Shown here in pieces: positions 1 through 64,000 of a DNA stretch of 64,000 nucleotides (position 1 is its first letter; each line of letters starts with the position of its first letter). Source of the stretch: Pseudooctadecabacter jejudonensis (lineage in GTDB: Bacteria; Pseudomonadota; Alphaproteobacteria; Rhodobacterales; Rhodobacteraceae). The DNA is taken from positions 806,001 through 870,000 of the forward strand of contig NZ_FWFT01000001.1 in the NCBI RefSeq assembly GCF_900172275.1, written 5' to 3'. A program made the translations under genes and the position numbers. Below the pieces are notes generated by a model, which ran no database searches, was not told where the DNA came from, and saw only the letters and a program-made list of their open reading frames with translations.

Positions 1-230
1 CCGTCACATGGACGCGCGCCTATTCAAAGGCCAATGGCTTTACCTCCACCTTCTATGCAGCCCCCGTCACTGCAGCTCAAATCGCGGCGATCACATTGGG
101 CAACGAAGGCCAGGCATGGTCCCTCATGCCAATCGCCACCTTTTGCAGCCACCCACAGGCCGTCCCACATTTTCGAACCCGCGTCCGCGACTACCTCACA
201 GACGCCCGCAAAACCAAGACCGAGGCATGA
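1..230 (+). CDS. 3' end of an unidentified protein (5' truncated by window edge)
   Basis: A reading frame is open from base 3 to the TGA at 228-230 and gives about 75 C-terminal residues ending in KTKTEA. Codon choice (GCC, ACC, CGC and TTC rich) looks coding. The tail contains a short Ala-rich helix-like segment and a basic stretch near RTRVRDYLTDARK. I do not recognise the family and the start lies outside the window. A different frame over the same bases is an 85-residue overlap ORF with poor codon use, which I take to be a shadow. The gene is convergent with cobT and is followed 25 bases later by a dispersed repeat element. Confidence 0.5.
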   Translation, partial: VTWTRAYSKANGFTSTFYAAPVTAAQIAAITLGNEGQAWSLMPIATFCSHPQAVPHFRTRVRDYLTDARKTKTEA

Positions 231-254
231 CAACGGCCGCGCAACGCGCCCGCC

Positions 255-277
255 CCTTCATCTGACCAGAAAAACTC
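255..277 (+). repeat. Dispersed intergenic element B, copy 1
   Basis: CCTTCATCTGACC, one base, then GAAAAACTC. The same 23-base element recurs at 31868-31890 and 35301-35323. This copy sits between convergent gene ends (the partial gene and cobT). The similarity to copy 2 continues downstream (AAACTCAA, TCC, then TATCC). Confidence 0.7.
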
Positions 278-287
278 AAATCCCGGG

Positions 288-1298
288 CTATCCGTCCGCC
301 ACTCCGGCTTCGGCAAAGGTTGCCATGCCCGAATGACAGGCCACAGCGCCCTTCAGCACCCCGATCGCCAGCGCCGCACCGGATCCTTCGCCCAACCGCA
401 GCCCCAAGGACAAAAGCGGCGCTTTTTCAATGCCGTCCAGCAACCGCTGATGCGCGCCCTCGGCTGACAAATGGCCGGCCACGCAGTGATCCAAGGCCCC
501 CGCATGGGCCTTTTCCAAAACAGCCGCCGCCGCCGAACAGATAAACCCATCCAAAATCACCGGAATGGAATGATGGCGCGCCGCCGCAATGGCGCCCGCC
601 ATGGCCGCCAACTCGCGCCCGCCCAAACACCGCAACGCCTGCAACGGGTCAGCCACGTCATGCAACGCCAATCCCCGGGCCACCACATCAATCTTGCGTT
701 GCAGACCTGCGTCATCCACGCCCGTGCCGCGCCCAACCCAATCCTCGGCCGCGCCCCCCAAAACAGCGGCGGCCACAGCCGCGGCGGAGGTCGTATTGCC
801 GATCCCCATCTCACCCGTCACCACCAGATCAGAGGCCGGATCGACCGCGTTCCACCCCGTGATCAAGGCCTGAATGACCTCCGCCTCGCTCATGGCAGGG
901 GCCGCTGTGAAATCCTGCGTCGGCATGTCCAGATCCAGGGCATACACATTCATCGTTGCGCCAAACGCCTTCGACAGCTGATTGATCGCGGCCCCTCCGG
1001 CCTTGAAATTGGCCACCATCTGCACGGTCACCTCAGAAGGGAAGGCCGACACGCCTTGCGCACAGACCCCGTGATTGCCTGCAAAAATCAACACCTGCGG
1101 CGCCGTCAGCTGAGGCTGCGCCTGCCCCCGCCAGCCCGCATACCAAATCGCCAAATCCTCCAGACGGCCCAAAGCCCCCGGCGGCTTGGTCAATTGACCG
1201 TTGCGATCATTGGCCGCCGCCAATGTCTCCATATCTGGCCCGGGGGCGTCTTCCAATGTGCGGCGAAACTCGTCCAGCGTGGCGAAAGGGGCAGTCAT
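288..1298 (-). CDS. cobT: Nicotinate-nucleotide--dimethylbenzimidazole phosphoribosyltransferase
   Basis: CobT transfers phosphoribose from nicotinate mononucleotide to dimethylbenzimidazole, making the lower-ligand nucleotide of cobalamin in the cytosol. The 336 residues match the usual CobT length. Visible landmarks are the N-terminal [15 protein letters not shown] segment, GNHGV near residue 73, the [11 protein letters not shown] substrate loop and, near the C-terminus, the GEGSGAALA loop that carries the family's catalytic Glu. The start follows a purine-rich GAGGCCC. It is divergent from cobS across only 78 bases, so the two are probably co-controlled. No cobalamin riboswitch fits in that gap. 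Confidence 0.95.
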
Positions 1299-1376
1299 AT
1301 CAGGGCCTCATTGCAATCTCTTGGCCCAATCTCTACCGATTGGGACAGGATTGACCAGACAGGAAACGGCCAAGCG

Positions 1377-2153
1377 ATGACAAAGGACGACACCACCCCC
1401 CTTGTCACCCTCACAGACATCCCCGCCGCCTTGGGCCTGCTGTCGCGCTTGCCCGTCCCCGTGGATTTTGAGGCCGCAACCGCGCGCGGCCCACGCTCCG
1501 CTTGGGCCTACCCCGTCGCGGGCCTCGTCCTTGCCCTCATTGCAGCGCTCTGCGCTCACATCGCCCTCAGCCTCGGCCTGCCGGCGCCGGCCGCAGCGGG
1601 CCTTGCCCTCGCCACTCTGGTGATGACCACCGGCGCCATGCACGAAGACGGTCTGGCCGACAGCGCCGATGGCCTTTGGGGGGGCTGGACGTCCGAGCGC
1701 CGCCTCGACATCATGAAGGACAGCCACACCGGCGCCTACGGCGTCATCGCCCTGATCCTCGGGCTGGGTCTGCGCTGGGTGGCCCTGACAGCGGTCATCG
1801 ATGCCGGAGCGCTGTGGGCTGGCCTTATCGCCACAGCAATGCTCAGCCGCGCTGCCATGGTTCCGCTCATGGCCCGCCTGCCCCACGCGCGCAGCACGGG
1901 CCTCAGCCACAGCGTCGGCCAGCCCAGCATCACAACCGCACGCCTCGCCGAAGCCTTGGGCGTCGCAGCCTGTGTCATCCTGTTTGGGTGGTGGGGCCTC
2001 GCCCTTGTTGCTGTGGCGCTCGTCACAGCCACCGCCTGCGCATGGATCGCCAACGCCAAAATCGCTGGCCAAACAGGCGACATCCTCGGCGCGACACAGC
2101 AGATGACGGAAATCATGCTCCTGCTGGCCATGGCCACGCTCACATCCCAGTAA
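1377..2153 (+). CDS. cobS: Adenosylcobinamide-GDP ribazoletransferase (cobalamin synthase)
   Basis: CobS joins adenosylcobinamide-GDP to alpha-ribazole in the inner membrane, the step after CobT. The protein has 258 residues. It shows the CobS signature MHEDGLADSADGLWGG near residue 82, then RRLDIMKDSHTGAYG, with several hydrophobic helices in the C-terminal half. I chose the ATG at 1377 because the protein then begins MTKDDTTPL directly before the conserved AALGLLSRLPVP segment. The frame stays open far upstream but only by overlapping cobT antisense. Confidence 0.95.
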   Translation: MTKDDTTPLVTLTDIPAALGLLSRLPVPVDFEAATARGPRSAWAYPVAGLVLALIAALCAHIALSLGLPAPAAAGLALATLVMTTGAMHEDGLADSADGLWGGWTSERRLDIMKDSHTGAYGVIALILGLGLRWVALTAVIDAGALWAGLIATAMLSRAAMVPLMARLPHARSTGLSHSVGQPSITTARLAEALGVAACVILFGWWGLALVAVALVTATACAWIANAKIAGQTGDILGATQQMTEIMLLLAMATLTSQ

Positions 2154-2170
2154 CAGGGCACACCGCCCTG

Positions 2171-2192
2171 CTTCTTTGGGTCAAAAATACCT
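2171..2192 (+). repeat. Dispersed intergenic element A, copy 1
   Basis: CTTCTTTGGGTC followed by AAAAATACCT, starting 18 bases after the cobS stop. Five further copies lie in this window (4137, 20406, 26856, 46149, 50305). Here it is followed by AAAATCC, as in copy 2. The location between convergent genes suggests a 3'-end or terminator-associated element. Confidence 0.8.
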
Positions 2193-2231
2193 AAAATCCA
2201 ACCTCACCACAGCCACACCGCGGGCTGCGGT

Positions 2232-2987
2232 TCACCCGCACGTCATCGCCCGCGCGACAGCCTCGTGCGAAAAAGGTGCCACCGATCTTGTGACCAACGC
2301 GCCGTCCGCCAACACGCTCACCATCACATCCGACCAATCCGCATCTGCGGTCACCAAGGCCCTCACACCGTCACAGGTCCGCAGGCCGCCGGTGATGAAA
2401 TCCTCTCCAATCCGGTGATTGGTCAAACCGCCCAATTCGGCCTCCAGCTGCAGCGCACTGCCGTCCCACTCAAACACCCGCAGCACTTTTGCCAGATGGG
2501 GCCGGTCCACAAACGCAACCTCAACCCGCCCGTCACCGTCCAGATCAGCCGCAGCCACGGGCGCCAACCACCGGTTGGTGCGCCCGATGTGCGGCGTCTC
2601 AGCCCGTTTTCCGGTCTGATCATAGACCGCCAAAGATCCACCCAACCCCATGTCCGTCTCAATCACCACAACTTCAGGCGCACCGTCGCCCGTGATATCC
2701 CACAGCCGCGGTTCAAGATCTTCGAACACATGATCATCGGGCAGGCTGACCCTGTATTGACGGGCAACACCTGCGTCATCCGTCATGATGACAAGCTGGG
2801 TAAACTCGACCGCATCGCCCAAAATGCCATGCCCGTAGCGTGTCGTAGGCCCCTCGAAACGCGCCTCCACGATCGTCTCAGCAGAGGCCCCGCCCGCCAC
2901 AAGACCCGCCAGCCCCAAACCGAACAGACCCCGCACGCCGCGCAAGGGACCGCGCCACCCGCGCACCGGTCGACGCGGCGCCTCCAT
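2232..2987 (-). CDS. Secreted FG-GAP/VCBS-repeat protein
   Basis: A 251-residue exported protein. The N-terminus from the chosen ATG (MEAPRRP...) has basic residues, then a hydrophobic run (LFGLGLAGLVAGGASA) typical of a signal peptide. The mature part carries Asp-rich calcium-binding-like repeats: WDITGDGAPEVVVIETD near residue 96 and ADLDGDGRVEVAFVD near 140. These are typical of beta-propeller FG-GAP domains. A longer start would overlap the ferredoxin gene, while this start leaves a 4-base gap. It probably binds or scaffolds something outside the cytoplasm. The specific role is unknown. Confidence 0.8.
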   Translation of the reverse strand: MEAPRRPVRGWRGPLRGVRGLFGLGLAGLVAGGASAETIVEARFEGPTTRYGHGILGDAVEFTQLVIMTDDAGVARQYRVSLPDDHVFEDLEPRLWDITGDGAPEVVVIETDMGLGGSLAVYDQTGKRAETPHIGRTNRWLAPVAAADLDGDGRVEVAFVDRPHLAKVLRVFEWDGSALQLEAELGGLTNHRIGEDFITGGLRTCDGVRALVTADADWSDVMVSVLADGALVTRSVAPFSHEAVARAMTCG

Positions 2988-2991
2988 CAGA

Positions 2992-3489
<498 letters not shown>

Positions 3490-3555
3490 CTAGACTGCTG
3501 TCAAAACAAGGGCAAAGCCCGACCTCCAATGAGGCCCGAGCAGGACCAGACCAAG

Positions 3556-4101
3556 ATGATCAAACCGATCCCCCTTTTGGGCCTTGTGCTGGCCTGCGCG
3601 ACAGCGACGGGCTGTATGGAAGCCAGCGTGGCGCGCGCGCCAACCGCACCGGCGGCCGATACAATCGCGCCCCTTTCGGCGCCAGAGGTGGTCGATGCGC
3701 AAACCGGAACCTGTTTTGCACGTACCACAACACCGGCGTTGATCGAAACCGTGACGGAACAGATCATGGTGCAACCGGCACTCATCCGGTCGGATGGCAG
3801 CGTCGAGACCCCTGCCGCCTTTCGCACCGTCACCCGCCAGCGCATCGTGCGCGAACGCCGTGAGGTTGAATTCGAAACGCCTTGCGCACGGGTTTTGACG
3901 CCCCCTTTTGTGGCCTCCGTCCAACGTGCGCTTCTTGCGCGTGGATACTACCGCGGCCCGATCACGGGCGTCCAAGACGCCCGCACCCGCGCCGCGATTG
4001 GCCGGTTTCAGGCGGATCGTGATGATGTGCTGACGGATATGCTGACATTGCGGACGGCCCGTGATCTGGGCTTGGTGGCCGTTCCACGCGATACGCTTTG
4101 A
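3556..4101 (+). CDS. Putative lipoprotein with C-terminal peptidoglycan-binding domain
   Basis: 181 residues. The start MIKPIPLLG gives a short signal with a weak lipobox (ATATGC). An upstream ATG at 3529 is possible but would put charged residues ahead of the hydrophobic core. Residues about 120-180 form a PG_binding_1-like three-helix unit: VASVQRALLARGYYRGPITGV, TRAAIGRFQ and a final DLGLV. The middle contains two Cys (GTCFAR and TPCARV) that could form a disulfide. Likely an envelope protein that docks on the cell wall. The catalytic role, if any, is not visible. Confidence 0.75.
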   Translation: MIKPIPLLGLVLACATATGCMEASVARAPTAPAADTIAPLSAPEVVDAQTGTCFARTTTPALIETVTEQIMVQPALIRSDGSVETPAAFRTVTRQRIVRERREVEFETPCARVLTPPFVASVQRALLARGYYRGPITGVQDARTRAAIGRFQADRDDVLTDMLTLRTARDLGLVAVPRDTL

Positions 4102-4136
4102 TGGGCCCGTCGCACGGGGCTGAGGTGCCGGATTTT

Positions 4137-4158
4137 AGGTATTTTTGACCCAAAGAAG
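4137..4158 (-). repeat. Dispersed intergenic element A, copy 2
   Basis: Reverse complement of the 22-base element at 2171. It shares a further AAAATCC extension with copy 1. It lies between convergent ends: the lipoprotein stop at 4101 and the decayed oxygenase stop at 4186. Confidence 0.8.
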
Positions 4159-4185
4159 CGAAGGTCGTGCGCCGCCTCGAACCGG

Positions 4186-4780
4186 TCAGCTCAACCGGAC
4201 GTAGAAGGTCATGCGGGCATTTTCGGACAGCGACGCTCGGTGAATGGGATTGCGGCCTCGGGACAGCGCAGGTCTTTGAGGTATTCAAAGCGGCTGCCCG
4301 CCTTTGGTTTCTGGATCAAAAGCGTGATGGCAAAGGACGAGTTGTCGAAATGCCAGCCCAGTTCCTGCCCCCGCGCCGCATAGTGGATATTGATAGACGA
4401 TAACGGGTCGGCATAGGGGAAAAGCCCCTCTTGCCCCGTCACCAACCGGACAAAATCCCGAAAGTCGGCACTGTCATAGAGCTGGCGCAGATCAGAGTCT
4501 GCCGCCACATCGTCATTGCAGATGCAGCCCTTGGACGATGTCACTTTGCGATTGGCCGCGTGAACTGCATCAAAGGCCAGATCATCGGGGGTCAAGTAGA
4601 CCGAGTGGTCCTGAGCGCAGAAAGAGGCCTTTTCCAACCCCGGCCGCCGCCTCTGCCTGCATGCATGCATGCAAGTACTGGGGCTTGGATGAAATCAGCA
4701 AGCACCAACACCCCGTCACGGTTCAGTGTCGCGGCAGAGGTTTCTGCATAGGCGGCGGTGCCAATCGGGTGGCGATCCAT
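4186..4780 (-). pseudogene. Decayed 2OG-Fe(II) oxygenase of the HalD/BesD-like (ArpA-type) family
   Basis: Three reading frames together spell one protein. Part 1 (4780 to about 4670) reads MDRHPIGTAAYAETSAA, then LNRDGVLVLADFI. Part 2 (about 4670-4209) holds the core: LEKASFCAQDHSVYLTP, then VTSSKGCICND, then PYADPLSSINIHY and GWHFDNSSFAITLL. Part 3 (about 4266-4186) reads SRGRNPIHRA and ends RMTFYVRLS before a stop. HFD is the HxD iron site of a hydroxylase, since halogenases of this family lack that Asp. Parts 1 and 2 are separated by a shift at a TGCA tandem repeat. Much of the region between the core and the C-terminus is missing. The distal iron His is retained at most in the displaced HR of part 3. 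Confidence 0.75.
4658..4673. repeat. TGCA tetranucleotide tandem repeat (4 units) at the frameshift
   Basis: TGCATGCATGCATGCA, exactly four units. On the minus strand it lies where the decayed oxygenase changes frame. Adding one unit would join parts 1 and 2 of that gene in frame, so slippage here explains the first lesion. Confidence 0.9.
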
Positions 4781-4866
4781 GTCGACGATGGTGTGAATAA
4801 TTGGTCCCTTGGTCAGACCCCCATCAAGCCGCGCGGCACCTCGTAGCGCAACACCCCTTATCAACG

Positions 4867-4900
4867 AAAAAGGCGCCCCCGGGCTTGCGGGGACGCCTTT
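4867..4900 (-). terminator. Intrinsic terminator of degP
   Basis: On the minus strand AAAGGCGTCCCC pairs with GGGGGCGCCTTTTT across a short loop, giving a GC-rich hairpin ending in a U run. It begins 22 bases past the degP stop. Confidence 0.8.
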
Positions 4901-4922
4901 GTCTTGAACGTGAAAATCTGCG

Positions 4923-6407
4923 TTATTCGAGGCCAAGGGCCACGAACCGTGGCGCACCATCACGGCGCACCAGCAGCAAAAGCGACTTGCGGCCAGCCTC
5001 TTGTGCCTCTTCCACGCGCGTCTCGAAATCCGCAATACTTGCGACCTTTTGCTGACCTGCTTCTGTGATCAGATCGCCGGAGACGAGGCCTTTCTCAGCT
5101 GCCTCAGATCCGTCTTCGACCTCAACAATCACAAGACCTGCACCTGCGGTGATGCCCATGGCCTCGGCCATTTCAGGCGTCACTTCGGACAGGGTCATGC
5201 CAAGCATGTTGGTCGTCTGGGGCTCCGCCTCTTCGCCGCCCTCTGGGAAGGCCGCAGCCTCAGCCGTTTCACGGCGCCCCAAAGTGACGGTCAGGTCGAT
5301 CATGTCGCCCGCACGCAGGATTTCGACCGGCACATCTTTGCCCACGGGGCTGTTGCCAACGATCTGCACCAGTTCGCGGGTGTCCTCAATCTCCACCCCG
5401 TCGAACGTCAGAATGATGTCGCCCGCTTCCATGCCCGCATCCTCAGCGGGGCCTGCGGGAACATCGGTGACCATCGCGCCGCGCGCCTCGGCCAAGCCAT
5501 CAATCGCGTCGACCATATCGACCGTCACGTCCTGGATGCGCACGCCCAGCCAGCCGCGGCGGGTTTCCCCGAATTCCTCAAGCTGGTCGACCACATTGGT
5601 CACCACAGCGGAGGACATCGCAAAGCCGATCCCGATGGACCCGCCGTTGGGCGACAGGATCGCCGTGTTCACCCCGATCACGTCCCCGTCCATGTTGAAC
5701 AGCGGCCCGCCAGAGTTGCCGCGGTTGATCGCCGCGTCGGTCTGGATGTAGTCGTCATAGGTGCCTTGCAGCGACCGGTTGCGCGCAGACACAATCCCGG
5801 CGGAGACAGAGAACCCCTGCCCCAGCGGGTTGCCCATCGCCATCACCCAATCGCCCACGCGCGCGCCCACGCCGTCGCTGTCGCCAAATTCGACGAACTG
5901 CAGCGGGCTGTCATATTCAACCTTCAGCAGTGCAATATCCGTGTTCGGATCCGTACCCACCAGTTCGGCGGGCAACAGCTCAGACGGTTGCCCCTCGCCT
6001 GGGAAAAACTCAATCTCGATCTCGTCGGCGCCTTCGATCACGTGGTTGTTCGTGACGATGAAGCCATCGGCGGAAATTACGAAACCGGACCCAAGCGCAG
6101 AGGAGCGGCGCGGTTCATCCCCCCCGAAATCGTTGAAGAAATCCTCAAACGGGGAGCCTTCGGGCACCACGCCCTGCGGCCCTGTGCGGCCGGCCACGAC
6201 CGTGGATGTGGTGATGTTGACCACCGACGGGCTGACCTGTTCGGCCAGATCGGCAAATGTGGCAGGGCGTTCTTGCGCAAAGCCCGGTGCAGCCAGCAGG
6301 GCCAGCGCCAAGGCCAAAAGGGCGGCCATCATCCATCCGGCCCGTTGCGAAAGTGTGTCGCGGTGTGTGGCGGCAATGGCCACTGCCTGTGATCTTGATG
6401 TGTTCAC
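4923..6407 (-). CDS. degP: Periplasmic serine protease/chaperone, DegP/HtrA (Do family)
   Basis: Degrades or refolds misfolded periplasmic proteins. 494 residues from a GTG at 6407, which is preceded at nine bases by GAGGAGG. The longer ATG frame has no ribosome site. A long signal peptide (MMAALLALALALLAAPGFA) leads to a trypsin-like domain with His in VTNNHVIEG, Asp in TDIALLKV and Ser in GNSGGPLF. Two PDZ domains follow (GWLGVRI.. and MLGMTLSEV..). In relatives degP commonly follows hflK-hflC-DUF2065. Here a gene on the other strand separates them. Confidence 0.95.
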   Translation of the reverse strand: MNTSRSQAVAIAATHRDTLSQRAGWMMAALLALALALLAAPGFAQERPATFADLAEQVSPSVVNITTSTVVAGRTGPQGVVPEGSPFEDFFNDFGGDEPRRSSALGSGFVISADGFIVTNNHVIEGADEIEIEFFPGEGQPSELLPAELVGTDPNTDIALLKVEYDSPLQFVEFGDSDGVGARVGDWVMAMGNPLGQGFSVSAGIVSARNRSLQGTYDDYIQTDAAINRGNSGGPLFNMDGDVIGVNTAILSPNGGSIGIGFAMSSAVVTNVVDQLEEFGETRRGWLGVRIQDVTVDMVDAIDGLAEARGAMVTDVPAGPAEDAGMEAGDIILTFDGVEIEDTRELVQIVGNSPVGKDVPVEILRAGDMIDLTVTLGRRETAEAAAFPEGGEEAEPQTTNMLGMTLSEVTPEMAEAMGITAGAGLVIVEVEDGSEAAEKGLVSGDLITEAGQQKVASIADFETRVEEAQEAGRKSLLLLVRRDGAPRFVALGLE

Positions 6408-6704
6408 GTGATGAACCTCCTCACGAATATGGATTGCACGACAGGCACTTTGGCCTGCGGTCTGCCTCAAATGTAGGCGGCTTGCACGGCAGCGCAACGT
6501 CAAACACGACGATAAGGCAAAACCGTCACCGGAACGTGAACAGCGAGTGAGGTTAAATTTCCAATGACATCAGTGACTTGGCAAATTTCCGCCGATCTGC
6601 AGAACTTGACCACCCCAGACGGACACATGAATTTTGTTGCCAGTCGCCGGATCCTCAGGTGAAGCTGTGCGGGCGCGACCGCCCTGCCCGTATTGAGACC
6701 CCAC

Positions 6705-7385
6705 ATGACCGAAATCTTCACCCCCGCCGTCTTGATCACCTGTGCAGGCGCGACCTTCGGATTGGGGTATCTGATCATCAATCAGATGGCCCTGCGACTG
6801 ATGATGTTGATCGGATCAGGGTTCTATCTGGCCTATTACGCAACGGCGGCGGATCTGCCGCTGTGGGGGGCCATTTATACCACCGCCGCGATGATGGTCG
6901 CCAATGTGATCGGGATCACAGCCCTCGTGGCACGGCGGTTCCGGCTGTCATTGCCGCGCGCCCATGTGGACATTTATCCGCATTTCGATGTGCTGACGCC
7001 CGGCGATTTCAGGCTGGTCATGAAACACGCCGAACGCCTGACCCTCACGGAAGACACCCTTATCACCGAAGAAGGGGCCGCGGTCTCCCACGTGTATTAT
7101 GTCGTGTCGGGCACCGTGACGGTCACCAAACGCGGGCTGACCTTTCCGCTGCCCGATGGGCTGTTTGTGGGTGAGGTCGCCTACCTTCTGGGCCGTCCCT
7201 CCGTGGCGTCAACCCACCTGCGTGCGGGGGCCGAGGTCATTCGCTGGGATCTGGGCCATCTGGCCCAAACCGCCCGCCGCAACCCGCGCTTCAAGCTGGC
7301 GATTGATGCGATGTTGTCACGCGATCTGGCGTCCAAAGTGGCCGAGGCCGTCGCCCAGCAAAGCGCGCCCTTCGCAGGGCGCTAA
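6705..7385 (+). CDS. Popeye-like membrane protein with cyclic-nucleotide-binding fold
   Basis: 226 residues. Three N-terminal hydrophobic helices (about residues 8-25, 30-48 and 55-75) are followed by a cytosolic beta-barrel domain from about 95 to 190. That domain has VSHVYYVVSGTVTVTKRG and LFVGEVAYLLGRPSVAST, the double-stranded beta-helix pattern of cNMP-binding/Popeye proteins. This suggests a membrane-attached sensor for a cyclic nucleotide, but the canonical phosphate-cassette Arg is not obvious. It is divergent from degP and convergent with DUF2065. An ATG at 6693 would add only four residues. Confidence 0.75.
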   Translation: MTEIFTPAVLITCAGATFGLGYLIINQMALRLMMLIGSGFYLAYYATAADLPLWGAIYTTAAMMVANVIGITALVARRFRLSLPRAHVDIYPHFDVLTPGDFRLVMKHAERLTLTEDTLITEEGAAVSHVYYVVSGTVTVTKRGLTFPLPDGLFVGEVAYLLGRPSVASTHLRAGAEVIRWDLGHLAQTARRNPRFKLAIDAMLSRDLASKVAEAVAQQSAPFAGR

Positions 7386-7389
7386 CGTC

Positions 7390-7590
7390 CTACCCCAGCG
7401 CGCCCATCAGGTGGGCCAGCCACACCAAAACCGCACCAGTGGCCAAGGTCGCCAACCCCAACAGGCGTCGCGCCTCGATGGACAACGTGCGCAACGCGGC
7501 CAACAGATCCTCAATAAGCGAAGGGGCCAGTGCGTACACCAGCCCCTCGACAATCAACACCAACCCGAGGGCCAGAAGAATGATTTCCAT
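7390..7590 (-). CDS. DUF2065 small membrane protein
   Basis: 66 residues forming two hydrophobic helices (IILLALGLVLIVEGLVYAL and ARRLLGLATLATGAVLVWL), the DUF2065 pattern. It starts one base after the hflC stop, so it is translationally linked to hflK-hflC. An accessory role to the FtsH-HflKC quality-control complex is inferred only from this linkage. Confidence 0.85.
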   Translation of the reverse strand: MEIILLALGLVLIVEGLVYALAPSLIEDLLAALRTLSIEARRLLGLATLATGAVLVWLAHLMGALG

Positions 7591-7591
7591 T

Positions 7592-8476
7592 TTAGTTGTC
7601 CACAGCAGCTGTGCCGTTTTCGTTGCGCAGATAGTCGAAGAACTCGTGATCCGGGCTCAGCACCAGACGGGCGTTGCCCGTGCCGATCGCTTTGCCGTAG
7701 GCCTCAAGTGAGCGGTAAAATTCGAAGAATTCACCGTCTTGACCATACGCCTGCGCAAAGATCGCATTGCGTTCCGCGTCCGCCTCACCCTGAATAACAC
7801 GGGCTTCGCGGTTGGCGTCAGACACCAGTTCCACCACGGTCCGGTCGGCTTGCGCTTCAATCCGCTGGGCGGCCTCACGGCCACGGGCGCGTTCGTCTTC
7901 TGCCTCACGCTCCCGTTCCGCAATCATCCGCGCAAAGGTCGCGTTCAGGTTTTCTGCCGGCAGGTCGGTGCGTTTCAGGCGCACGTCGATCACGCTCAGG
8001 CCCAGCGCATTGGCCTCGGCAATTGCCGCATTGCGGATCCGCAACATCAACGCGGCACGGTCGGTGGACAGGATATCGTTCGATGACACAGACCCCAGAA
8101 CCTCACGCGTTTCCGCGCGCAAAATGCTGTCCAGACGGCGGGCTGCGGCGTCTTCGCCACCTGTACCCACAGCCTGACGGAACCGTTCCACATTGGAAAT
8201 CCTGTAGCGGGCAAAGGCATCCACGATCAACCGGCGGTCATCCAGCGGTGTGACCTCAAGCGGGTCCACGTCCAGCGCCAGAATGCGGTCGTCATAGCGC
8301 ACGACCTCTTGGATCAGGGGGATTTTGAACCCGATGCCGGGCTCCTCTTTCACCTGAACAATCTGACCAAATTGCAGAACCAACGCCTTTTCACGTTCGT
8401 CCACAATAAAGATCGACGACAGCGCCGCAGCAATCGCAATCACGATCACGGGCAGTGCATAAGCAGAGCGGTTCAT
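7592..8476 (-). CDS. hflC: HflC, membrane modulator of the FtsH protease
   Basis: 294 residues. One N-terminal membrane anchor (VIVIAIAAALSSIFIV) is followed by the SPFH/band-7 domain. The C-terminal helical part contains EREREAEDERARGREAAQRI and ends EFFDYLRNENG. With HflK it forms large cage-like assemblies around FtsH at the inner membrane and controls membrane-protein degradation. Its ATG overlaps the hflK stop (TGATG), which implies coupled 1:1 translation. Confidence 0.95.
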   Translation of the reverse strand: MNRSAYALPVIVIAIAAALSSIFIVDEREKALVLQFGQIVQVKEEPGIGFKIPLIQEVVRYDDRILALDVDPLEVTPLDDRRLIVDAFARYRISNVERFRQAVGTGGEDAAARRLDSILRAETREVLGSVSSNDILSTDRAALMLRIRNAAIAEANALGLSVIDVRLKRTDLPAENLNATFARMIAEREREAEDERARGREAAQRIEAQADRTVVELVSDANREARVIQGEADAERNAIFAQAYGQDGEFFEFYRSLEAYGKAIGTGNARLVLSPDHEFFDYLRNENGTAAVDN

Positions 8477-9684
8477 CAGTTGGACCCTCCAGTGTTGGTG
8501 GCCGGACGGCGCACTTCGTTCAGCGGCAGATAGGGCACAACACCGCCCCCACCCTGTCCGTTGTCATCCAGAAGGATAATATCGGTCGATCCGAACACAG
8601 CCTCAACCGTTTCCAGATACAGTCGTTGGCGCGTCACTTCTGGGGCCTTTTGGTATTCCTCCAGAACGGCCAAGAAACGGCTCGCCTCACCTTGGGCTTC
8701 GTTCACCACACGGGCGCGATAGGCTTCGGCGTCTTCAAGAACACGGGCCGCGTCACCACGGGCCTGGGCCGTCACGCGGTTGGCGTAGGCATCCGCAAGG
8801 TTTTGCAAGCGGTCGCGTTCCTGTTCGGCGTCCTGCACATCGCGGAACGCAGCAAGGGGCGAGGTCTGGCGCGAGTTGCCGTCGATATCGTCCACCGTGA
8901 TCGTCTGGCTTGGGGGTTCGACCGCCTGAAGGTTCACACGGATGATGTTCACACCCGCATCATAGCTGTCGAGCGTCGCTTGCAGCTGATCCATCACACC
9001 ATCGGCAATCGCACCACGATCGCGGTTCAGGATCGGGGCCAATTCGGACTGGGCGATGATCTCACGCATGGAGGATTCCGCCACGGCCGCAATGGTCGGC
9101 GCCGGATCGGCAAGGTTGAACAAAAAGCGTTCAGGCTCAGTGATGTTCCAAACCACCTGGAAATCGATGTCGACGATGTTTTCGTCACCCGTCAGCATCA
9201 GCCCCGCATCGGCGGCGGCCCCACGGCCCACGCCCACGTCGATGGTCTGTTCCTGCGTCACGTTTACAATCTCAGCCGTGACAAAGGGCCACGGTGCGAA
9301 ATTCAGGCCAGGTTGGCCGATGGACGAAAATTCGCCCAAAAACAATTCCACGGACTGCTGTTCGGGCCGCACCGTGTAAAAGCTTGAGAACGCCCAAAGC
9401 GCCACAGCCGCCAGTGCCCCAAGGCCGACCATGCCGCGGGTGATCTGCGGGCCACCGCCGCCACCGGTGCCGCCGCCGTTCATGCCGCGCCGGCCATCGC
9501 CGCCGCCGATCAGAACACGCAGTTGGTCCTTGGTTTTATTCACGATCTCATCGAACTCTGGGATCTGTGGTTCATTCTGCCCCCGTTTCCCGTCGTCGCG
9601 CCCACCTTGTGGACGAAAGCGGTCGTCGTCGTCACCGCCACCGTTGCCTCCGCCCCCCCAGGGGCCGCCATTGTTTCCAGCCAT
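8476..9684 (-). CDS. hflK: HflK, membrane modulator of the FtsH protease
   Basis: 402 residues. The N-terminus is Gly/Asp-rich and disordered (GGPWGGGGNGGGDDDD), as is usual for HflK. One membrane helix near residue 85 (GLGALAAVALWAFSSFY) precedes a band-7/SPFH domain beginning TVRPEQQSVELFLG. The long coiled coil contains DAEQERDRLQNLADAYAN. It partners HflC, which overlaps its stop codon. The upstream gap to gor is 120 bases. Confidence 0.95.
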   Translation of the reverse strand: MAGNNGGPWGGGGNGGGDDDDRFRPQGGRDDGKRGQNEPQIPEFDEIVNKTKDQLRVLIGGGDGRRGMNGGGTGGGGGPQITRGMVGLGALAAVALWAFSSFYTVRPEQQSVELFLGEFSSIGQPGLNFAPWPFVTAEIVNVTQEQTIDVGVGRGAAADAGLMLTGDENIVDIDFQVVWNITEPERFLFNLADPAPTIAAVAESSMREIIAQSELAPILNRDRGAIADGVMDQLQATLDSYDAGVNIIRVNLQAVEPPSQTITVDDIDGNSRQTSPLAAFRDVQDAEQERDRLQNLADAYANRVTAQARGDAARVLEDAEAYRARVVNEAQGEASRFLAVLEEYQKAPEVTRQRLYLETVEAVFGSTDIILLDDNGQGGGGVVPYLPLNEVRRPATNTGGSN

Positions 9685-9804
9685 TAAGCCTGATTTCCCT
9701 TGTTGCCGGACCCCGCATCGGGTCCCTTTGTATAAGTGGACTTTGTGCCCCTGAATTCAAGCGCACATTCAATCACCCGCCCTGGGGCATGATGCGCAGA
9801 CAGC

Positions 9805-11292
9805 CTATGCCGTGCGCATCGGCTCTCGCATGGTGACCAGTTCTTCGGAGATGGTGGGATGCACCGCACAGGTCGCATCGAATTGTTCCTTGGTGGCCCC
9901 CATCTTGATCGCCACACCGGCCAGCTGGATCATCTCTCCCGCATGGGGGCTGACGATATGGCACCCCAGAACCTTGCGGCTGTCCTTGGCCACGATCAGT
10001 TTCATCAACACACGGTCGGGCCGTTCTGCAAAGGCCGTCTGCATGGGCCGGAACGAGGTGCAGTAAATCTCCACCGGTTCCTGATCCCGCGCCTCTTCTT
10101 CCGTCAGACCGATTGTGCCCATCTCAGGCTGGGTGAAAATGGCCGAGGGGATCAGATCGTGATCCACCTTGGTGGGATTGCCCTTGAACACCGTCTCAAC
10201 AAAGGCCATGCCCTCGCGGATCGCCACCGGCGTCAGCTCGACCCGTTTGGTCACATCCCCGATGGCATAAATGCTGGGCACCTTGGTCTGGCTGTAGTCA
10301 TCAACGACAACCTCATCGCGGCGGCCAATCTCAACCCCCGCCTCCTCAAGCCCTAGGCCTTTCGTCGCAGGCGCGCGGCCCGTGGCGAACATGACGTGAT
10401 CATAGACCGCCTCCTTGCCGTTGGTGGCTTTGACCCAGATCGGTCCCTTGGCGCCTTGGGCCGTGTCGCTCTTGGGGTTGTCGGCGATCCCCCCATCAAT
10501 GCCCTTGGCATCCTCCGACGGCGCACCCATGGCCGCATCCGATGCCGTGGGAAGGGCGTCCGTATCGGGCCTGTCACACGCCTGCGCCATTTCCACAATG
10601 TTGGTGCCCACGTGAATGTCGATGCCCTTTTCACGCATCATGTCAGCGATCAGCCCGCGCGCTTCGTCATCAAAGCCCCGCAGGATCTGCGCGCCGCGAT
10701 AGTACAACGTCACATCCACACCCAACCCGTTCAGAATACAGGCAAATTCACAGGCGATATACCCACCGCCGATGATCAGGATCGACTTGGGCAGCTCCTC
10801 CATCAGGAAAATATCGTTGGACACGATGCCCAGCTCCGCATTGGGCATATCGGGCCGCACAGGGTATCCCCCCGTGGCCACCAAAATATGCTTGGCCGAT
10901 TTTTCCGTGCCGTCCGACAAGACCACCGTATGCGGGCCCTTGACCGTCGCGCGGGCATCGAAAATCTCAACCTCGGAATTGCCCAGCAACGTGCGATAGA
11001 CCTGTTCCAGACGGTCCAGCTCCGCATGCAGGCGCTTGCGGAACTTGGGCCAGTTGAAATCGCCGTCCTCCACGTCCCAGCCATAGGCGCGCGCGTCGCT
11101 GAACGCTTCGCGGTATTCAGACGCGAAGACCATCAGCTTTTTGGGCACACATCCGCGGATCACACAGGTGCCGCCCATGCGGTATTCCTCGGCCAAGGCC
11201 ACCTTGGCCCCCGTGGACGATGCCACCCGCGCCGCACGGACGCCGCCGGATCCGCCCCCAATCACAAACAAATCATAGTCAAAGTCGGACAT
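9805..11292 (-). CDS. gor: Glutathione-disulfide reductase with an inserted low-complexity loop
   Basis: NADPH-dependent flavoenzyme that regenerates reduced glutathione. FAD site IGGGSGGVRAA near residue 11, redox pair Cys43/Cys48 in GGTCVIRGCVPKKL, NAD(P) site IIGGGYIACEFA near 173, and C-terminal VHPTISEEL with the catalytic His. At 495 residues it is about 45 longer than typical. The excess lies at about residues 238-283 (Asp/Ala/Ser/Gly-rich, containing SDAAMGAPSEDAKGIDGGI), just before the conserved VMFATGRAP strand. The insert is in frame and probably a surface loop. Confidence 0.93.
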   Translation of the reverse strand: MSDFDYDLFVIGGGSGGVRAARVASSTGAKVALAEEYRMGGTCVIRGCVPKKLMVFASEYREAFSDARAYGWDVEDGDFNWPKFRKRLHAELDRLEQVYRTLLGNSEVEIFDARATVKGPHTVVLSDGTEKSAKHILVATGGYPVRPDMPNAELGIVSNDIFLMEELPKSILIIGGGYIACEFACILNGLGVDVTLYYRGAQILRGFDDEARGLIADMMREKGIDIHVGTNIVEMAQACDRPDTDALPTASDAAMGAPSEDAKGIDGGIADNPKSDTAQGAKGPIWVKATNGKEAVYDHVMFATGRAPATKGLGLEEAGVEIGRRDEVVVDDYSQTKVPSIYAIGDVTKRVELTPVAIREGMAFVETVFKGNPTKVDHDLIPSAIFTQPEMGTIGLTEEEARDQEPVEIYCTSFRPMQTAFAERPDRVLMKLIVAKDSRKVLGCHIVSPHAGEMIQLAGVAIKMGATKEQFDATCAVHPTISEELVTMREPMRTA

Positions 11293-11471
11293 GGTCAGGG
11301 CCTTTCATAGGGTCTTTCCTAAAATCGCCCGCGCGACGGCATAGCAGCCTTATGTCACGCGGCGTTGACGACGGGTAAATCACAGCGCCTGCACGAAGAC
11401 CAGTGACCGCCATCCGCCCCTGCACCCCAAGCCCCCACAATGACGTGAGGCGGCCCGGCATCCCGTGGGCC

Positions 11472-12260
11472 TCAGTCGTTCAGATCCGCAAACAGATTGT
11501 CCGTCTCGATAAAATCGTGCCGCGCCTCTTGCACCATACCTTCGTTGATGTCGCGCATCTCAACCCGCCCGTCGCCGTGGCCAATGACCACAATATCGCA
11601 AATGTCGATAAACAACCCGTTTTCAACAACGCCGGGGATCTGGTTCACCACCAAAGACAGCTGCCGCGCGTTGCCGATGCGGTTCAGATGCAAATCCAGA
11701 ATGTGGTTGCCCTCATCCGTATAAAACGGAGCTTCCCCATTCATGCGCAGGCTCACCTTGCGGCCCAGCACATCCATCCCGATCAACGTCTCCTCGATCA
11801 AGGTCTTGGTCGTCTGCCAGCCAAACGGCACGACCTCCAGCGGCAGAGGAAAACCCCCCAACGTCTCAACCGATTTCGACGCATCCGCGATCACAACCAT
11901 CTGGTCCGACGCGGTCGCCACAATCTTTTCTTGCAACAACGCGCCACCGCCGCCTTTGATCAGGTTCAGGTTGCCGTCGTATTCGTCTGCCCCGTCAATC
12001 GTGATGTCCAGCCAGCGGGCCTCATCCAGCGACATGACCTCAATCCCCACCTCACGGGCCAGGGCTGCCGTGCGCGACGACGTAGGCACACCTTTGATCT
12101 TCAGGCCGTCGTCCTGCACCCTCTCGCCCAGGCATTTGACCAACCACGCGGCGGTTGATCCGGTGCCAAGGCCCACCTTCATGCCATCCTCAACATAAAG
12201 GCTCGCCTGTTTCGCGGCCACGAATTTCGCCTTGTCGATGGGGGACAGGTCAGATGGCAT
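11472..12260 (-). CDS. rpiA: Ribose-5-phosphate isomerase A
   Basis: Interconverts ribose 5-phosphate and ribulose 5-phosphate. 262 residues from the ATG at 12260, which is preceded by AAGGAG. Family signatures are GLGTGSTAAW near residue 30, TIDGADEYDGNLNLIKGGGGAL near 85-105 and QEKIV after it. The longer frame (24 extra residues) has no Shine-Dalgarno sequence. It lies upstream of gor on the same strand with a 179-base gap in which I find no convincing gene. Confidence 0.95.
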   Translation of the reverse strand: MPSDLSPIDKAKFVAAKQASLYVEDGMKVGLGTGSTAAWLVKCLGERVQDDGLKIKGVPTSSRTAALAREVGIEVMSLDEARWLDITIDGADEYDGNLNLIKGGGGALLQEKIVATASDQMVVIADASKSVETLGGFPLPLEVVPFGWQTTKTLIEETLIGMDVLGRKVSLRMNGEAPFYTDEGNHILDLHLNRIGNARQLSLVVNQIPGVVENGLFIDICDIVVIGHGDGRVEMRDINEGMVQEARHDFIETDNLFADLND

Positions 12261-12421
12261 CGGCGGCTCCTTGTGGGTCGTGCGGGTCTGTGGCGGGGCG
12301 TCCCGCATGGTCTTGAACACAGGTATAGGCAAGTGTGCGTCCTTGGGCGAGTCCCCTGTTCAGCGCGACCTACAGCACACCCGTTAACAAGTCTCCCAAC
12401 GGCCCCAGGATGGCTGCGCTG

Positions 12422-12462
12422 CCATACGCCAGCCATACGCGTGCCATACGCAAACCATACGC
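12422..12462. promoter_or_regulatory. Four phased direct repeats of CCATACGC (11-bp period)
   Basis: CCATACGC begins exactly at 12422, 12433, 12444 and 12455. The 11-base spacing puts all four on the same DNA face. The first three copies share a preceding G (GCCATACGC). The array lies between divergent rpiA (start 12260) and sdaA (start 12587). It resembles a cooperative operator, but no matching regulator is known to me. Confidence 0.6.
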
Positions 12463-12586
12463 CCGATTTAGCCCCAAAACTGCGATTAACCTTTTGCGCA
12501 AACCGCCCCTTGAGTGTCGTTTTGAGGTGGGCCGTTTCACCCAGCTGCGCCATGATGCCCCCAATCAATCAGAAAGGCCGCGGCAC

Positions 12587-13960
12587 GTGTTTCTCTCCGT
12601 CTTTGATATGTTCAAAGTGGGCATCGGCCCGTCCTCGTCCCATACCATCGGGCCGATGGTTGCGGCCGGCCGGTTTCTGGATCATCTGCGTCAACAACCC
12701 TTTGAAATCAGGGGCTTGCGCGCTTCTCTTCATGGGTCTTTGGCCTTTACCGGCGTGGGCCACGCCACCGACCGCGCGACGATCTTGGGCCTCGCAGGGT
12801 TTCGCGCAGAGGATTACGACGCAGACAAAGCGGACGCCGAATTGGCCCGCATCATGGCCGAAGGCACAGTGCAGCCCGACGGGTTCCAACCGCTTGTTTT
12901 CAAACCAAAAGAACACCTCGAATTCGACTACGGCCCCGCCTTGCCCGGCCATGCCAATGGCATGATCCTGATGGGCACCGACGCCCAGGGAGACGTGGTC
13001 ACACAGGTGACGTATTACTCCATCGGAGGCGGGTTCGTCCTCACCGAGGACGAGGTCGCCGCCGGGGCCGACAAAGACGACGGCCCACCCGTTCCATACC
13101 CGTTCAAGTCTGCCGCAGAAATGCTTGAAATGGCGTCAAAAAACGGTCTCAGCATCGCACAGATGAAACGTCAAAATGAACTCAGCCGGCGTTCCAGCGC
13201 CGACCTCAATCACGGCCTAAATCGGCTGTGGCAGGTGATGAATGACTGCATCGATCGCGGGCTTGCGACCAATGGCATCCTGCCCGGCGGGCTCAACGTG
13301 AAACGGCGCGCAAAGGGCATCCACGACGCCCTCAAGGCAGAGGCCGGCGTGAACCTGAATGCGCCGCACACCATCAACGACTGGATGTCGACCTACGCCA
13401 TGGCCGTGAACGAAGAAAACGCCGCCGGGGGTCAGGTCGTCACCGCGCCCACCAATGGCGCGGCAGGCGTGGTGCCCGCCACGATCCGCTACTACCTCGA
13501 TCATGTGCCGGGGGCATCCGTGTCCAAAGTGCCGGATTTCCTTCTGACGGCAGCGGCAATAGGCGGTCTGGTCAAATTCAACGCCTCCATCTCGGGGGCG
13601 GAGGCAGGGTGTCAGGCCGAGGTCGGCAGTGCCGCCGCCATGGCTGCCGCTGGCCTGTGCGCCGTGATGGGCGGCACACCGGAACAGATTGAAAACGCGG
13701 CTGAAATCGCCCTGGAACATCACCTCGGCATGACCTGTGATCCCGTGCGCGGGCTGGTGCAGGTGCCCTGTATCGAACGCAACGGCCTTGGCGCGATCAA
13801 GGCTGTGTCGGCCGCGTCCCTGTCCATGCGGGGCGATGGCACACATCTGGTGCCGCTGGACGCCGCCATTGAAACCATGCGCCAGACGGGGGCCGATATG
13901 TCCGAGAAATACAAGGAAACGGCACTGGGCGGCCTTGCCGTGAATGTCCCCAATTGCTGA
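12587..13960 (+). CDS. sdaA: L-serine ammonia-lyase (iron-sulfur-dependent)
   Basis: Deaminates L-serine to pyruvate and ammonia using a 4Fe-4S cluster. 457 residues. The GTG at 12587 gives (M)FLSVFDMFKVGIGPSSSHT, the standard family N-terminus. An earlier ATG at 12335 adds basic sequence unlike the family. The beta-domain and GPSSSHTIGPM loop are followed by the alpha-domain with cluster Cys in GAEAGCQAEVG and in MTCDPVRGLVQVPCIERN. It is preceded by AGAAAGG and by the phased CCATACGC array. Confidence 0.95.
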   Translation: MFLSVFDMFKVGIGPSSSHTIGPMVAAGRFLDHLRQQPFEIRGLRASLHGSLAFTGVGHATDRATILGLAGFRAEDYDADKADAELARIMAEGTVQPDGFQPLVFKPKEHLEFDYGPALPGHANGMILMGTDAQGDVVTQVTYYSIGGGFVLTEDEVAAGADKDDGPPVPYPFKSAAEMLEMASKNGLSIAQMKRQNELSRRSSADLNHGLNRLWQVMNDCIDRGLATNGILPGGLNVKRRAKGIHDALKAEAGVNLNAPHTINDWMSTYAMAVNEENAAGGQVVTAPTNGAAGVVPATIRYYLDHVPGASVSKVPDFLLTAAAIGGLVKFNASISGAEAGCQAEVGSAAAMAAAGLCAVMGGTPEQIENAAEIALEHHLGMTCDPVRGLVQVPCIERNGLGAIKAVSAASLSMRGDGTHLVPLDAAIETMRQTGADMSEKYKETALGGLAVNVPNC

Positions 13961-14412
13961 CCGTCCGGCCCGCCTGCGCCGCAGACGCCCCCGCGATACG
14001 GGCCTGCGCCCGTGACGCCTACGCCCAGTACATCCCGCAAATCGGCCCTCATATCCCACCGATGGACGCGGACTTTGAAGGCGACATTGCCACGAAATCC
14101 GTTCACGTCGCACACATCGACGGCACCTTTGCAGGCTACATCATTTTCTACCCGCAAGGCCCTGATATGCTGTTGGAAAATGTGGCCGTCACGACCCCTG
14201 GTCAGGGCATCGGCCCGCGCCTGATCGCCGTCTGCGAAGACGCCGCCCGGGCGCAAGACATCGCCCGTGTGATCCTCTATACCAACATTCACATGACAGG
14301 GCCGAGGGCCCTCTATCCCCGTCTGGGATACGTCGAAACCGACCGCCGGAGCGAGAACGGATTTGACCGCGTCTATTTTGCCAAAACGCTGGCCGATGAG
14401 CTGGCCGACTAA
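13954..14412 (+). CDS. GNAT-family N-acetyltransferase
   Basis: 152 residues with a TTG start overlapping the last codons of sdaA (seven-base overlap), so it is probably co-translated. Starts TVRPACAADAPAIRACARDAY. The acetyl-CoA region is ENVAVTTPGQGIGPRLIAVCEDAARAQDI, with a variant Q/R-x-x-G-x-G/A loop. It ends with the usual LYPRLGYVETDRR. The substrate cannot be inferred. Linkage to serine catabolism may be incidental. Confidence 0.85.
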   Translation: MLTVRPACAADAPAIRACARDAYAQYIPQIGPHIPPMDADFEGDIATKSVHVAHIDGTFAGYIIFYPQGPDMLLENVAVTTPGQGIGPRLIAVCEDAARAQDIARVILYTNIHMTGPRALYPRLGYVETDRRSENGFDRVYFAKTLADELAD

Positions 14413-15380
14413 AGGGTCAGCACCACGCGCGGGGACGCCACGCGCCCCGCATTCAAATCGTCAAAGGCTGCTGCCGCGTGGGTCACGGGCCGCGCCTCAT
14501 ACCAATCCAGCGCGCCCAACCGCCCTTCAAACACCGCCTCTGCGGTTTGTTCAAAATCCAGGGCGCTGTAGGCGTAGGTGCCGATGATCGTGACCTCATT
14601 CATTGTCAGGCGGCGCATGTCAAAACCGCCCGTCACGTCCCCCAGCCCGATGTGGCCAATGATGCCGCCTGCCCGCACCCGAAGAGAGGCCAGCGCCCGC
14701 GACGCCACCGACCCGACAGCGTCAATCACGATGTCATACGCATCCTGCACGGGAAGGTCGGACGGGGCTGTGACAGGCATATCCGTCTTCCCCTTTAAAT
14801 AGTCCGCCCGTATCGCGTTTTCCTCAACCAACCGCGTGTTATCAACGCCTTGGGTTCGCAGGCTGAGGGCCGCCGCAAATCCAAGCGCGCCCCCCCCGAT
14901 CACAAGCGCCGTGCGCCCTTTCGGAAACGCCCGTCGCGCGAGCCGCGCCACATGCCACCCGCGGGCGAGAGGATCGATCAGGCTGGCCTGCTCAAACCCC
15001 AGATGGTCGGGCACCCGCATCAGATTGCGCCTCGGCACATCCACACTGCCCGCAAGACCGCCCGCCACGGAGCCAGAGCCCAGAACCTGACGGTTCTGAC
15101 AAATATTGGTTTGCCCTACGACACAGGCATCGCATTCCCCGCAATAGATCAGGGGGTTTACGGCGACACACGCGCCGGTGTCATCCACACCGGAAATTTC
15201 ATGGCCCAACGTCATTGGATAATTCTGGTCTGATATATCGCCACGCCAAGCGTGCACATCAGCGCCGCTTATGCCCACAGCGCGCACCGTCACGCGCACA
15301 CCCTTGGCCGCATCCACCTGGGTGGCGTCGCGAATCTGCATCTTGCGCGCAGCTTCTAGGATTAGGGCATGTTCCGGCAC
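14409..15380 (-). CDS. Zinc-type alcohol dehydrogenase homologue lacking the first catalytic Cys
   Basis: 323 residues of the medium-chain dehydrogenase fold. The NAD site is ALVIGGGALGFAAALSL near residue 158. The structural zinc Cys are all present (C80, C83, C86, C94 in IYCGECDACVVGQTNIC), as is GHE at 59-61. The first catalytic zinc ligand, normally Cys in a GICGTD-like motif, is Ser38 in VGISGADVH. It resembles L-idonate/sorbitol-type dehydrogenases. Convergent with the GNAT gene (4-base overlap) and divergent from the EamA gene. Confidence 0.85.
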   Translation of the reverse strand: MPEHALILEAARKMQIRDATQVDAAKGVRVTVRAVGISGADVHAWRGDISDQNYPMTLGHEISGVDDTGACVAVNPLIYCGECDACVVGQTNICQNRQVLGSGSVAGGLAGSVDVPRRNLMRVPDHLGFEQASLIDPLARGWHVARLARRAFPKGRTALVIGGGALGFAAALSLRTQGVDNTRLVEENAIRADYLKGKTDMPVTAPSDLPVQDAYDIVIDAVGSVASRALASLRVRAGGIIGHIGLGDVTGGFDMRRLTMNEVTIIGTYAYSALDFEQTAEAVFEGRLGALDWYEARPVTHAAAAFDDLNAGRVASPRVVLTL

Positions 15381-15529
15381 TCGGGTCTCTTTCTTGGCGG
15401 TTATACGTTAAACCTAGCACGTCCGCGGCCCACGCGAAGGGGCGATCTTGTTACAGCCTGTCACCATCGCGTCACCTGAAGGGTCGGTTTTGGGCAGACA
15501 CAGGCACGAAAAATCGGCCAAGACACACT

Positions 15530-16471
15530 ATGACCACAGCTGCACAAACCTCTGTACGACCGGACCGCATCCCGCTGGGCATGGCGCTGATCGTGGGCTT
15601 TTGCCTGGTGGCGCCCTTGCTGGACGTCTGCGCCAAACTGGCCGCGGACCACGTGCCCGTGGGCCAGATCACTGCCGCGCGTTTTTTGGTGCAAACAGCA
15701 TTGATGCTGCCGGTCTGTCTGATGATGAGGTTGCGGTTGCGTCTGTCGTCACGCTTGTGGCCGCTTATCTTCTGGCGGGCGGTGTTCTTGATTCTCTCGA
15801 CCTATTTGATCATCGCCGCCTTGCGGTTCATGCCCTTGGCCGATGCGCTGGCGATTGTGTTTGTGGAGCCGTTCATCATCCTTTTGTTTGGAAAGCTGAT
15901 GTTTGGTGAACAGATCGGCCCGCGCCGGATTATGGCGGCCTGTGTGGGGTTTACGGGCTGTCTTTTGGTGATCCAACCCAGCTTTGTGGCCTTTGGTCTG
16001 GTGGCCCTGCTGCCGTTGGGCACGGCCGTCAGCTTTGCGGCCTATGTTCTGGTGACACGCGCGTTGCGCGACCAAATGCACCCGGTTGAGATGCAGTTCC
16101 AGACCGGGCTGGCCGCCAGTCTGCTGCTGGTGCCCTTGATGGTGCTGGCCTATGGGCGCGGCTGGGGCGCGCTGGACCTGATTGTGCCACAAGGCATTGA
16201 TTGGGCCCTGCTCTTTGGTGTGGGCTTCTTTGCGACCGTAGCCCACATGATGATGACCTATGCGCTGTCGGTGGCCCCCGCGGCCACCCTCGCCCCGCTT
16301 CATTATCTTGAGATCATTACGGCGGCGATCCTTGGGTATCTGGTCTTTGATGACATCCCCAACGGCCTTGCCCTGTGGGGGATCGTGGTGATCATGGTGT
16401 CGGGCCTTTATGTAGTGCACCGCGAACGGGCGACTGCTGCGGCCATCACCCAGCCCCCCGGCCCAATATAG
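15530..16471 (+). CDS. DMT-superfamily transporter, EamA family (copy 1)
   Basis: 313 residues with about ten predicted membrane helices in two repeats of five. The first repeat begins MALIVGFCLVAPLLDVCAKLAA. MPLADALAIVFVEPFIILL and FVLLALFG-like segments mark the EamA domains. Probably exports metabolites across the inner membrane, substrate unknown. The ATG at 15530 was chosen because the preceding 105 codons of open frame are hydrophilic and unlike the family. A second EamA gene follows after 76 bases. Confidence 0.88.
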   Translation: MTTAAQTSVRPDRIPLGMALIVGFCLVAPLLDVCAKLAADHVPVGQITAARFLVQTALMLPVCLMMRLRLRLSSRLWPLIFWRAVFLILSTYLIIAALRFMPLADALAIVFVEPFIILLFGKLMFGEQIGPRRIMAACVGFTGCLLVIQPSFVAFGLVALLPLGTAVSFAAYVLVTRALRDQMHPVEMQFQTGLAASLLLVPLMVLAYGRGWGALDLIVPQGIDWALLFGVGFFATVAHMMMTYALSVAPAATLAPLHYLEIITAAILGYLVFDDIPNGLALWGIVVIMVSGLYVVHRERATAAAITQPPGPI

Positions 16472-16547
16472 TCCACCTCACAGCACCCCGATATTTCACC
16501 GGACGGTCCCCCTCGCCATTCGCAGCCCGGCCCCCTATCGTGCCCCA

Positions 16548-17462
16548 ATGACTGATCGACCATTTCTGGGCGTCCTGCTGATGCTGGGCTTTTGCGTGCT
16601 GGCCCCCTTGGGCGACGCCACCGCCAAGGTTCTCGGGGATGAGATGTCGGTGGGCTTCTTGGTCTTCATCCGGTTTAGCGTGCAGGCCCTGCTGTTGCTG
16701 CCGCTGGTGTGGTTTGTGGGCTACCCGTTGCCCAAAGGCGCGCGCCTGATCCGCCTGACCGCCCTGCGCACGGCGCTGCACATCTGCGGCATCGGCCTGA
16801 TGTTTTCGGCCCTGCAATATCTGCCGCTGGCCGATGCCATTGCCATTGCCTTCGTGATGCCCTTTCTCATGTTGCTTCTGGGCCGCGTCTTTCTGGATGA
16901 GGAAGTGGGCCCCCAACGGCTGGCCGCCTGCGCCGTGGGCTTCATCGGCACCCTTCTGGTCGTGCAACCCAACTTTGCCACCGTCGGCTGGCCCGCCCTT
17001 CTGCCCATGGGCGTGGCCGTTGTCTTTGCCTTGTTCATGTTGGTCACCCGTCAGATCGCCAAGGACGTGGACCCCATTGGCCTACAGGCGTTGTCGGGCC
17101 TGATGGCCGTGCCCCTCGTGGGCGCAGCACTGCTTCTGTTCCCACAGGTTCCCATCCTTGCCGTCTCTCCCGTCTCCGGCGGCGATTGGATCCTGTTGGC
17201 GTGGCTGGGCACGCTGGGCACCCTCGCCCATCTGCTGATGACGTGGAGCCTGCGATTCGCCCCCTCGGCCACCCTCGCCCCCATGCAATACCTCGAAATT
17301 CCCATCGGCACGATCATCGGCTATCTGGTGTTTCGCGATCTGCCCAACGGGCTTGCGGCGCTTGGCATCTGCATCACAATTGCCGCAGGGCTTTACATCA
17401 TCGTGCGGGAACGCCGCCTGTCAACTCGGCCCAAACCGACCCCAACGCCTCCGGCGGCATAA
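16548..17462 (+). CDS. DMT-superfamily transporter, EamA family (copy 2)
   Basis: 304 residues with about ten helices. It aligns along its length with the preceding gene (GFCxLAPLxDxxAK at the start, LPLADAIAIAFVMPFLMLLLGRVFLDEEVGPQR, and the C-terminal MQYLEIPIGTIIGYLVFRDLPNGLA). This points to tandem duplication. Its last 65 bases overlap thiN on the opposite strand. Confidence 0.88.
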   Translation: MTDRPFLGVLLMLGFCVLAPLGDATAKVLGDEMSVGFLVFIRFSVQALLLLPLVWFVGYPLPKGARLIRLTALRTALHICGIGLMFSALQYLPLADAIAIAFVMPFLMLLLGRVFLDEEVGPQRLAACAVGFIGTLLVVQPNFATVGWPALLPMGVAVVFALFMLVTRQIAKDVDPIGLQALSGLMAVPLVGAALLLFPQVPILAVSPVSGGDWILLAWLGTLGTLAHLLMTWSLRFAPSATLAPMQYLEIPIGTIIGYLVFRDLPNGLAALGICITIAAGLYIIVRERRLSTRPKPTPTPPAA

Positions 17463-18066
17463 TCACCGCCATGCCGGGCGTCGCGCGAACCTCCACCACC
17501 TGCGCCGTTGCTTCATTCGAGGACCCGATGAAATCGCGCATGGACATAGGCGCGTCCGTGACCTCCCATTTCAACCCACGAGAGGTGACGATGCTGTCGG
17601 TGACAGGCATCAATGACACGCGTTGGCCCAGGACGGCGTCAAACCGCACCTGATCCGGCACCATAAAGACCAGATCATCCGCCCCCAGCAGCACAATCGG
17701 GCGACGATACTTTTGCAGCACATGCAACACAGCCAAGGTGTGATCCACACGGTCGCCCAAAAACCCCACGCCAAGGATTGCAGGCGCTTCGATGTTGCGC
17801 AGGCACTTGTCAAAATCTGTGCTGTTCTGTTCTGCGATGGGATGCAGAACCGCACCATACGCCGTTTTTGCGGCGGCACTTGCACTGTCCATGTCGCCGA
17901 TCACAGCCTCAACCGTCAGCCCTGCGGACAACGCCGTATCGGCGCCCCCATCGGCACAAACCACTTTTGGTGCGTATCTTAACGCTTCTGTAAGAACACT
18001 ATGGGCAACTTTCGCACCACCGATCAGTGTGATCGGTTCTGTACTTGAAACAATCGGTGGCTTCAC
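17398..18066 (-). CDS. thiN: Thiamine diphosphokinase
   Basis: Transfers pyrophosphate from ATP to thiamine. 222 residues. The catalytic-domain motifs are CADGGADTAL near residue 37, VIGDMDS near 55 and NSTDFDKCL near 80. The C-terminal beta-domain holds SRGLKWEV, typical of the thiamine-binding part. The 3' end overlaps the tail of the second EamA gene antisense. It is divergent from the large acidic-protein gene. No TPP riboswitch is visible in the 138-base upstream gap. Confidence 0.92.
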   Translation of the reverse strand: MKPPIVSSTEPITLIGGAKVAHSVLTEALRYAPKVVCADGGADTALSAGLTVEAVIGDMDSASAAAKTAYGAVLHPIAEQNSTDFDKCLRNIEAPAILGVGFLGDRVDHTLAVLHVLQKYRRPIVLLGADDLVFMVPDQVRFDAVLGQRVSLMPVTDSIVTSRGLKWEVTDAPMSMRDFIGSSNEATAQVVEVRATPGMAVIMPPEALGSVWAELTGGVPAR

Positions 18067-18204
18067 GTTTGATTACCCCTGAATTTGGAAACGTGCCCCA
18101 ATTTGGTCACGAAATAATACCCAAGATAACGCAGGTCTGTTCCGGATTGCGAACCAATTGATGGTAAACAACACCTCAAAGGTTTGAGTAGAAAGCGAGC
18201 TATT

Positions 18205-20334
18205 ATGGTTGGAACAAGCAAGATTTTAACCGTCTCCTACGGGACGTTTTCCTGCACGCTGGAGGGATTCGACGATTCCTTCAACACGATGAAGGCAATT
18301 GCTGAGTACTTCCGCGGTTTGGCCGCTGATGACCGCTACTTCGGTGCGGAGCCTCCGACGCCGGACGCCGAAATGCTCGCCCGTATTGCCGAGCGTGAGA
18401 TTTCGCGCCGCGTGGACGCGCGCATGGAAGACGACGGAATCGTGCTGCGTCCGGCCATGCTCGCTTCGGATACGCGGACAGGGGACGAAGGCACAGCTGA
18501 CGCCGAGACTGAGAATAAGGCCGCGACTGAGGCCGCCGCCGAAGCCGACGCTCAAGCAAAGGCAGAGAATGATCGCCTCGCCGCCGAGGCAGAGGCCCGC
18601 GCCGCCCGCAAGGCCGCCCGCGAAGACGCACACCGTGCCAAACTGGCTGCCGAGGCCGAGGAAAAGGCCCGGGCTGAGGCTGAGGCTGAGGCTGAGGCTG
18701 AGGCTGAGGCTGAGGCTGAGGCTGAGGCTGAACAAAGCACCGAAGAAAGCGCAAGCGCGCCCTCAAGCACCGTGGAACTTGCAGCGCAAGACGATCAGGC
18801 CGAGGACAATGCGGAACCTGCGATGCCCGACGCTGACAACGCACCAAGTGCTGCGGAAGGCGCAGAGGCGGATCTCGACAACGCCCCCCTCGACGCGGCA
18901 GACACTCAAGTCGCCTCCTCCACTGCCCCGGCGCATCCTGACGACGACAGTGTCGCCGCCAAGCTGCAGCGCATCCGCGCCGTCGTGGGCCCGGCAGACA
19001 GTGACCCCACAAACGACCTGACCGAAGACTTCCTGCCCGCCGCCACAACCCCGGACGTGGCAGACGAGGCGGACACATCCGAAGCAGAGGTGGACACCAC
19101 CAAAACGCCAGCCGCACCGGATATGATTTCGCGCCTGTTGGCCCGTCAGGCCGCCACAACACAGGACGACGACGCCGATGCCAATGCCCCGGCAGAACCC
19201 GACGCCTCGGCTGAACCACCTGCCCAGCCCAATGCCGAACCGGATGCCGAGGCCGCACAGGACGCGCCGGCCGCGACCGAACCGCGCGCCCGCGTTGTCC
19301 GCATGAAACGTGCCGACTATGAAAAATCCCAGCACTCTGAAACCGACGCGCCCGCGTCATCAGATGCGACAACACAAGCGGATGATCCAACCGAGCAAGC
19401 CCCGACGCCGGACACAGGCCCAAACCTCGGCCTTCTCGACGGGGCAGATGATCTGGACGAATACCTCGAAGACAGCGACTTCAACGACGATGACTTCGAC
19501 GCAGATCTCGCCGCCGACCTGACATCAATCGCGTCAGAGGCAGCCCCAACAGCCGAGGATACAGCACCCGTGGAGGATGCACCGGCCCCAGCGAACACAG
19601 CGCCCGACACTGAAGATCAGGTCGCACAAGGCTTCATCGCGTCCGAAGAAAACGTGGATGATCAGGCGATTGATCGGCTGATGTCCGAAACCGATGTCAA
19701 AATGCAGGACCCCGAAAGCAGCCGCCGCCGCGACGCGATTGCGCAGCTCAAGGCCGCGGTGGCCGCAAAAGAGGCCGCACGTCAGGTGGGCGACGATGAT
19801 ACCTCCGCGCAAGAGGTCGAAAACGCCTTTCGCAACGACCTCTCCGAGGTTGTCCGCCCGGAAGGTGCGCCCCGCCCCCGCCCTGTCGTGCGCGGCCCGG
19901 CACGCACCGAACGCCCGCGTCCCGCGCCGCTCAAACTGGTGGCAGCCCAACGCGTCGATCTGCCCGCGGGCGACACACCAGCGTCGGACACACCCGTGAC
20001 CCCTCGTCGCGTGGCCGCACGCACCGGTGCCCCCGCCCAAGATGCCGCCGCCAAATCCTTCGCGGAATTTGCGGAAAACATGGGCGCACGCGACCTGCCC
20101 GATCTGCTTGAAGCCGCAGCCGCCTACACCTCCTTCGTCGAAGGCGCAGGCGAATTCTCTCGGCCTCAAATCATCCGGCGCGTCCGCGCGGTGTCTGATC
20201 AGGATTTCAACCGAGAAGACGGGCTACGCAGCTTTGCAGACCTGCTGCGCGCCGGCCGGTTCACCAAAATCCGCAACGGGCGGTTCCAAGTGGCCGATGA
20301 CAGCCGGTTCAACCCCGAACGTCAGGCCAGCTAG
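18205..20334 (+). CDS. Large acidic, low-complexity protein of unknown function
   Basis: 709 residues from ATG 18205 (MVGTSKILTVSYGTFSC). A conserved-looking N-terminal domain of about 75 residues contains GTFSCTLEGFDDSFNTMKAIAEYF. Some 480 residues of Ala/Glu/Asp/Pro-rich disorder follow, including ten AE units. The basic linker RPRPVVRGPARTERPRP leads to a C-terminal domain (about 615-709) with AKSFAEFAENMGARDLPDLL and LRSFADLLRAGRFTKIRNGRF, which looks like a winged-helix-like fold. Rhodobacteraceae carry such proteins as uncharacterised. A DNA- or membrane-organising role is only a guess. Confidence 0.8.
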   Translation: MVGTSKILTVSYGTFSCTLEGFDDSFNTMKAIAEYFRGLAADDRYFGAEPPTPDAEMLARIAEREISRRVDARMEDDGIVLRPAMLASDTRTGDEGTADAETENKAATEAAAEADAQAKAENDRLAAEAEARAARKAAREDAHRAKLAAEAEEKARAEAEAEAEAEAEAEAEAEAEQSTEESASAPSSTVELAAQDDQAEDNAEPAMPDADNAPSAAEGAEADLDNAPLDAADTQVASSTAPAHPDDDSVAAKLQRIRAVVGPADSDPTNDLTEDFLPAATTPDVADEADTSEAEVDTTKTPAAPDMISRLLARQAATTQDDDADANAPAEPDASAEPPAQPNAEPDAEAAQDAPAATEPRARVVRMKRADYEKSQHSETDAPASSDATTQADDPTEQAPTPDTGPNLGLLDGADDLDEYLEDSDFNDDDFDADLAADLTSIASEAAPTAEDTAPVEDAPAPANTAPDTEDQVAQGFIASEENVDDQAIDRLMSETDVKMQDPESSRRRDAIAQLKAAVAAKEAARQVGDDDTSAQEVENAFRNDLSEVVRPEGAPRPRPVVRGPARTERPRPAPLKLVAAQRVDLPAGDTPASDTPVTPRRVAARTGAPAQDAAAKSFAEFAENMGARDLPDLLEAAAAYTSFVEGAGEFSRPQIIRRVRAVSDQDFNREDGLRSFADLLRAGRFTKIRNGRFQVADDSRFNPERQAS
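18673..18732 (+). repeat. Hexanucleotide microsatellite (GCTGAG)x10 inside a coding region
   Basis: Nine GCTGAG units followed by GCTGAA, encoding ten Ala-Glu pairs. Unit gain or loss would change length without shifting frame, so it is a likely length-polymorphic segment of the acidic protein. Confidence 0.95.
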
Positions 20335-20350
20335 GCCCCACTCAAAATCC

Positions 20351-20388
20351 AAAAACGGCGCGCAGGTCCCCACCCGCGCGCCGTTTTT
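20351..20388 (+). terminator. Intrinsic terminator after the acidic-protein gene
   Basis: AAAAACGGCGCGC pairs with GCGCGCCGTTTTT around a 12-base loop, starting 17 bases after the stop. It is nearly symmetrical and could stop transcription in both directions. Confidence 0.9.
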
Positions 20389-20405
20389 GCACTTCGTGAC
20401 CTTGG

Positions 20406-20427
20406 CTTCTTTGGGTCAAAAATACCT
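20406..20427 (+). repeat. Dispersed intergenic element A, copy 3
   Basis: Exact 22-base copy (CTTCTTTGGGTC, AAAAATACCT), 18 bases beyond the terminator, between convergent genes. Followed by GAAGATCC instead of AAAATCC. Confidence 0.8.
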
Positions 20428-20489
20428 GAAGATCCACAGTCAAACCGCAATGCTCACCTTAGGGATCAGGGCTCACACCGGCCCCAAGC

Positions 20490-20506
20490 GCCCGTAAATA
20501 ACGGGC
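20490..20506 (-). terminator. Possible weak terminator after DUF2842
   Basis: GCCCGT, five bases, ACGGGC downstream of the DUF2842 stop on the minus strand. The stem is only six base pairs and there is no clear U run. Confidence 0.35.
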
Positions 20507-20526
20507 CGCGCAGCGGCTCTACTGGA

Positions 20527-20757
20527 TCACTCTTGCGCGTCTGGGTCGCCTTGCCCAACGCCTTTGAAAATGAATTTGAACGGCATGGCCCACAAAATAC
20601 CCAAGCCCACGTAAATCCCCAATTCGACCCAAAGGGGCGGACGGTTCAGCGGGTCAGGATACAGCCAATTGAGGATCGACACCGTCAGCACCACGTAAAC
20701 CGGCAACCCGACCAACAGGATCACCAACGCCCATCTTTTGCGTGCCTTCAATGTCAT
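20527..20757 (-). CDS. DUF2842 small membrane protein
   Basis: 76 residues from MTLKARKRWALVILL. There are two hydrophobic helices (ALVILLVGLPVYVVLTV and VELGIYVGLGILWAMPF) and the C-terminal FKGVGQGDPDA typical of DUF2842. It lies 13 bases downstream of purA in the same direction. Function unknown. Confidence 0.88.
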   Translation of the reverse strand: MTLKARKRWALVILLVGLPVYVVLTVSILNWLYPDPLNRPPLWVELGIYVGLGILWAMPFKFIFKGVGQGDPDAQE

Positions 20758-20770
20758 CGCCTGCAATCCC

Positions 20771-22066
20771 TCAGTCAGCGAAAGGGTCCGTCACAAGGAT
20801 CGTGTCCTCGCGTTCCGGTGAGGTGGAAACTAGGGCGACAGGGCAATCAATCAATTCTTCCACACGGCGCACATATTTGATCGCCGCTGCCGGCAAATCC
20901 GCCCACGACCGCGCACCTTCTGTGCTTTCAGACCAACCCGGCATCTCTTCGTAGACCGGAACGCAGCGCGCCTGATCCTCGGCAGCGGTGGGCAGATAAT
21001 CCAACCGCTCCCCATCAAGGTCATAGCCCACACAGATCTTCAATGTCTCGAACCCGTCCAACACGTCCAGTTTGGTCAGGCAAATGCCCGTGATACCCGA
21101 TGTGGCACAGGTCTGTCGCAACAGTGCGGCATCAAACCAACCGCAGCGACGTTTGCGCCCTGTTGTGGTGCCAAATTCGTGGCCACGCTCCCCCAACCGC
21201 TGACCGTCGGCATCTTCCAACTCGGTCGGAAACGGGCCCTCGCCCACGCGGGTGGTATAGGCCTTCACAATGCCCAAGACATAATCAATCGCCGTCGGGC
21301 CAAGGCCCACGCCAGTGGCGGCCTGTCCTGCAATCACGTTGGACGACGTCACGAAAGGATAGGTCCCAAAATCAATATCCAACAGCGCACCTTGTGCGCC
21401 TTCGAAGAGAATACGTTTGCCCGCTTTGCGCTTTTCGGCCAGCACTTTCCACACTGGGGCGGCATAGGGCAAAATCTTCGGTGCGATCTCTTGGAGTTGA
21501 GCGATCAGCGCGTCGCGGTCGATGGGGTCAATCCCAAGCCCCTTGCGCAATGGATCATGGTGCTGCAACGCACGGTCCACACGGGCCTCCAACGTGGCAG
21601 GGTCGGCAAGATCTGCGACGCGCACGGCGCGACGGCCCACTTTGTCTTCATAGCATGGCCCGATGCCGCGACCGGTTGTGCCGATCTTGGTCCCTTTGCT
21701 CGCCGCTTCTTCACGTGCGCGGTCCAACTCCCCATGGAACGGCAGGATCAGCGGCGTGTTTTCCGCAACCATCAGTGTTTCGGGCGTGATTTCAACGCCT
21801 TGTGCCTCGATCGTTTCAATCTCATTCAGCAGGTGCCAAGGGTCCAGCACCACGCCGTTGCCAATGACGCTCAGCTTGCCGCCGCGCACCACGCCGGAGG
21901 GCAAGGCATGCAATTTGTAGACGGTCCCATCAATCACCAACGTATGGCCCGCGTTGTGCCCGCCCTGAAACCGCGCGATCACATCGGCGCGTTCCGACAG
22001 CCAGTCCACGATCTTGCCTTTGCCTTCGTCGCCCCATTGAGCGCCGACAACCACTACGTTTGCCAT
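20771..22066 (-). CDS. purA: Adenylosuccinate synthetase
   Basis: Converts IMP and aspartate to adenylosuccinate with GTP, the first committed step to AMP. 431 residues, the normal size. GTP loop [14 protein letters not shown] near residue 8, [10 protein letters not shown] near 35, GIGPCYEDK near 130 and [11 protein letters not shown] near 300 are all intact. Monocistronic apart from DUF2842 behind it. Confidence 0.97.
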
Positions 22067-22233
22067 CAGATCAGGCCCCTTGCTTGCAGAAATCCGCGCT
22101 CCTCATAGGGCATTGCGCGCTGGGGTGAAAGCACGCATTTGAGCCCCCATAGAAACCCGCATCTGGACAGCCCGCGCGCGCGCAGCCATCTTGGCCCCTG
22201 ATTTGACACAACCAGCTTGGATGGGGCTTCGAT

Positions 22234-22632
22234 ATGACCGGTTTTCTTCTGCGGTGGCTCTTTGCGTTTGTTTTGCTGGCGGCGACCTACAACCCCACGC
22301 CCTACAACTTCATCCGTTGGGTGCAGCAAAACGGGACAGAGACCTTGTCCATCGCCGTCTTGGGCGGGCTGCTGTTGGTGATCGGATACATCATTTACCT
22401 GCGCGCCACCCTGCGGTCCATCGGGCCGCTGGGCATGATCCTGGTGCTGGCCTTGGTGGGCGCTGGCCTTTGGGTGGCGTTTGATCTGGGCTGGATCAAC
22501 TTTGAAAATCCGACCGTAAACACCTGGATCGCCCTTGTGACGTTGTCGTTGGTGTTGGGCGTGGGCCTCAGCTGGTCGCATGTGCGCCGGCGCCTGTCCG
22601 GTCAGGCAGATATGGATGACGTGGACGAATAG
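22234..22632 (+). CDS. DUF6524-like four-helix membrane protein
   Basis: 132 residues with four predicted helices: LLRWLFAFVLLAATY, LSIAVLGGLLLVIGYIIYL, LGMILVLALVGAGLWVAF and WIALVTLSLVLGVGLSW. They are followed by an acidic tail (DMDDVDE). The NPTPYNFIRW motif after helix 1 matches my memory of DUF6524. Divergent from purA. Function unknown. Confidence 0.75.
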   Translation: MTGFLLRWLFAFVLLAATYNPTPYNFIRWVQQNGTETLSIAVLGGLLLVIGYIIYLRATLRSIGPLGMILVLALVGAGLWVAFDLGWINFENPTVNTWIALVTLSLVLGVGLSWSHVRRRLSGQADMDDVDE

Positions 22633-22710
22633 TCAGCCCATAATTATCCTGAATTTCGCCATATTGCTTTGCCAAACTGATCGAACGACAAAAAACAATG
22701 GCGCACCGCT

Positions 22711-23466
22711 ATGGCGAACTCACACTCAGAACCGCGGATAAATGAACCTGATTTCATGTGGTCGGGCGGGCTCCTTTTGGCGCATGTGTTGTGCTACGTG
22801 GGCATGATCGCCTCTGCCGTGGCCGGGGGCGCGATGTTGATCTACATGATCCTTTTGTTGCCCCTATACCTCTCCTGTCTGGGCGCGGGCGCAGGCCTTG
22901 CGGCGCGTCAGCTTTATGAATGGCATCTGTCAGGTCTTCCCGCCCATGGGGCACCGACCGGCCCGACTTACGCGGAAATTGAAATCGCCCGTCTGATATT
23001 CGGGGCCAAGATTGCCCTTGGGATCAGTGTTGTTTTGGGCCTTGGGTTCTTTGCATTGATGCAGGAGGGGTGGGCCATCGCCATGATCCCCCCCGCCTTC
23101 AGCGCGGCAAGCCTGTGGTTTGCCTTTGCCCATATCATCCGCCGCACAGGTGTCAGCCGCACCGAAGCCAAACACCAAGACGCAGTGCACGCCGATCGGC
23201 CGGGCGTGCGTCGTGAACGGATGCGCCAGAACACACGTTGGATCATGTTCAAACGGGGGCTGGTCTGCCTTGTCCCCTTCGTCATTGCCAGATGGTGTGT
23301 CGACATCATGGCCCCCGGCAGTGATTTGGTGCCGGTCGTGAACCTGTTGTGGATTTGTGTGACCATGGGCGTCGTGCTTTTGCCCATCAAACCCCTGCCC
23401 CGATATCACGCGGGCCCTGCTGCTGGACTGCCCGAAGGTCTGCGGATGCCGCGCCGAAGGTTCTAG
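22711..23466 (+). CDS. Uncharacterised multi-pass membrane protein
   Basis: 251 residues, not recognised. Hydrophobic segments lie near residues 18-40, 45-68, 95-115, 120-140, 180-200 and 205-225. A hydrophilic stretch with ADRPGVRRERMRQ falls between helices 4 and 5. A weak purine-rich segment (AAAAAACAATGG) precedes the start by some 10 bases. It sits between the DUF6524-like gene and secG on the same strand. Confidence 0.65.
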   Translation: MANSHSEPRINEPDFMWSGGLLLAHVLCYVGMIASAVAGGAMLIYMILLLPLYLSCLGAGAGLAARQLYEWHLSGLPAHGAPTGPTYAEIEIARLIFGAKIALGISVVLGLGFFALMQEGWAIAMIPPAFSAASLWFAFAHIIRRTGVSRTEAKHQDAVHADRPGVRRERMRQNTRWIMFKRGLVCLVPFVIARWCVDIMAPGSDLVPVVNLLWICVTMGVVLLPIKPLPRYHAGPAAGLPEGLRMPRRRF

Positions 23467-23584
23467 AAACCGTCCGATCCTCTGCACACCGATCAAAGTC
23501 ATCGTGCGAAACGCCCGACAGGGGGTTGCGGGCCTTTGCATTCGCTTCTAGATACCGCCTGTCCCATCGCCAAAGGCCTGTCCC

Positions 23585-23956
23585 ATGGAAAACGTCGTTC
23601 TTGTTGTTCACTTGCTCCTCGCTCTCGCGCTGATTGGCGTGGTTTTGTTGCAGCGGTCTGAGGGCGGCGGTCTTGGCATTGGTGGCGGCGGGGGCGGTGG
23701 CGGTGCCATGACAGGCCGTGCTGCTGCGACGGCTTTGGGCAAAGTCACATGGCTGTTGGCCATCGCGTTCATTTGCACCTCCGTTGCGCTGACCATTTTG
23801 TCGGCCAGCCAGGCCAGCGACGCGTCTGTGGTGGACGGCGACAGCCTGCTGCCCCCTCCGGCTGAGGGCGCACCGGCACCCAGCGCAGGCGACAGCCTGC
23901 TGCCCCCTTCTGTGACCACTCCGACGGACGAACCCCTGGTTCCTGACGCCAACTAA
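23585..23956 (+). CDS. secG: Preprotein translocase subunit SecG
   Basis: Accessory subunit of the SecYEG channel. 123 residues. Helix 1 is VVLVVHLLLALALIGVVLLQ, then RSEGGGLGIGGGGGGG, the Gly-rich SecG loop, then helix 2 (LLAIAFICTSVALTIL). The C-terminal tail is Pro/Asp-rich and contains DSLLPP twice, a small internal duplication. Same strand as pyrG downstream. Confidence 0.95.
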   Translation: MENVVLVVHLLLALALIGVVLLQRSEGGGLGIGGGGGGGGAMTGRAAATALGKVTWLLAIAFICTSVALTILSASQASDASVVDGDSLLPPPAEGAPAPSAGDSLLPPSVTTPTDEPLVPDAN

Positions 23957-23980
23957 ACTGGCGTAATCCTACGATCTGTT

Positions 23981-23997
23981 GTGGGCCTATGGCCCAC
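23981..23997 (+). terminator. Hairpin in the secG-pyrG gap
   Basis: GTGGGCC-TAT-GGCCCAC, a perfect seven-base-pair stem 24 bases after the secG stop. There is no U run, so it may be a weak terminator or an mRNA-end stabiliser. The remaining gap holds no tRNA that I can fold. Confidence 0.5.
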
Positions 23998-24179
23998 GAC
24001 GTCACGATATTGCGGTTTTGGCCGCCTGTTTGGTCATGGATTGGTTGCCACGGGACGGCGAATCCGGATAGACTTAAATCCCGTGATACATGCAATCCGG
24101 CGGGCGCCAGTAGGCGGCTGAAGGATGCAGTTCAATGAAATTTCTCCGGCAAGGGCCGGATCACGGGGGGCCTTCATCC

Positions 24180-25823
24180 ATGGCGCGTTTTGTTTTTATC
24201 ACCGGCGGTGTGGTGTCCTCTTTGGGCAAAGGCCTTGCGTCGGCGGCGCTGGGATCGCTGTTGCAGGCCCGCGGCTTTTCGGTGCGCCTGCGCAAATTGG
24301 ATCCCTACCTCAACGTTGATCCGGGCACGATGTCGCCGTTTGAACATGGCGAAGTGTTCGTAACGGACGACGGCGCCGAAACAGACCTTGATCTGGGGCA
24401 CTACGAACGGTTCACAGGCGTGCCCGCGCGCATGACGGACAGCGTGTCATCGGGCCGGATCTATTCCAACGTGTTGGAGAAAGAACGGCGCGGCGATTAT
24501 CTGGGCAAAACCATTCAGGTGGTCCCCCATGTGACCAACGAAATCAAAGACTTCATCTCAATCGGGGAAGACGAGGTTGATTTCATGCTGTGCGAAATCG
24601 GCGGCACCGTCGGCGATATCGAAGGCCTGCCGTTCTTTGAGGCGATCCGCCAGTTCAGCCATGACAAACCCCGCGGCGAATGCATTTTCATGCATCTGAC
24701 GTTGCTGCCTTATCTGGCGGCCTCCGGTGAGTTGAAAACCAAGCCTACCCAACACTCGGTCAAGGAATTGCAGTCCATCGGGATTGCGCCTGACATTCTT
24801 GTCTGCCGGTCTGAACAGCCCATCCCCGAAAAGGAACGCGAGAAGATCGCGCTGTTCTGTAACGTTCGCAAGGAAGCCGTTGTTGCAGCCTATGATCTGA
24901 AATCTATCTATGAGGCCCCGCTGGCCTACCACGAACAGGGGCTGGATCAGGCGGTGCTGGATGCCTTCAACATCACGCCCGCACCGGCCCCCAATCTGTC
25001 CGTCTGGCATGACGTCAAAGACCGCATCCACAACACCGATGGTGAGGTGAACGTGGCCATCGTGGGCAAATACACCCAGCTTGAGGATGCCTATAAGTCG
25101 ATCAAGGAGGCCCTGACCCATGGCGGCATGGCCAACCGTGTGAAGGTCAATGTGTCTTGGGTCGATGCTGAAGTCTTCGACCGCGAAGACGCCGCCCCGC
25201 ATCTTGAAGGCTATCACGCGATCCTCGTGCCGGGTGGTTTTGGTGAACGCGGCACCGAAGGTAAAATCAAGGCGGCCGAATTCGCCCGCACCCGCAAAAT
25301 CCCCTATTTGGGCATCTGTCTGGGCATGCAAATGGCCGTGATTGAGGCCGCGCGCAACGTGGCGGGCATTGGGGCTGCGGGATCGGAGGAATTCGACCAT
25401 GAGGCGGGGCAGAAACGATTTGAACCGGTTGTCTATCACCTGAAGGAATGGGTGCAGGGCAACGCCAAGGTGCAGCGCAAAGCGGACGACGACAAGGGCG
25501 GCACCATGCGGTTGGGCGCCTATGACGCGACGCTGACCAAGGGCACCCGCGTGGCTGAGGTTTATGGCGACACCGCCATCGAAGAACGGCATCGCCACCG
25601 CTATGAGGTCGACGTGAAGTACCGCGAAAAGCTTGAGACAGCGGGGCTGTGTTTCTCAGGCATGTCGCCGGATGGCCGCCTGCCCGAGATCGTGGAATGG
25701 AAAGATCATCCGTGGTTCATCGGCGTGCAATTCCATCCCGAATTGAAATCCAAACCTTTCGCGCCCCACCCGTTGTTTGCGGATTTCGTGCGCGCTGCCG
25801 TCGACACGTCACGTTTGGTTTGA
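24180..25823 (+). CDS. pyrG: CTP synthase
   Basis: Aminates UTP to CTP using glutamine. 547 residues from ATG 24180 ([18 protein letters not shown]). An upstream ATG adds 15 unrelated residues. The synthase domain shows [25 protein letters not shown] and [14 protein letters not shown]. The glutaminase domain shows GICLGMQ with the nucleophile Cys and FHPEL with His/Glu. All motifs are intact. Confidence 0.97.
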
Positions 25824-25914
25824 CCTAAGGCAACGTCCGGCCAGTGGGGAATACCCGACTGGTTTGACGGCCCCGCACACGGCACCCTTTGCTGACCTAG
25901 ACGGAGGTCAGCCC

Positions 25915-26748
25915 ATGGGGTTCTATGTCATCGCCCATCGAGTGAACGATGCCACCAAGCTGCGCCGCGCCTTACAGGCGGGGGCCAATGCGCTTGAGAT
26001 TGACATCACGCGAAAGGCCGACAGGTACAAAGCATGGCATGGGTCCGAGATCATTGACTGGAATTCCGCCAATCTGGAACCGCATCTGGATGCCGTTGCC
26101 CGTGCGATTTCTCGTCCTGCGAACTCAAACGTCAGCCTGTTGATTCTTGATCTGAAATACAATCAGAACGCCAAGATTGAAGCGCGCCATATTAACGAAA
26201 TCCGCCAGATCGTGACCGATCATGTTCTCACCCCGATCAACGGGCCCAATCCGCGCCCCGATCGCGGGCTCTTTGCGCTGTATACGGTGAGCCGTCCTTA
26301 TCGACGCATCTTTGATGATGCGATGGCGATTGAGGGGCTATCAGATCATGAGGGGGTGAACCTGGATGCCGTGTCCTACAGCAGAACAGACCGGATGTCC
26401 CCGCGCTCTGCCCTGCGGTGGCGGGACCGGAGCCGCGCGGTGCCGCTTCGCAATTTCATGTATTCCGCTGGGATTTCGGCCACATCCCACAGCCGTCAGG
26501 CCAAGCGCGACCTGCAAGAGGCCCAAAGGATCGGGGCGGCAGGTGGCGACGACCAGATGTCCACCTACGCCTGGACCTTCAACCGCGCCAACAACGCAAG
26601 CCATTGGGTTCGTGACTACGCGTTGGACGGCATCATGGGAAACATGGCGCGGAATTTCCGCCATTTGGCAGGGGATCCGGGTTACTATGGGCTGGAGACA
26701 AGGCTGCACACACGAGAGATGACCCCGCCTTTTCAACGTCCCTTTTAA
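25915..26748 (+). CDS. Sphingomyelinase D-like phosphodiesterase (GDPD superfamily)
   Basis: 277 residues from an ATG preceded by GGAGG. The order of motifs matches spider/bacterial SMase D-type phospholipases: AHRVN (His8), GANALEIDI (Glu28, Asp30), WHGS (His42), LILDLK (Asp80, Lys82) and the C-terminal YAWTFNR followed by ALDGIMGN. These enzymes cut phospholipids or lysophospholipids at the headgroup, giving cyclic phosphates. There is no signal peptide, so the protein would act inside the cell or at the inner leaflet. The substrate is uncertain. Confidence 0.72.
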   Translation: MGFYVIAHRVNDATKLRRALQAGANALEIDITRKADRYKAWHGSEIIDWNSANLEPHLDAVARAISRPANSNVSLLILDLKYNQNAKIEARHINEIRQIVTDHVLTPINGPNPRPDRGLFALYTVSRPYRRIFDDAMAIEGLSDHEGVNLDAVSYSRTDRMSPRSALRWRDRSRAVPLRNFMYSAGISATSHSRQAKRDLQEAQRIGAAGGDDQMSTYAWTFNRANNASHWVRDYALDGIMGNMARNFRHLAGDPGYYGLETRLHTREMTPPFQRPF

Positions 26749-26891
26749 AGCATCTGTTTTTTCAGTAGGCCGTTTCGAACGGGCAAGGCCCGTCCGACCC
26801 GCGCCCCTGACGGGGCGCAAAAGGGGGCGCTGCCCCCGCCCTTCGGGCCCCCCCGAGGTATTTTTGACCCAAAGAAGAAGGGAACGCTGCT
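26749..26891. other. GC-rich composite hairpin region containing element A
   Basis: 143 bases between two same-strand genes. Several nested inverted repeats occur: GGGCAAGGCCC, GCGCCCCTGACGGGGCGC and GGGGGCGCTGCCCCC, followed by CCCTTCGGG and element A in minus orientation. An early TTTTTT (26757-26762) may end transcription of the SMase D-like gene. Confidence 0.6.
26856..26877 (-). repeat. Dispersed intergenic element A, copy 4
   Basis: Reverse-orientation copy 15 bases before the rlmJ start. It is joined to the GC-rich hairpin block through CGGGGG, which suggests that the element can be part of a larger composite. Confidence 0.8.
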
Positions 26892-27659
26892 GTGCTGTCC
26901 TATCAACACGGATTTCATGCGGGCAATCTGGCGGATGTGCATAAGCATGCAGCCCTTGCGTGGATCCTGTCTTATATGACCCGCAAGGACAAACCGCTGA
27001 GTTATGTTGAGACCCACGGGGGGCGCGGGCTTTATGACCTGTCGAGCGCGCAGGCGGTGAAGACGGGTGAGGCTGCGGCAGGCATTGAGGCTGTGGGCGC
27101 TTGGGTGCAGGGCACGCCTTATGGTGATGTTGTGGCGGACTGTCGCGCTGAGAATGGAGCGGAGGCCTATCCGGGCAGCCCGTGGATTGCATCACGCTTG
27201 TTGCGCGGGGACGATGTGCTGCACATTGCGGAACTTCACCCCCAAGAGAACACCGCCCTGCGCGCGGCTGTGCCTGCAGCGCATATTCACCGCAAAGACG
27301 GGTTCGAGATGGCCTACTCTGTTTGCCCGCCGACACCACGGCGGGGGCTGATGGTGGTTGATCCTTCTTATGAAGTGAAAGACGACTATGCAGTGGTGCC
27401 GCGTCATTTGGCGAAGCTGGCCAAGGCGTGGCCTGTCGGGGTTTTGCTTTTGTGGTATCCTGTTCTGACGGATCACCGTCATTCTGAGATGCTGGGCGCT
27501 TTGGGGCATGCCTTTCCGGACGCCCTGCGCCATGAAGTGGGGTTTGCACCGGCGCGCCCTGGACATCGGATGGTTGGATCGGGGCTGTATGTTGTGAACC
27601 CGCCTTGGGGGCTGTCCGAGATGCTGGATGATCTTGGGGCGAAATTTGCCACATTGTGA
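26892..27659 (+). CDS. rlmJ: 23S rRNA (adenine2030-N6)-methyltransferase
   Basis: SAM-dependent methylation of A2030 in 23S rRNA. 255 residues from GTG 26892. Starts LSYQHGFHAGNLADVHKHAALAWIL, the RlmJ signature, followed by the SAM site ETHGGRGLYDLSS near residue 41. The catalytic tetrad is present as VVDPSYEVKDDY, a variant DPPY motif with Ser at the third position. Length is slightly below the E. coli protein. Confidence 0.92.
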   Translation: MLSYQHGFHAGNLADVHKHAALAWILSYMTRKDKPLSYVETHGGRGLYDLSSAQAVKTGEAAAGIEAVGAWVQGTPYGDVVADCRAENGAEAYPGSPWIASRLLRGDDVLHIAELHPQENTALRAAVPAAHIHRKDGFEMAYSVCPPTPRRGLMVVDPSYEVKDDYAVVPRHLAKLAKAWPVGVLLLWYPVLTDHRHSEMLGALGHAFPDALRHEVGFAPARPGHRMVGSGLYVVNPPWGLSEMLDDLGAKFATL

Positions 27660-27710
27660 TGATGGATTTTGAGGCTTGCGCGGCCCTGTCATGCGCCTAT
27701 TCTTGCGGGC

Positions 27711-28139
27711 ATGTTTGATCGAATAATTGCGCGTCTTCGGGCCGCTGCCACCGAAATCACCCCCATGCCCGAAGCGGATGCGCGCCATGCGTTGGGTGCG
27801 CTTTTGGTGCGGGTGGCCAAGGCCGACGGGGCCTATCTGTTTCAAGAGATTGAAGAAATCGACCATCTTTTGGCGGATATTTACGCCCTGAATGCGGTCG
27901 AGGCGGCCAAAATGCGGGCCGAGTGCGAAAAGCTTGAGGGGGCGATGCCCGACACCCATGAGTTGGCTGATGTCCTGACGACAGCCATTTCAACCGGCGA
28001 ACGGGATATGTTTGTGCGCGCGCTTTGGAAGGTCGCAGACGCCGATGGGCAGCGCCATGAACGCGAACAGCAAGTCGTGGCCATCGCCACGCAGACGTTC
28101 GGCATGGCCCCCGAGGCTGCGGCGGCCCTGCGGGACTGA
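27711..28139 (+). CDS. TerB-like helical protein (copy 1)
   Basis: 142 residues, all-helical. The repeated acidic motifs VRVAKADGAYLFQEIEEI and WKVADADGQRHEREQQVV each carry a D-G-x-x-x-x-E signature of the TerB/DjlA-N metal-binding fold. TerB relatives occur in tellurite resistance and membrane-associated stress systems. No other ter gene is nearby. The start MFDRIIARLR gives the same N-terminus as the next gene (MFADLFKRL). Confidence 0.82.
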   Translation: MFDRIIARLRAAATEITPMPEADARHALGALLVRVAKADGAYLFQEIEEIDHLLADIYALNAVEAAKMRAECEKLEGAMPDTHELADVLTTAISTGERDMFVRALWKVADADGQRHEREQQVVAIATQTFGMAPEAAAALRD

Positions 28140-28178
28140 TGGGTTGGCCTTTGGCGCGCGCCTGCCTATATCTCCACC

Positions 28179-28619
28179 ATGTTTGCTGATCTGTTCAAGC
28201 GGTTGACCGCGCCCGACCCCGCCCCCCTGTCCCCCTCCGATGCGCGCGTGGCACTGGGTGCCTTACTTGTGCGTCTTGCCAGGTCGGATGGGAATTACGA
28301 TGCCGACGAAGTGGCCCAGATCGATGCGGTGCTGGCCACGCGGTATGGCCTGTCAGAGGCGGAGGCAGCGTCCCTGCGGGCCGAATGCGAAACCGCCGAG
28401 CAAGAGGCGCCGGACACCGTCCGTTTCACCCGTGCCATCAAGGATGCAGTCCCTTTTGAGGACCGCATCGGCGTCATTGAGGGGCTGTGGTCGGTGGTTT
28501 TGGCCGATGGCAAACGCGACAAGGCCGAAGACGCCCTGCTGCGGATGGTCGCCCCGATGTTGGGCGTGTCGGATCAAGACAGCCATGCCGCCCGACTGCG
28601 TGTCTCATCCGACAGCTGA
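28179..28619 (+). CDS. TerB-like helical protein (copy 2)
   Basis: 146 residues. A clear tandem paralogue of the preceding gene: ALGALLVRLARSDGNYDADEVAQID and LWSVVLADGKRDKAEDALL occupy the same positions. The gap between the two is 39 bases. The third gene of the run begins 4 bases after its stop. Confidence 0.82.
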   Translation: MFADLFKRLTAPDPAPLSPSDARVALGALLVRLARSDGNYDADEVAQIDAVLATRYGLSEAEAASLRAECETAEQEAPDTVRFTRAIKDAVPFEDRIGVIEGLWSVVLADGKRDKAEDALLRMVAPMLGVSDQDSHAARLRVSSDS

Positions 28620-28623
28620 TCCA

Positions 28624-29394
28624 ATGATCGCTGCCCTTCCGATGTATGACCGGCCCGAAACAACGGCCGCGCTGGATGCCTTGTGGGCTGGGGTGCGGGA
28701 TCATCTTGGATACGGGCCCCGACACTTGACCCGTGATCTGGCCTATGATGCGGCATGGGGGCGCGAGGATCTGCTGTTGGGGCAGATTTGCAACCTGCCT
28801 TACCGCGCGCGGCACCGCGATGATGTGACCGTGCTGGGTGCGGGGGATCACCGGCTGCCTGACACCCCCGCGGGCTACTACACTTCGGTGTTCATCGTGC
28901 GCGCCGAGGATGCGCCGCGCGGCCTGGCCCCTGCCGCCTTGGGCCGTTTTGCCTATAACGATGCGCTGTCGCAATCGGGCTGGGGCGCGCCTTTGGCCGC
29001 CCTGACCGCGCGGGGCCTGCAGTTTCACACCACCCTGCGCACCGGCGCCCACGCCGACAGCATGGCCGCCGTTGCCACAGGCCGTGCAGATCTTGCCGCC
29101 ATCGATGTGGTGACATGGCGCATGTTGGAACGGTGGGATCCGCTGGCGGCGCAGGTGCGGGTCATCGGACGAACGGGGCTTTCGCCCGCGCAAACCTTTG
29201 TCACTGCCAAGACCAACGATCCCACGCCCCTGCGCGCTGCCCTCCAGGCCGCGATTGTCGGCCTGTCGCCTGATCACGCCGAGACGCTACAGCTTTTTGG
29301 CTTTGCCACCCTGCCCAAATCGGCCTACGACATTCCGCTGCCGCCCTCCCCCACGGGAACATGTGCAGACACCTTGCAATCAGCCGCGATTTAG
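28624..29394 (+). CDS. PhnD-like periplasmic-binding-fold protein without a signal peptide
   Basis: 256 residues of the phosphate/phosphonate-binding (PhnD-type) fold. Visible parts are ALPMYDRPETTAALDALWAGV, ICNLPYRARHRDDV, GYYTSVFIVRAEDAPRG, the linker RFAYNDALSQSGWGAPLAAL and GRADLAAIDVVTWRML. The protein begins directly with the first beta strand, so it appears cytosolic or depends on another protein for export. It begins 4 bases after a TerB-like gene and ends 45 bases before the ABC ATPase. A link to either is inferred. Confidence 0.8.
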   Translation: MIAALPMYDRPETTAALDALWAGVRDHLGYGPRHLTRDLAYDAAWGREDLLLGQICNLPYRARHRDDVTVLGAGDHRLPDTPAGYYTSVFIVRAEDAPRGLAPAALGRFAYNDALSQSGWGAPLAALTARGLQFHTTLRTGAHADSMAAVATGRADLAAIDVVTWRMLERWDPLAAQVRVIGRTGLSPAQTFVTAKTNDPTPLRAALQAAIVGLSPDHAETLQLFGFATLPKSAYDIPLPPSPTGTCADTLQSAAI

Positions 29395-29439
29395 GGCCAA
29401 GTCCTCAGGCACTTTTACCCACACGACCTGAGGCCCCAT

Positions 29440-30210
29440 TTGACCGATCCCGTCATCGAAATCCGCAATCTGCACAAAGCCTACGGCGATCTGGAGGTGC
29501 TGAAAGGCGTCGACATCACGGCCCCCCAGGGCCATGTCATCAGCCTTATCGGCTCATCGGGGTCGGGCAAATCCACGCTGCTGCGCTGTGCCAACCTTCT
29601 TGAGGACAGCCAGCAGGGCGACATTCTGTTTTGCGGTGAACCTGTGACGTGGAAAGGAACAGGGGCGGCACGTCATCCGGGCGACCGGGCGCAAATGATC
29701 CGCATCCGTACGAACCTCAGCATGGTGTTTCAACAGTTCAACCTGTGGGCGCACATGACAATCCTTGAGAACGTGATGGAGGCGCCCGTCACTGTCCTCA
29801 AACGTGACAAGGCCGAGGTTGAGGCCGCCGCCCGCCGGTACCTCGACAAGGTGGGCATCGGCGACAAATGCGATGTCTATCCGGCAATGCTGTCGGGCGG
29901 CCAACAGCAGCGCGCCGCCATCGCGCGGGCCCTTTGCATGGAACCCAAGGCGCTCTTGTTTGATGAGCCGACCTCGGCGCTGGATCCGGAATTGGAACAG
30001 GAAGTTGTCAAGGTCATCAAAGACTTGGCGGCTGAGGGCCGCACCATGTTGGTCGTTACTCACGATATGCGGATGGCCCATGACATCTCTGACCATGTGG
30101 TGTTCCTCCACCAAGGTCGCATCGAAGAACAGGGCCCACCGGCCGAGCTGTTCACCGCCCCGAAATCAGACCGTCTGCGCGGCTTTTTGTCCGTAACCGC
30201 CCCCGCATGA
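29440..30210 (+). CDS. ABC transporter ATP-binding protein, polar amino acid type
   Basis: 256 residues, HisP/GlnQ class. Walker A GSSGSGKSTLLRC near residue 35, Q-loop VFQQFNLWAHMT, signature LSGGQQQRAAIARAL, Walker B ALLFDEPTSALDPE, and the switch His in VVTHDM. The TTG start at 29440 gives (M)TDPVIEIRNLHKAYGDLEVLKG. It drives uptake with the binding proteins and permeases that follow. The next gene overlaps its stop (ATGA). Confidence 0.93.
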   Translation: MTDPVIEIRNLHKAYGDLEVLKGVDITAPQGHVISLIGSSGSGKSTLLRCANLLEDSQQGDILFCGEPVTWKGTGAARHPGDRAQMIRIRTNLSMVFQQFNLWAHMTILENVMEAPVTVLKRDKAEVEAAARRYLDKVGIGDKCDVYPAMLSGGQQQRAAIARALCMEPKALLFDEPTSALDPELEQEVVKVIKDLAAEGRTMLVVTHDMRMAHDISDHVVFLHQGRIEEQGPPAELFTAPKSDRLRGFLSVTAPA

Positions 30211-30953
30211 GGTCGCTTGCCCTGCTCCTTACGCTGGCGGCAACGGCCCCTGCAGCGGACACCCTGACCATCGCGACGGGCGGCCACTACCCGCCCTATA
30301 TCTTCGATCCCGGCACCGATGACGTGCGCGGTTTCGACAAAACACTGGTGGATGAGCTGTGCGCGCGCGGTGGCTATACCTGCGAATGGGTCGATCTGCC
30401 CATGGGCGATATTTTTCAGGCGCTGGCCCGCGGTGACGTCGATATTGTAACGGGCGGTTTCGGGTATTCCATGGCGCGCGATCGCATCGTCGACTTCACC
30501 TGTCCCTATGTCACCTCCGGCAATGAAAGCGGTGAATTCATCGCCACACAGCCCACGGTGGATCTGTCCACAGCAACCATCGGCGTGCTGGATCAATCTT
30601 TGTATCACGCCGCCATGGATCAGGCAGGGCGCAAAACGCAGGCCTTCCCAACGGAGGAGGCCGCATTGGCCGCCCTCGCCGCAGGTGAGATCGACGCCCT
30701 CTTTGGCTCGCACAACGCCCGCGCCCAGATCACCGATCAATCGGGGTACTACGTGGTGGGTGAATATCCCACGTTTTCCGGCGGCTCCGCCCTTGCCATC
30801 GCTGAAGATGCGCAGGATCTGCTGCGCCACTTCGATGATCTGCTGGCCGAGGTCTCCGCCGATGGCACCCTATCGCAGTTTCAACAGCAATGGCTGGGCA
30901 CCGATCAGGGCGACCTGATCGCACAGTGCCGCACCCTTGATGGTTTGGCCTGA
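30207..30953 (+). CDS. Periplasmic binding protein 1 of the amino acid-type ABC transporter
   Basis: 248 residues. Signal peptide MRSLALLLTLAATAPAAD, then the PAAT binding-protein fold: TLTIATGGHYPPYIFDPG, RGFDKTLVDELCARGGYTCEWV and GDVDIVTGGFGYSMARDRIVDFT. Four-base overlap with the ATPase gene. Cys pairs CARGGYTC are shared with binding protein 2. The ligand-binding Arg/Asp are plausible but the ligand is unknown. An amine or amino acid is likely from context. Confidence 0.9.
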   Translation: MRSLALLLTLAATAPAADTLTIATGGHYPPYIFDPGTDDVRGFDKTLVDELCARGGYTCEWVDLPMGDIFQALARGDVDIVTGGFGYSMARDRIVDFTCPYVTSGNESGEFIATQPTVDLSTATIGVLDQSLYHAAMDQAGRKTQAFPTEEAALAALAAGEIDALFGSHNARAQITDQSGYYVVGEYPTFSGGSALAIAEDAQDLLRHFDDLLAEVSADGTLSQFQQQWLGTDQGDLIAQCRTLDGLA

Positions 30954-31081
30954 TCTGACCACAAAAATTCGCACCTGCCCTTGCGTCTGATTTAGACCGA
31001 AACCCCTTGTATCATGGGCCAAAAAACAGCAGGGTGCCGCAGTCAAGACGACAAGACGTGTCACCCAACAGGAGAACTCAC

Positions 31082-31807
31082 ATGAAATATTTGGCAACTG
31101 CAGCCGTCGCAGCCCTGCTCACGGCAACCACCGCCATGGCCGATGGCCATTCCGTCGTTCGCATGGGCACCGAAGGCGCCTACGCCCCTTGGAACTTCCT
31201 CAACGACGCCGGCGAAGTCGACGGTTTTGAACGTGAGCTGGGCGATGAGCTCTGCGCGCGCGCTGAACTGACCTGCGAATGGGTCACCAACGAATGGGAC
31301 AGCATCATCCCCAACCTGGTGTCCGGCAACTACGACACAATCATTGCAGGCATGTCCATCACAGATGAACGTGACGAAGTCATCGACTTCACACAAGCCT
31401 ACACTCCAGCTGATCCGTCCTCCTACCTCGCCTTGTCCGCAGACACCGAAGTCGAAGGCGGCGTGATCGCGGCCCAAACCGGGACCATTCAGGCGGCATT
31501 CATTGCCGAACAAGGCTGGACCGTGGTTGAATTTGCAACCCCGGAAGAAACCATCGCCGCCGTGCGCAACGGCGAAGCCGACGCTGTGCTGGCCGACAAA
31601 TCCTTCCTGTTGGGCGCCATGGACGGCTCTGACGAGCTGGTGATGCTGGAACGCGAAGAATCCATTGGCGGCGGCGTCGGCATGGGCGTGCGCGAAAGCG
31701 ACGCAGATCTGAAGGCCGCATTCGATGCCGCCATCACCTCCATGAAAGAAGACGGCTCCCTCAACGCACTGATCGTGAAGTGGGAAGTGGCGTCCACGTT
31801 CGAATAA
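31082..31807 (+). CDS. Periplasmic binding protein 2 of the amino acid-type ABC transporter
   Basis: 241 residues from ATG 31082 after AGGAG. Signal peptide MKYLATAAVAALLTATTAMA. The mature part reads VRMGTEGAYAPWNFLNDAGEVDGFERELGDEL and later GNYDTIIAGMSITDERDEVIDFT, the standard family blocks. It has its own 128-base upstream region and is followed at once by a strong hairpin, suggesting a separately boosted, abundant transcript. A second binding protein implies two ligands for one permease. Confidence 0.93.
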   Translation: MKYLATAAVAALLTATTAMADGHSVVRMGTEGAYAPWNFLNDAGEVDGFERELGDELCARAELTCEWVTNEWDSIIPNLVSGNYDTIIAGMSITDERDEVIDFTQAYTPADPSSYLALSADTEVEGGVIAAQTGTIQAAFIAEQGWTVVEFATPEETIAAVRNGEADAVLADKSFLLGAMDGSDELVMLEREESIGGGVGMGVRESDADLKAAFDAAITSMKEDGSLNALIVKWEVASTFE

Positions 31808-31829
31808 TCGAACCAACGCAGAACGATCC

Positions 31830-31864
31830 GGTCCGCGCCCCCCGTTTGCGGTGGGGCGCGGACC
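31830..31864 (+). terminator. Strong intra-operon hairpin after binding protein 2
   Basis: GGTCCGCGCCCC pairs with GGGGCGCGGACC around an 11-base loop, starting 23 bases after the stop. There is no long U run. It probably protects or attenuates so that the binding protein is made in excess over the permeases. Confidence 0.8.
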
Positions 31865-31867
31865 CTT

Positions 31868-31890
31868 CCTTCATCTGACCCGAAAAACTC
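31868..31890 (+). repeat. Dispersed intergenic element B, copy 2
   Basis: CCTTCATCTGACC, C, GAAAAACTC, immediately after the hairpin. The homology to copy 1 continues through AA.TCC and TATCC. Confidence 0.75.
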
Positions 31891-31965
31891 AATTCCAAAG
31901 TATCCACAGGCGACCCCATTTTTAGCTATTGCACAGACCCCTCCGCCCTCGAAGGCCTGACATGG

Positions 31966-32802
31966 TTGTCGTGCTACCTGACCACGGGCAAGCACATGGG
32001 GTTCTATTGGTCGTTCCTGACAGTGCTCAGCCTGCTGGCCATCACCGCACCTTTGTCGCTGTCCTTTGGCTTTGGGGGCGCCGTGGCCGCCCGCAGCCGG
32101 ATTGCCCCATTGGCGTGGTTCGGCAAAGGCTACATCGCCATCGTGCGCGGTGTGCCTGACATCGCCTTTTTCCTCTTTTTCGTGATCGCGCTGGATCAGG
32201 GCATCGAATACTTGCGCCATCAGGTGCTGTGCCCCGACTGGCCCGACGCCATCCGCCAGGGCAATGATTTCCTCGTCTGCCCCGAAGCAAAGATGCCTTT
32301 GGGCAACGCGCCCCAATGGCTTCATGAGACATATGGGTTCTTCCTCGCCGTCTTCACTTTTGCCATTGTCTTTGGGGCTTTTGCCGCCAACGTCCTGTTC
32401 GGCGCCATGCGCGCTGTCCCAAAGGCGCAACTTGAGACGGCAGAGGCCTACGGCATGACCCGTCGCCAAACCTTCTGGCGCATCATCGTTCCGCAAATGT
32501 GGGTCTATGCCCTGCCTGGGTTGGGGAACCTGTGGATGGTCCTGATCAAGGCCACACCGCTGTTGTTCCTTTTGGGGGTCGAAGACGTCGTCTATTGGGC
32601 GCGTGAACTTGGCGGTACGAAAACCCCTCGCTTTACCGACTACCCCCATGGGGACTGGCGCATGTGGTATTTCCTTGTGCTGCTGATCTTCTACCTCGCC
32701 TTCACCCGTGTCTCGGAAATTGTGCTCGATCGGCTGATGCGTCGCCTGACCCGCGGGCAGGCCACAGCCGCCGGTGAGGCCCAACGCAAGGCCGCCGCAT
32801 GA
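31966..32802 (+). CDS. ABC transporter permease 1, polar amino acid type (start uncertain)
   Basis: 278 residues from the first ATG/GTG/TTG in frame (TTG 31966). Five or six helices. EAA loop ETAEAYGMTRRQTFWRIIVPQM near residue 162. The frame is open from 31879, and the codons upstream of the TTG read FSYCTDPSALEGLTW, which looks like genuine N-terminus. The only possible starts there are ATT 31918 and CTG 31957. An unusual insert of about 50 residues (including two Cys, VLCPDWPDAIRQGNDFLVCPEA) lies between helices 2 and 3. Confidence 0.88.
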   Translation: MSCYLTTGKHMGFYWSFLTVLSLLAITAPLSLSFGFGGAVAARSRIAPLAWFGKGYIAIVRGVPDIAFFLFFVIALDQGIEYLRHQVLCPDWPDAIRQGNDFLVCPEAKMPLGNAPQWLHETYGFFLAVFTFAIVFGAFAANVLFGAMRAVPKAQLETAEAYGMTRRQTFWRIIVPQMWVYALPGLGNLWMVLIKATPLLFLLGVEDVVYWARELGGTKTPRFTDYPHGDWRMWYFLVLLIFYLAFTRVSEIVLDRLMRRLTRGQATAAGEAQRKAAA

Positions 32803-32849
32803 CCAAATTTTTGCAAAAAATTTGGCAGCAGAGTTTTTCCAAAACTCTG
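32803..32849 (+). repeat. Double hairpin between the two permease genes
   Basis: Hairpin 1: CCAAATTTTT-GCA-AAAAATTTGG-like stem at 32803-32825. Hairpin 2: CAGAGTTTT-TCC-AAAACTCTG at 32829-32849. They start at the stop codon of permease 1 and end 26 bases before permease 2. The AT-rich stems contrast with the GC-rich surroundings, which suggests an inserted palindromic element of REP/BIME type. Confidence 0.8.
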
Positions 32850-32875
32850 GCGCCCCCAGAGAACGGACACGCCTG

Positions 32876-33688
32876 ATGGAAGAGTGCCTGAACACCATCG
32901 CCCAATACGGCCTGCGCTCCATCGGGATCGGGGAACGTTTGTTGCCGCGCAGTGATTATACCCTCTGCCAACAGTTCACGCTGATCGGCTCCGGCATGAT
33001 TTGGAACATCTACTTTGGCACTGTCGCCCTGCTGGCAGGGTTTGTGCTGGCCACGGCCGTGGCCTTGGGCAAAGCGGCGCGCAACCCCGTGATCCGGAAG
33101 GCCTCCGAATGGTTCATCTTTCTCTTCCGCGGCTCCCCACTCTTTATCCAATTTTTCTTCGCGTATTTCTTCTTTCTGAGCCTCAAAAGCCAATACGCCT
33201 TTTTTGACCCTTTCACCTCTGCGTGGCTGGGCGCGCTGATCGTGCTGTTTCTCAACACCTCCGCCTATACCGGCGAAATTTTTTATGGCGCGCTTCAGTC
33301 CATCCCCAAAGGCGATACCGAAGCCGCCGACGCCTATGGACTGGCGGGCTGGTCCCGTTTTCGCCGCGTGATCTGGCCCACGATGCTGCGTCTGGCGTGG
33401 CCCGCCTACACGAACGAGGCGATCTTTCTGTTCCACTCCACCACTCTGGTCTTTTTCACCGGCTTTCCCGCCTGGCAACAACGGGGCGACGCTCTCTATT
33501 ATGCGAATTTCTTTGCCGACAAGACGTTCAATCCCTTCGTGCCCTACCCCATTCTGGCGTTCTATTTCATCCTGCTGACCTTGGTGGTTATCGGCCTGAT
33601 GGGTCGCATCGGCAAACGTCTGAACGCCCACCTGCCGCAGGATGTCAAACGCCCCCGCGCGCGGTTTTTGCCTCAAATCATCCGGTGA
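32876..33688 (+). CDS. ABC transporter permease 2, polar amino acid type
   Basis: 270 residues from ATG 32876 (MEECLNTIAQYGLRSIGIGERLL). An open frame begins earlier but runs through the hairpin element. The EAA loop is EAADAYGLAGWSRFRRVIWPTM near residue 151. Helices include YFGTVALLAGFVLATAVAL and FYFILLTLVVIGLMG. Pairs with permease 1 to form the heterodimeric channel. A GlnA-like gene follows 4 bases after the stop. Confidence 0.92.
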   Translation: MEECLNTIAQYGLRSIGIGERLLPRSDYTLCQQFTLIGSGMIWNIYFGTVALLAGFVLATAVALGKAARNPVIRKASEWFIFLFRGSPLFIQFFFAYFFFLSLKSQYAFFDPFTSAWLGALIVLFLNTSAYTGEIFYGALQSIPKGDTEAADAYGLAGWSRFRRVIWPTMLRLAWPAYTNEAIFLFHSTTLVFFTGFPAWQQRGDALYYANFFADKTFNPFVPYPILAFYFILLTLVVIGLMGRIGKRLNAHLPQDVKRPRARFLPQIIR

Positions 33689-33692
33689 CCCC

Positions 33693-35021
33693 ATGACATG
33701 GCTGCACGATCATCCGCACATCAAAACCATCCGCGTCGCGGCCTCTGACCTCAACGGGGTGGCGCGCGGCAAACGCATCCCCGCACGGTTCGCCCAGAAA
33801 ATCGAGGACGACGGCACCCGCTTTCCGCTGTCTGTGCTGAACCTCGACATTTGGGGCGAAGACATCGCCGGATCGCCTCTTGTGTTTGAGGCCGGCGACC
33901 CAGACGGCGTGGCCTTGCCCACCGACCGTGGCTTTATACCCATGCCATGGCTCGACAGCCCCACAGCGCTTTTGCCTATGTGGATGTTTCGCGAAGATGG
34001 CCGCCCGTTTGACGGCGACCCCCGCCATGCCCTGAACGCCGTCCTCAAACGCTACGCCGATCGCGGCCTGACACCCATCGTGGGGACAGAACTTGAATTC
34101 TACCTTGTCGATGACAGCGGCAAAGATCTGCAGGTCGTCCCCTCGCCCCGATCCGGCAAACGCCGTCCAGGCGCTGAGATCCTCAGCCTGCGCGCACTCG
34201 ATGCCTTTGACGGGTTCTTCACCAAACTTTACGACGGGGCCGAAGCGATGGATATCCCCGCCGAAACCGCCATATCCGAGGCTGGGTTGGGCCAGTTCGA
34301 AATCAACCTCTCCCACGGCCCTGCCATGAAGGCCGCCGATGACGCGTGGCTGTTCAAACTGCTGGTTCGGGGCCTCGCACGGCAACATGGGTTCGCGGCC
34401 TCGTTCATGGCCAAACCCTATGCCGAGTATTCCGGCAACGGCATGCATGTGCACTTCTCCGTGCTGGACGAAAACGGCACCAACATCTTCGACAACGGTG
34501 GGCCAGAAGGCACTTCCGCCCTGCAGCACGCGATTGCGGGCTGTATGAACGCCCTTGCGCCGTCTGCCTTGATCATGGCGCCCCATGGCAATTCCTACGA
34601 CCGTCTGGTGCCCAATGCCCACGCGCCCACGTCGATCTGCTGGGCCTATGAAAACCGCACCGCGGCGATCCGCGTGCCCGGTGGAACGCCCGCGGCCCGC
34701 CGCATCGAACACCGCGTTGCAGGTGGCGATGTGAACCCATACCTGATGCTGGCCGCCATTCTGGGCGCCGCCCTGACGGGCATCGAAGACGCGGCCCCCC
34801 CGCCCAGCCCGATCACAGGCAACGCCTACGACCAAGACCTGCCGCAACTGCCCGATCGATGGACCACCGCAATCGACGCCTTTGAGGCAGACCCCACAAT
34901 CGCGCGCATTTTCCCGTCCGAGCTGATCCGCAACCTTGTTGCCACCAAACGACAAGAGGCACAGGAATACGCTGGCCTGTCAGACGAAGAAAAAATCGAC
35001 CTCTACCTCGACACTGTCTAA
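33693..35021 (+). CDS. Glutamine synthetase-like gamma-glutamyl-amine synthetase (PuuA-like, copy 1)
   Basis: 442 residues. The GS fold has an N-terminal beta-grasp (TIRVAASDLNGVARGKRIPA) and the catalytic domain with GTELEFYLVDD, AGLGQFEINLSHG, NGMHVHFSVLDENG, NAPTS-like HAPTSICWAYENRTAAIRVP and GGDVNPYLMLAA. Relatives ATP-dependently join glutamate to amines such as putrescine. It begins 4 bases after permease 2, so import and gamma-glutamylation are physically linked. The exact amine is unknown. Confidence 0.88.
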   Translation: MTWLHDHPHIKTIRVAASDLNGVARGKRIPARFAQKIEDDGTRFPLSVLNLDIWGEDIAGSPLVFEAGDPDGVALPTDRGFIPMPWLDSPTALLPMWMFREDGRPFDGDPRHALNAVLKRYADRGLTPIVGTELEFYLVDDSGKDLQVVPSPRSGKRRPGAEILSLRALDAFDGFFTKLYDGAEAMDIPAETAISEAGLGQFEINLSHGPAMKAADDAWLFKLLVRGLARQHGFAASFMAKPYAEYSGNGMHVHFSVLDENGTNIFDNGGPEGTSALQHAIAGCMNALAPSALIMAPHGNSYDRLVPNAHAPTSICWAYENRTAAIRVPGGTPAARRIEHRVAGGDVNPYLMLAAILGAALTGIEDAAPPPSPITGNAYDQDLPQLPDRWTTAIDAFEADPTIARIFPSELIRNLVATKRQEAQEYAGLSDEEKIDLYLDTV

Positions 35022-35413
35022 CGGCGCCGCAACCCGTGCCTCGGTCCAGATGACAATCCGCTGCGCGCGGCGCATGGATCCGGTGCCCTACGACCGGCCG
35101 CCCCAATCATACGCCTCTCCCCACAACTGCGTTAAGGTTAATGCAGGCCCGATCAAAGGCCCTTCGCACACAGACACCACCCAACGCATCACCCTGCCCG
35201 CGCCCCACTCTCGCCAGATCCAACGGCCACGCGCCCGACGAAGCCACACGATGAACCTCAGCGCCTCCGTGTCCGATAAAACCCTCTCGGCGGCGTCCCC
35301 CCTTCATCTGACCCGAAAAACTCGCCCCGCAGGGCCGGCCCACCATGCGACGCCCCGCTTGCGGGTCCCGCACCATGGGTCTAATCTGGACGCACCCAAA
35401 CCACAGGTGCTTC
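35022..35413. other. 392-base gap inside the amine operon
   Basis: No convincing gene. It contains element B copy 3 (35301-35323), GC-rich inverted sequence near 35331-35375 and no clear terminator. A separate promoter for the downstream amidotransferase-synthetase-oxidase genes is plausible but I cannot identify its boxes with confidence. Confidence 0.5.
35301..35323 (+). repeat. Dispersed intergenic element B, copy 3
   Basis: CCTTCATCTGACC, C, GAAAAACTC. Identical to copy 2 over 23 bases, diverging immediately after. Confidence 0.75.
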
Positions 35414-36091
35414 ATGAAAATCGGTATTCTGCAAACAGGCCACGCCCCGGATGAAGTGCGCGCTGATCTTGGCGACGTGAACGACTTCTTCATGCGCCTT
35501 CTGGAGGGACAAGACTTCACCTTCGAAACCTTTGCAGTGGTTGATGGCGACTTTCCCGACGCCGCCGATGTCTGCGACGGTTGGCTGATCACCGGATCCA
35601 AACATGGCGCATACGAAGACCACCCGTGGATCCCACCGCTGGAATCGCTGATCCGCGACGCTTATGCCGCCGCCATCCCCATTGTTGGCATCTGCTTTGG
35701 CCATCAGATCATCGCGCAGGCCTTGGGCGGCACCGTTGAAAAATTCGATGGGGGCTGGGCCGTGGGACGGCAGACCTATGATTGGCAAGGCACCGAGGTC
35801 ACCCTCAACGCGTGGCATCAGGATCAGGTCACAAAGGCCCCCGCAGACGCCACCACCTTAGCGTCCAATGCCCATTGCGAGAACGCCGCACTCGTCTATG
35901 GCGACCGCGCCTTTACCGTGCAGGCCCACCCTGAATTTGTCGACGACATGGTCCGTGGCCTGATTGAAGCGCGCGCAGGCACCGTCCCGCCGGACCTCAT
36001 CGACCGGGCCAGATCCAACTTGGGCAAAGGGACAGACAACGCACAACTGGCCGCACAAATCGGCACATTCTTTCGGGAAAAACGGGTATGA
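35414..36091 (+). CDS. Class I glutamine amidotransferase-like hydrolase (PuuD-like role)
   Basis: 225 residues. Catalytic Cys in IVGICFGHQIIAQALGG near residue 95 and His/Glu in VQAHPEF near 175 form the GATase1 triad. LITGSKHGAYEDHPW is typical of the stand-alone GMP-synthase-like subfamily. In this context it likely hydrolyses a gamma-glutamyl amide intermediate. Its stop overlaps the next start (ATGA), so it is co-translated with synthetase copy 2. Confidence 0.88.
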   Translation: MKIGILQTGHAPDEVRADLGDVNDFFMRLLEGQDFTFETFAVVDGDFPDAADVCDGWLITGSKHGAYEDHPWIPPLESLIRDAYAAAIPIVGICFGHQIIAQALGGTVEKFDGGWAVGRQTYDWQGTEVTLNAWHQDQVTKAPADATTLASNAHCENAALVYGDRAFTVQAHPEFVDDMVRGLIEARAGTVPPDLIDRARSNLGKGTDNAQLAAQIGTFFREKRV

Positions 36092-37440
36092 GTTGGCTGA
36101 ACAAAATCCCGCAGGCCGCCCGCGATTACCTTGATCAGAATCGTTTGGATGAGGTCGAGTGCATGATCTCGGATTTGCCCGGCATCGCCCGCGGCAAGGC
36201 AGTGCCTGCGGCCAAGTGGGAAAAACAAACCCAATTTCATCTGCCCGAATCCATCTTCTTTCAGACCCTCACAGGCGGCTGGGGGGAGGCTGCAGGCGAC
36301 GATGGCTTTACCGAACCGGACATGATCCTGAAGCCTGATTATGCCACAGCCACGGCCGCCCCGTGGACCGAGGACGGCACACTTCAGGTCATCCATGACG
36401 CCTATTCGCGCAAAGGCAAACCCATTGAATTCAGCCCCCGCAACGTGCTGAAACGCGTGGTCAAACTCTATGAAAAGGAAGGCTGGACACCGGTTGTGGC
36501 CCCCGAGATGGAGTTCTTCCTCGTGGCGCCCAACACCGACCCCGCCAAACCGATTGAGCCGATGATCGGCCGCTCTGGCCGCCCTGCTGCCGCCCGCCAA
36601 GCGTACTCGATGACGGCCGTGGATGACTACGGACCGGTGATCGACGACATCTATGAATACGCCGAAATTCAAGGGTTTGAGATTGACGGCATCACCCAGG
36701 AAGGCGGCGCGGGCCAGTTGGAAATCAACCTCAACCACGGCGATCCGGTAGAGCTGGCAGATCAGGTCTTCTACTTCAAACGTCTGCTGAAGGAGGCCGC
36801 GCTCAAACACAATTGCTTTGCCACGTTCATGGCCAAACCGATCGAGGATGAACCCGGCAGTGCGATGCACATCCACCACTCGATCCTCGACAAAGATGGC
36901 CACAACATCTTTTCTGGCCCTCAGGGCGGCGAAACGGATGCGTTCTTTCAATTCATCGGCGGGCTGCAAACCCACCTGCCGTCCGTCGTGGCCGTCATGG
37001 CGCCCTATGTGAACAGCTACCGACGTTATGTCAAAGATCACGCGGCCCCGATCAATCTGGCGTGGGGCCGCGACAACCGCACCACGGGCATCCGTGTGCC
37101 CCTGTCGGATCCAACGGCACGGCGCATCGAAAACCGGCTGGCGGGGATGGATTGCAACCCCTATCTGTGTATCGCGGCCTCATTGGCGTGCGGCTATCTT
37201 GGGATGAAACAGGAACTCTGGGCTGAAAAACGCTTCGAAGGCGACGCTTACGATGGGGACGGCGATCTGCCCCAAGGCCTCTATGCCGCGCTAGAGCTGT
37301 TTGACGCCAACACCGCAATGCACAAGGTTCTGGGCCCCGATTTCGCCCGCGTTTATTCCATCGTCAAACGCGCCGAATACGAAGAATTCCTGCAGGTCAT
37401 CAGCCCGTGGGAGCGTGAACACCTCCTTCTTAACGTATGA
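36088..37440 (+). CDS. Glutamine synthetase-like gamma-glutamyl-amine synthetase (PuuA-like, copy 2)
   Basis: 450 residues. N-terminus VECMISDLPGIARGKAVPAAKW. Catalytic motifs are VVAPEMEFFLVAP, EGGAGQLEINLNHG, GSAMHIHHSILDKDGHN, HAAPINLAWGRDNRTTGIRVP and GMDCNPYLCIAA. It differs from copy 1 throughout, so it is not a recent duplicate. The two probably accept different amines. Four-base overlaps on both sides place it firmly in the operon. Confidence 0.9.
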   Translation: MSWLNKIPQAARDYLDQNRLDEVECMISDLPGIARGKAVPAAKWEKQTQFHLPESIFFQTLTGGWGEAAGDDGFTEPDMILKPDYATATAAPWTEDGTLQVIHDAYSRKGKPIEFSPRNVLKRVVKLYEKEGWTPVVAPEMEFFLVAPNTDPAKPIEPMIGRSGRPAAARQAYSMTAVDDYGPVIDDIYEYAEIQGFEIDGITQEGGAGQLEINLNHGDPVELADQVFYFKRLLKEAALKHNCFATFMAKPIEDEPGSAMHIHHSILDKDGHNIFSGPQGGETDAFFQFIGGLQTHLPSVVAVMAPYVNSYRRYVKDHAAPINLAWGRDNRTTGIRVPLSDPTARRIENRLAGMDCNPYLCIAASLACGYLGMKQELWAEKRFEGDAYDGDGDLPQGLYAALELFDANTAMHKVLGPDFARVYSIVKRAEYEEFLQVISPWEREHLLLNV

Positions 37441-38459
37441 TCCGGCTGGCGTTTTTGGGTGTTGTTCTGGGCGCGGGCCTTCTTGCCTATCTGGGCTTTG
37501 CGGTCATGCGCAGCAGCGGAGACGCCCCTGCCCCCACCGCCGAAAGTGCCCCGACCCCCGAAATAACCGAGGCCGCTGACCAACCGTCCGCCGCCCCGCG
37601 CAGGGTCTTTTTGCAAGGCGAAGATCTGAGTAACGGTATGCTCGTGCTGGTCTTGCACGGCGCGGGCACAGGTGGCGCTGATCTGGTCGTCACCGACCGT
37701 GACGCTTTGATGGCCGCGCAAGACAGCGCTTGGGTGACCGAAGGCGATACACCCATCGCCACGCTTTACCGCGATGACGCCACCGCCCTGACCGTCACGG
37801 GCGACGCAGAAAATGCTGATCTTTCCACCCTCACCGCCGCGGCAGATCCGCTGATCCAGATCGACGACGTCTATGACGATTATACCGCCTATTTGGATGC
37901 GTTGACGGCCATCGCTGCCGATCCTGACTTTGCCCTTTTGGGTCATGCCGACGTGCACCCTGCCCCGCAACAAACCCCGTCTGCAACCTTGGTCCTGCCC
38001 ACGATCACCCGACCTGCCACACAATCCCTGAATGTAGAGACCCACACCGCCCTTGTGTCCGCCCTGGTGTCGGATGCGCTGCCTGCGGGGACCACGCTGA
38101 AGGCGTTGACCATCACCCCGCTGGGCGCACCCATCGTGATTGATGCAGACAACGGGCGGGCCGCCACAGCAGGCGGTGCCGAAATTCCATTCCCTGAGGT
38201 GCAGGTCTACTCCGTGACGGCAACGCTGTCTGGCACAAGCGATTTGTCTGACGAAACGCTGCAATCCCTGACCGACCAAACGACGTTGACGATCGACTAC
38301 ACCGACGAGGCCCGCGCCTTCATCGCCCGTCTTGGCCTGCCCTGCGCCGACTGCTTTGCGATAGCCCCCAAGGGCGACACCTATACCGAAGCGACCATCA
38401 CGACCCGTCAGGCGGAGGCCTATCCCCTGTCCTATTACGACCTGCGCGAAGCGCCCTGA
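37437..38459 (+). CDS. Unknown membrane-anchored protein embedded in the amine operon
   Basis: 340 residues, family not recognised. An N-terminal helix (AFLGVVLGAGLLAYLGFAVM) is followed by a Pro/Ala/Glu linker, then a soluble region facing the periplasm by the positive-inside rule. There is no lipobox. A CxxC motif (LPCADCFAI) lies near residue 305, and VLVLHGAGTGGADLVV near residue 70. The ATG overlaps the synthetase stop (ATGA) and puuB starts 4 bases after its own stop, so it is made with the catabolic enzymes. It may be a redox partner or assembly factor. Confidence 0.75.
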   Translation: MIRLAFLGVVLGAGLLAYLGFAVMRSSGDAPAPTAESAPTPEITEAADQPSAAPRRVFLQGEDLSNGMLVLVLHGAGTGGADLVVTDRDALMAAQDSAWVTEGDTPIATLYRDDATALTVTGDAENADLSTLTAAADPLIQIDDVYDDYTAYLDALTAIAADPDFALLGHADVHPAPQQTPSATLVLPTITRPATQSLNVETHTALVSALVSDALPAGTTLKALTITPLGAPIVIDADNGRAATAGGAEIPFPEVQVYSVTATLSGTSDLSDETLQSLTDQTTLTIDYTDEARAFIARLGLPCADCFAIAPKGDTYTEATITTRQAEAYPLSYYDLREAP

Positions 38460-38463
38460 TTCC

Positions 38464-39771
38464 ATGTCGAACCCGCTCTATCGCAACGATCGTCCCGCCA
38501 CCTTCCCCGACAGCTATTATGCGGCCACGGCACAGATCCCGACCGAACGCGCGGCCCTGCGCGGCCAGATCCCTGCGGACGTCTGTATCGTGGGTGCAGG
38601 TTACACCGGCCTTATGGCCGCACTTGAACTGGCCGAGGCTGGAATGGATGTCGTCGTGCTGGACGCTCACCGCGCAGGCTGGGGTGCATCGGGGCGCAAC
38701 GGCGGACAGGTCGGCAGCGGGTTCAACAAAGATCAACGCTGGCTGTCCGCGAAACTGGGCAGCGGGCCCGCCCGCGCCCTATGGGATCTGACCGAAGAGG
38801 CCAAGGCGCTGCTGATCGAACGGGTCGCCCAACACGCCCCCGATGCCAACTTCAAACCCGGCATTGCCCTTGGCGCCTACGACGCGGTTGAGGCGCGCCA
38901 TCTGCGGGACGAAGGCGAATACCTGCGCCGCACCTACGGTTATGAACACGCCAAACCGCTGACCCGCGACGCCTTTCAGGCCATCGTCAAATCCCCCAAC
39001 TATCAAGGCGGGCTGTTGGATCTGGGCGCGGGTCACATCCACCCGCTCCGTTATGTTTTGGGGTTGGCCGCCGCCGCCGAACGTGCGGGTGCGCGGATTT
39101 TTGAACGGTCCGAGGTCCACCGTATCGACCAAGGCGACCCCGCCACCGTCGCCACAGGCCATGGCCGCGTCACAGCACCCTTCGTGATCTTGGCTGGCAA
39201 CGGCTATCTGCCGAACCTGAACCGTCATGTGGCTGCGCGGACCATGCCGCTCAATTCCTTCATCGCGGCCACAGAACCTTTGGGCGCGCGCGCACAGGAC
39301 ATCCTGACCCAAGACATCGCCGTGGCTGATGACAAATTCGTCGTCAATTATTTCCGCCTGTCCGAGGACAAACGATTGCTGTTCGGAGGGCGTGAAAATT
39401 ACACGGTCGCCTTTCCGACCAACATCGAACCGGCGCTCTCCCAACGCATCGGTGCGATGTTTCCGCAGATCAAAGGCGTCAAAATTGACTACGTCTGGGG
39501 CGGCACCTTGGGCATCACGCCCACACGATTGCCGCTGATCACCCGTGCGGCCCCCAATATCCTGAGTGCGGGGGGATTTGCCGGCCACGGCGTGGCGCAT
39601 TCGGGGTTTGCGGGCAAACTGATGGCCGAGGCCGTCCGGGGACAGGCGGAACGCTTCGATGTGTTCGCATCCCTGCCCGTTCCGGCATTTCCGGGCGGCA
39701 CGATGCTGCGCGCACCGCTGCTGGCGGCTGCGATGACATGGTATAGCCTGCGCGACCGCCTCGGGCTGTGA
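38464..39771 (+). CDS. FAD-dependent amine oxidoreductase (PuuB-like)
   Basis: 435 residues of the DAO superfamily. FAD site CIVGAGYTGLMAALELAEAG near residue 43, then HRAGWGASGRNGGQVGSGF, the gamma-glutamylputrescine oxidase signature. The C-terminal part has WGGTLGITPTRLPLI and GGFAGHGVAHSGFAGKLMAEA. It oxidises the gamma-glutamylated amine to an aldehyde plus ammonia and peroxide. No PuuC-type aldehyde dehydrogenase gene follows, so that step must be encoded elsewhere. Confidence 0.88.
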   Translation: MSNPLYRNDRPATFPDSYYAATAQIPTERAALRGQIPADVCIVGAGYTGLMAALELAEAGMDVVVLDAHRAGWGASGRNGGQVGSGFNKDQRWLSAKLGSGPARALWDLTEEAKALLIERVAQHAPDANFKPGIALGAYDAVEARHLRDEGEYLRRTYGYEHAKPLTRDAFQAIVKSPNYQGGLLDLGAGHIHPLRYVLGLAAAAERAGARIFERSEVHRIDQGDPATVATGHGRVTAPFVILAGNGYLPNLNRHVAARTMPLNSFIAATEPLGARAQDILTQDIAVADDKFVVNYFRLSEDKRLLFGGRENYTVAFPTNIEPALSQRIGAMFPQIKGVKIDYVWGGTLGITPTRLPLITRAAPNILSAGGFAGHGVAHSGFAGKLMAEAVRGQAERFDVFASLPVPAFPGGTMLRAPLLAAAMTWYSLRDRLGL

Positions 39772-39832
39772 TTTCGGTCACCTGACTGTCCAGATTGCCC
39801 TTCGGCGCACAACTCAGGGTGGAGAAAGAAAC

Positions 39833-39861
39833 TTGACGCGGAGGTAAGGCATTTGCTAGCG
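39833..39861 (+). promoter_or_regulatory. Possible sigma70 promoter
   Basis: TTGACG, a 17-base spacer, then CTAGCG. The -35 is good and the -10 is only loosely like alphaproteobacterial ones. It precedes a small ORF and a hairpin. Confidence 0.4.
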
Positions 39862-39891
39862 TCAATCATATGAAATGAAAAACTATTTTTA

Positions 39892-40044
39892 GTGAAACTG
39901 AAATTTGCAGATACCTTTGCCCACCGCATCTTATTGGCGCCGGATATCTCCACGGACTGCGTCATCGGACGTCGCCGCAACGGTGACGTCTTTGCATCAA
40001 ACGTCACGAAAGATTTGGGCGCCCACCCCTCTTTCACCCCCTAA
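39892..40044 (+). CDS. Possible 50-residue small protein
   Basis: GTG-started frame reading (M)KLKFADTFAHRILLAPDIS and ending GAHPSFTP. Codon use is plausible. A promoter-like sequence lies 31 bases upstream and a hairpin starts at the stop codon, so a short transcript is likely. No Shine-Dalgarno sequence is visible. The same transcript could instead be a small RNA. It fills part of the 400-base gap between puuB and the LysR gene. Confidence 0.3.
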   Translation: MKLKFADTFAHRILLAPDISTDCVIGRRRNGDVFASNVTKDLGAHPSFTP

Positions 40045-40076
40045 ACGCGAGCACTCCCTGTTCGGATTCGCGTTTT
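40043..40076 (+). terminator. Hairpin terminator
   Basis: AAACGCGA pairs with TCGCGTTTTA around an 18-base loop, ending in TTTT. It would end the short transcript above, or act on the reverse strand after the LysR gene. Confidence 0.6.
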
Positions 40077-40171
40077 AGCCCCGCATTTGTCGGCGCCAAT
40101 GTCCCAGTATCCAGTCTTAACAAGTGTAATTGGCCACGGCGAATGCGGGGATCTTGATCCCTCACTTCACG

Positions 40172-41134
40172 TCACAGAACCCGCATTTTTCCGTCCAACC
40201 ACGGGGCATCCTCAAGGGCTGGCTTTACCACGCAATCAGTGAGAATGCGGCGCAACTTTAGGGCCATTTGGTCTGGCATGTCGCCCAATGCGCCCCGTCG
40301 CGCCGTCAATGAAATGCGACGTGACACCCCCTCGAACGGCAAAGGCACCAGATCAACACTCTCGCGGAACCGCTGCGCGCGAAGCCATCCCAAAGGCGTC
40401 AGGATCGACCAGCCAGTCCCCGCGGCCACCATCGCCATAATCGCGTGATAGCTGTCCAGTTCAAACCGCCCCGCCAGACGCACGTTCTGACGTGCCAAGT
40501 GATCTGCGATAATGCGGCCCATGTGGTGTCTGGTGGTATATTGTATCAACGGAAGTCGCCGCAACTGACGCGCGACATCCCCTTGGGCCAGCACGCCTTT
40601 GGGGACAGCCGCCACAAAGGGCTCTTCGAACAAAGGGTGGATTTCCATCCAATCTGCCGCCACACCGATTTCACTGGTGACAATCACATCCAGACTGCGG
40701 GTTTCCAGCAGATCATGCAGCTGATGAGAGGCGCCAGTTTCCAGCAGAAATTGACACGACTTCAAGGCCTCTCCCATTTCGCTCAGCAAACGGGGGGTGA
40801 CGTTCGCGTCGAAGTCCTCAATCATGCCCAACCGCAGCCGTGTCAGGCGGCTCATGTCTGTCAACGCCAGATCAGAGCGCGCCATCTCGGCCTCATTCAG
40901 GATCGCATTGGCACGGCGCAGGAAAATCTCACCCGCGGGGGTCAGGCTGACCGGGCGGGCGGAGCGATTGAGCAAGGCCGTGCCCAGCGCCCCCTCAAGC
41001 GAAGTCAACTGCTGGGAGACGGTCGCCGCCGAGGTTTGCAGGCGCTTTGCGGCACCCGAAATCGACGTCTCTTGCGTCGTGGCCACGAAGACTTCGATGT
41101 TCCACAACGTGATCCGCCCGTTAGATTGTGACAT
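40172..41134 (-). CDS. LysR-family transcriptional regulator
   Basis: 320 residues from ATG 41134, preceded by AGGAGGG. The helix-turn-helix reads FVATTQETSISGAAKRLQTSAATVSQQLTSLEGALG near residues 15-50. The effector domain follows from about residue 90. TxxG-type TPAGEIFL marks the linker helix. It is convergent with the amine operon 400 bases away and divergent from a small conserved gene. It may regulate either, which is not shown by the sequence. Confidence 0.9.
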   Translation of the reverse strand: MSQSNGRITLWNIEVFVATTQETSISGAAKRLQTSAATVSQQLTSLEGALGTALLNRSARPVSLTPAGEIFLRRANAILNEAEMARSDLALTDMSRLTRLRLGMIEDFDANVTPRLLSEMGEALKSCQFLLETGASHQLHDLLETRSLDVIVTSEIGVAADWMEIHPLFEEPFVAAVPKGVLAQGDVARQLRRLPLIQYTTRHHMGRIIADHLARQNVRLAGRFELDSYHAIMAMVAAGTGWSILTPLGWLRAQRFRESVDLVPLPFEGVSRRISLTARRGALGDMPDQMALKLRRILTDCVVKPALEDAPWLDGKMRVL

Positions 41135-41191
41135 AACAGACCCTCCTGCCCCTTTAATGGTCAATTAACCAAACTGCGGCAAGGTTTGAGG

Positions 41192-41434
41192 ATGACCTAC
41201 CAAATCACCGCCCCCAGAACCCGGGTCCATGGCAACATGTGGCTTCACCAGATTTTTCAGTGCCGTGCCGCCGAAACTGGCGGCATCATCAAACGTCAGC
41301 TGCATGATGTCGAAAAAGAAGTGGGGCTTGGTGTGCTGATCCACGAAGTGAAACGTCGCAATTTCCGCCTGCTGCGGACAAACGCCCATGTCATCATCAT
41401 CTGTGACCCCGGCCCGATCCGCGTGCTTGTCTAA
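41192..41434 (+). CDS. Small conserved-looking protein of unknown function
   Basis: 80 residues (MTYQITAPRTRVHGNMWLHQI). Basic, with KRQLHDVEKEVGLGVLIHEVKRRNFRLLRTNAHVIIICD, possibly a small alpha/beta fold. The ATG is preceded by AAGG and then GAGG immediately before it. Divergent from the LysR gene. The first of two perfect palindromes overlaps its last codons. I do not recognise a named domain. Confidence 0.65.
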   Translation: MTYQITAPRTRVHGNMWLHQIFQCRAAETGGIIKRQLHDVEKEVGLGVLIHEVKRRNFRLLRTNAHVIIICDPGPIRVLV

Positions 41435-41451
41435 AATTCCGGAATTTTAGA
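41430..41451. terminator. Perfect palindrome C1 (AAAATTCCGGAATTTT core)
   Basis: A 22-base perfect inverted repeat centred on TTCCGGAA and flanked by TCT/AGA. It spans the end of the small gene at 41434 (stop TAA inside it). The same 16-base core occurs 6 bases downstream and at 46214-46239. Confidence 0.75.
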
Positions 41452-41456
41452 CCCTG

Positions 41457-41480
41457 TAACAAAATTCCGGAATTTTGTTA
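41457..41480. terminator. Perfect palindrome C2 at the phaR stop
   Basis: A 24-base perfect inverted repeat: TAAC, the AAAATTCCGGAATTTT core, GTTA. Its last three bases are the phaR stop codon. Tandem with C1, so the two together can terminate transcription from both sides. Confidence 0.75.
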
Positions 41481-42014
41481 TTTCCCCAGCTTCGACAGTT
41501 TTTCCTGCAACGCGGCCAGTTCGGCCTTTATATCCGCCAGGTCTTCGCCACTTTCTTTTGGCGCCTCGGCTTTCGGCATCATGCCGCCTGTCATCGCTTT
41601 CATGAACGCCTCTTGTTGGGCGCGCATGGCTTCAAATCCGGGCATCTGGGCCATCGGGTTCATGGACCCCATGTTTTCCATCATCTTGGATTGGCCGCTT
41701 TGCAACATCTCGAACGATTGAGCCAGAAACTGCGGCACCACGGACATCGACTGCGACGTATAAGACCGCACAAGATCGGTCAGCACGTCCACGGGCAGCA
41801 CACTTTCGCCACGGCTTTCGTGCTCCGCGATGATCTGCAACAGATATTGCCGTGTCAGGTCATCGCCGGATTTCAGATCAACGATCTGCACCTCACGGCC
41901 CTCCCGGATGAAGGTCGCAATGTCTTCCAACGTCACATAATCGCTTGTCTCGGTGTTATACAAACGCCGGCTTGCGTATCTTTTGATCAGCAGGGGTTGT
42001 GATGTCTTGGCCAA
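41478..42014 (-). CDS. phaR: Polyhydroxyalkanoate synthesis repressor
   Basis: 178 residues from TTG 42014, preceded by GGGAGGG. The longer ATG frame adds 19 residues unlike the family. The PHB/PHA accumulation DNA-binding domain is intact: LLIKRYASRRLYNTETSDYVTLEDIA, then EGREVQIVDLKSGDDLTRQYLLQII. A Met/Gln-rich middle and C-terminal coiled coil (LADIKAELAALQEKLSKL) follow. It senses PHA granules and represses phasin and related genes through TGC/GCA-rich boxes, which are visible at 42676-42739 and 44681-44700. Confidence 0.93.
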   Translation of the reverse strand: MAKTSQPLLIKRYASRRLYNTETSDYVTLEDIATFIREGREVQIVDLKSGDDLTRQYLLQIIAEHESRGESVLPVDVLTDLVRSYTSQSMSVVPQFLAQSFEMLQSGQSKMMENMGSMNPMAQMPGFEAMRAQQEAFMKAMTGGMMPKAEAPKESGEDLADIKAELAALQEKLSKLGK

Positions 42015-42090
42015 CGGGCGCCCTCCCAAGCGGTGCTGCACTGCAAAGAAGCCTAAGCCGCGTCGCAGCAAAAAGAAACCGCTAAAAGCA

Positions 42091-42124
42091 AAGACCCCAC
42101 CGTTGGGAGGAACGGTGGGGTCTT
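42091..42124 (-). terminator. Intrinsic terminator of the phasin gene
   Basis: AAGACCCCACCGTT pairs perfectly with AACGGTGGGGTCTT around a six-base loop, giving a 14-base-pair stem. A second, imperfect hairpin (about 42128-42173, arms AAACG..GGCGCC and GGCGCC..CGTTT) lies between it and the gene. Confidence 0.9.
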
Positions 42125-42181
42125 ATAAAAACGTCGGCGCCTCAGGTTGGGAGGAGATCGGCGCCTGGCGTTTAAAACCAA

Positions 42182-42631
42182 TTACTTGGCAGTCGCGGCT
42201 TTCTTGGCGGCAGCTGTCATGTCGTTGGTGGCTTTCTTGGCGGCAGCGGACATGTCTTCGGACATATCTTTGCCAGCGGCCATCATCAGTTCCAGCGTTT
42301 CTGTCTGGACCTTCTTGGCGATCTCGGCAAAGGCGGCCATGTGCTCGGCTGCGGCTTCGGCGGAGGCCGAGGCGAAGTCGGTCATGGATTTGGCGTAGTC
42401 AGCTGGCTCTGTCTTGGCTTTGGACAGGTCTGTCATTTTGGACAGTGTGTCCTGGGCCCATTTGGCGCTCAGCTCAGTGGATTTCTGTGCGGCGTCAATG
42501 GTCACGGAGGACAGCTTTTCAGTCAGGGTCGCCTGCGTTTTGTACGCATCTTCCATGGCTTTCGTGTCTACGGGGAATGCGCCCATCATGTCTTTCATGA
42601 CAGCGGTGAAGTCTTGTGTCTTAGCAGCCAT
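42182..42631 (-). CDS. phaP: Phasin (PHA granule-associated protein)
   Basis: 149 residues, fully helical and amphipathic, Ala/Lys/Met-rich. Contains PVDTKAMEDAYKTQATLTEKL and ASAEAAAEHMAAFAEIAKKVQTETLELMM, with Ala-Lys repeats at the end (AAAKKATNDMTAAAKKA), the usual phasin_2 character. It coats PHA granules. The 5' region has PhaR-like boxes and it lies between phaR and phaC. Confidence 0.9.
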   Translation of the reverse strand: MAAKTQDFTAVMKDMMGAFPVDTKAMEDAYKTQATLTEKLSSVTIDAAQKSTELSAKWAQDTLSKMTDLSKAKTEPADYAKSMTDFASASAEAAAEHMAAFAEIAKKVQTETLELMMAAGKDMSEDMSAAAKKATNDMTAAAKKAATAK

Positions 42632-42675
42632 TTGATAGCTCCTTAAAATCTCGATACCGGAGTATTCCGGTGTTT

Positions 42676-42739
42676 CTGCAACTGCATCCTATCTACATGC
42701 TGCAGCGCGGCATTTCAAGGTTTTTCTGCAGTGCAGCAA
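42676..42739. promoter_or_regulatory. PhaR-type TGC/GCA boxes upstream of phaP
   Basis: Three clusters: CTGCAACTGCAT (42676-42687), CATGCTGCAGCG (42696-42707) and CTGCAGTGCAGCAA (42726-42739). Paired CTGC/GCAG elements are the known PhaR operator style in Paracoccus. They lie 45-108 bases before the phasin start. Confidence 0.65.
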
Positions 42740-42853
42740 AAAAGGGCTGAAACGCGGGAGATCCCCCATAACCCTTTGCAAAGACTACAAAATAGACAGA
42801 ATGCTCCGTCCGCCCTACACGTTTGATCAGATTTTTTTCTGTCGAAATACCCG

Positions 42854-44647
42854 CTATGCGGGCAAAACATAGGTCCCAGGGGCGGGGGAAATGGGGGGAA
42901 ATGTCTTTGACCCAGGCGCCCGCGCGGGCACCATCTTACCGGATTTGCTAGACAGCCATTTGTCCCACATCGGCCACCATGACCCCTCATGCGCCTGCGC
43001 GCTGGCCTGCCAGTCCTCTGGGCTCAAGCTCAGATCATCGTTTGTCCAGTGGCCGTACTTGTTCTTGGCAGGCGGGTTCACGATGCCCGCAATATGCCCG
43101 GAACCAGACAGAATAAACGTCTTGTCCTTGGACCCCATCTTTTGCACGCCGCGGTAGGATGATTTCCACGCCGCAATGTGATCGGTTTCACAGGCAATGG
43201 CGCACAAGGGCACCTCAACATCGCCGATCTGTGCCAGACAACCCGCCACATCAAACCCGTCCCCGCTGGCAAAACGATCGTCCTGACACAGCCCCCGCAG
43301 GTATTCGACCGCCATTTTCGCAGGCAGGTTCGTGCCATCCCCGTTCCAATACAGCAAATCAAACGCCGGTGGGGCCTCGCCCATCATGTAGCTGCGAATG
43401 GCAGGTTGATAGATCAGGTCGTTGGATCGCAGATAGGAGAACGTCCGGCTCATGTAGAAACTGTCCAGATAGCCGTCGCGGGTGACCTCTGCCTCGATCC
43501 CGTCGACAAAATCTTCCTCCAGGAACACGCCAACCTCCCCTCGGTCGGAAAAGTCCGTCAGCGTCGTAAAGAACGTGGCCGAGTTCACATCATCCAGACC
43601 GCGCTGTTTCATCACCGACAACGTCAAAGACAGCGTGGTGCCTGCAATACAGTAGCCCACCGCGTTCACTTTCTTGACGTCGCAAATCTCTTTCACGGTG
43701 CTGATCGCGGTCAGATACCCATCCTCGACATAATCAGACATGCCGATGTCGCGATACGTCGCATCCGCATTGACCCAAGACACCACGAACAAAGTGTACC
43801 CCTGATCGACGAGCCATTTGATCAGCGAATTCTGAGCCTTCAGGTCGAGGATATAGAACTTGTTGATCCAGGGCGGAAAAATGATCAGCGGTGTCGCATG
43901 CACCTTTTCAGTGCTCGGCGCATACTGGATCAGCTCAAACATATGGTTGCGAAAAACGACCTCTCCCGGGGTTGTCGCCAAATTCTCCCCCACGGTGAAG
44001 GCGTCTTTATCGGCCAGTGAGACGACCAATTCACCGTCGTTCGCCTCAAGATCGGCGATCATGTTTTCCAGCCCTTTGACAAGGCTTTCGCCCTCGGTCT
44101 CAACCGCTTTCGTCAAAGCATCGGGGTTTGTGGCCAAAAAATTGCTGGGCGACAGCATGTCGACAATCTGGTGGCTAAAATATTCCAACCGTCGTTTGTC
44201 CGCAGGCTCCAGCCCCTCAATGCCACCCAATGCGCGATCCACGGCCTGCGCGTTCAGCATGTACTGCTGTTTAAGGTAGTTGAAATAGGGATGCGTCTGC
44301 CACAACGGGTTCTTAAATCGCTTGTCTGTGGGCGTGGGGTCCTGTGGTGCGGACAAATTGCCCTGCGCCAAGGCCTGTTGCGCGTCAACAAAATGTTGCA
44401 ACGTGGCGCCCCAATAGCCCACCTGCTGCTCAATCAGCTTGGAGGGGTTTTGCATCATATCCTGCCAATAGGCCGCCCCCGCCTTGGCATAAAGATCAGG
44501 GCTGGGCCCTTGCAAATCTTGTGGCACAGATCGTTTCGACGACATCACCGTCATCAACCGCTGGGTCAAGTCTTGGATGCGTTCCATGTTCTGTTCCAGC
44601 GCAGGCAGGGCCGCCTGTTCAGCATTTGTTGTGGTTTTGTCGGTCAT
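42854..44647 (-). CDS. phaC: Class I polyhydroxyalkanoate synthase
   Basis: Polymerises hydroxyacyl-CoA into storage polyester. 597 residues from ATG 44647 (MTDKTTTNAEQ). A long N-terminal region (PxAxxYWxDM-like YAKAGAAYWQDMMQNPSKL) precedes the alpha/beta hydrolase core. The nucleophile Cys is in NAVGYCIAGTTLSL, the lipase-like box. LIIFPPWINKFYILDL, SWVNAD and a C-terminal SGSGHIAGIVNPP (catalytic His) are intact. Divergent from phaZ across a PhaR-type box. Confidence 0.95.
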   Translation of the reverse strand: MTDKTTTNAEQAALPALEQNMERIQDLTQRLMTVMSSKRSVPQDLQGPSPDLYAKAGAAYWQDMMQNPSKLIEQQVGYWGATLQHFVDAQQALAQGNLSAPQDPTPTDKRFKNPLWQTHPYFNYLKQQYMLNAQAVDRALGGIEGLEPADKRRLEYFSHQIVDMLSPSNFLATNPDALTKAVETEGESLVKGLENMIADLEANDGELVVSLADKDAFTVGENLATTPGEVVFRNHMFELIQYAPSTEKVHATPLIIFPPWINKFYILDLKAQNSLIKWLVDQGYTLFVVSWVNADATYRDIGMSDYVEDGYLTAISTVKEICDVKKVNAVGYCIAGTTLSLTLSVMKQRGLDDVNSATFFTTLTDFSDRGEVGVFLEEDFVDGIEAEVTRDGYLDSFYMSRTFSYLRSNDLIYQPAIRSYMMGEAPPAFDLLYWNGDGTNLPAKMAVEYLRGLCQDDRFASGDGFDVAGCLAQIGDVEVPLCAIACETDHIAAWKSSYRGVQKMGSKDKTFILSGSGHIAGIVNPPAKNKYGHWTNDDLSLSPEDWQASAQAHEGSWWPMWDKWLSSKSGKMVPARAPGSKTFPPISPAPGTYVLPA

Positions 44648-44680
44648 ATCTAAGGTTGCCCTGTAAGGATTCGGGTGTAT

Positions 44681-44700
44681 TGTGCAGTTGCAGCATTGCA
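44681..44700. promoter_or_regulatory. PhaR-type box between phaC and phaZ
   Basis: TGTGCAGTTGCAGCATTGCA contains GCAG, TGCAGC and TTGCA in close succession. It lies 34 bases upstream of phaC and about 107 bases upstream of phaZ, so repression of both genes from one site is possible. Confidence 0.65.
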
Positions 44701-44806
44701 TTCGTGTGTACAACACTACCGCAAAATGATCACTGCGACCAATGCGTGTGGAACGAGGCCGCTATGTGGCCTGCCCATACCGCCCAATAAATGCGAGGCA
44801 TACCAG

Positions 44807-46114
44807 ATGCGATACATGGCGACATACGACCTGATGGAGACGCTGCGCAACACCAATGAATGGCTGGGCGCCACCGCCCGCGCCATGGCCTCCTACCCCG
44901 CGGTGGCCATGTGGCCCAATCCCGCAATGGAAATGATGCGCGCCTGGGGTGAGGTGACCGAACGCAGCTTTGCCCGCATGGTCGCAAAACCCGATTGGCA
45001 CATCGACAGCCTGACGGCGGAGGACGGCAAGGACCACCTGGTCACCACCCGCAAGGTCATCGAAAAACCGTTCGGCGATCTGATCCACTTCCGCGTGGCC
45101 AGCCGCCACGACCGCCCACGCAAGGTGCTGTTGGTCGCACCGATGTCGGGTCATTACGCGACGCTGCTGCGCAAAACTGTGGTCTCTCTGCTGCCCGATT
45201 GCGAAGTCTACATCACCGATTGGCACAACGCCCGCGATATCCCCGTCAGCGCCGGTAAATTCGACGTCGAGGATTACACCCTCTATCTCGCGGAATTCAT
45301 GCGCGAACTGGGCCCAGACACCCACGTGATCGCCGTATGCCAGCCGGTGCCGCTGACCCTCGCGGCGACGGCCTATCTGGCGGACGATGCGCCAGAGGCG
45401 CAACCGCGGTCTCTTACCCTCATCGGCGGCCCCGTGGATCCAGACGCCGCCCCGACAGAGGTCACGGATTTCGGCCACTCCGTCACCATGGGCCAACTGG
45501 AAGAAACGATGATCCAACGGGTGGGATTCAAATATGACGGCGTGGGCCGCATGGTCTATCCCGGCCTGTTACAGCTCGCCTCCTTTATTTCCATGAATGG
45601 CGAAACCCACGCCAAAGCCTTCCAGAACCAGATCATGGCCGTCGCCAAAGGCGAAGCGACCGAGCACAACAAACACAACATCTTCTACGACGAATACCTC
45701 GCCGTGATGGACATGACAGCGGAATTCTACCTCTCTACTGTGGAACGGGTGTTCAAAAACCGCGAAATTGCCCGCAACGAATTCACCATTGAAGGTCGCA
45801 AAGTCGATTTCGGGAAAATCACCAATGTGGCGGTGAAAATCGTCGAAGGCGAACAGGACGACATCTCAGCCCCCGGTCAATGTCTGGCCGCCCTTGATCT
45901 TCTCACCGGATTGGATGACAGCAAAAAGGCGGCTCACCTTGAACCGGGTGCCGGACACTACGGCATCTTCGCTGGCAAAAGCTGGCGCAACAACATCCGT
46001 CCGCTGGTTCTGGATTTCATCGACGCCAACGCCTCGGGCCCAGCAACGTCCAAAGGCCCCGCCACGGTCGCAAAAGCCAAAAAACCCGCCAACAAGAACC
46101 GCAAAGCCGGCTAG
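44807..46114 (+). CDS. phaZ: Intracellular polyhydroxyalkanoate depolymerase
   Basis: 435 residues from ATG 44807, with an alternative ATG nine bases later. Contains MATYDLMETLRNTNEWLGA at the start, VLLVAPMSGHYATLLRKTV and DCEVYITDWHNARDIPVS. The active-site Cys is in VIAVCQPVPLTLAA, as in Ralstonia PhaZa1-type enzymes. The catalytic His is in EPGAGHYGIFAGKSWR. The C-terminal tail is Lys/Ala-rich (KKPANKNRKAG), which may help bind granules. It degrades stored PHA when carbon is scarce. Confidence 0.95.
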   Translation: MRYMATYDLMETLRNTNEWLGATARAMASYPAVAMWPNPAMEMMRAWGEVTERSFARMVAKPDWHIDSLTAEDGKDHLVTTRKVIEKPFGDLIHFRVASRHDRPRKVLLVAPMSGHYATLLRKTVVSLLPDCEVYITDWHNARDIPVSAGKFDVEDYTLYLAEFMRELGPDTHVIAVCQPVPLTLAATAYLADDAPEAQPRSLTLIGGPVDPDAAPTEVTDFGHSVTMGQLEETMIQRVGFKYDGVGRMVYPGLLQLASFISMNGETHAKAFQNQIMAVAKGEATEHNKHNIFYDEYLAVMDMTAEFYLSTVERVFKNREIARNEFTIEGRKVDFGKITNVAVKIVEGEQDDISAPGQCLAALDLLTGLDDSKKAAHLEPGAGHYGIFAGKSWRNNIRPLVLDFIDANASGPATSKGPATVAKAKKPANKNRKAG

Positions 46115-46148
46115 AACCACGGCCGGCCCTCCCGGCGCGCGGCCTTGG

Positions 46149-46170
46149 TTTCTTTGGGTCAAAAATACCT
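46149..46170 (+). repeat. Dispersed intergenic element A, copy 5
   Basis: Same 22 bases with T instead of C at position 1. Begins 34 bases after the phaZ stop, between convergent genes. Confidence 0.8.
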
Positions 46171-46213
46171 AAAACACGCCCCTACAAACAAATCCTTCAT
46201 CTGCGGCGACGTT

Positions 46214-46239
46214 GATCTAAAATTCCGGAATTTTAGATC
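46214..46239. terminator. Perfect palindrome C3 (AAAATTCCGGAATTTT core)
   Basis: A 26-base perfect inverted repeat (GATCT, core, AGATC). It abuts the stop codon of the following minus-strand hydrolase gene. Same core as the two palindromes at 41430-41480. Confidence 0.75.
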
Positions 46240-46950
46240 CTACCGCAAAACCAAAGGCTGACGCATCCAGTCAAACAGGGCCTCGGTGACACCTTCAGGC
46301 TCTTCCAGCATCGTCATGTGTCCCGTGTTTTCCAAGACCGACAGCTTGGCATAGGGGATCAATTCAGCCACGAACTCTTGCCGTTTCAGCGGCACCACCT
46401 GATCTTCGGCCCCTGCCAAAATCAACACAGGCTGCGTGATCTTGCGCAGTGTCGCCTGCTGATCGCGACGCCGCTGCATGGCCCGTTCCTGGCGGGCATA
46501 GATGTCCGGCCCAAGGGACAATGCCATTTCCTGCAAATCCGTCATCGCCTGCGCACGGCGCGGCCCTTGGCCCACATATCGGGGCAAAAGATCGGCCTCC
46601 AACAGCTGCTCAAACCGGCCTGCTTTGGCACCGATCATCCGTGGCTCACGATCGGCGGCCTCTTGCGGGGTGTCCATCAGCGCATTGGTGCCCAACAGCG
46701 CCAAGCGGATCACGCGATCGGGCGCCCGCCGGGCCAGCTCCAGCGCGATACAGCCGCCCATCCCGTGCCCGCACAGTGCGAATTTCGACGGCAAGCTCGA
46801 CAACAGACCAGAGGCGATCTCCTCCAACCGGTCGCCGGTACACACCGGCGCCACCGTCACCGGCCTCTCATAGCTCATCACCGTCAGTTGCGTCGTCCAG
46901 ACCCGTGCGTCGCACATCAGACCTGGCAATAAAACAAGGGGTTCAACCAT
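46240..46950 (-). CDS. Alpha/beta hydrolase homologue lacking the nucleophile
   Basis: 236 residues of the alpha/beta hydrolase fold: PLVLLPGLMCDARVW near the start, then FALCGHGMGGCIALELARRAP. The elbow normally reads GxSxG. Here the codon is GGG, so residue 63 is Gly rather than Ser. The acid (AGAEDQVVP) and His (ENTGHMTMLEEP) remain. It is either a non-catalytic relative or it uses another mechanism. The stop abuts palindrome C3. Confidence 0.88.
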   Translation of the reverse strand: MVEPLVLLPGLMCDARVWTTQLTVMSYERPVTVAPVCTGDRLEEIASGLLSSLPSKFALCGHGMGGCIALELARRAPDRVIRLALLGTNALMDTPQEAADREPRMIGAKAGRFEQLLEADLLPRYVGQGPRRAQAMTDLQEMALSLGPDIYARQERAMQRRRDQQATLRKITQPVLILAGAEDQVVPLKRQEFVAELIPYAKLSVLENTGHMTMLEEPEGVTEALFDWMRQPLVLR

Positions 46951-47051
46951 GGTGGCCTTTGTCAGAAATTTTAAATTGCCTGCAGGTTGGATTGTTCATG
47001 GCTGGCCCGCAGACGCAACCCTCTTTTGCCCTGACCGCGGATCAAAAAAGA

Positions 47052-47930
47052 TCAGTCGAGCGTACGCGCCCAGCGCAAAATCCGCTCCGCCAGCGGGCTG
47101 GTCTGTTCGGGGCTGAACACGTCGCCCGCCATCACATGCCCCATTGCATCGTCATTGCGCCCTTTGACGAGGATATCTTGTGTCACCGACCCGCCCCACC
47201 TGCGCATCACGGATTTCGTGCGCGCTGCACTCACGACCTCATCTTCTTCGCAAAAGGCGAAATATGCAGGGGCCGTGATCGCATCCACAGGGGCCGCAAC
47301 CGCCGCGCGCACCGCATCGGCCATCGTATAGACCGCTTGGATGTCGTATTTCACCGTCCACAAGGCCGCATGGTCGGGCGACACCGGCTCGAACGACCGC
47401 TCCCGTCCAGCCACCAGAAAGCCCCACCGCCGGATGCCCGGCAGCTGCAACACCCACTGCACAAGCCCATGCGCCAGCCCGAAGTTGGGGGAGATATGGA
47501 CAACCCCCGCCACGTCCTCCGCCCGACCCTGCGTGGCCAAATACTGCGTGATCAAAGTGCAGCCCGTGGAACAGCCCATGAGGATGATCTGCTGTCCCAG
47601 CGCACGGCCAATGGCCACCGCTTCGGCCACGTCTGCCTCCCAGTCAGGCAAGCGCGCGCGCCCCATCGCAGCGCCGTCCTGCCCATGCCCCGTCAGGCGC
47701 GCAAAATAGAGGTTCGCGCCCAGCCCTTCGGCCACCAGATCGGGCAAAGGCCGCACCTCTGCCCCCGTGGCCGAAAACCCATGGACATAAACAATGGCCA
47801 AAGGCGTCCGCGCGGCCCCATCGGCCCAGACCACTTGTTTTTCGCATCTAGGTCGCACACCACCTTCCGCGTGTTCGCGCGTCTGCAACCAGCCGTCCAG
47901 AGCCTCAAGCGGGGGCAGATCAAGCGCCAT
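47052..47930 (-). CDS. Alpha/beta hydrolase (serine hydrolase)
   Basis: 292 residues from ATG 47930. AIVYVHGFSATGAEVRPLPDLVAEGL is the oxyanion region. LMGCSTGCTLITQYL carries the nucleophile Ser in a GxSxG motif, with GHV-type C-terminal residues. Its start overlaps the end of the MFS gene by 11 bases, so the two are probably co-translated. The MFS carrier may import its substrate, probably an ester. Confidence 0.85.
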   Translation of the reverse strand: MALDLPPLEALDGWLQTREHAEGGVRPRCEKQVVWADGAARTPLAIVYVHGFSATGAEVRPLPDLVAEGLGANLYFARLTGHGQDGAAMGRARLPDWEADVAEAVAIGRALGQQIILMGCSTGCTLITQYLATQGRAEDVAGVVHISPNFGLAHGLVQWVLQLPGIRRWGFLVAGRERSFEPVSPDHAALWTVKYDIQAVYTMADAVRAAVAAPVDAITAPAYFAFCEEDEVVSAARTKSVMRRWGGSVTQDILVKGRNDDAMGHVMAGDVFSPEQTSPLAERILRWARTLD

Positions 47931-49263
47931 GCAACACCCTCCGCGCAACAGGCTGATAAACCGCAATCAGCAAAATCGCAGAGACCGCCAGGATGCCCGC
48001 GGGCACCAACGTCACCGCCCAATGCAACGCATCAATTGCCTGTGCGGTCTGCTCCACCCGGCCTTGCGTTGTCTCAACCCAGCCATTGGCGTTCAGGATC
48101 AAGCCCAGCACCAATGGGGCCACCGCATTGGCCGCCTTCTGACCGAACAGCCAAATCGCGGAAAACGCACCTTCAATCGCCTCACCGGTCTGTGCACGCG
48201 TCACATCCATCAGGTCCGGATAGATTGCCCACGGGATCTGCTGATAGGATCCGTTCGTCATCCCCGCCAGCACAAACATGCCTGCAACGATGGTCACATT
48301 CACCGATGGCAGCACGGCGTATAGCCCGTACAAAAGCGCGACATATGCCATCAGCCCCACAAACAGCGCCCCCACCTTGCCCAGTCGGGCAGAGGCAAAG
48401 ACCCAGCCCGCCTGGCTCAAAATTGACCCCACGGTAAAGGCGGCAAACATCAGGCTCAGCACGGTCAAGGCCGCAGCGGCCCCCGACAACGGCGTGTCGC
48501 CCGTGTCAGCGACCAGATAGATCGCCGCAAATGGCAAACCGGCCGTGATCAGCGCGATGGCCAAAGTCATCACACCATAAAGCACCGCCAAAAGAACAAA
48601 CGCGCGGTTTGACACAACCAGCGACAGCATCCGTACCGGGCTTATCGAAGACGGTGTATCAATGCGCGGCGCACGCCGTGTGGCAAAGACCGACAACCAG
48701 ATCGCCCCTACGATCAGCGGGCTCACGGTCAAGGCCGCCACGCTGTACCCAGACCCCGCCGCGATGCCAGGGATCAACGCGCCGCCCACCAGAATACCGA
48801 CACTGGCAAACCCCATGCGCCACGCAGTCATGGCGGATCTCTCCTTGGGGTCCTGCGTCACCTCTCCGGCCATGGCCCCATAGGGAATGGCCACCATGGT
48901 AAAGCCCAAAGTGGCAATCATGAAAAAGCCCAAGACCCAAGGCAGGGCTGCGACGCCCACCAGACCCTCGGGCGTGGAAAACAGCCCCACCATACCCGCG
49001 ACAAGCACCACAGCACCGGCCACCATCCACGGAGCACGCCGTCCCCAGCGGGTTTTCGTTCGGTCGCTCAAATACCCCACAAGGGGGTCCGTGATCATGT
49101 CGAAAATCAAAACCGCCGTTGTGGCAAATCCCGCCACGTCCACCGGCACGCCCAAAACGGACGTCAGATAGGCAAACACCAACAGCTGTTTGACCACCAC
49201 AAAGACGACCACACCCATATCGGCCAGGCCCCAGCCCGCCTTTTGTCCCAAAGATAACGCCAT
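47920..49263 (-). CDS. MFS transporter of the glycoside-pentoside-hexuronide type
   Basis: 447 residues with about 12 helices. Begins MALSLGQKAGWGLADMGVVVF. Contains DMITDPLVGYLSDRTKTRWGRRAPWM, the GPH-family loop between helices 2 and 3, and PYGAMAGEVTQDPKERSAMTAWRM. Starts at ATG 49263 after GGGAGGAGC. The two halves are connected near residue 210. Cation-coupled uptake of a sugar-like or sulfonate-like compound is likely. The substrate is unknown. Confidence 0.85.
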   Translation of the reverse strand: MALSLGQKAGWGLADMGVVVFVVVKQLLVFAYLTSVLGVPVDVAGFATTAVLIFDMITDPLVGYLSDRTKTRWGRRAPWMVAGAVVLVAGMVGLFSTPEGLVGVAALPWVLGFFMIATLGFTMVAIPYGAMAGEVTQDPKERSAMTAWRMGFASVGILVGGALIPGIAAGSGYSVAALTVSPLIVGAIWLSVFATRRAPRIDTPSSISPVRMLSLVVSNRAFVLLAVLYGVMTLAIALITAGLPFAAIYLVADTGDTPLSGAAAALTVLSLMFAAFTVGSILSQAGWVFASARLGKVGALFVGLMAYVALLYGLYAVLPSVNVTIVAGMFVLAGMTNGSYQQIPWAIYPDLMDVTRAQTGEAIEGAFSAIWLFGQKAANAVAPLVLGLILNANGWVETTQGRVEQTAQAIDALHWAVTLVPAGILAVSAILLIAVYQPVARRVLHGA

Positions 49264-49417
49264 CACCCGCTCCTCCCAAAGCTTTGACAGCACTCTAGGC
49301 ACCTTCGGCCTGTAGGTCATAGCGAAACGTCAGGTCACGCCCAAAACTGCATCGATGTTCAACGCAGACAAAGGCGCGCCGCACTCACAAGCAACGCCCA
49401 TGTGCCCGCGCCCGACA

Positions 49418-50164
49418 TCACCTGTCCGCCGCGGCCAACACCTCTGCCAAAGCCTGTTCAATCACCGGCAGGCAGTCGGGTGCAGAAAACGAATGATCCG
49501 CCCCCTTCACCAACGTCAGCCGCGCGTCCTCACACCTTAGATGCTCCAACAACCGCGTGCCCCAGGCAACCGGCACCGACGTGTCCGCTGTTCCCTGCAC
49601 AAGGCGCACAGCACATGGCACCTCCAACGGGTCGCGCAGGACCAACCTGTCCCGCCCGTCCTCAATCAGGCGCTTGGTAATAATGTAAGGCTCGCCATAG
49701 TCTGACGGCAGTGCAACACGCCCTTCGCGCATCAACTTGGCGCGCATCACCTCGTCAAATCCGGCCCAAAACCCGTCTTCGGTGAAATCAGGCGCCGCCG
49801 CAATACCCACCAGCCCTGCGACCTTGTCGGGCATCGCCCGCGCCACCAGCAGCGAAATCCACCCGCCCATGGACGAGCCAACCAAAACAACCGACCCTTT
49901 GATCAGCCCGATGATCGCACAGGCGTCTTCAAACCAATCGCCAATGCAACCGTCAGTAAATTCACCGCCACTGACCCCGTGACCGGAATAGTCGAACCGA
50001 ATGAAAGCGCGCCCCTGCCCGCGCGCCCATTCTTCCAGAAACAGCGCCTTTGTGCCTTCCATGTCGGACTTGAAACCGCCCAGAAACACCACCGTTGGCC
50101 CCGTACCATCTGTGTGGTGATAGGCAATCTCGCGCCCCTGCTCGGTCACCATGCGTTGTTCCAT
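49418..50164 (-). CDS. Alpha/beta hydrolase (ABHD10-like thioesterase/esterase)
   Basis: 248 residues. Oxyanion strand TVVFLGGFKSDMEGTKALFLEEWA, FIRFDYSGHGVSGGEF, nucleophile VGSSMGGWISLLVA, acid TADTSVP and His in KGADHSF form a complete triad. This order and the GGFxSDMxGTKA block resemble human ABHD10-type hydrolases. Upstream it is divergent from thrS. Confidence 0.87.
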   Translation of the reverse strand: MEQRMVTEQGREIAYHHTDGTGPTVVFLGGFKSDMEGTKALFLEEWARGQGRAFIRFDYSGHGVSGGEFTDGCIGDWFEDACAIIGLIKGSVVLVGSSMGGWISLLVARAMPDKVAGLVGIAAAPDFTEDGFWAGFDEVMRAKLMREGRVALPSDYGEPYIITKRLIEDGRDRLVLRDPLEVPCAVRLVQGTADTSVPVAWGTRLLEHLRCEDARLTLVKGADHSFSAPDCLPVIEQALAEVLAAADR

Positions 50165-50304
50165 GTCATATCTCCTCGCTCAATTCCCCGCACCCTAGCC
50201 CGCAGCCGCTTGGGCGTCTAACCCCCTGAGGCCGGTTTGCGGATCTCCACCGATTCATCCGGCATTAAGATTAACGCCCCCAAAAGACAGACACACCGCC
50301 CCCG

Positions 50305-50326
50305 CTTCTTTGGGTCAAAAATACCT
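50305..50326 (+). repeat. Dispersed intergenic element A, copy 6
   Basis: Exact 22-base copy in a divergent gap (hydrolase to the left, thrS to the right). It shows that the element is not restricted to convergent 3' ends. The 338-base gap (50165-50502) holds nothing else recognisable. Confidence 0.8.
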
Positions 50327-50502
50327 AAATCCAACAGCCGCCACACCGCACTGCGAGATCAGGTTCGACACCACAGCCCAAAGCCCTATACAGCCCCGCA
50401 TTTTACGCCCTTGACGCAGTGCCCCCCCTCGGCCAAAAGACGCCCCACACATACCCGCAACCGGGCGCTTGGTGGGCGCCAAACCGACGAGGAGCCAACA
50501 CT

Positions 50503-52452
50503 ATGGCCGACCAAATCTCCCTTACATTTCCTGACGGCAACGCGCGCGATTATGACGCCGGCGTCACCCCCGCTGAGGTCGCCGCCTCCATCGCCACCTC
50601 GCTGGCCAAAAAGGCCATTTCGGCCACGGTGAATGGCCAACACTGGGATCTGCAATGGCCGATTGAGGCCGACGCCCAGATTGCCATCAACACCATGAAA
50701 GATGAGGCGCCAGCGCTTGAACTGATCCGCCACGACCTAGCCCACATCATGGCCCGTGCGGTGCAGGACATATGGCCCGACACCCAGGTCACCATTGGCC
50801 CCGTGATCGACAACGGCTGGTACTACGACTTCGACCGCCAGGATCCCTTCACCCCCGAAGACCTCGGTTTGATCGAAAAAAAGATGAAAGAGATCATCAA
50901 CAAACGCGACGCCGTCCGCACCGAAGTCTGGGATCGTCAGGTCGCTATCGACTACTACAAAGACCGTGGTGAGCCTTATAAGGTCGAATTGATCGACGCC
51001 ATTCCGGGCAACGAACCCTTGCGCATGTATTGGCACGGGGACTGGCAAGACCTGTGCCGTGGTCCGCACCTGCAAAATACGGGGCAAGTGCCCGGCGACA
51101 GCTGGAAACTGATGTCCGTCGCGGGCGCATATTGGCGCGGTGACAGTGACCGCGCCATGCTGCAACGCATCTATGGCGTGGCCTTCCAGAATAAGGAAAA
51201 GCTGCGCGAATACCTGAACTTCCTGGAAGAGGCCGAAAAACGCGACCACCGCAAACTGGGCCGCGAGATGGACCTCTACCACATGCAGGAAGAGGCCCCG
51301 GGCCAAGTCTTCTGGCACCCCAACGGCTGGATGATCTACACCCAACTGCAAGACTACATGCGCCGCAAGCAACGCGCCGGTGGCTATGTTGAGGTGAACA
51401 CCCCCCAGGTCGTGGACCGCAAATTGTGGGAGGCCTCGGGCCACTGGGAAAAATACCAGGAAAACATGTTCATCGTCGAAGTGGACGAAGAACACGCCCG
51501 TGAAAAGGCTGTGAACGCGCTCAAGCCCATGAACTGCCCCTGTCACGTGCAGGTCTACAATCAAGGCCTGAAATCCTACCGTGACCTGCCGCTGCGCATG
51601 GCGGAATTCGGGTCCTGCAACCGCTACGAACCCTCTGGCGCGCTGCATGGCATCATGCGCGTGCGCGGCTTTACCCAAGACGACGGCCACATCTTTTGCA
51701 CCGAAGAACAAATCGAATCCGAGACGGCGGAATTCATCCGGTTCCTGTCGGAGGTCTACAAAGACCTCGGGTTTGAGAACTTCAGCGTCAAATTCTCCGA
51801 CCGGCCCGACACCCGCGCCGGATCGGATGAGGTGTGGGACAAAGCCGAGGCCGCCCTGCTGTCCGCCACCCGTGCGGCCGGAATTGAACCCGAACTGAAC
51901 CCGGGCGAAGGCGCGTTCTATGGCCCCAAACTGGAATTCGTGCTGACCGACGCCATCGGCCGTGACTGGCAATGCGGCACGCATCAGGTGGATTTCGTTC
52001 TGCCCGAACGTCTGGACGCAACCTATATTGGCGCGGACGGCGAAAAGCACCGTCCGGTCATGTTACACCGCGCCACCCTTGGCAGTTTTGAGCGTTTCAT
52101 CGGTATCCTGATCGAAGAACACGCGGGCAAGCTGCCGTTCTGGCTGGCGCCCCGTCAGGTTGTCGTGGCCTCCATCATCTCGGACGCGGATGATTACGTG
52201 CATGAGGTCGTTGCCGCCCTTCAGGCTGCAGGCGTGCGCGCCGAGGCCGACATCCGCAACGAAAAGATCAACTACAAGGTCCGCGAACATTCACTGGGCA
52301 AAGTTCCCATTATTCTGGCCTGTGGTGGCCGCGAGGTCGAAGAGCGCACCGTGTCCGTGCGCCGTCTTGGCGAAAAGCAAACCTCTGTAACAGGTCTGTC
52401 GGCCATCGTGGATGAGCTGTCAAAATCGGCCACGCCACCCGATCTTTTGTAA
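50503..52452 (+). CDS. thrS: Threonyl-tRNA synthetase
   Basis: Charges tRNA-Thr. 649 residues from ATG 50503 after GAGGAG. N-terminal TGS domain ([19 protein letters not shown]), editing domain ([16 protein letters not shown] and [11 protein letters not shown]), class II motif 2 region ([33 protein letters not shown]) and a C-terminal anticodon domain ([12 protein letters not shown]). Full length and intact. Confidence 0.97.
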
Positions 52453-52476
52453 CAAACCAGCCTTTTGAAATGTTAC

Positions 52477-52522
52477 AGGCCCGCGCTGCGCAGAATGATG
52501 CCGCCGCGCGGGCCTTGTTTTT
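52477..52522 (+). terminator. Intrinsic terminator after thrS
   Basis: AGGCCCGCGC pairs with GCGCGGGCCT, followed by TGTTTTT, 25 bases after the stop. It separates thrS from the bufferin-type cluster, which must have its own promoter between 52523 and 52671. Confidence 0.85.
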
Positions 52523-52671
52523 ATGGGATGTTTACCAGAACCCGCTTAACTGGACCTAACAGCGCCGTGAAACACGACCCCGTGAATGGCTTGTTAAAGA
52601 ATGATCAGCCTAATGTAGGTCAGTCGCCAAGTACGGCGCGTTTACTGCAACTGAATAACGGGAACTCACCA

Positions 52672-52974
52672 ATGTCCAAGACAACCACCACCCTCGCCCT
52701 TGCTGCATCCGTCGCCACAGCCATCGCTGGTCTGAGCACAACAGCACACGCCCAATCCAACGAGAAATGCTACGGCGTCTCGCTTGCTGGCGAAAACGAC
52801 TGCGCCGCAGGCCCAGGCACAACCTGTGCAGGGACATCCACCGTGGACTATCAGGGCAACGCCTGGACATTCGTTCCAGCCGGCACCTGTGAAACAACGT
52901 CCATCACCGACGCCGCCGACGGTGTTGATCGCATGGGTTCCCTGGAAGAGCTGGACCGCGACATCCCGGCATAA
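52672..52974 (+). CDS. bufA1: DUF2282 bufferin-type RiPP precursor (BufA1-like)
   Basis: 100 residues. Signal peptide [20 protein letters not shown], cleaved after AHA or AHAQ. The mature part has four Cys at 33, 44, 52 and 73 ([32 protein letters not shown]), the DUF2282 pattern. In the recently described bufferins of Caulobacter such cysteines are partly converted to thiooxazoles and the product sequesters copper in the periplasm. An acidic 27-residue tail ([15 protein letters not shown]) follows the last Cys. Gene order with DUF692, DUF2063 and DoxX strongly supports the call. Confidence 0.85.
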
Positions 52975-53002
52975 GCCACACCCTTCGTGTTTGTGACAAA
53001 AA

Positions 53003-53027
53003 GCGCCCATCCTGATAGGGTGGGCGC
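53003..53027 (+). promoter_or_regulatory. Hairpin between precursor and maturase genes
   Basis: GCGCCCA pairs with TGGGCGC, with a smaller inner pairing TCC/GGG and loop TGATA. It lies 28 bases after the precursor stop and 20 before the DUF692 start. There is no U run. It probably sets a high precursor-to-enzyme ratio. Confidence 0.6.
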
Positions 53028-53047
53028 ACCCCATAAGGACCTGCCCG

Positions 53048-53896
53048 ATGTTTGACGCAACCAGACCCAACCTTCCCCACCGTCCGGGCGTCGGATACAA
53101 GGCGCAGCATTTCAACGATATCATGGCCGATGCGGGCCCTGTGGGCTGGCTGGAAATTCACGCCGAGAATTACATGGGAATGGGCGGACGACCCCTGGCC
53201 CAGCTACGGCATCTGTCTGAAAAGTTTCCTTTTTCTGTCCATGGCGTCGGCCTCAGCATCGGCGGCGAAGGCCCGCTGGACGCCGACCATTTGGCACGGC
53301 TGAAGCATCTGTGCGACTGGCTGAACCCCGCCAGCTTTTCCGAACATCTGGCGTGGTCGACCCATGACAGCGCCTTTTTGAACGATCTTTTGCCCCTGCC
53401 CTACACCCAAGCAACCGTCAAACGCGTGGCCGACCACATCGATCAGGTCCAATCCACGTTGGGCCGTCAGATGTTGCTGGAAAATCCGTCCAGCTATCTG
53501 GCGTTTGAAGCCTCCGACATGTCCGAAACCGACTTTCTGGCCGAGGTCGTCGCCCGCACCGGCTGTGGCTTGCTTCTCGACGTGAACAACGTCTTCGTAT
53601 CGGCGACAAACTTGGGCTATTCCCCGCAAGGCTATATCGACGCCTACCCCCTTGATCATGTTGGTGAAATCCATCTTGGCGGCCACGATGAGGACGAGGA
53701 TGAGACCGGTGCCCCGCTGCTGATCGACAGCCACGGCGCCGAAGTTGTTGATCCTGTCTGGGCGCTGCTTGACTATACCTTGGCCAAGACCGGACCAAAG
53801 CCGCTGCTGATCGAATGGGACACGGATGTCCCCGAATGGTCTGTGCTGGCCGATGAAGCCAAACGCGCCGACGCCGCATTGAACGTAGTGGCATGA
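53048..53896 (+). CDS. bufB: DUF692 multinuclear iron oxidase (BufB/MbnB-like)
   Basis: 282 residues. TIM-barrel family that oxidatively remodels peptide Cys. Metal-ligand-type blocks in order are [63 protein letters not shown] and IEWDTDVP. These match the His/Asp/Glu set of MNIO enzymes. Starts ATG 53048. Its stop overlaps the DUF2063 start (ATGA). With DUF2063 it should modify the DUF2282 peptide before export. Confidence 0.9.
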
Positions 53897-54633
53897 CCAG
53901 CCCGCAAACAGACTTTCGCGCGGCCCTGCTTGACCCGCAGGCGCCCCCTCCGCCCGGTGTTGAAAACCCTGACGGCACCCCCGCAACCAAACGTTTTGAT
54001 GTCTATCGCAACAACGTGGCCGTCAGCCTGACCGATGCGTTGGAGGCCGCCTTTCCGGTCGTCCACAAACTCGTAGGGACAGATTTTTTTCGCGCCATGG
54101 CAGGGGTTTACCTGCGCGCGCATCCGCCCACTTCACCGCTGATGATGTTTTACGGCACCCAGATGCCGGAGTTTCTAGCGGCCTTTGGCCCCGCACAATC
54201 GGTGCCTTATTTGCCCGATGTCGCTCGGTTGGAACTGGCCCTGCGCCACAGCTATCACGCCGCCGACGCAGCCCCCGTTGCCCCCGATGCGCTCGGTCAG
54301 CTGCCGCCCGACACGCTGCCCCATGTCACCTTTGCCTTTGCGCCTGCTGTGCAGATCGTGCCGTCAGACCACCCCCTGCGGGACATCTGGTGGTCCAACA
54401 CCCACGATCCGATCCCTCAGATCGTTCAAACCTCGCAGCCCACCCTTATCACCCGTCCGGACTTCGACCCCGTGGTCGATGCCCTGACACCCCCCCAAGC
54501 CGCCGTAACCCGCGCCCTGATGCAAGCGGAGCCCTTGGGCGATGCCTTGCGCCATGGCGGGGCCGCATTTGACCTTGGCCCCCTTTTGGGGCTGCTGTTG
54601 GCGCGCGGGGCCATAACCTCCCTCAAGACCTGA
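53893..54633 (+). CDS. bufC: DUF2063 partner protein (BufC-like)
   Basis: 246 residues. The N-terminal helical domain ([10 protein letters not shown], then [29 protein letters not shown]) is the DUF2063 signature, followed by [15 protein letters not shown] and [18 protein letters not shown]. In characterised systems DUF2063 proteins bind the precursor and pair with the DUF692 enzyme. The four-base overlap with bufB supports stoichiometric production. Confidence 0.9.
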
Positions 54634-54643
54634 AAGAAGACCC

Positions 54644-55183
54644 ATGATTGCCCTTTATGACCGCACAGCTCACGCCCTTGACCGGTCCGCCGACACGATC
54701 CTGCCCACGCTGGGCCGCTTTGTTTTTGCAGCCACCCTGTTGATTTATTTCTGGAACTCCGCAGGCACCAAATGGGGCGGCACGCCGTTCACCCCCGACA
54801 TTGGCGGCTACGCCCAGATCTTTCCAAAAGTGATGGAGGCCGTGGGCTATGACATCAGCCAGATGTCCATCTTCCACTGGGCCGTCGTCGTGGCAGGCAC
54901 CTTGGCCGAATACATCCTGCCCCTGTTGATCGTGATTGGCCTGTTTACACGCCTCTCAGCCCTCGGAATGATCGGCTTCGTCGTTGTGCAATCGCTGACG
55001 GATCTTTACGGCCACGGCGGGATTGAACATGCCGAAACCGTTGGCGCGTGGTTCGACAACCTGTCGAATGGTGCGATCTTGGATCAACGGGCGTTCTGGG
55101 TGTTCTTGCTCGTGGCCCTTGTGCTCAAAGGGGCCGGGCCACTGTCCGTAGACCGTCTGCTGGCCGGGCGCCGCGCCAGCTAG
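54644..55183 (+). CDS. DoxX-family membrane protein of the bufferin cluster
   Basis: 179 residues with four predicted helices: FVFAATLLIYFWNSAG, FHWAVVVAGTLAEYILPLLIVIGL, LGMIGFVVVQSLTDL and FWVFLLVALVLKGAGPLSVDRLL. DoxX homologues close most DUF2282-DUF692-DUF2063 operons. The role is unsettled (possibly quinone-linked electron transfer or export). Starts 10 bases after bufC. Convergent with the next gene, sharing CTAG. Confidence 0.88.
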   Translation: MIALYDRTAHALDRSADTILPTLGRFVFAATLLIYFWNSAGTKWGGTPFTPDIGGYAQIFPKVMEAVGYDISQMSIFHWAVVVAGTLAEYILPLLIVIGLFTRLSALGMIGFVVVQSLTDLYGHGGIEHAETVGAWFDNLSNGAILDQRAFWVFLLVALVLKGAGPLSVDRLLAGRRAS

Positions 55184-55542
55184 AAATGCGCCTTGTCCTC
55201 GTCGGGGCGGCCCGCAGCGACCGCCAACAGCCCCCCGACCCCAGCAAAGCCAATGGGGAACATCGTGGCCACGTTGAACCCAAAGGCCGCATAAAAGGCA
55301 GCCGCCCCCAAAAGCATTGCGATCCCGCCCCACAGCGCGCGGGATTTTGCCATGGCGCCGCCCGCTATGCACAACAGCGGCGCGATAAAGCTGGCAAATT
55401 GCACAAACGCCGGATTGTCGAACAACGACAGATCTGCCTCAGGCACGCGGTTGGAAAACTCCACCGCGGCAAAGCCAAACAAGCCCACGAAAATGCCGAT
55501 CAACCCGCCGATCAGCCCCAAAACACCCGCAGCGTTGCGCAT
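55180..55542 (-). CDS. Uncharacterised four-helix membrane protein
   Basis: 120 residues. Helices include VLGLIGGLIGIFVGLFGFAA, FASFIAPLLCIAGGAMA, GGIAMLLGAAAFYAAFGF and FPIGFAGVGGLLAVAAG. Its ATG shares a base with the stop of the ArsC/Spx-like gene (TAATG), so the two form an operon. Its stop overlaps the DoxX stop by four bases (CTAG). No named domain is recognised with confidence. Confidence 0.75.
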   Translation of the reverse strand: MRNAAGVLGLIGGLIGIFVGLFGFAAVEFSNRVPEADLSLFDNPAFVQFASFIAPLLCIAGGAMAKSRALWGGIAMLLGAAAFYAAFGFNVATMFPIGFAGVGGLLAVAAGRPDEDKAHF

Positions 55543-55865
55543 TATTTGACCTCCAACGCGGTCTGAACCTCAGCCGTCCAGCCCTGATGCCAGACCCCAT
55601 TGTCCTCAATCACAGGGCGTTTCAACAATGTGGGGTGCTTTTTCAACAACGTGTCCAGATCCAGAGATTGTTCCACCTCGCTCAGGCCCCGCCACGTGGT
55701 GGACCGCTTGTTGATCACCGCCTCTCCAAAGGCCGCGACCATCGCCGCGCGGTCGGCGTCGCTCACGCCATCGGCGCGCACGTCGATGACCTCAACCTCT
55801 CGGTCCGCCAATGCTTTCAGCGCTTTGCGACAGGTATCGCATGTTTTTAAACCAAAGAACCGCAT
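55542..55865 (-). CDS. ArsC/Spx-family thioredoxin-fold protein
   Basis: 107 residues from ATG 55865. KTCDTCRKALKAL (CxxC at the usual ArsC/Spx position), INKRSTTWRGLSE and LKKHPTLLKRPVIEDNG are the family blocks. The catalytic Arg of true arsenate reductases is in the KRP segment and is retained. With no ars genes around, a thiol-redox role is as likely as arsenate reduction. Divergent from the cold-shock gene. Confidence 0.88.
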   Translation of the reverse strand: MRFFGLKTCDTCRKALKALADREVEVIDVRADGVSDADRAAMVAAFGEAVINKRSTTWRGLSEVEQSLDLDTLLKKHPTLLKRPVIEDNGVWHQGWTAEVQTALEVK

Positions 55866-56029
55866 GGTTGCCTCCCGATTAATCGTTGCGTGCATGGGGC
55901 GGCGATCACCCAAATGTGCGCGCTTTTGTCATTTGCCTTTTGCACAGTTGCCCTAAGGTTAAGGACAGTACCGGCGTCAGATGTCATGTGACCCCCCTGC
56001 CGCCAAAGATCAAGTGAAGGAGACGGATC

Positions 56030-56236
56030 ATGCCAAAGGGCACCGTGAAGTGGTTCAACACAACCAAAGGCTACGGCTTTATTGCACCGGAGGACGGCGG
56101 GTCGGACATTTTCGTCCATATCTCAGCTGTAGAACAATCGGGCATGACAGGCCTGGCCGATGACCAACCCGTGGAATTTGACCTGATCGAAGGCCGCGAC
56201 GGGCGCAAAATGGCCGGAAACCTGAAAGCCGTCTAA
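56030..56236 (+). CDS. Cold-shock-domain protein (Csp family)
   Basis: 68 residues. GTVKWFNTTKGYGFIAPEDGG (RNP1, KGYGFI) and DIFVHISAV (RNP2, VFVHI-type) are complete. It is an RNA/ssDNA chaperone. Preceded at six bases by AAGGAGA. The 164-base upstream gap shared with the ArsC/Spx-like gene could hold a structured leader, which I cannot fold reliably. Confidence 0.95.
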   Translation: MPKGTVKWFNTTKGYGFIAPEDGGSDIFVHISAVEQSGMTGLADDQPVEFDLIEGRDGRKMAGNLKAV

Positions 56237-56243
56237 GGCACGT

Positions 56244-56348
56244 TCACGCCGCAGCGTGATCCCGAGACCGTCCCAAAATCTCACGCACCTGCTGAGGCGT
56301 CAGCGGGTACAAGGGGTTGTGGGCCGGTTTTTGTGTTTGTGGTGTCAT
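56244..56348 (-). CDS. Possible 34-residue small protein
   Basis: A minus-strand ATG frame reading MTPQTQKPAHNPLYPLTPQQ, continuing through VREILGRSRDHAAA to TGA. Codon use and the amphipathic end look coding. No clear Shine-Dalgarno sequence is seen. It could also be the remnant of a longer gene, since LTPQQVREILGRS resembles the end of a helical domain. It sits between the cold-shock gene and the RelA/SpoT-like gene. Confidence 0.35.
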   Translation of the reverse strand: MTPQTQKPAHNPLYPLTPQQVREILGRSRDHAAA

Positions 56349-56416
56349 GCGGGGAGTATGCGCATGGGAGTGTGGCAGGATTAGGGGAAAGGTTTGGCGG
56401 GGTTCCCCTGAGTCAA

Positions 56417-57535
56417 TCAACGGCGTTTGGTTCGATAGTCTCTTAACCAGCTAAAGTCATCCGCTGAAGAACTTTTCTTCACGCCAACTTCGTATCCTTC
56501 ACCTTGGACACAGCTTTGCAGAATTTCCGCGAATTCATTAACGTCCATGAAATAATTTGGATAGGCGGCACGCAGATTATCCACTTTGTCCACCGCCACC
56601 AGAACAGACGTGATTTCCCCGTCTATTTTTCCGCTTTCATGCTCAAACTTAGTTCCAGAAGAAAGACTCCCGAACGTCTTAATACTTACACTGTTTTGCG
56701 TAGCATCATATTGCAACAGATAGAACGGACGACTGGTTTTCGGAATAAACTCCTCGGACATTTTAAAAGTTTGATTATACTTCTTGAGAATATCAACTGC
56801 ATTTAATTTTGAGTTGAGCGATTTTAGCTCCTCCCATCGTTGAGATTGATCTTCCGATGTTCCTCTTACCTTTGGCGATCCCTCAATATGAGCAACTTCC
56901 GAACCCATAAGGGAAAAGAGCCGCAACCAATCTGCGCACCCAAAACCGCCCTTCAAATCTTCTCCGCGAATAAGCCCAACCGCCTCAACTGTTGTTGCCC
57001 AAGCATGTTGCAACTGGGTTCTGGCTTGAATTTCGACCTTCATTCCAGAATACTCACCTAGTCGATCGTCGTCCGGTTTGAATTTCATGATCAGATGATG
57101 GCCGCGATAACCGCTGACTCTAGGGGCCAGTACATAGTCAGTATGTTTAAAGTCGTGTCTAGACTCTTCGTCATGGTACCTTTGGACTAACCGCGATAGC
57201 GCACTCATATCGGGCACGATGGCTCTACAGCCGGCGAGATCTTGGATTTGCGTAAGCTTTAAGTCATTTCGCTCGTCGGATAGTTTCTTTCGAATTGATG
57301 CCATCCGTTTCAGCCGCGCAGCAGTCACGGCACGGGCACGCGCGCGCCGCGAAAGACCAATGAGTTCGGCACGAACCTGCTTCAAGGGTAAAGAATGTGC
57401 ATCTCGCCACCGGTATGCGTGATCAAATGCTAGCGTGGCTTCCGCTATTCCGTCAGAAGTGGCAGGAATTTTTGATCCGAGCAGTTTTCCAGCCAAATTG
57501 ACGTCTCGGCGCTCGACACCAATCAATTGCCTCAC
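56417..57535 (-). CDS. RelA/SpoT synthetase-domain protein (small alarmone synthetase-like)
   Basis: 372 residues from a GTG at 57535 that overlaps the thyX stop (GTGA). Synthetase-domain motifs are [12 protein letters not shown] (74-85), [12 protein letters not shown] (97-107), [10 protein letters not shown] (141-150) and [14 protein letters not shown] (167-180). There are no HD, TGS or ACT domains. The roughly 190-residue C-terminal region is not recognised. Such stand-alone synthetases make (p)ppGpp or act as phage-defence toxins (ToxSAS). The DNA is visibly AT-richer than its neighbours, pointing to acquisition. No antitoxin is obvious. Confidence 0.8.
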
Positions 57536-58440
57536 CCCTTCAACACTCCCTCAAACTCCCGCCATTCCCCTTTGCTCATCCCTGACGTCTCCTGCGTCAC
57601 CTCTTCGCCCTTCAGCATCTTGCGGATGCAGTCCAACTGGCGAGCGCTTAAATTCGCGCCGCCCATGCGGTAATCCTCAAATGCCCCAAAAGCAGCGGGG
57701 ACCCAGTCTTTGACCATTTCGCAGATCGCGTCGGCGTAGACCCTGATTTCGTACTGGGCGTGGCTGTCCGCGCGCAGGCGCAGGAAGTGGAACAGGTTGT
57801 GCAGATCCACCTTCCAGTACCACTGAGTATAAATGTTGGCGGGCAGGTTCATGCGGGCCAGTTCACGGGCGAGGCCCTGCTGCCCCTCATCGGAAATCAT
57901 CTCTTCATAATGATCATAGGCGCGGCCTGCGTCGTCCTTCAAATAGCGCAGTACGCGCTCGGCCTCTTCGCCCGTCAGCGTCTCCCCCCGACCCTGATTG
58001 TTCACGACGGACTGCGCGGCCAGATCTTCGGCGCGGGGGATATAGAATTCACGGTCGAGGATCGAATACCGGGCGGAGTATTCGTTGACGTTGGCGGTGC
58101 GGTGGCGGATCCACTGGCGGGCCACGAAGACGGGCAGTTTGACGTGCAACTTGATCTCGCACATCTCAAACGGGGTGGAGTGCCAATGGCGCATCAAATA
58201 CCGGATCAGACCCGCATCGTTTTGCACCGATTTGGTCCCCTTGCCGTAGCTGACGCGCGCGGCCTGACAGATGGCGGCATCATCGCCCATGTAGTCGATG
58301 ACGCGGACGAACCCGTGGTCCAGCACCTCACGCGCTTTATACAAATGCGCCTCCATCCCCTCGGACACGGCGCGCAGGGTCTGCCGGGGCTGGGCGCGAA
58401 GGGCGTCGATTTCGGCCTGTTGGTCGGGGGTAATGGGCAT
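57532..58440 (-). CDS. thyX: Flavin-dependent thymidylate synthase
   Basis: Makes dTMP using FAD and methylenetetrahydrofolate. 302 residues. The signature [11 protein letters not shown] is intact within [18 protein letters not shown] near residue 115. [17 protein letters not shown] precedes it and [11 protein letters not shown] follows. There is an N-terminal extension typical of alphaproteobacteria. Divergent from the lipoprotein gene. The RelA/SpoT-like gene overlaps its stop. Confidence 0.96.
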
Positions 58441-58555
58441 GGGGCTGTCCTCTGGCGGGGTGGGTGATTCTTGAATGTGGATTAGCGACCACTATATCTG
58501 CGCCGCCCCTGCGGTAAAACCGCCATATCAGGTGTGGATAAGCCAAAGCTGCGCG

Positions 58556-58586
58556 TTGACTTGCCGCGTGCAAATGGCGACTATAG
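58556..58586 (+). promoter_or_regulatory. Probable promoter of the lipoprotein-Slam operon
   Basis: TTGACT at 58556, a 17-base spacer, then GACTAT (or CTATAG two bases later). It lies 44 bases before the lipoprotein ATG and matches the sigma70 consensus. Confidence 0.55.
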
Positions 58587-58629
58587 CGGCAACGACGTGA
58601 AGACACGCATCCACACGGGACACATCACC

Positions 58630-59817
58630 ATGAGCAGAACGTTCGCCATCGTTGCAGCCACCTTTGCCCTTGCCGCATGTGACGGGGCCAACCCGTTTCA
58701 GGCCGAACTTCCGGACGGGACAACCGAAGAGCTGGCCGAAGGTGACCCCAATACGGATGTGAACAACCTGTTTGCTTTTGACAGGCAAGCAAGCCTGACG
58801 CTGAATTCCGTTGAATATGACGAAGAGAACGACGAACTGGTCCTCAATAACCTTCCGTTCGATGGCCCCGACGGCCGCTATGACTTCTTTGAAACCCTGC
58901 CGAATGGCACCCGTGTCTACGCAAGCCGGCAAACGCCGACCACCGGCCAAATCCAGCACTTTGCGGTGTTCATCCGGACCGACTACTTCGAGGCGACGTC
59001 CGCCTCCGGCCGCGATTGGATCGATTTTGGCAATGCCGGTGCAAACATCAACCGCAGCGATTTCAACCTGCCGGGGACGACGGGCGAATACATCTACCGC
59101 GGCACTTACGCGGCCACACGAACATTCTCCGAACGGTCCGGCATTGAGATTGTGTACGGCGATGTCGAAATCCTTCTCGATGAATTGGATTTTGACCCCT
59201 CTGGCGACTTGCAGGGCGATATCGTCGGCACGGTCTTCAACCGCGAACGTGCGGGCGACGCAGGGGCGCGCGGCCTTGGAGATTTGCCCAATATCGTTCT
59301 GGCCGAAGTCAGCTTTGACACCGAAACCGGCACGTGGAGCGACGGGACAGCCTCGACCTTCCTGCCAGACGGCAACGTCCGGTCGCAGGGTGTCCATGAG
59401 GGCCTGATTGGCGGGCCGAACGGGGAAGAAATCGGGGGCTATTCCATCATCACCGGCACGGCAGATATCCAGACCGTGCAATACCAGGTGGTGCGCTACC
59501 AGATTGTCACCGAAACGCCCGTGATTGATTTCACAACCGGCCTGCCTGCTGTTGATCCAATCACAGGCGATCCGCTCGTCACACAGGTGATCACGCAGGG
59601 CGTCTCCAGCGGCCTTGATACTGTGGAAATCGAAGTTTTGCAGAACCAGATCAACGCCGGTCTGAATGTGGTGGATTTCCTGCCCGCAACGGGCGTGCCA
59701 GCTGGCGTTGACATCATCAGCGATGAAGTACTCGAGTTTGATCTGGCGACAGAATATGACGCCCGTGAGATTGGCGTCTTTGTCGGTGATATTGTTCCGG
59801 AACCCGTCCTGCCATAA
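58630..59817 (+). CDS. TbpB-like surface lipoprotein (predicted cargo of the Slam protein)
   Basis: 395 residues. Lipobox in MSRTFAIVAATFALAAC gives a lipidated Cys17. The mature part is beta-rich with acidic loops. GDVEILLDELDFDPSGDLQGDIVG and LAEVSFDTETGTWSDGTAST are the small beta-barrel pattern of TbpB-type C-lobes. The C-terminal 120 residues are Val/Thr-rich. The stop overlaps the Slam ATG (TAATG). This gene order is typical of type XI secretion pairs. The ligand is unknown. Confidence 0.75.
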   Translation: MSRTFAIVAATFALAACDGANPFQAELPDGTTEELAEGDPNTDVNNLFAFDRQASLTLNSVEYDEENDELVLNNLPFDGPDGRYDFFETLPNGTRVYASRQTPTTGQIQHFAVFIRTDYFEATSASGRDWIDFGNAGANINRSDFNLPGTTGEYIYRGTYAATRTFSERSGIEIVYGDVEILLDELDFDPSGDLQGDIVGTVFNRERAGDAGARGLGDLPNIVLAEVSFDTETGTWSDGTASTFLPDGNVRSQGVHEGLIGGPNGEEIGGYSIITGTADIQTVQYQVVRYQIVTETPVIDFTTGLPAVDPITGDPLVTQVITQGVSSGLDTVEIEVLQNQINAGLNVVDFLPATGVPAGVDIISDEVLEFDLATEYDAREIGVFVGDIVPEPVLP

Positions 59818-61211
59818 TGCGGATCCCTGCGCTTGGCCTTTTGACCTTGATTGTCGGGCTGTATGACGCAGCCCCGACCATTGCACAGGTCGACACCACC
59901 GCGCCCGTCCGCATTGCCGCATCAGACGGCCCCGATTTTGCGAGGCGATTGTTGCGCGCGGGGGAGGCAGAGGCCGCGCGCCAAGTGGTTCTGGCGCTTT
60001 TACAGGCCACGCCCGATGCATCTTCCGTTCATCTGCTCCATGCCCAAACTTTGATGGCGCTTGGCCGCACGGGCGATGCCCGCGATGCCGGGCGCACGGC
60101 ATGGCGGACAGCCGCATCCGGGCGAGACCGGTTTTCGGCAGCGTTTACGATGGCGGATATTCTCGCCGCCGACGAGGCCTACACGCGCTCCCAGCTGTGG
60201 TTGCGGCGCGCTTTGCAGGCCGCACCCGATGATCGCCGTCGGTCCCTGGCTGTCTCCGCCTTTCGCCGCGTCCGACAGGAAAATCCCCTTGCGGTGGAAT
60301 TGACCTTCGGCGCGGCCCCGTCGAACAACGTCAATTCCGGCAATTCAAACGAAGCGATCACCTTCGCCTATTTGCCCGGCTTTCTGGGCGAGATTGAATG
60401 GCTGGTCCCGCCAGATCAACGCCCACTGTCAGGCATTGAACTCAGCCTGCAAACGAATATCAGATACCGCATCGCCCAGACCGAAACCTCCCGCACAGCG
60501 TTGGAGTTCGGGGCCTACGGGCGCTCCTATTTCATGTCCGATGAAGCCCGCGACACGGCACCAGACGTCACCGGCGAAAGCCTGTCTTATGTCCAAGTGT
60601 CTTTCGGCATCCTGCATCAGTGGACACCCGCATCCACGGGTCAGCCCTTCTCCGCCAATCTGACGTATAGCCACGATTGGGCGGGGGGGCATCCGTTGCG
60701 TCAGGATTTGGCCGCCACCTTCGGCGCGCAGCATCACTTTTCCCCCGACACACGGTTGTCGGTGTCGACCACAGCGCGCTTTACGGACAGGCTGGGCAGC
60801 AGTGATGATGTGTTCACCGCCTCCCTGCGCGGGCTTTGGTCCACTGAATTCGAAAATGACGACAGCCTCGGCCTCACCGCACAATATGCCGTCGCGGCCT
60901 CGTCTTCGACGGATCTGTCCTATGACGCGCTGACCCTTGGGATCAGCTATGATTTTGGCGAGATCGGTGCCGGTCTTGACCTGAAATCCAGCTGGACAGA
61001 ACAATGGCGGACCTATGAAACCTCCGTTTTCGATCCTGCCGGCCGAGACGACAAAATCAGCACCGTCCGTTTGGATATCGGGCTTCAGGATGTGGAATTT
61101 TACGGGTTTGAACCCGTCATGAATGTCACTGGGCGTCGCACGGATTCATCCGTGCCGCGGTTTGACACCGAAGGTGTGCAGCTTGGGTTTGATCTGCGTT
61201 CCAGCTTTTGA
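59817..61211 (+). CDS. Slam-like outer-membrane translocon (type XI secretion)
   Basis: 464 residues. Signal peptide MRIPALGLLTLIVGLYDAAPTIAQ. TPR-type helical repeats cover about residues 35-165 (LLRAGEAEAARQVVLALLQATPD and QLWLRRALQAAPDD). From VELTFGAAPSNNVNSGNSN onward there are about 14 amphipathic beta strands, ending in FDLRSSF with a terminal Phe as for OMPs. This is the Slam (DUF560) architecture. It would move the TbpB-like lipoprotein to the cell surface. One-base overlap with that gene. Confidence 0.85.
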   Translation: MRIPALGLLTLIVGLYDAAPTIAQVDTTAPVRIAASDGPDFARRLLRAGEAEAARQVVLALLQATPDASSVHLLHAQTLMALGRTGDARDAGRTAWRTAASGRDRFSAAFTMADILAADEAYTRSQLWLRRALQAAPDDRRRSLAVSAFRRVRQENPLAVELTFGAAPSNNVNSGNSNEAITFAYLPGFLGEIEWLVPPDQRPLSGIELSLQTNIRYRIAQTETSRTALEFGAYGRSYFMSDEARDTAPDVTGESLSYVQVSFGILHQWTPASTGQPFSANLTYSHDWAGGHPLRQDLAATFGAQHHFSPDTRLSVSTTARFTDRLGSSDDVFTASLRGLWSTEFENDDSLGLTAQYAVAASSSTDLSYDALTLGISYDFGEIGAGLDLKSSWTEQWRTYETSVFDPAGRDDKISTVRLDIGLQDVEFYGFEPVMNVTGRRTDSSVPRFDTEGVQLGFDLRSSF

Positions 61212-61273
61212 TCACTGGTCAGGCCTGCGCCGCGCCCTACCCTTCTTTTCAGCACCAAATAAGGAACCACACC

Positions 61274-61708
61274 ATGCCTCTCGAATATTTGCACACCATG
61301 GTCCGCGTCAAAGACCTTGATGCGTCGATCGCGTTTTACAAACTGCTTGGGATGGTCGAACGCCGCCGCAATGAAAGCGAAGGCGGACGCTTCACGCTCG
61401 TGTTCATGTGCCCGCCCGATCAGCAGGACGGCCACAACGATGTTGAGTTGACGTACAACTGGGACGGCGATGACGGCCTGCCGTCCGACAGCCGCCATTT
61501 TGGCCACCTCGCCTACACTTGCGACAATATTTACGACTTGTGTCAGCACCTTATGGACAATGGCGTCACCATCAACCGCCCCCCCCGCGACGGTCACATG
61601 GCGTTTGTACGCAGCCCCGACAACATCTCGATCGAGTTGTTGCAGAAAGGCGATGCCCTGCCCGCACAAGAACCTTGGGCCAGCATGGAGAACACCGGCC
61701 ATTGGTAA
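61274..61708 (+). CDS. gloA: Lactoylglutathione lyase (glyoxalase I)
   Basis: 144 residues from ATG 61274, preceded by AAGGAA. Metal ligands are His7 (EYLHTMVRVKD), Glu in VELTYNW, His in FGHLAYTCD and Glu in SIELLQKG. KLLGMVERRRNESEGGRF matches bacterial GloA. It detoxifies methylglyoxal with glutathione. Same strand as the Slam gene with a 62-base gap. Confidence 0.95.
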   Translation: MPLEYLHTMVRVKDLDASIAFYKLLGMVERRRNESEGGRFTLVFMCPPDQQDGHNDVELTYNWDGDDGLPSDSRHFGHLAYTCDNIYDLCQHLMDNGVTINRPPRDGHMAFVRSPDNISIELLQKGDALPAQEPWASMENTGHW

Positions 61709-62436
61709 GGGCCACCCGTCTTGCGTTCTGCGTCGCGGTAGGTTTGACGGTGGCAGCGACGCCCGCGCAGGCCTGCCGATTGGCGCTGGTCCTGGCGATG
61801 GATGTGTCCAATTCCGTGGATGCGGATGAGGACGCCCTGCAACGCCAGGGCCTGGCGACGGCGCTGATCGCCCCTGCGGTGCGCGATGCGTTTTTGGCAT
61901 CGGATCAACCGGTTGCCCTGACGGTCTATGAATGGTCCGGGCGGCACCATCAACGTATGATGCTGGATTGGACGATGATCGACAGTGAGGTCGCGCTGCA
62001 GGCAGCCGCCCAGAAAGTCGCCACAACCCCTCGTTTTTATTACGAGTTTCCGACAGCGATCGGCTATGCCTTGGGCCATGCGGCGTCCTTATTGGACACC
62101 GCCCCCGTCTGTGATGCCCAAACGATCGACGTGTCAGGTGACGGGGTGAACAACGATGGCTTCAGCGCGCATGAGGCCGTTGCCGTGTTCGGATTGGACG
62201 ATGTGACGATCAACGGCTTGGTGATTGACGTGCCGGAAGACGCGATCTTGCGTCAGGGGCAACTCGATCTGGTGTCCTATTATGCGCAAAACGTGATTTC
62301 AGGGCCCGGTGCGTTCATCGAAGTCGCCGCCGGATTTGAGGATTTTGCCCGCGCGATGGAGATGAAGCTGATCCGTGAATTGGGCGTGATTATGGTGGGC
62401 CAAGCCGCGCCTGCTGAGGCGGCGGTCAAGCAATGA
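61702..62436 (+). CDS. DUF1194 secreted von Willebrand-like protein (copy 1)
   Basis: 244 residues. The TTG at 61702 lies inside the last codons of gloA and gives a signal peptide (RLAFCVAVGLTVAATPAQA). The frame continues upstream, but only over gloA. The fold starts LALVLAMDVSNSVDADEDALQRQG (DxSxS metal site of VWA domains), then YEWSGRHHQR and DVSGDGVNNDG. DUF1194 proteins are periplasmic and of unknown role. The next gene is a paralogue. Confidence 0.82.
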   Translation: MVRATRLAFCVAVGLTVAATPAQACRLALVLAMDVSNSVDADEDALQRQGLATALIAPAVRDAFLASDQPVALTVYEWSGRHHQRMMLDWTMIDSEVALQAAAQKVATTPRFYYEFPTAIGYALGHAASLLDTAPVCDAQTIDVSGDGVNNDGFSAHEAVAVFGLDDVTINGLVIDVPEDAILRQGQLDLVSYYAQNVISGPGAFIEVAAGFEDFARAMEMKLIRELGVIMVGQAAPAEAAVKQ

Positions 62437-63179
62437 TGCTTCGGCGGTGTGCCCGCGCGATAGGTGCGGCAAGCCTCATTTTCGCTTTGGCCACCCCAAG
62501 TGCGGCCCAAGATCTGTGCCGTCAAGCATTAGCACTGGGGCTGGATGTCTCTGGTTCCGTCGATGCGCGGGAATACCGATTGCAGCTCGATGGGCTGGCC
62601 GCAGCACTTGGAGACACGGATGTGCGCGCAGCCCTTTTATCGACGCCTGACATCCCCGTGCGTCTTGCCGTTTACGAATGGGCAGAACCCCGCGAAGAAC
62701 GACTGATCCTCGGCTGGACGGCCATCAAATCCGAAGCAGACCTTGCCCGCGTTCAGACGACATTGCGGGCAACCCTCCGATCGGACATGGGGGCCAGCAC
62801 CGGGATTGGGTCAGCGCTGCGCACCGGCTTTAATCTTTTGGCGCAACAAGATCGCTGTTTCACCCGCACCCTCGACATTTCCGGCGACGGCAAAGGCAAC
62901 ACCGGTCAACGGCCGCAAGATGTCGCCAACATGCCGCCAGACGTCACCGTTAATGGGCTTGTCATCGGGGTGGACGAATCGGTTTCGGCGGACAATCGCA
63001 ACCTGCAAATCGGGGAGCTGACGGCCTACTACGCTGCTTTCGTCATCCGCGGACCTGACGCCTTTGTTGAAACCGCCCTTGGCTTTGACGATTTCGAAGA
63101 CGCCATGCGCCGCAAGCTGTTGCGGGAATTGCGTGTCATGGTCATCGGCAGGGTCCTTGATCCGCAAACCGATCAATAG
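62433..63179 (+). CDS. DUF1194 secreted von Willebrand-like protein (copy 2)
   Basis: 248 residues. Signal peptide (ARAIGAASLIFALATPSAAQ), then ALALGLDVSGSVDAREYRLQLDG with an intact DxSxS, YEWAEPREERLILGW, DISGDGKGN and NGLVIGVDES. It aligns with copy 1 along its length. ATG overlaps the copy 1 stop (ATGA). Convergent with the MarR gene (seven-base overlap). Confidence 0.88.
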   Translation: MMLRRCARAIGAASLIFALATPSAAQDLCRQALALGLDVSGSVDAREYRLQLDGLAAALGDTDVRAALLSTPDIPVRLAVYEWAEPREERLILGWTAIKSEADLARVQTTLRATLRSDMGASTGIGSALRTGFNLLAQQDRCFTRTLDISGDGKGNTGQRPQDVANMPPDVTVNGLVIGVDESVSADNRNLQIGELTAYYAAFVIRGPDAFVETALGFDDFEDAMRRKLLRELRVMVIGRVLDPQTDQ

Positions 63180-63688
63180 ATGTAGCGGATCTGATCGGTC
63201 CAATAGCGTTCCACACGACGCAGCGCAGTGGCAATTTCATCAAGGCCATTCATATCCAACACGCCCTTTTCCTGAAGACCATTGGCATGGCCTAAGAACA
63301 AATCCGACACCACGTCGCGCACCGCACGCCCTTTTTCGGTAAGGCGGACGCGCACGGATCGGCGGTCAATTTCACATCGCTGGTGGTGCATATACCCCAT
63401 CTCAACCAATTTTTTCAGGTTGTACGACACGTTGCTGCCCTGATAATAACCGCGCGTCTTAAGCTCCCCCGCGGTGACCTCATTGTCGCCAATGTTGAAC
63501 AACAACAGGGCCTGAACCGCGTTGATTTCCAGCACGCCGACCCGTTCAAATTCGTCTTTGATCACATCAAGCAACAACCGATGCAGCCGTTCCACCAGGG
63601 TTAGCGCATCGAGGTACACCGACATATATTCATGTTTCGTCGCAGAGGGTGCACCCCCTTGAACATCGGGCAGCGAATGTAGGCTCAT
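63173..63688 (-). CDS. MarR-family regulator, LdtR-like
   Basis: 171 residues from ATG 63688. The winged helix reads EINAVQALLLFNIGDNEVTAGELKTRGYYQGSNVSYNLKKLVEMGY, followed by the wing EIDRRSVRVRL. The C-terminus RYWTDQIRYIY is typical of LdtR, a regulator of envelope L,D-transpeptidase genes in rhizobia and Liberibacter. A ligand pocket is likely. The upstream 100 bases to sdhE should hold its promoter. Confidence 0.85.
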   Translation of the reverse strand: MSLHSLPDVQGGAPSATKHEYMSVYLDALTLVERLHRLLLDVIKDEFERVGVLEINAVQALLLFNIGDNEVTAGELKTRGYYQGSNVSYNLKKLVEMGYMHHQRCEIDRRSVRVRLTEKGRAVRDVVSDLFLGHANGLQEKGVLDMNGLDEIATALRRVERYWTDQIRYIY

Positions 63689-63788
63689 ATCGATCTCCGT
63701 CACAATTCCTTGGGGGCGAAGTGCCACGCAAAGCGCAAACATTCCGTTAAATCATGAGAAAATTCGACGTGAAAACCGCAGGTTAGGG

Positions 63789-64000
63789 TTAAGGTTTCGT
63801 TACCCCGACCGCGCCCGCACGGATTTTGTCCATCACTGTGACATAGATCTCCGGCTCCGCCGTCTGGCCGCTAACCCATTGATATAGATCGTGATCATTC
63901 TCCGACAGCAGCGCGTCATACAGGTCAAGTTCCGCCTCGGACATGGTGGCCAGATGGGCGGTCGCAAAATCGGTCAGTATCAGATCCATCTCCTTGATCC
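63789..64000 (-). CDS. sdhE: FAD assembly factor SdhE, 5' truncated by window edge
   Basis: The 70 visible residues run through the window end (GIKEMDLILTDFA, then LYDALLSENDHDLYQWVSGQ). The frame stays open across the edge and the upstream RGIKEMD block is the conserved FAD-binding SdhE motif (RG-x-x-E-x-D). It attaches FAD to succinate dehydrogenase subunit A. The ATG at 63989 is internal, not the true start. Confidence 0.9.
   Translation of the reverse strand, partial: IKEMDLILTDFATAHLATMSEAELDLYDALLSENDHDLYQWVSGQTAEPEIYVTVMDKIRAGAVGVTKP

Follow-up and report, generated by a model that had tools for sequence, protein, structure and literature searches.

A Buf1-type bufferin operon of Pseudooctadecabacter jejudonensis with a lineage-wide precursor tail motif and a conserved putative tandem operator in place of the SigF promoter

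Judged from its sequence, the bufA-bufB-bufC-doxX operon of the window (the whole 64,000-nucleotide stretch of Pseudooctadecabacter jejudonensis DNA that was analysed) is a genuine Buf1-type bufferin cluster of a known and ordinary kind. Two of its features are worth following, a C-terminal tail motif of the precursor that is kept across the lineage and a dedicated tandem operator that takes the place of SigF; the rest of the operon is ordinary. We consider it probable that one explanation covers the locus as a whole, namely a Buf1 operon outside SigF control, with an operator-bound regulator, a hairpin that sets dosage, thiooxazoles made by BufB and BufC, periplasmic copper binding and a docking tail. 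The host is probably marine. The features are as follows (positions in the window, all on the + strand).

52556..52590, +, tandem operator TNACR-N4-YGYGA-NN-CACR-N4-YGTGANTGG, two imperfect inverted repeats 15 bp apart (alignment of 84 sequences, profile scores)
52611..52616, +, putative -10 element TAATGT (spacing of a TANNNT box from the operator)
52625..52638, +, inverted repeat CGCC-N6-GGCG in the 5′ UTR (aligned in near relatives)
52672..52974, +, bufA, DUF2282 (Buf1) precursor, 100 aa (PF10048, 84 bits, cut-off 22.4, E 7e-24)
52672..52752, +, predicted Sec signal peptide, residues 1-27, AHA-Q (by eye; A27 conserved)
52768..52890, +, core with Cys33, Cys44, Cys52 and Cys73 (four Cys invariant in 108 aligned sequences)
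52891..52929, +, variable tail linker, residues 74-86 (summed dN / summed dS 0.585, a rough value)
52930..52971, +, conserved C-terminal motif, residues 87-100 (column conservation in 135 sequences; summed dN / summed dS 0.159, a rough value)
53003..53027, +, hairpin of 11 pairs in the bufA-bufB gap (z -2.57 for the 73-nt gap)
53048..53896, +, bufB, MNIO (DUF692) bufferin maturase, 282 aa (NF050167, 376 bits, cut-off 310; PDB 3bww, a Histophilus MNIO, E 4e-47)
53893..54633, +, bufC, DUF2063 partner protein, 246 aa (PF09836, 93.7 bits, E 9e-27)
54644..55183, +, doxX, membrane protein gene of the cluster, 179 aa (PF07681, 31.4 bits, cut-off 23.6, E 3e-7)

A first, sequence-only reading of this DNA had placed DUF2282, DUF692, DUF2063 and DoxX genes in that order, with ATGA coupling between the two maturases, and the coordinates and Pfam matches agree with it: all four proteins exceed the cut-offs of their own models in the Pfam scan, BufB matches the Pfam model MbnB_TglH_ChrH with E 5e-106, and the ATGA overlap of bufB and bufC lies at 53893-53896. 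Its assignment of the layout to the bufferins is borne out by the Pfam matches, by the score of BufB above the cut-off of the NCBIfam model MNIO_BufB (NF050167), and by the gene order, which is the Buf1 order given in passages of PMC12452194 (bufABC with a DoxX partner and, in some clusters, sigma-factor and NrsF genes). Against our explanation we count that BufC reaches 34 bits with the NCBIfam HvfC model (cut-off 142), that DoxX reaches 30 bits with the NCBIfam HvfX model (cut-off 80), both below the cut-off, and that a profile search with BufC gave zero relatives among solved structures, which leaves the RRE half of BufC putative. The cluster had also been called complete, which is right for the four-gene core but not for the SigF/NrsF pair of some bufferins: NrsF had zero matches genome-wide (3.4 Mb, 15 contigs), and neither sigF-nrsF genes nor a GTAAC-N16-CGAA promoter, the marks of the SigF/NrsF-controlled subtype, were found, this subtype being optional for bufferins. 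The genome contains one DUF2282 gene and one MNIO gene, adjacent at bufA-bufB, a pairing that is thus far beyond chance. The start first assigned to the cluster, 52523, lies 149 nt 5′ of the bufA ATG, at the end of a putative thrS terminator seen by eye; this terminator, ending at about 52523, is absent from the terminator scan, which covered loops of 3-8 only.

BufA and MNIO each occur in 113 of the 148 genomes of an even Rhodobacterales sample, the 113 genomes being identical, and of the 129 loci that span at least 7 kb, 122 have BufB following BufA, so that the cluster is ordinary in the order. DUF2282 was found in 291/390 genomes of a wider sample, and in 100/289 and 63/299 genomes of class and phylum samples that both include some family members. 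The loci drawn from the wider, class and phylum samples were the best-scoring ones, and further regions were chosen by hand from listed places; none of these sets is therefore a random draw, and the order-wide count of tails given below rests on the 148-genome sample. The gene caller applied to the 129 neighbourhoods was crude and sometimes returned antisense frames, so bufC and doxX are undercounted in the resulting gene strings.

The four cysteines that the precursor had been said to keep are present at positions 33, 44, 52 and 73, and are invariant in an alignment of 108 sequences (the window plus 107 references out of 123 candidates). In all, 267 BufA ORFs were found in 264 sources, and two of them (L246 and L247), in which the Cys pattern did not fit, were excluded. 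The N terminus is hydrophobic, with AHA-Q read by eye and A27 at least 90% conserved in the same 108 sequences. In BufB, the residues H65, H100, E145, D178, N181, H209, D227, H229 and E256, among others, are at least 98.5% conserved across 242 sequences, and we take those named to be candidate iron ligands by analogy with MbnB structures. A second reference alignment comprised the window and 71 of 124 candidates.

Passages of PMC12452194 describe a modified central Cys pair and a disulphide-linked outer Cys pair in Buf1, along with preliminary data for the Sec signal peptide as leader; the title of Junger 2026, as cited in PMC13419390, likewise makes the Sec signal peptide the leader, and in a passage of PMC13419390 itself HvfA without its signal sequence is modified less well. 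The product to be expected, according to parts of PMC12452194 and PMC13097082, is a 5-thiooxazole on the central Cys. By analogy with the family, BufA would be modified on Cys and would bind copper here. The relevant part of PMC12538549 reports that the products of Microbulbifer MmrA-C (EGKCG-type, with a strictly kept MNIO/DUF2063 cluster) were undetected with and without added copper. Conservation of an MNIO/DUF2063 cluster is thus no guarantee of a copper response, a caution that we count against our explanation.

After the last Cys, BufA continues for 27 residues with a net charge of about -6 at pH 7, the acidic tail that the sequence-only reading had pointed out (the 15 residues that it quoted are the terminal part). 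An alignment of tails, a check that it had proposed, shows a conserved motif: the 27-28-residue tails of 135 distinct sequences share the pattern of a variable linker followed by RxGSLExL[ED]RD[LI]P[AS], with R14 kept in 127, G16 in 124, L18 in 126, L21 in 125, R23 in 127, D24 in 127 and P26 in 124, counts in which some tails are scored as mismatches because those of 28 residues were trimmed to 27. The motif columns are about as fixed as middling columns of the BufA core in the same 135 sequences. The core has a summed dN / summed dS of 0.04, against 0.59 in tail residues 1-13 and 0.16 in tail residues 14-27, rough values with dS near 1, taken from 29 loci with 27-residue tails in the genus and near genera (335 to 384 of 406 pairs usable). 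By these columns and ratios, the tail motif is under purifying selection.

The best BufA match reaches residue 98 or beyond in 104 of the 113 BufA-bearing genomes of the order sample. Among the nine remaining, seven were inspected (G016 and G017 were left out): G013, G050 and G097 (loci L158, L208 and L220) retain RDLP after an insertion, and G087, G014, G099 and G048 (L002, L004, L003 and L010) have a shorter tail with GSL present and RDLP absent. In insertion variants generally (e.g., L158, L191, L208 and L220) RDLP is retained and GSLE is split off. Most tails inspected outside Rhodobacterales are shorter, and 243 of 265 tails contain G[SAKTQ][LM] after the last Cys (duplicates not removed). 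The tail can thus be described as a family-wide GSL element with a lineage extension, LxRDLP. The earlier remark that many relatives are short-tailed is thus correct for many relatives outside Rhodobacterales but not for most inside the order, and the suggestion of a lineage-specific segment holds in that the segment is lineage-wide and under selection, but not in the sense of one genus. A tail peculiar to the genus is ruled out, as it spans most of the order sample and is also present in some other Alphaproteobacteria, such as Thalassospira (L090) and Chelativorans (L100).

We think that the tail most likely binds a protein partner, BufB-BufC coming first among the candidates, but a function in the exported peptide is equally likely. 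Short-tailed precursors adjoin homologous BufB (a BufB match was found in 259 of 264 sources), so the tail motif is dispensable for modification in general. A follower function is possible, though we hold it tentatively: RDLP would dock on BufB or on a putative RRE of BufC, and would guide Cys44 and Cys52 to the active site, perhaps alongside the signal peptide. A short selected motif on a variable linker suits such docking, as do the insertion variants, which retain RDLP in spite of the displacement of GSLE, and the occurrence of BufA and MNIO in identical genomes; yet homologous systems make do with short-tailed precursors, the leader is the Sec signal peptide according to the Junger 2026 title, and a passage of PMC12710340, concerned with signal peptides and leader regions, reports that DUF2063-type RREs showed no specific recognition motif. 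With the same reserve, we may suppose that the exported peptide keeps its tail and that the tail acts in the periplasm, where it would cap the fold past the Cys33-Cys73 disulphide, prevent aggregation, or bind DoxX or another envelope partner. The fold-like placement of the family-wide GSL after the last Cys and the acidity of the tail are consistent with this role, against which stands the variation of the linker in both sequence and length. A pro-segment clipped during or after export is very improbable, given that a protease is absent from the four operon genes and five scanned neighbours, even if a variable linker with a conserved end is a layout that pro-segments may share. The passages of PMC12452194 on C-terminal or recognition segments describe no such tail, and a search of the open-licence literature found no report of the tail motif or of the operator, a weak negative with key subscription papers outside its scope.

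Compared with dinucleotide shuffles, the 73 nt that separate bufA from bufB fold with z -2.57. Across 184 distinct bufA-bufB gaps, the median length is 69 nt and the median z is -2.6, with z below -2 in 135 of the 184, these values being from base shuffles that keep single-base content only. The stem sequences differ among the inspected gaps while the folding persists; by predicted folding, then, the hairpin is structurally conserved though its sequence changes, and it is likely that it serves to hold the precursor mRNA in excess over that of the enzymes. A known RNA element in the leader is ruled out by an Rfam search of 52400-53100, with zero matches up to E 1.

Upstream of bufA, a conserved block was first seen in an alignment of 17 near relatives, and the alignment of 84 sequences (the window and 83 of 109 references) gave the tandem operator. 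With its profile, 131 of 244 distinct bufA upstream regions pass the threshold, as do 0/242 downstream controls and 0/244 shuffles, the matrix having been fitted to the same sequences that it scored; when this was repeated with sequence clusters left out, 131/131 were recovered, and the window scored 44.9 bits when left out. TANNNT starts 43-45 nt from the operator anchor in 92 of the 131 upstreams (a count without control); a sigma-70 consensus scan reported zero matches at the putative -10 element. CGCC-N4-7-GGCG is found in 28 of the 131 operator-type upstreams, against 1/131 when shuffled.

The top match of the operator profile in the P. jejudonensis genome is the bufA site (E 6.5e-6, with the window among the 84 model rows), and in 61 genomes of the family there are 16 matches with E < 1e-3, one per genome, all 16 at bufA promoters. 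Weaker matches that were inspected in these genomes include five further bufA promoters, four of them with E between 0.003 and 0.034 and the fifth at E 0.14, along with ten (E ≥ 0.04) that are not bufA promoters; one weak match in G181 (E 0.018) lay outside the inspected set and is counted against our explanation. The other profile matches in the P. jejudonensis genome are weak (C5:383625, E 0.5; C5:46647, E 0.7; C6:396448, E 2.7; and a reverse reading of the bufA site), and one of them, C5:176278-176305 (E 0.06), may be intergenic, which again counts against us. So does the excess of the loose operator pattern with one mismatch, which occurs at 216 places against 124 in the reversed control. 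Two other exact GTGNNNCACN6GTGA matches were found among the matches listed, both inside long ORFs. A wider regulon was thus not found by the profile and pattern search of the contigs, with the weak matches and the one-mismatch excess remaining. The 14 largest clusters of genes that flank operator-type operons on each side showed no regulator gene. The operon is often flanked by thrS, a small membrane protein gene and an ArsC-like gene.

Passages of PMC3511200 place the Caulobacter bufferin operons under SigF, with the promoter GTAACC-N16-CGAA. A SigF-type promoter is found in 39 of the 113 bufA upstreams without the tandem operator and in 0/131 of those with it. A hidden SigF-type promoter is therefore ruled out here, the window being one of the 131; the sequence-only reading, which could find no clear ECF-type promoter, was right, and the tandem operator stands in its place. 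The same holds for the genes: among the Rhodobacterales-type loci of at least 7 kb, 0 have both the operator and a SigF-like gene, 103 the operator alone, 12 a SigF-like gene alone and 14 neither (Fisher p 3.7e-10, which ignores kinship; SigF-like genes were sought only inside the loci themselves). The 14/129 loci with neither are counted against our explanation. In the class set (17 loci), the operator is present in 0 and a SigF-like gene in 5. On the BufB tree (225 rows), the operator state changes at least 14 times; contrasts of operator and SigF promoter on this tree gave at most four supported independent pairs, all in the expected direction, with a median p of 0.5; so small a number does not reach significance, and this too counts against our explanation.

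It is unlikely that the upstream element is an unusual sigma-factor promoter, or the relic of a divergent one, instead of an operator. Its near-fixed spacing to the TANNNT box would suit a promoter, and some SigF-type loci place one copy between two divergent SigF-like promoters; but none of the 131 operator-type upstreams has the SigF-type pattern, and the upstream gene in 69 of the 129 long loci is thrS, in the same direction. Also, we know of no sigma recognition pattern that is matched by 33-bp tandem inverted repeats ending 21 nt before a -10 element. Returning to an operator, we observed that 15 of the 39 SigF-type promoters carry a single CACR-N4-YGTG copy upstream near the -35, separated from it by 5-6 nt in 12 cases, where shuffles expect 0.05; of the remaining 24 promoters, several have what looks like a degenerate copy, and others have none. 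From this we infer that one ancient regulator site may have stood beside SigF and been doubled when SigF was lost, the direction of this change being part of the inference.

In the mechanism that we propose from this anatomy, a dedicated regulator would bind the tandem operator beside a sigma-70-like promoter without a clear -35 box, and would switch on bufA-bufB-bufC-doxX. The bufA-bufB hairpin would hold the precursor above enzyme levels. As in characterised members of the family, BufB and BufC would oxidise Cys44 and Cys52 in the cytoplasm, with the Sec signal peptide as leader; the exported peptide would then form the Cys33-Cys73 disulphide, and its thiooxazoles would bind periplasmic copper. 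The tail motif RxGSLExLxRD[LI]P would be a short docking segment that ends a variable linker. We regard a broader version as about evenly balanced: alphaproteobacterial bufferin operons would answer to a dedicated regulator that binds TCACG-N4-CGTGA, with one copy 5-6 nt 5′ of the -35 in some SigF-type promoters, and many Rhodobacterales would have dropped SigF and doubled the site, so that a sigma-70-like promoter there answers to the regulator alone; in the same lineage the precursor would have gained the C-terminal docking motif GSLExLxRD[LI]P.

Bufferins form a large class of modified peptides that bind metals, and in Caulobacter the control so far described is SigF. Where a conserved operator stands in for SigF, there should be a regulator within reach of DNA pull-down, and its identity would tell which signal (copper, other metals or oxidants) these marine bacteria sense. 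The tail motif offers a defined segment for questions on precursor recognition, export and solubility.

The closest known systems are the Buf1 operons of Caulobacter vibrioides (CC3254-CC3257 and CC2907-CC2905), which have, in the parts of PMC3511200 and PMC12452194 concerned, the same DUF2282-DUF692-DUF2063 order and four Cys, with DoxX in CC3254-CC3257. They are sigF-regulated, whereas the operon here lacks SigF/NrsF and has the tandem operator in place of GTAACC-N16-CGAA; in addition, the C-terminal tail of BufA here is longer than in many relatives from outside Rhodobacterales. The captophorins (fontiphorin, oxazolin HvfABCX, gonophorin and bulbicupramide) are similar in that an MNIO and a DUF2063 partner act on Cys to give 5-thiooxazole, with DoxX frequent, according to passages of PMC13097082 and PMC13419390; for the operon here, this chemistry would follow from the family. 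The fontiphorin, oxazolin and gonophorin precursors (PMC13097082, in part) and MmrA (PMC12538549, in part) contain EGKCG repeats, where BufA has a DUF2282 four-Cys domain. Methanobactin MbnABC likewise uses an MNIO and a partner on Cys, and BufB scores 52 bits with the MbnB model (cut-off 325). Unlike bufferins, methanobactin has a leader peptide without a Sec signal, carries oxazolone-thioamide groups and serves copper uptake, as passages of PMC12452194 describe it.

Upstream of bufA, the precursor gene of the bufferin operon (bufA-bufB-bufC-doxX), two elements follow one another:
52478-52524, terminator following thrS, immediately 5′ of the bufA promoter, as read by eye
52556-52616, putative tandem inverted-repeat operator with a spaced TANNNT box, 5′ of bufA, from profile scoring and box spacing

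Profile scoring indicated that the tandem operator is common to 131 of 244 bufA upstream sequences. The upstream gene is thrS in 69 of the 129 long loci, and 65 of these 69 are operator-type. When one mismatch was allowed, the looser operator pattern occurred more often in the own genome than the control pattern. A second, weak match (E 0.06) to the operator profile, which was built from 84 aligned bufA upstream sequences including that of the window, lies at C5:176278-176305 of this genome and is perhaps intergenic. A single CACR-N4-YGTG site was found closely 5′ of the -35 GTAAC in SigF-type bufA promoters (L002, L003, L009, L014, L024, L067, L075, L161, and L232).

The gap between bufA and bufB and the region downstream of the operon each hold a further feature:
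53003-53027, hairpin between bufA and bufB, from folding of the gap
55180-55542, reverse strand, small protein gene, product resembling a membrane protein as judged by eye

Good folding of the bufA-bufB gap is seen across relatives (135 of 184), even as the sequence changes. A Pfam scan of the small protein returned no match; a gene of this type is the next downstream gene in 29 loci, all of them operator-type (29/29).

The BufA tail, which follows the last Cys, is 43-61 residues long in seven loci (L158, L178, L191, L207, L208, L209, and L220), where an insertion splits the motif RxGSLExL[ED]RD[LI]P[AS]; these tails retain RDLP, followed by 13-25 more residues. In one relative (G112) the MNIO frame is apparently broken (C19:48525-49314), and the BufA match reaches the tail end. 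L189, L192, and L204 carry bufA in tandem copies, with a long tail on every copy; in one copy each of L192 and L204, GSL is replaced by PSL.
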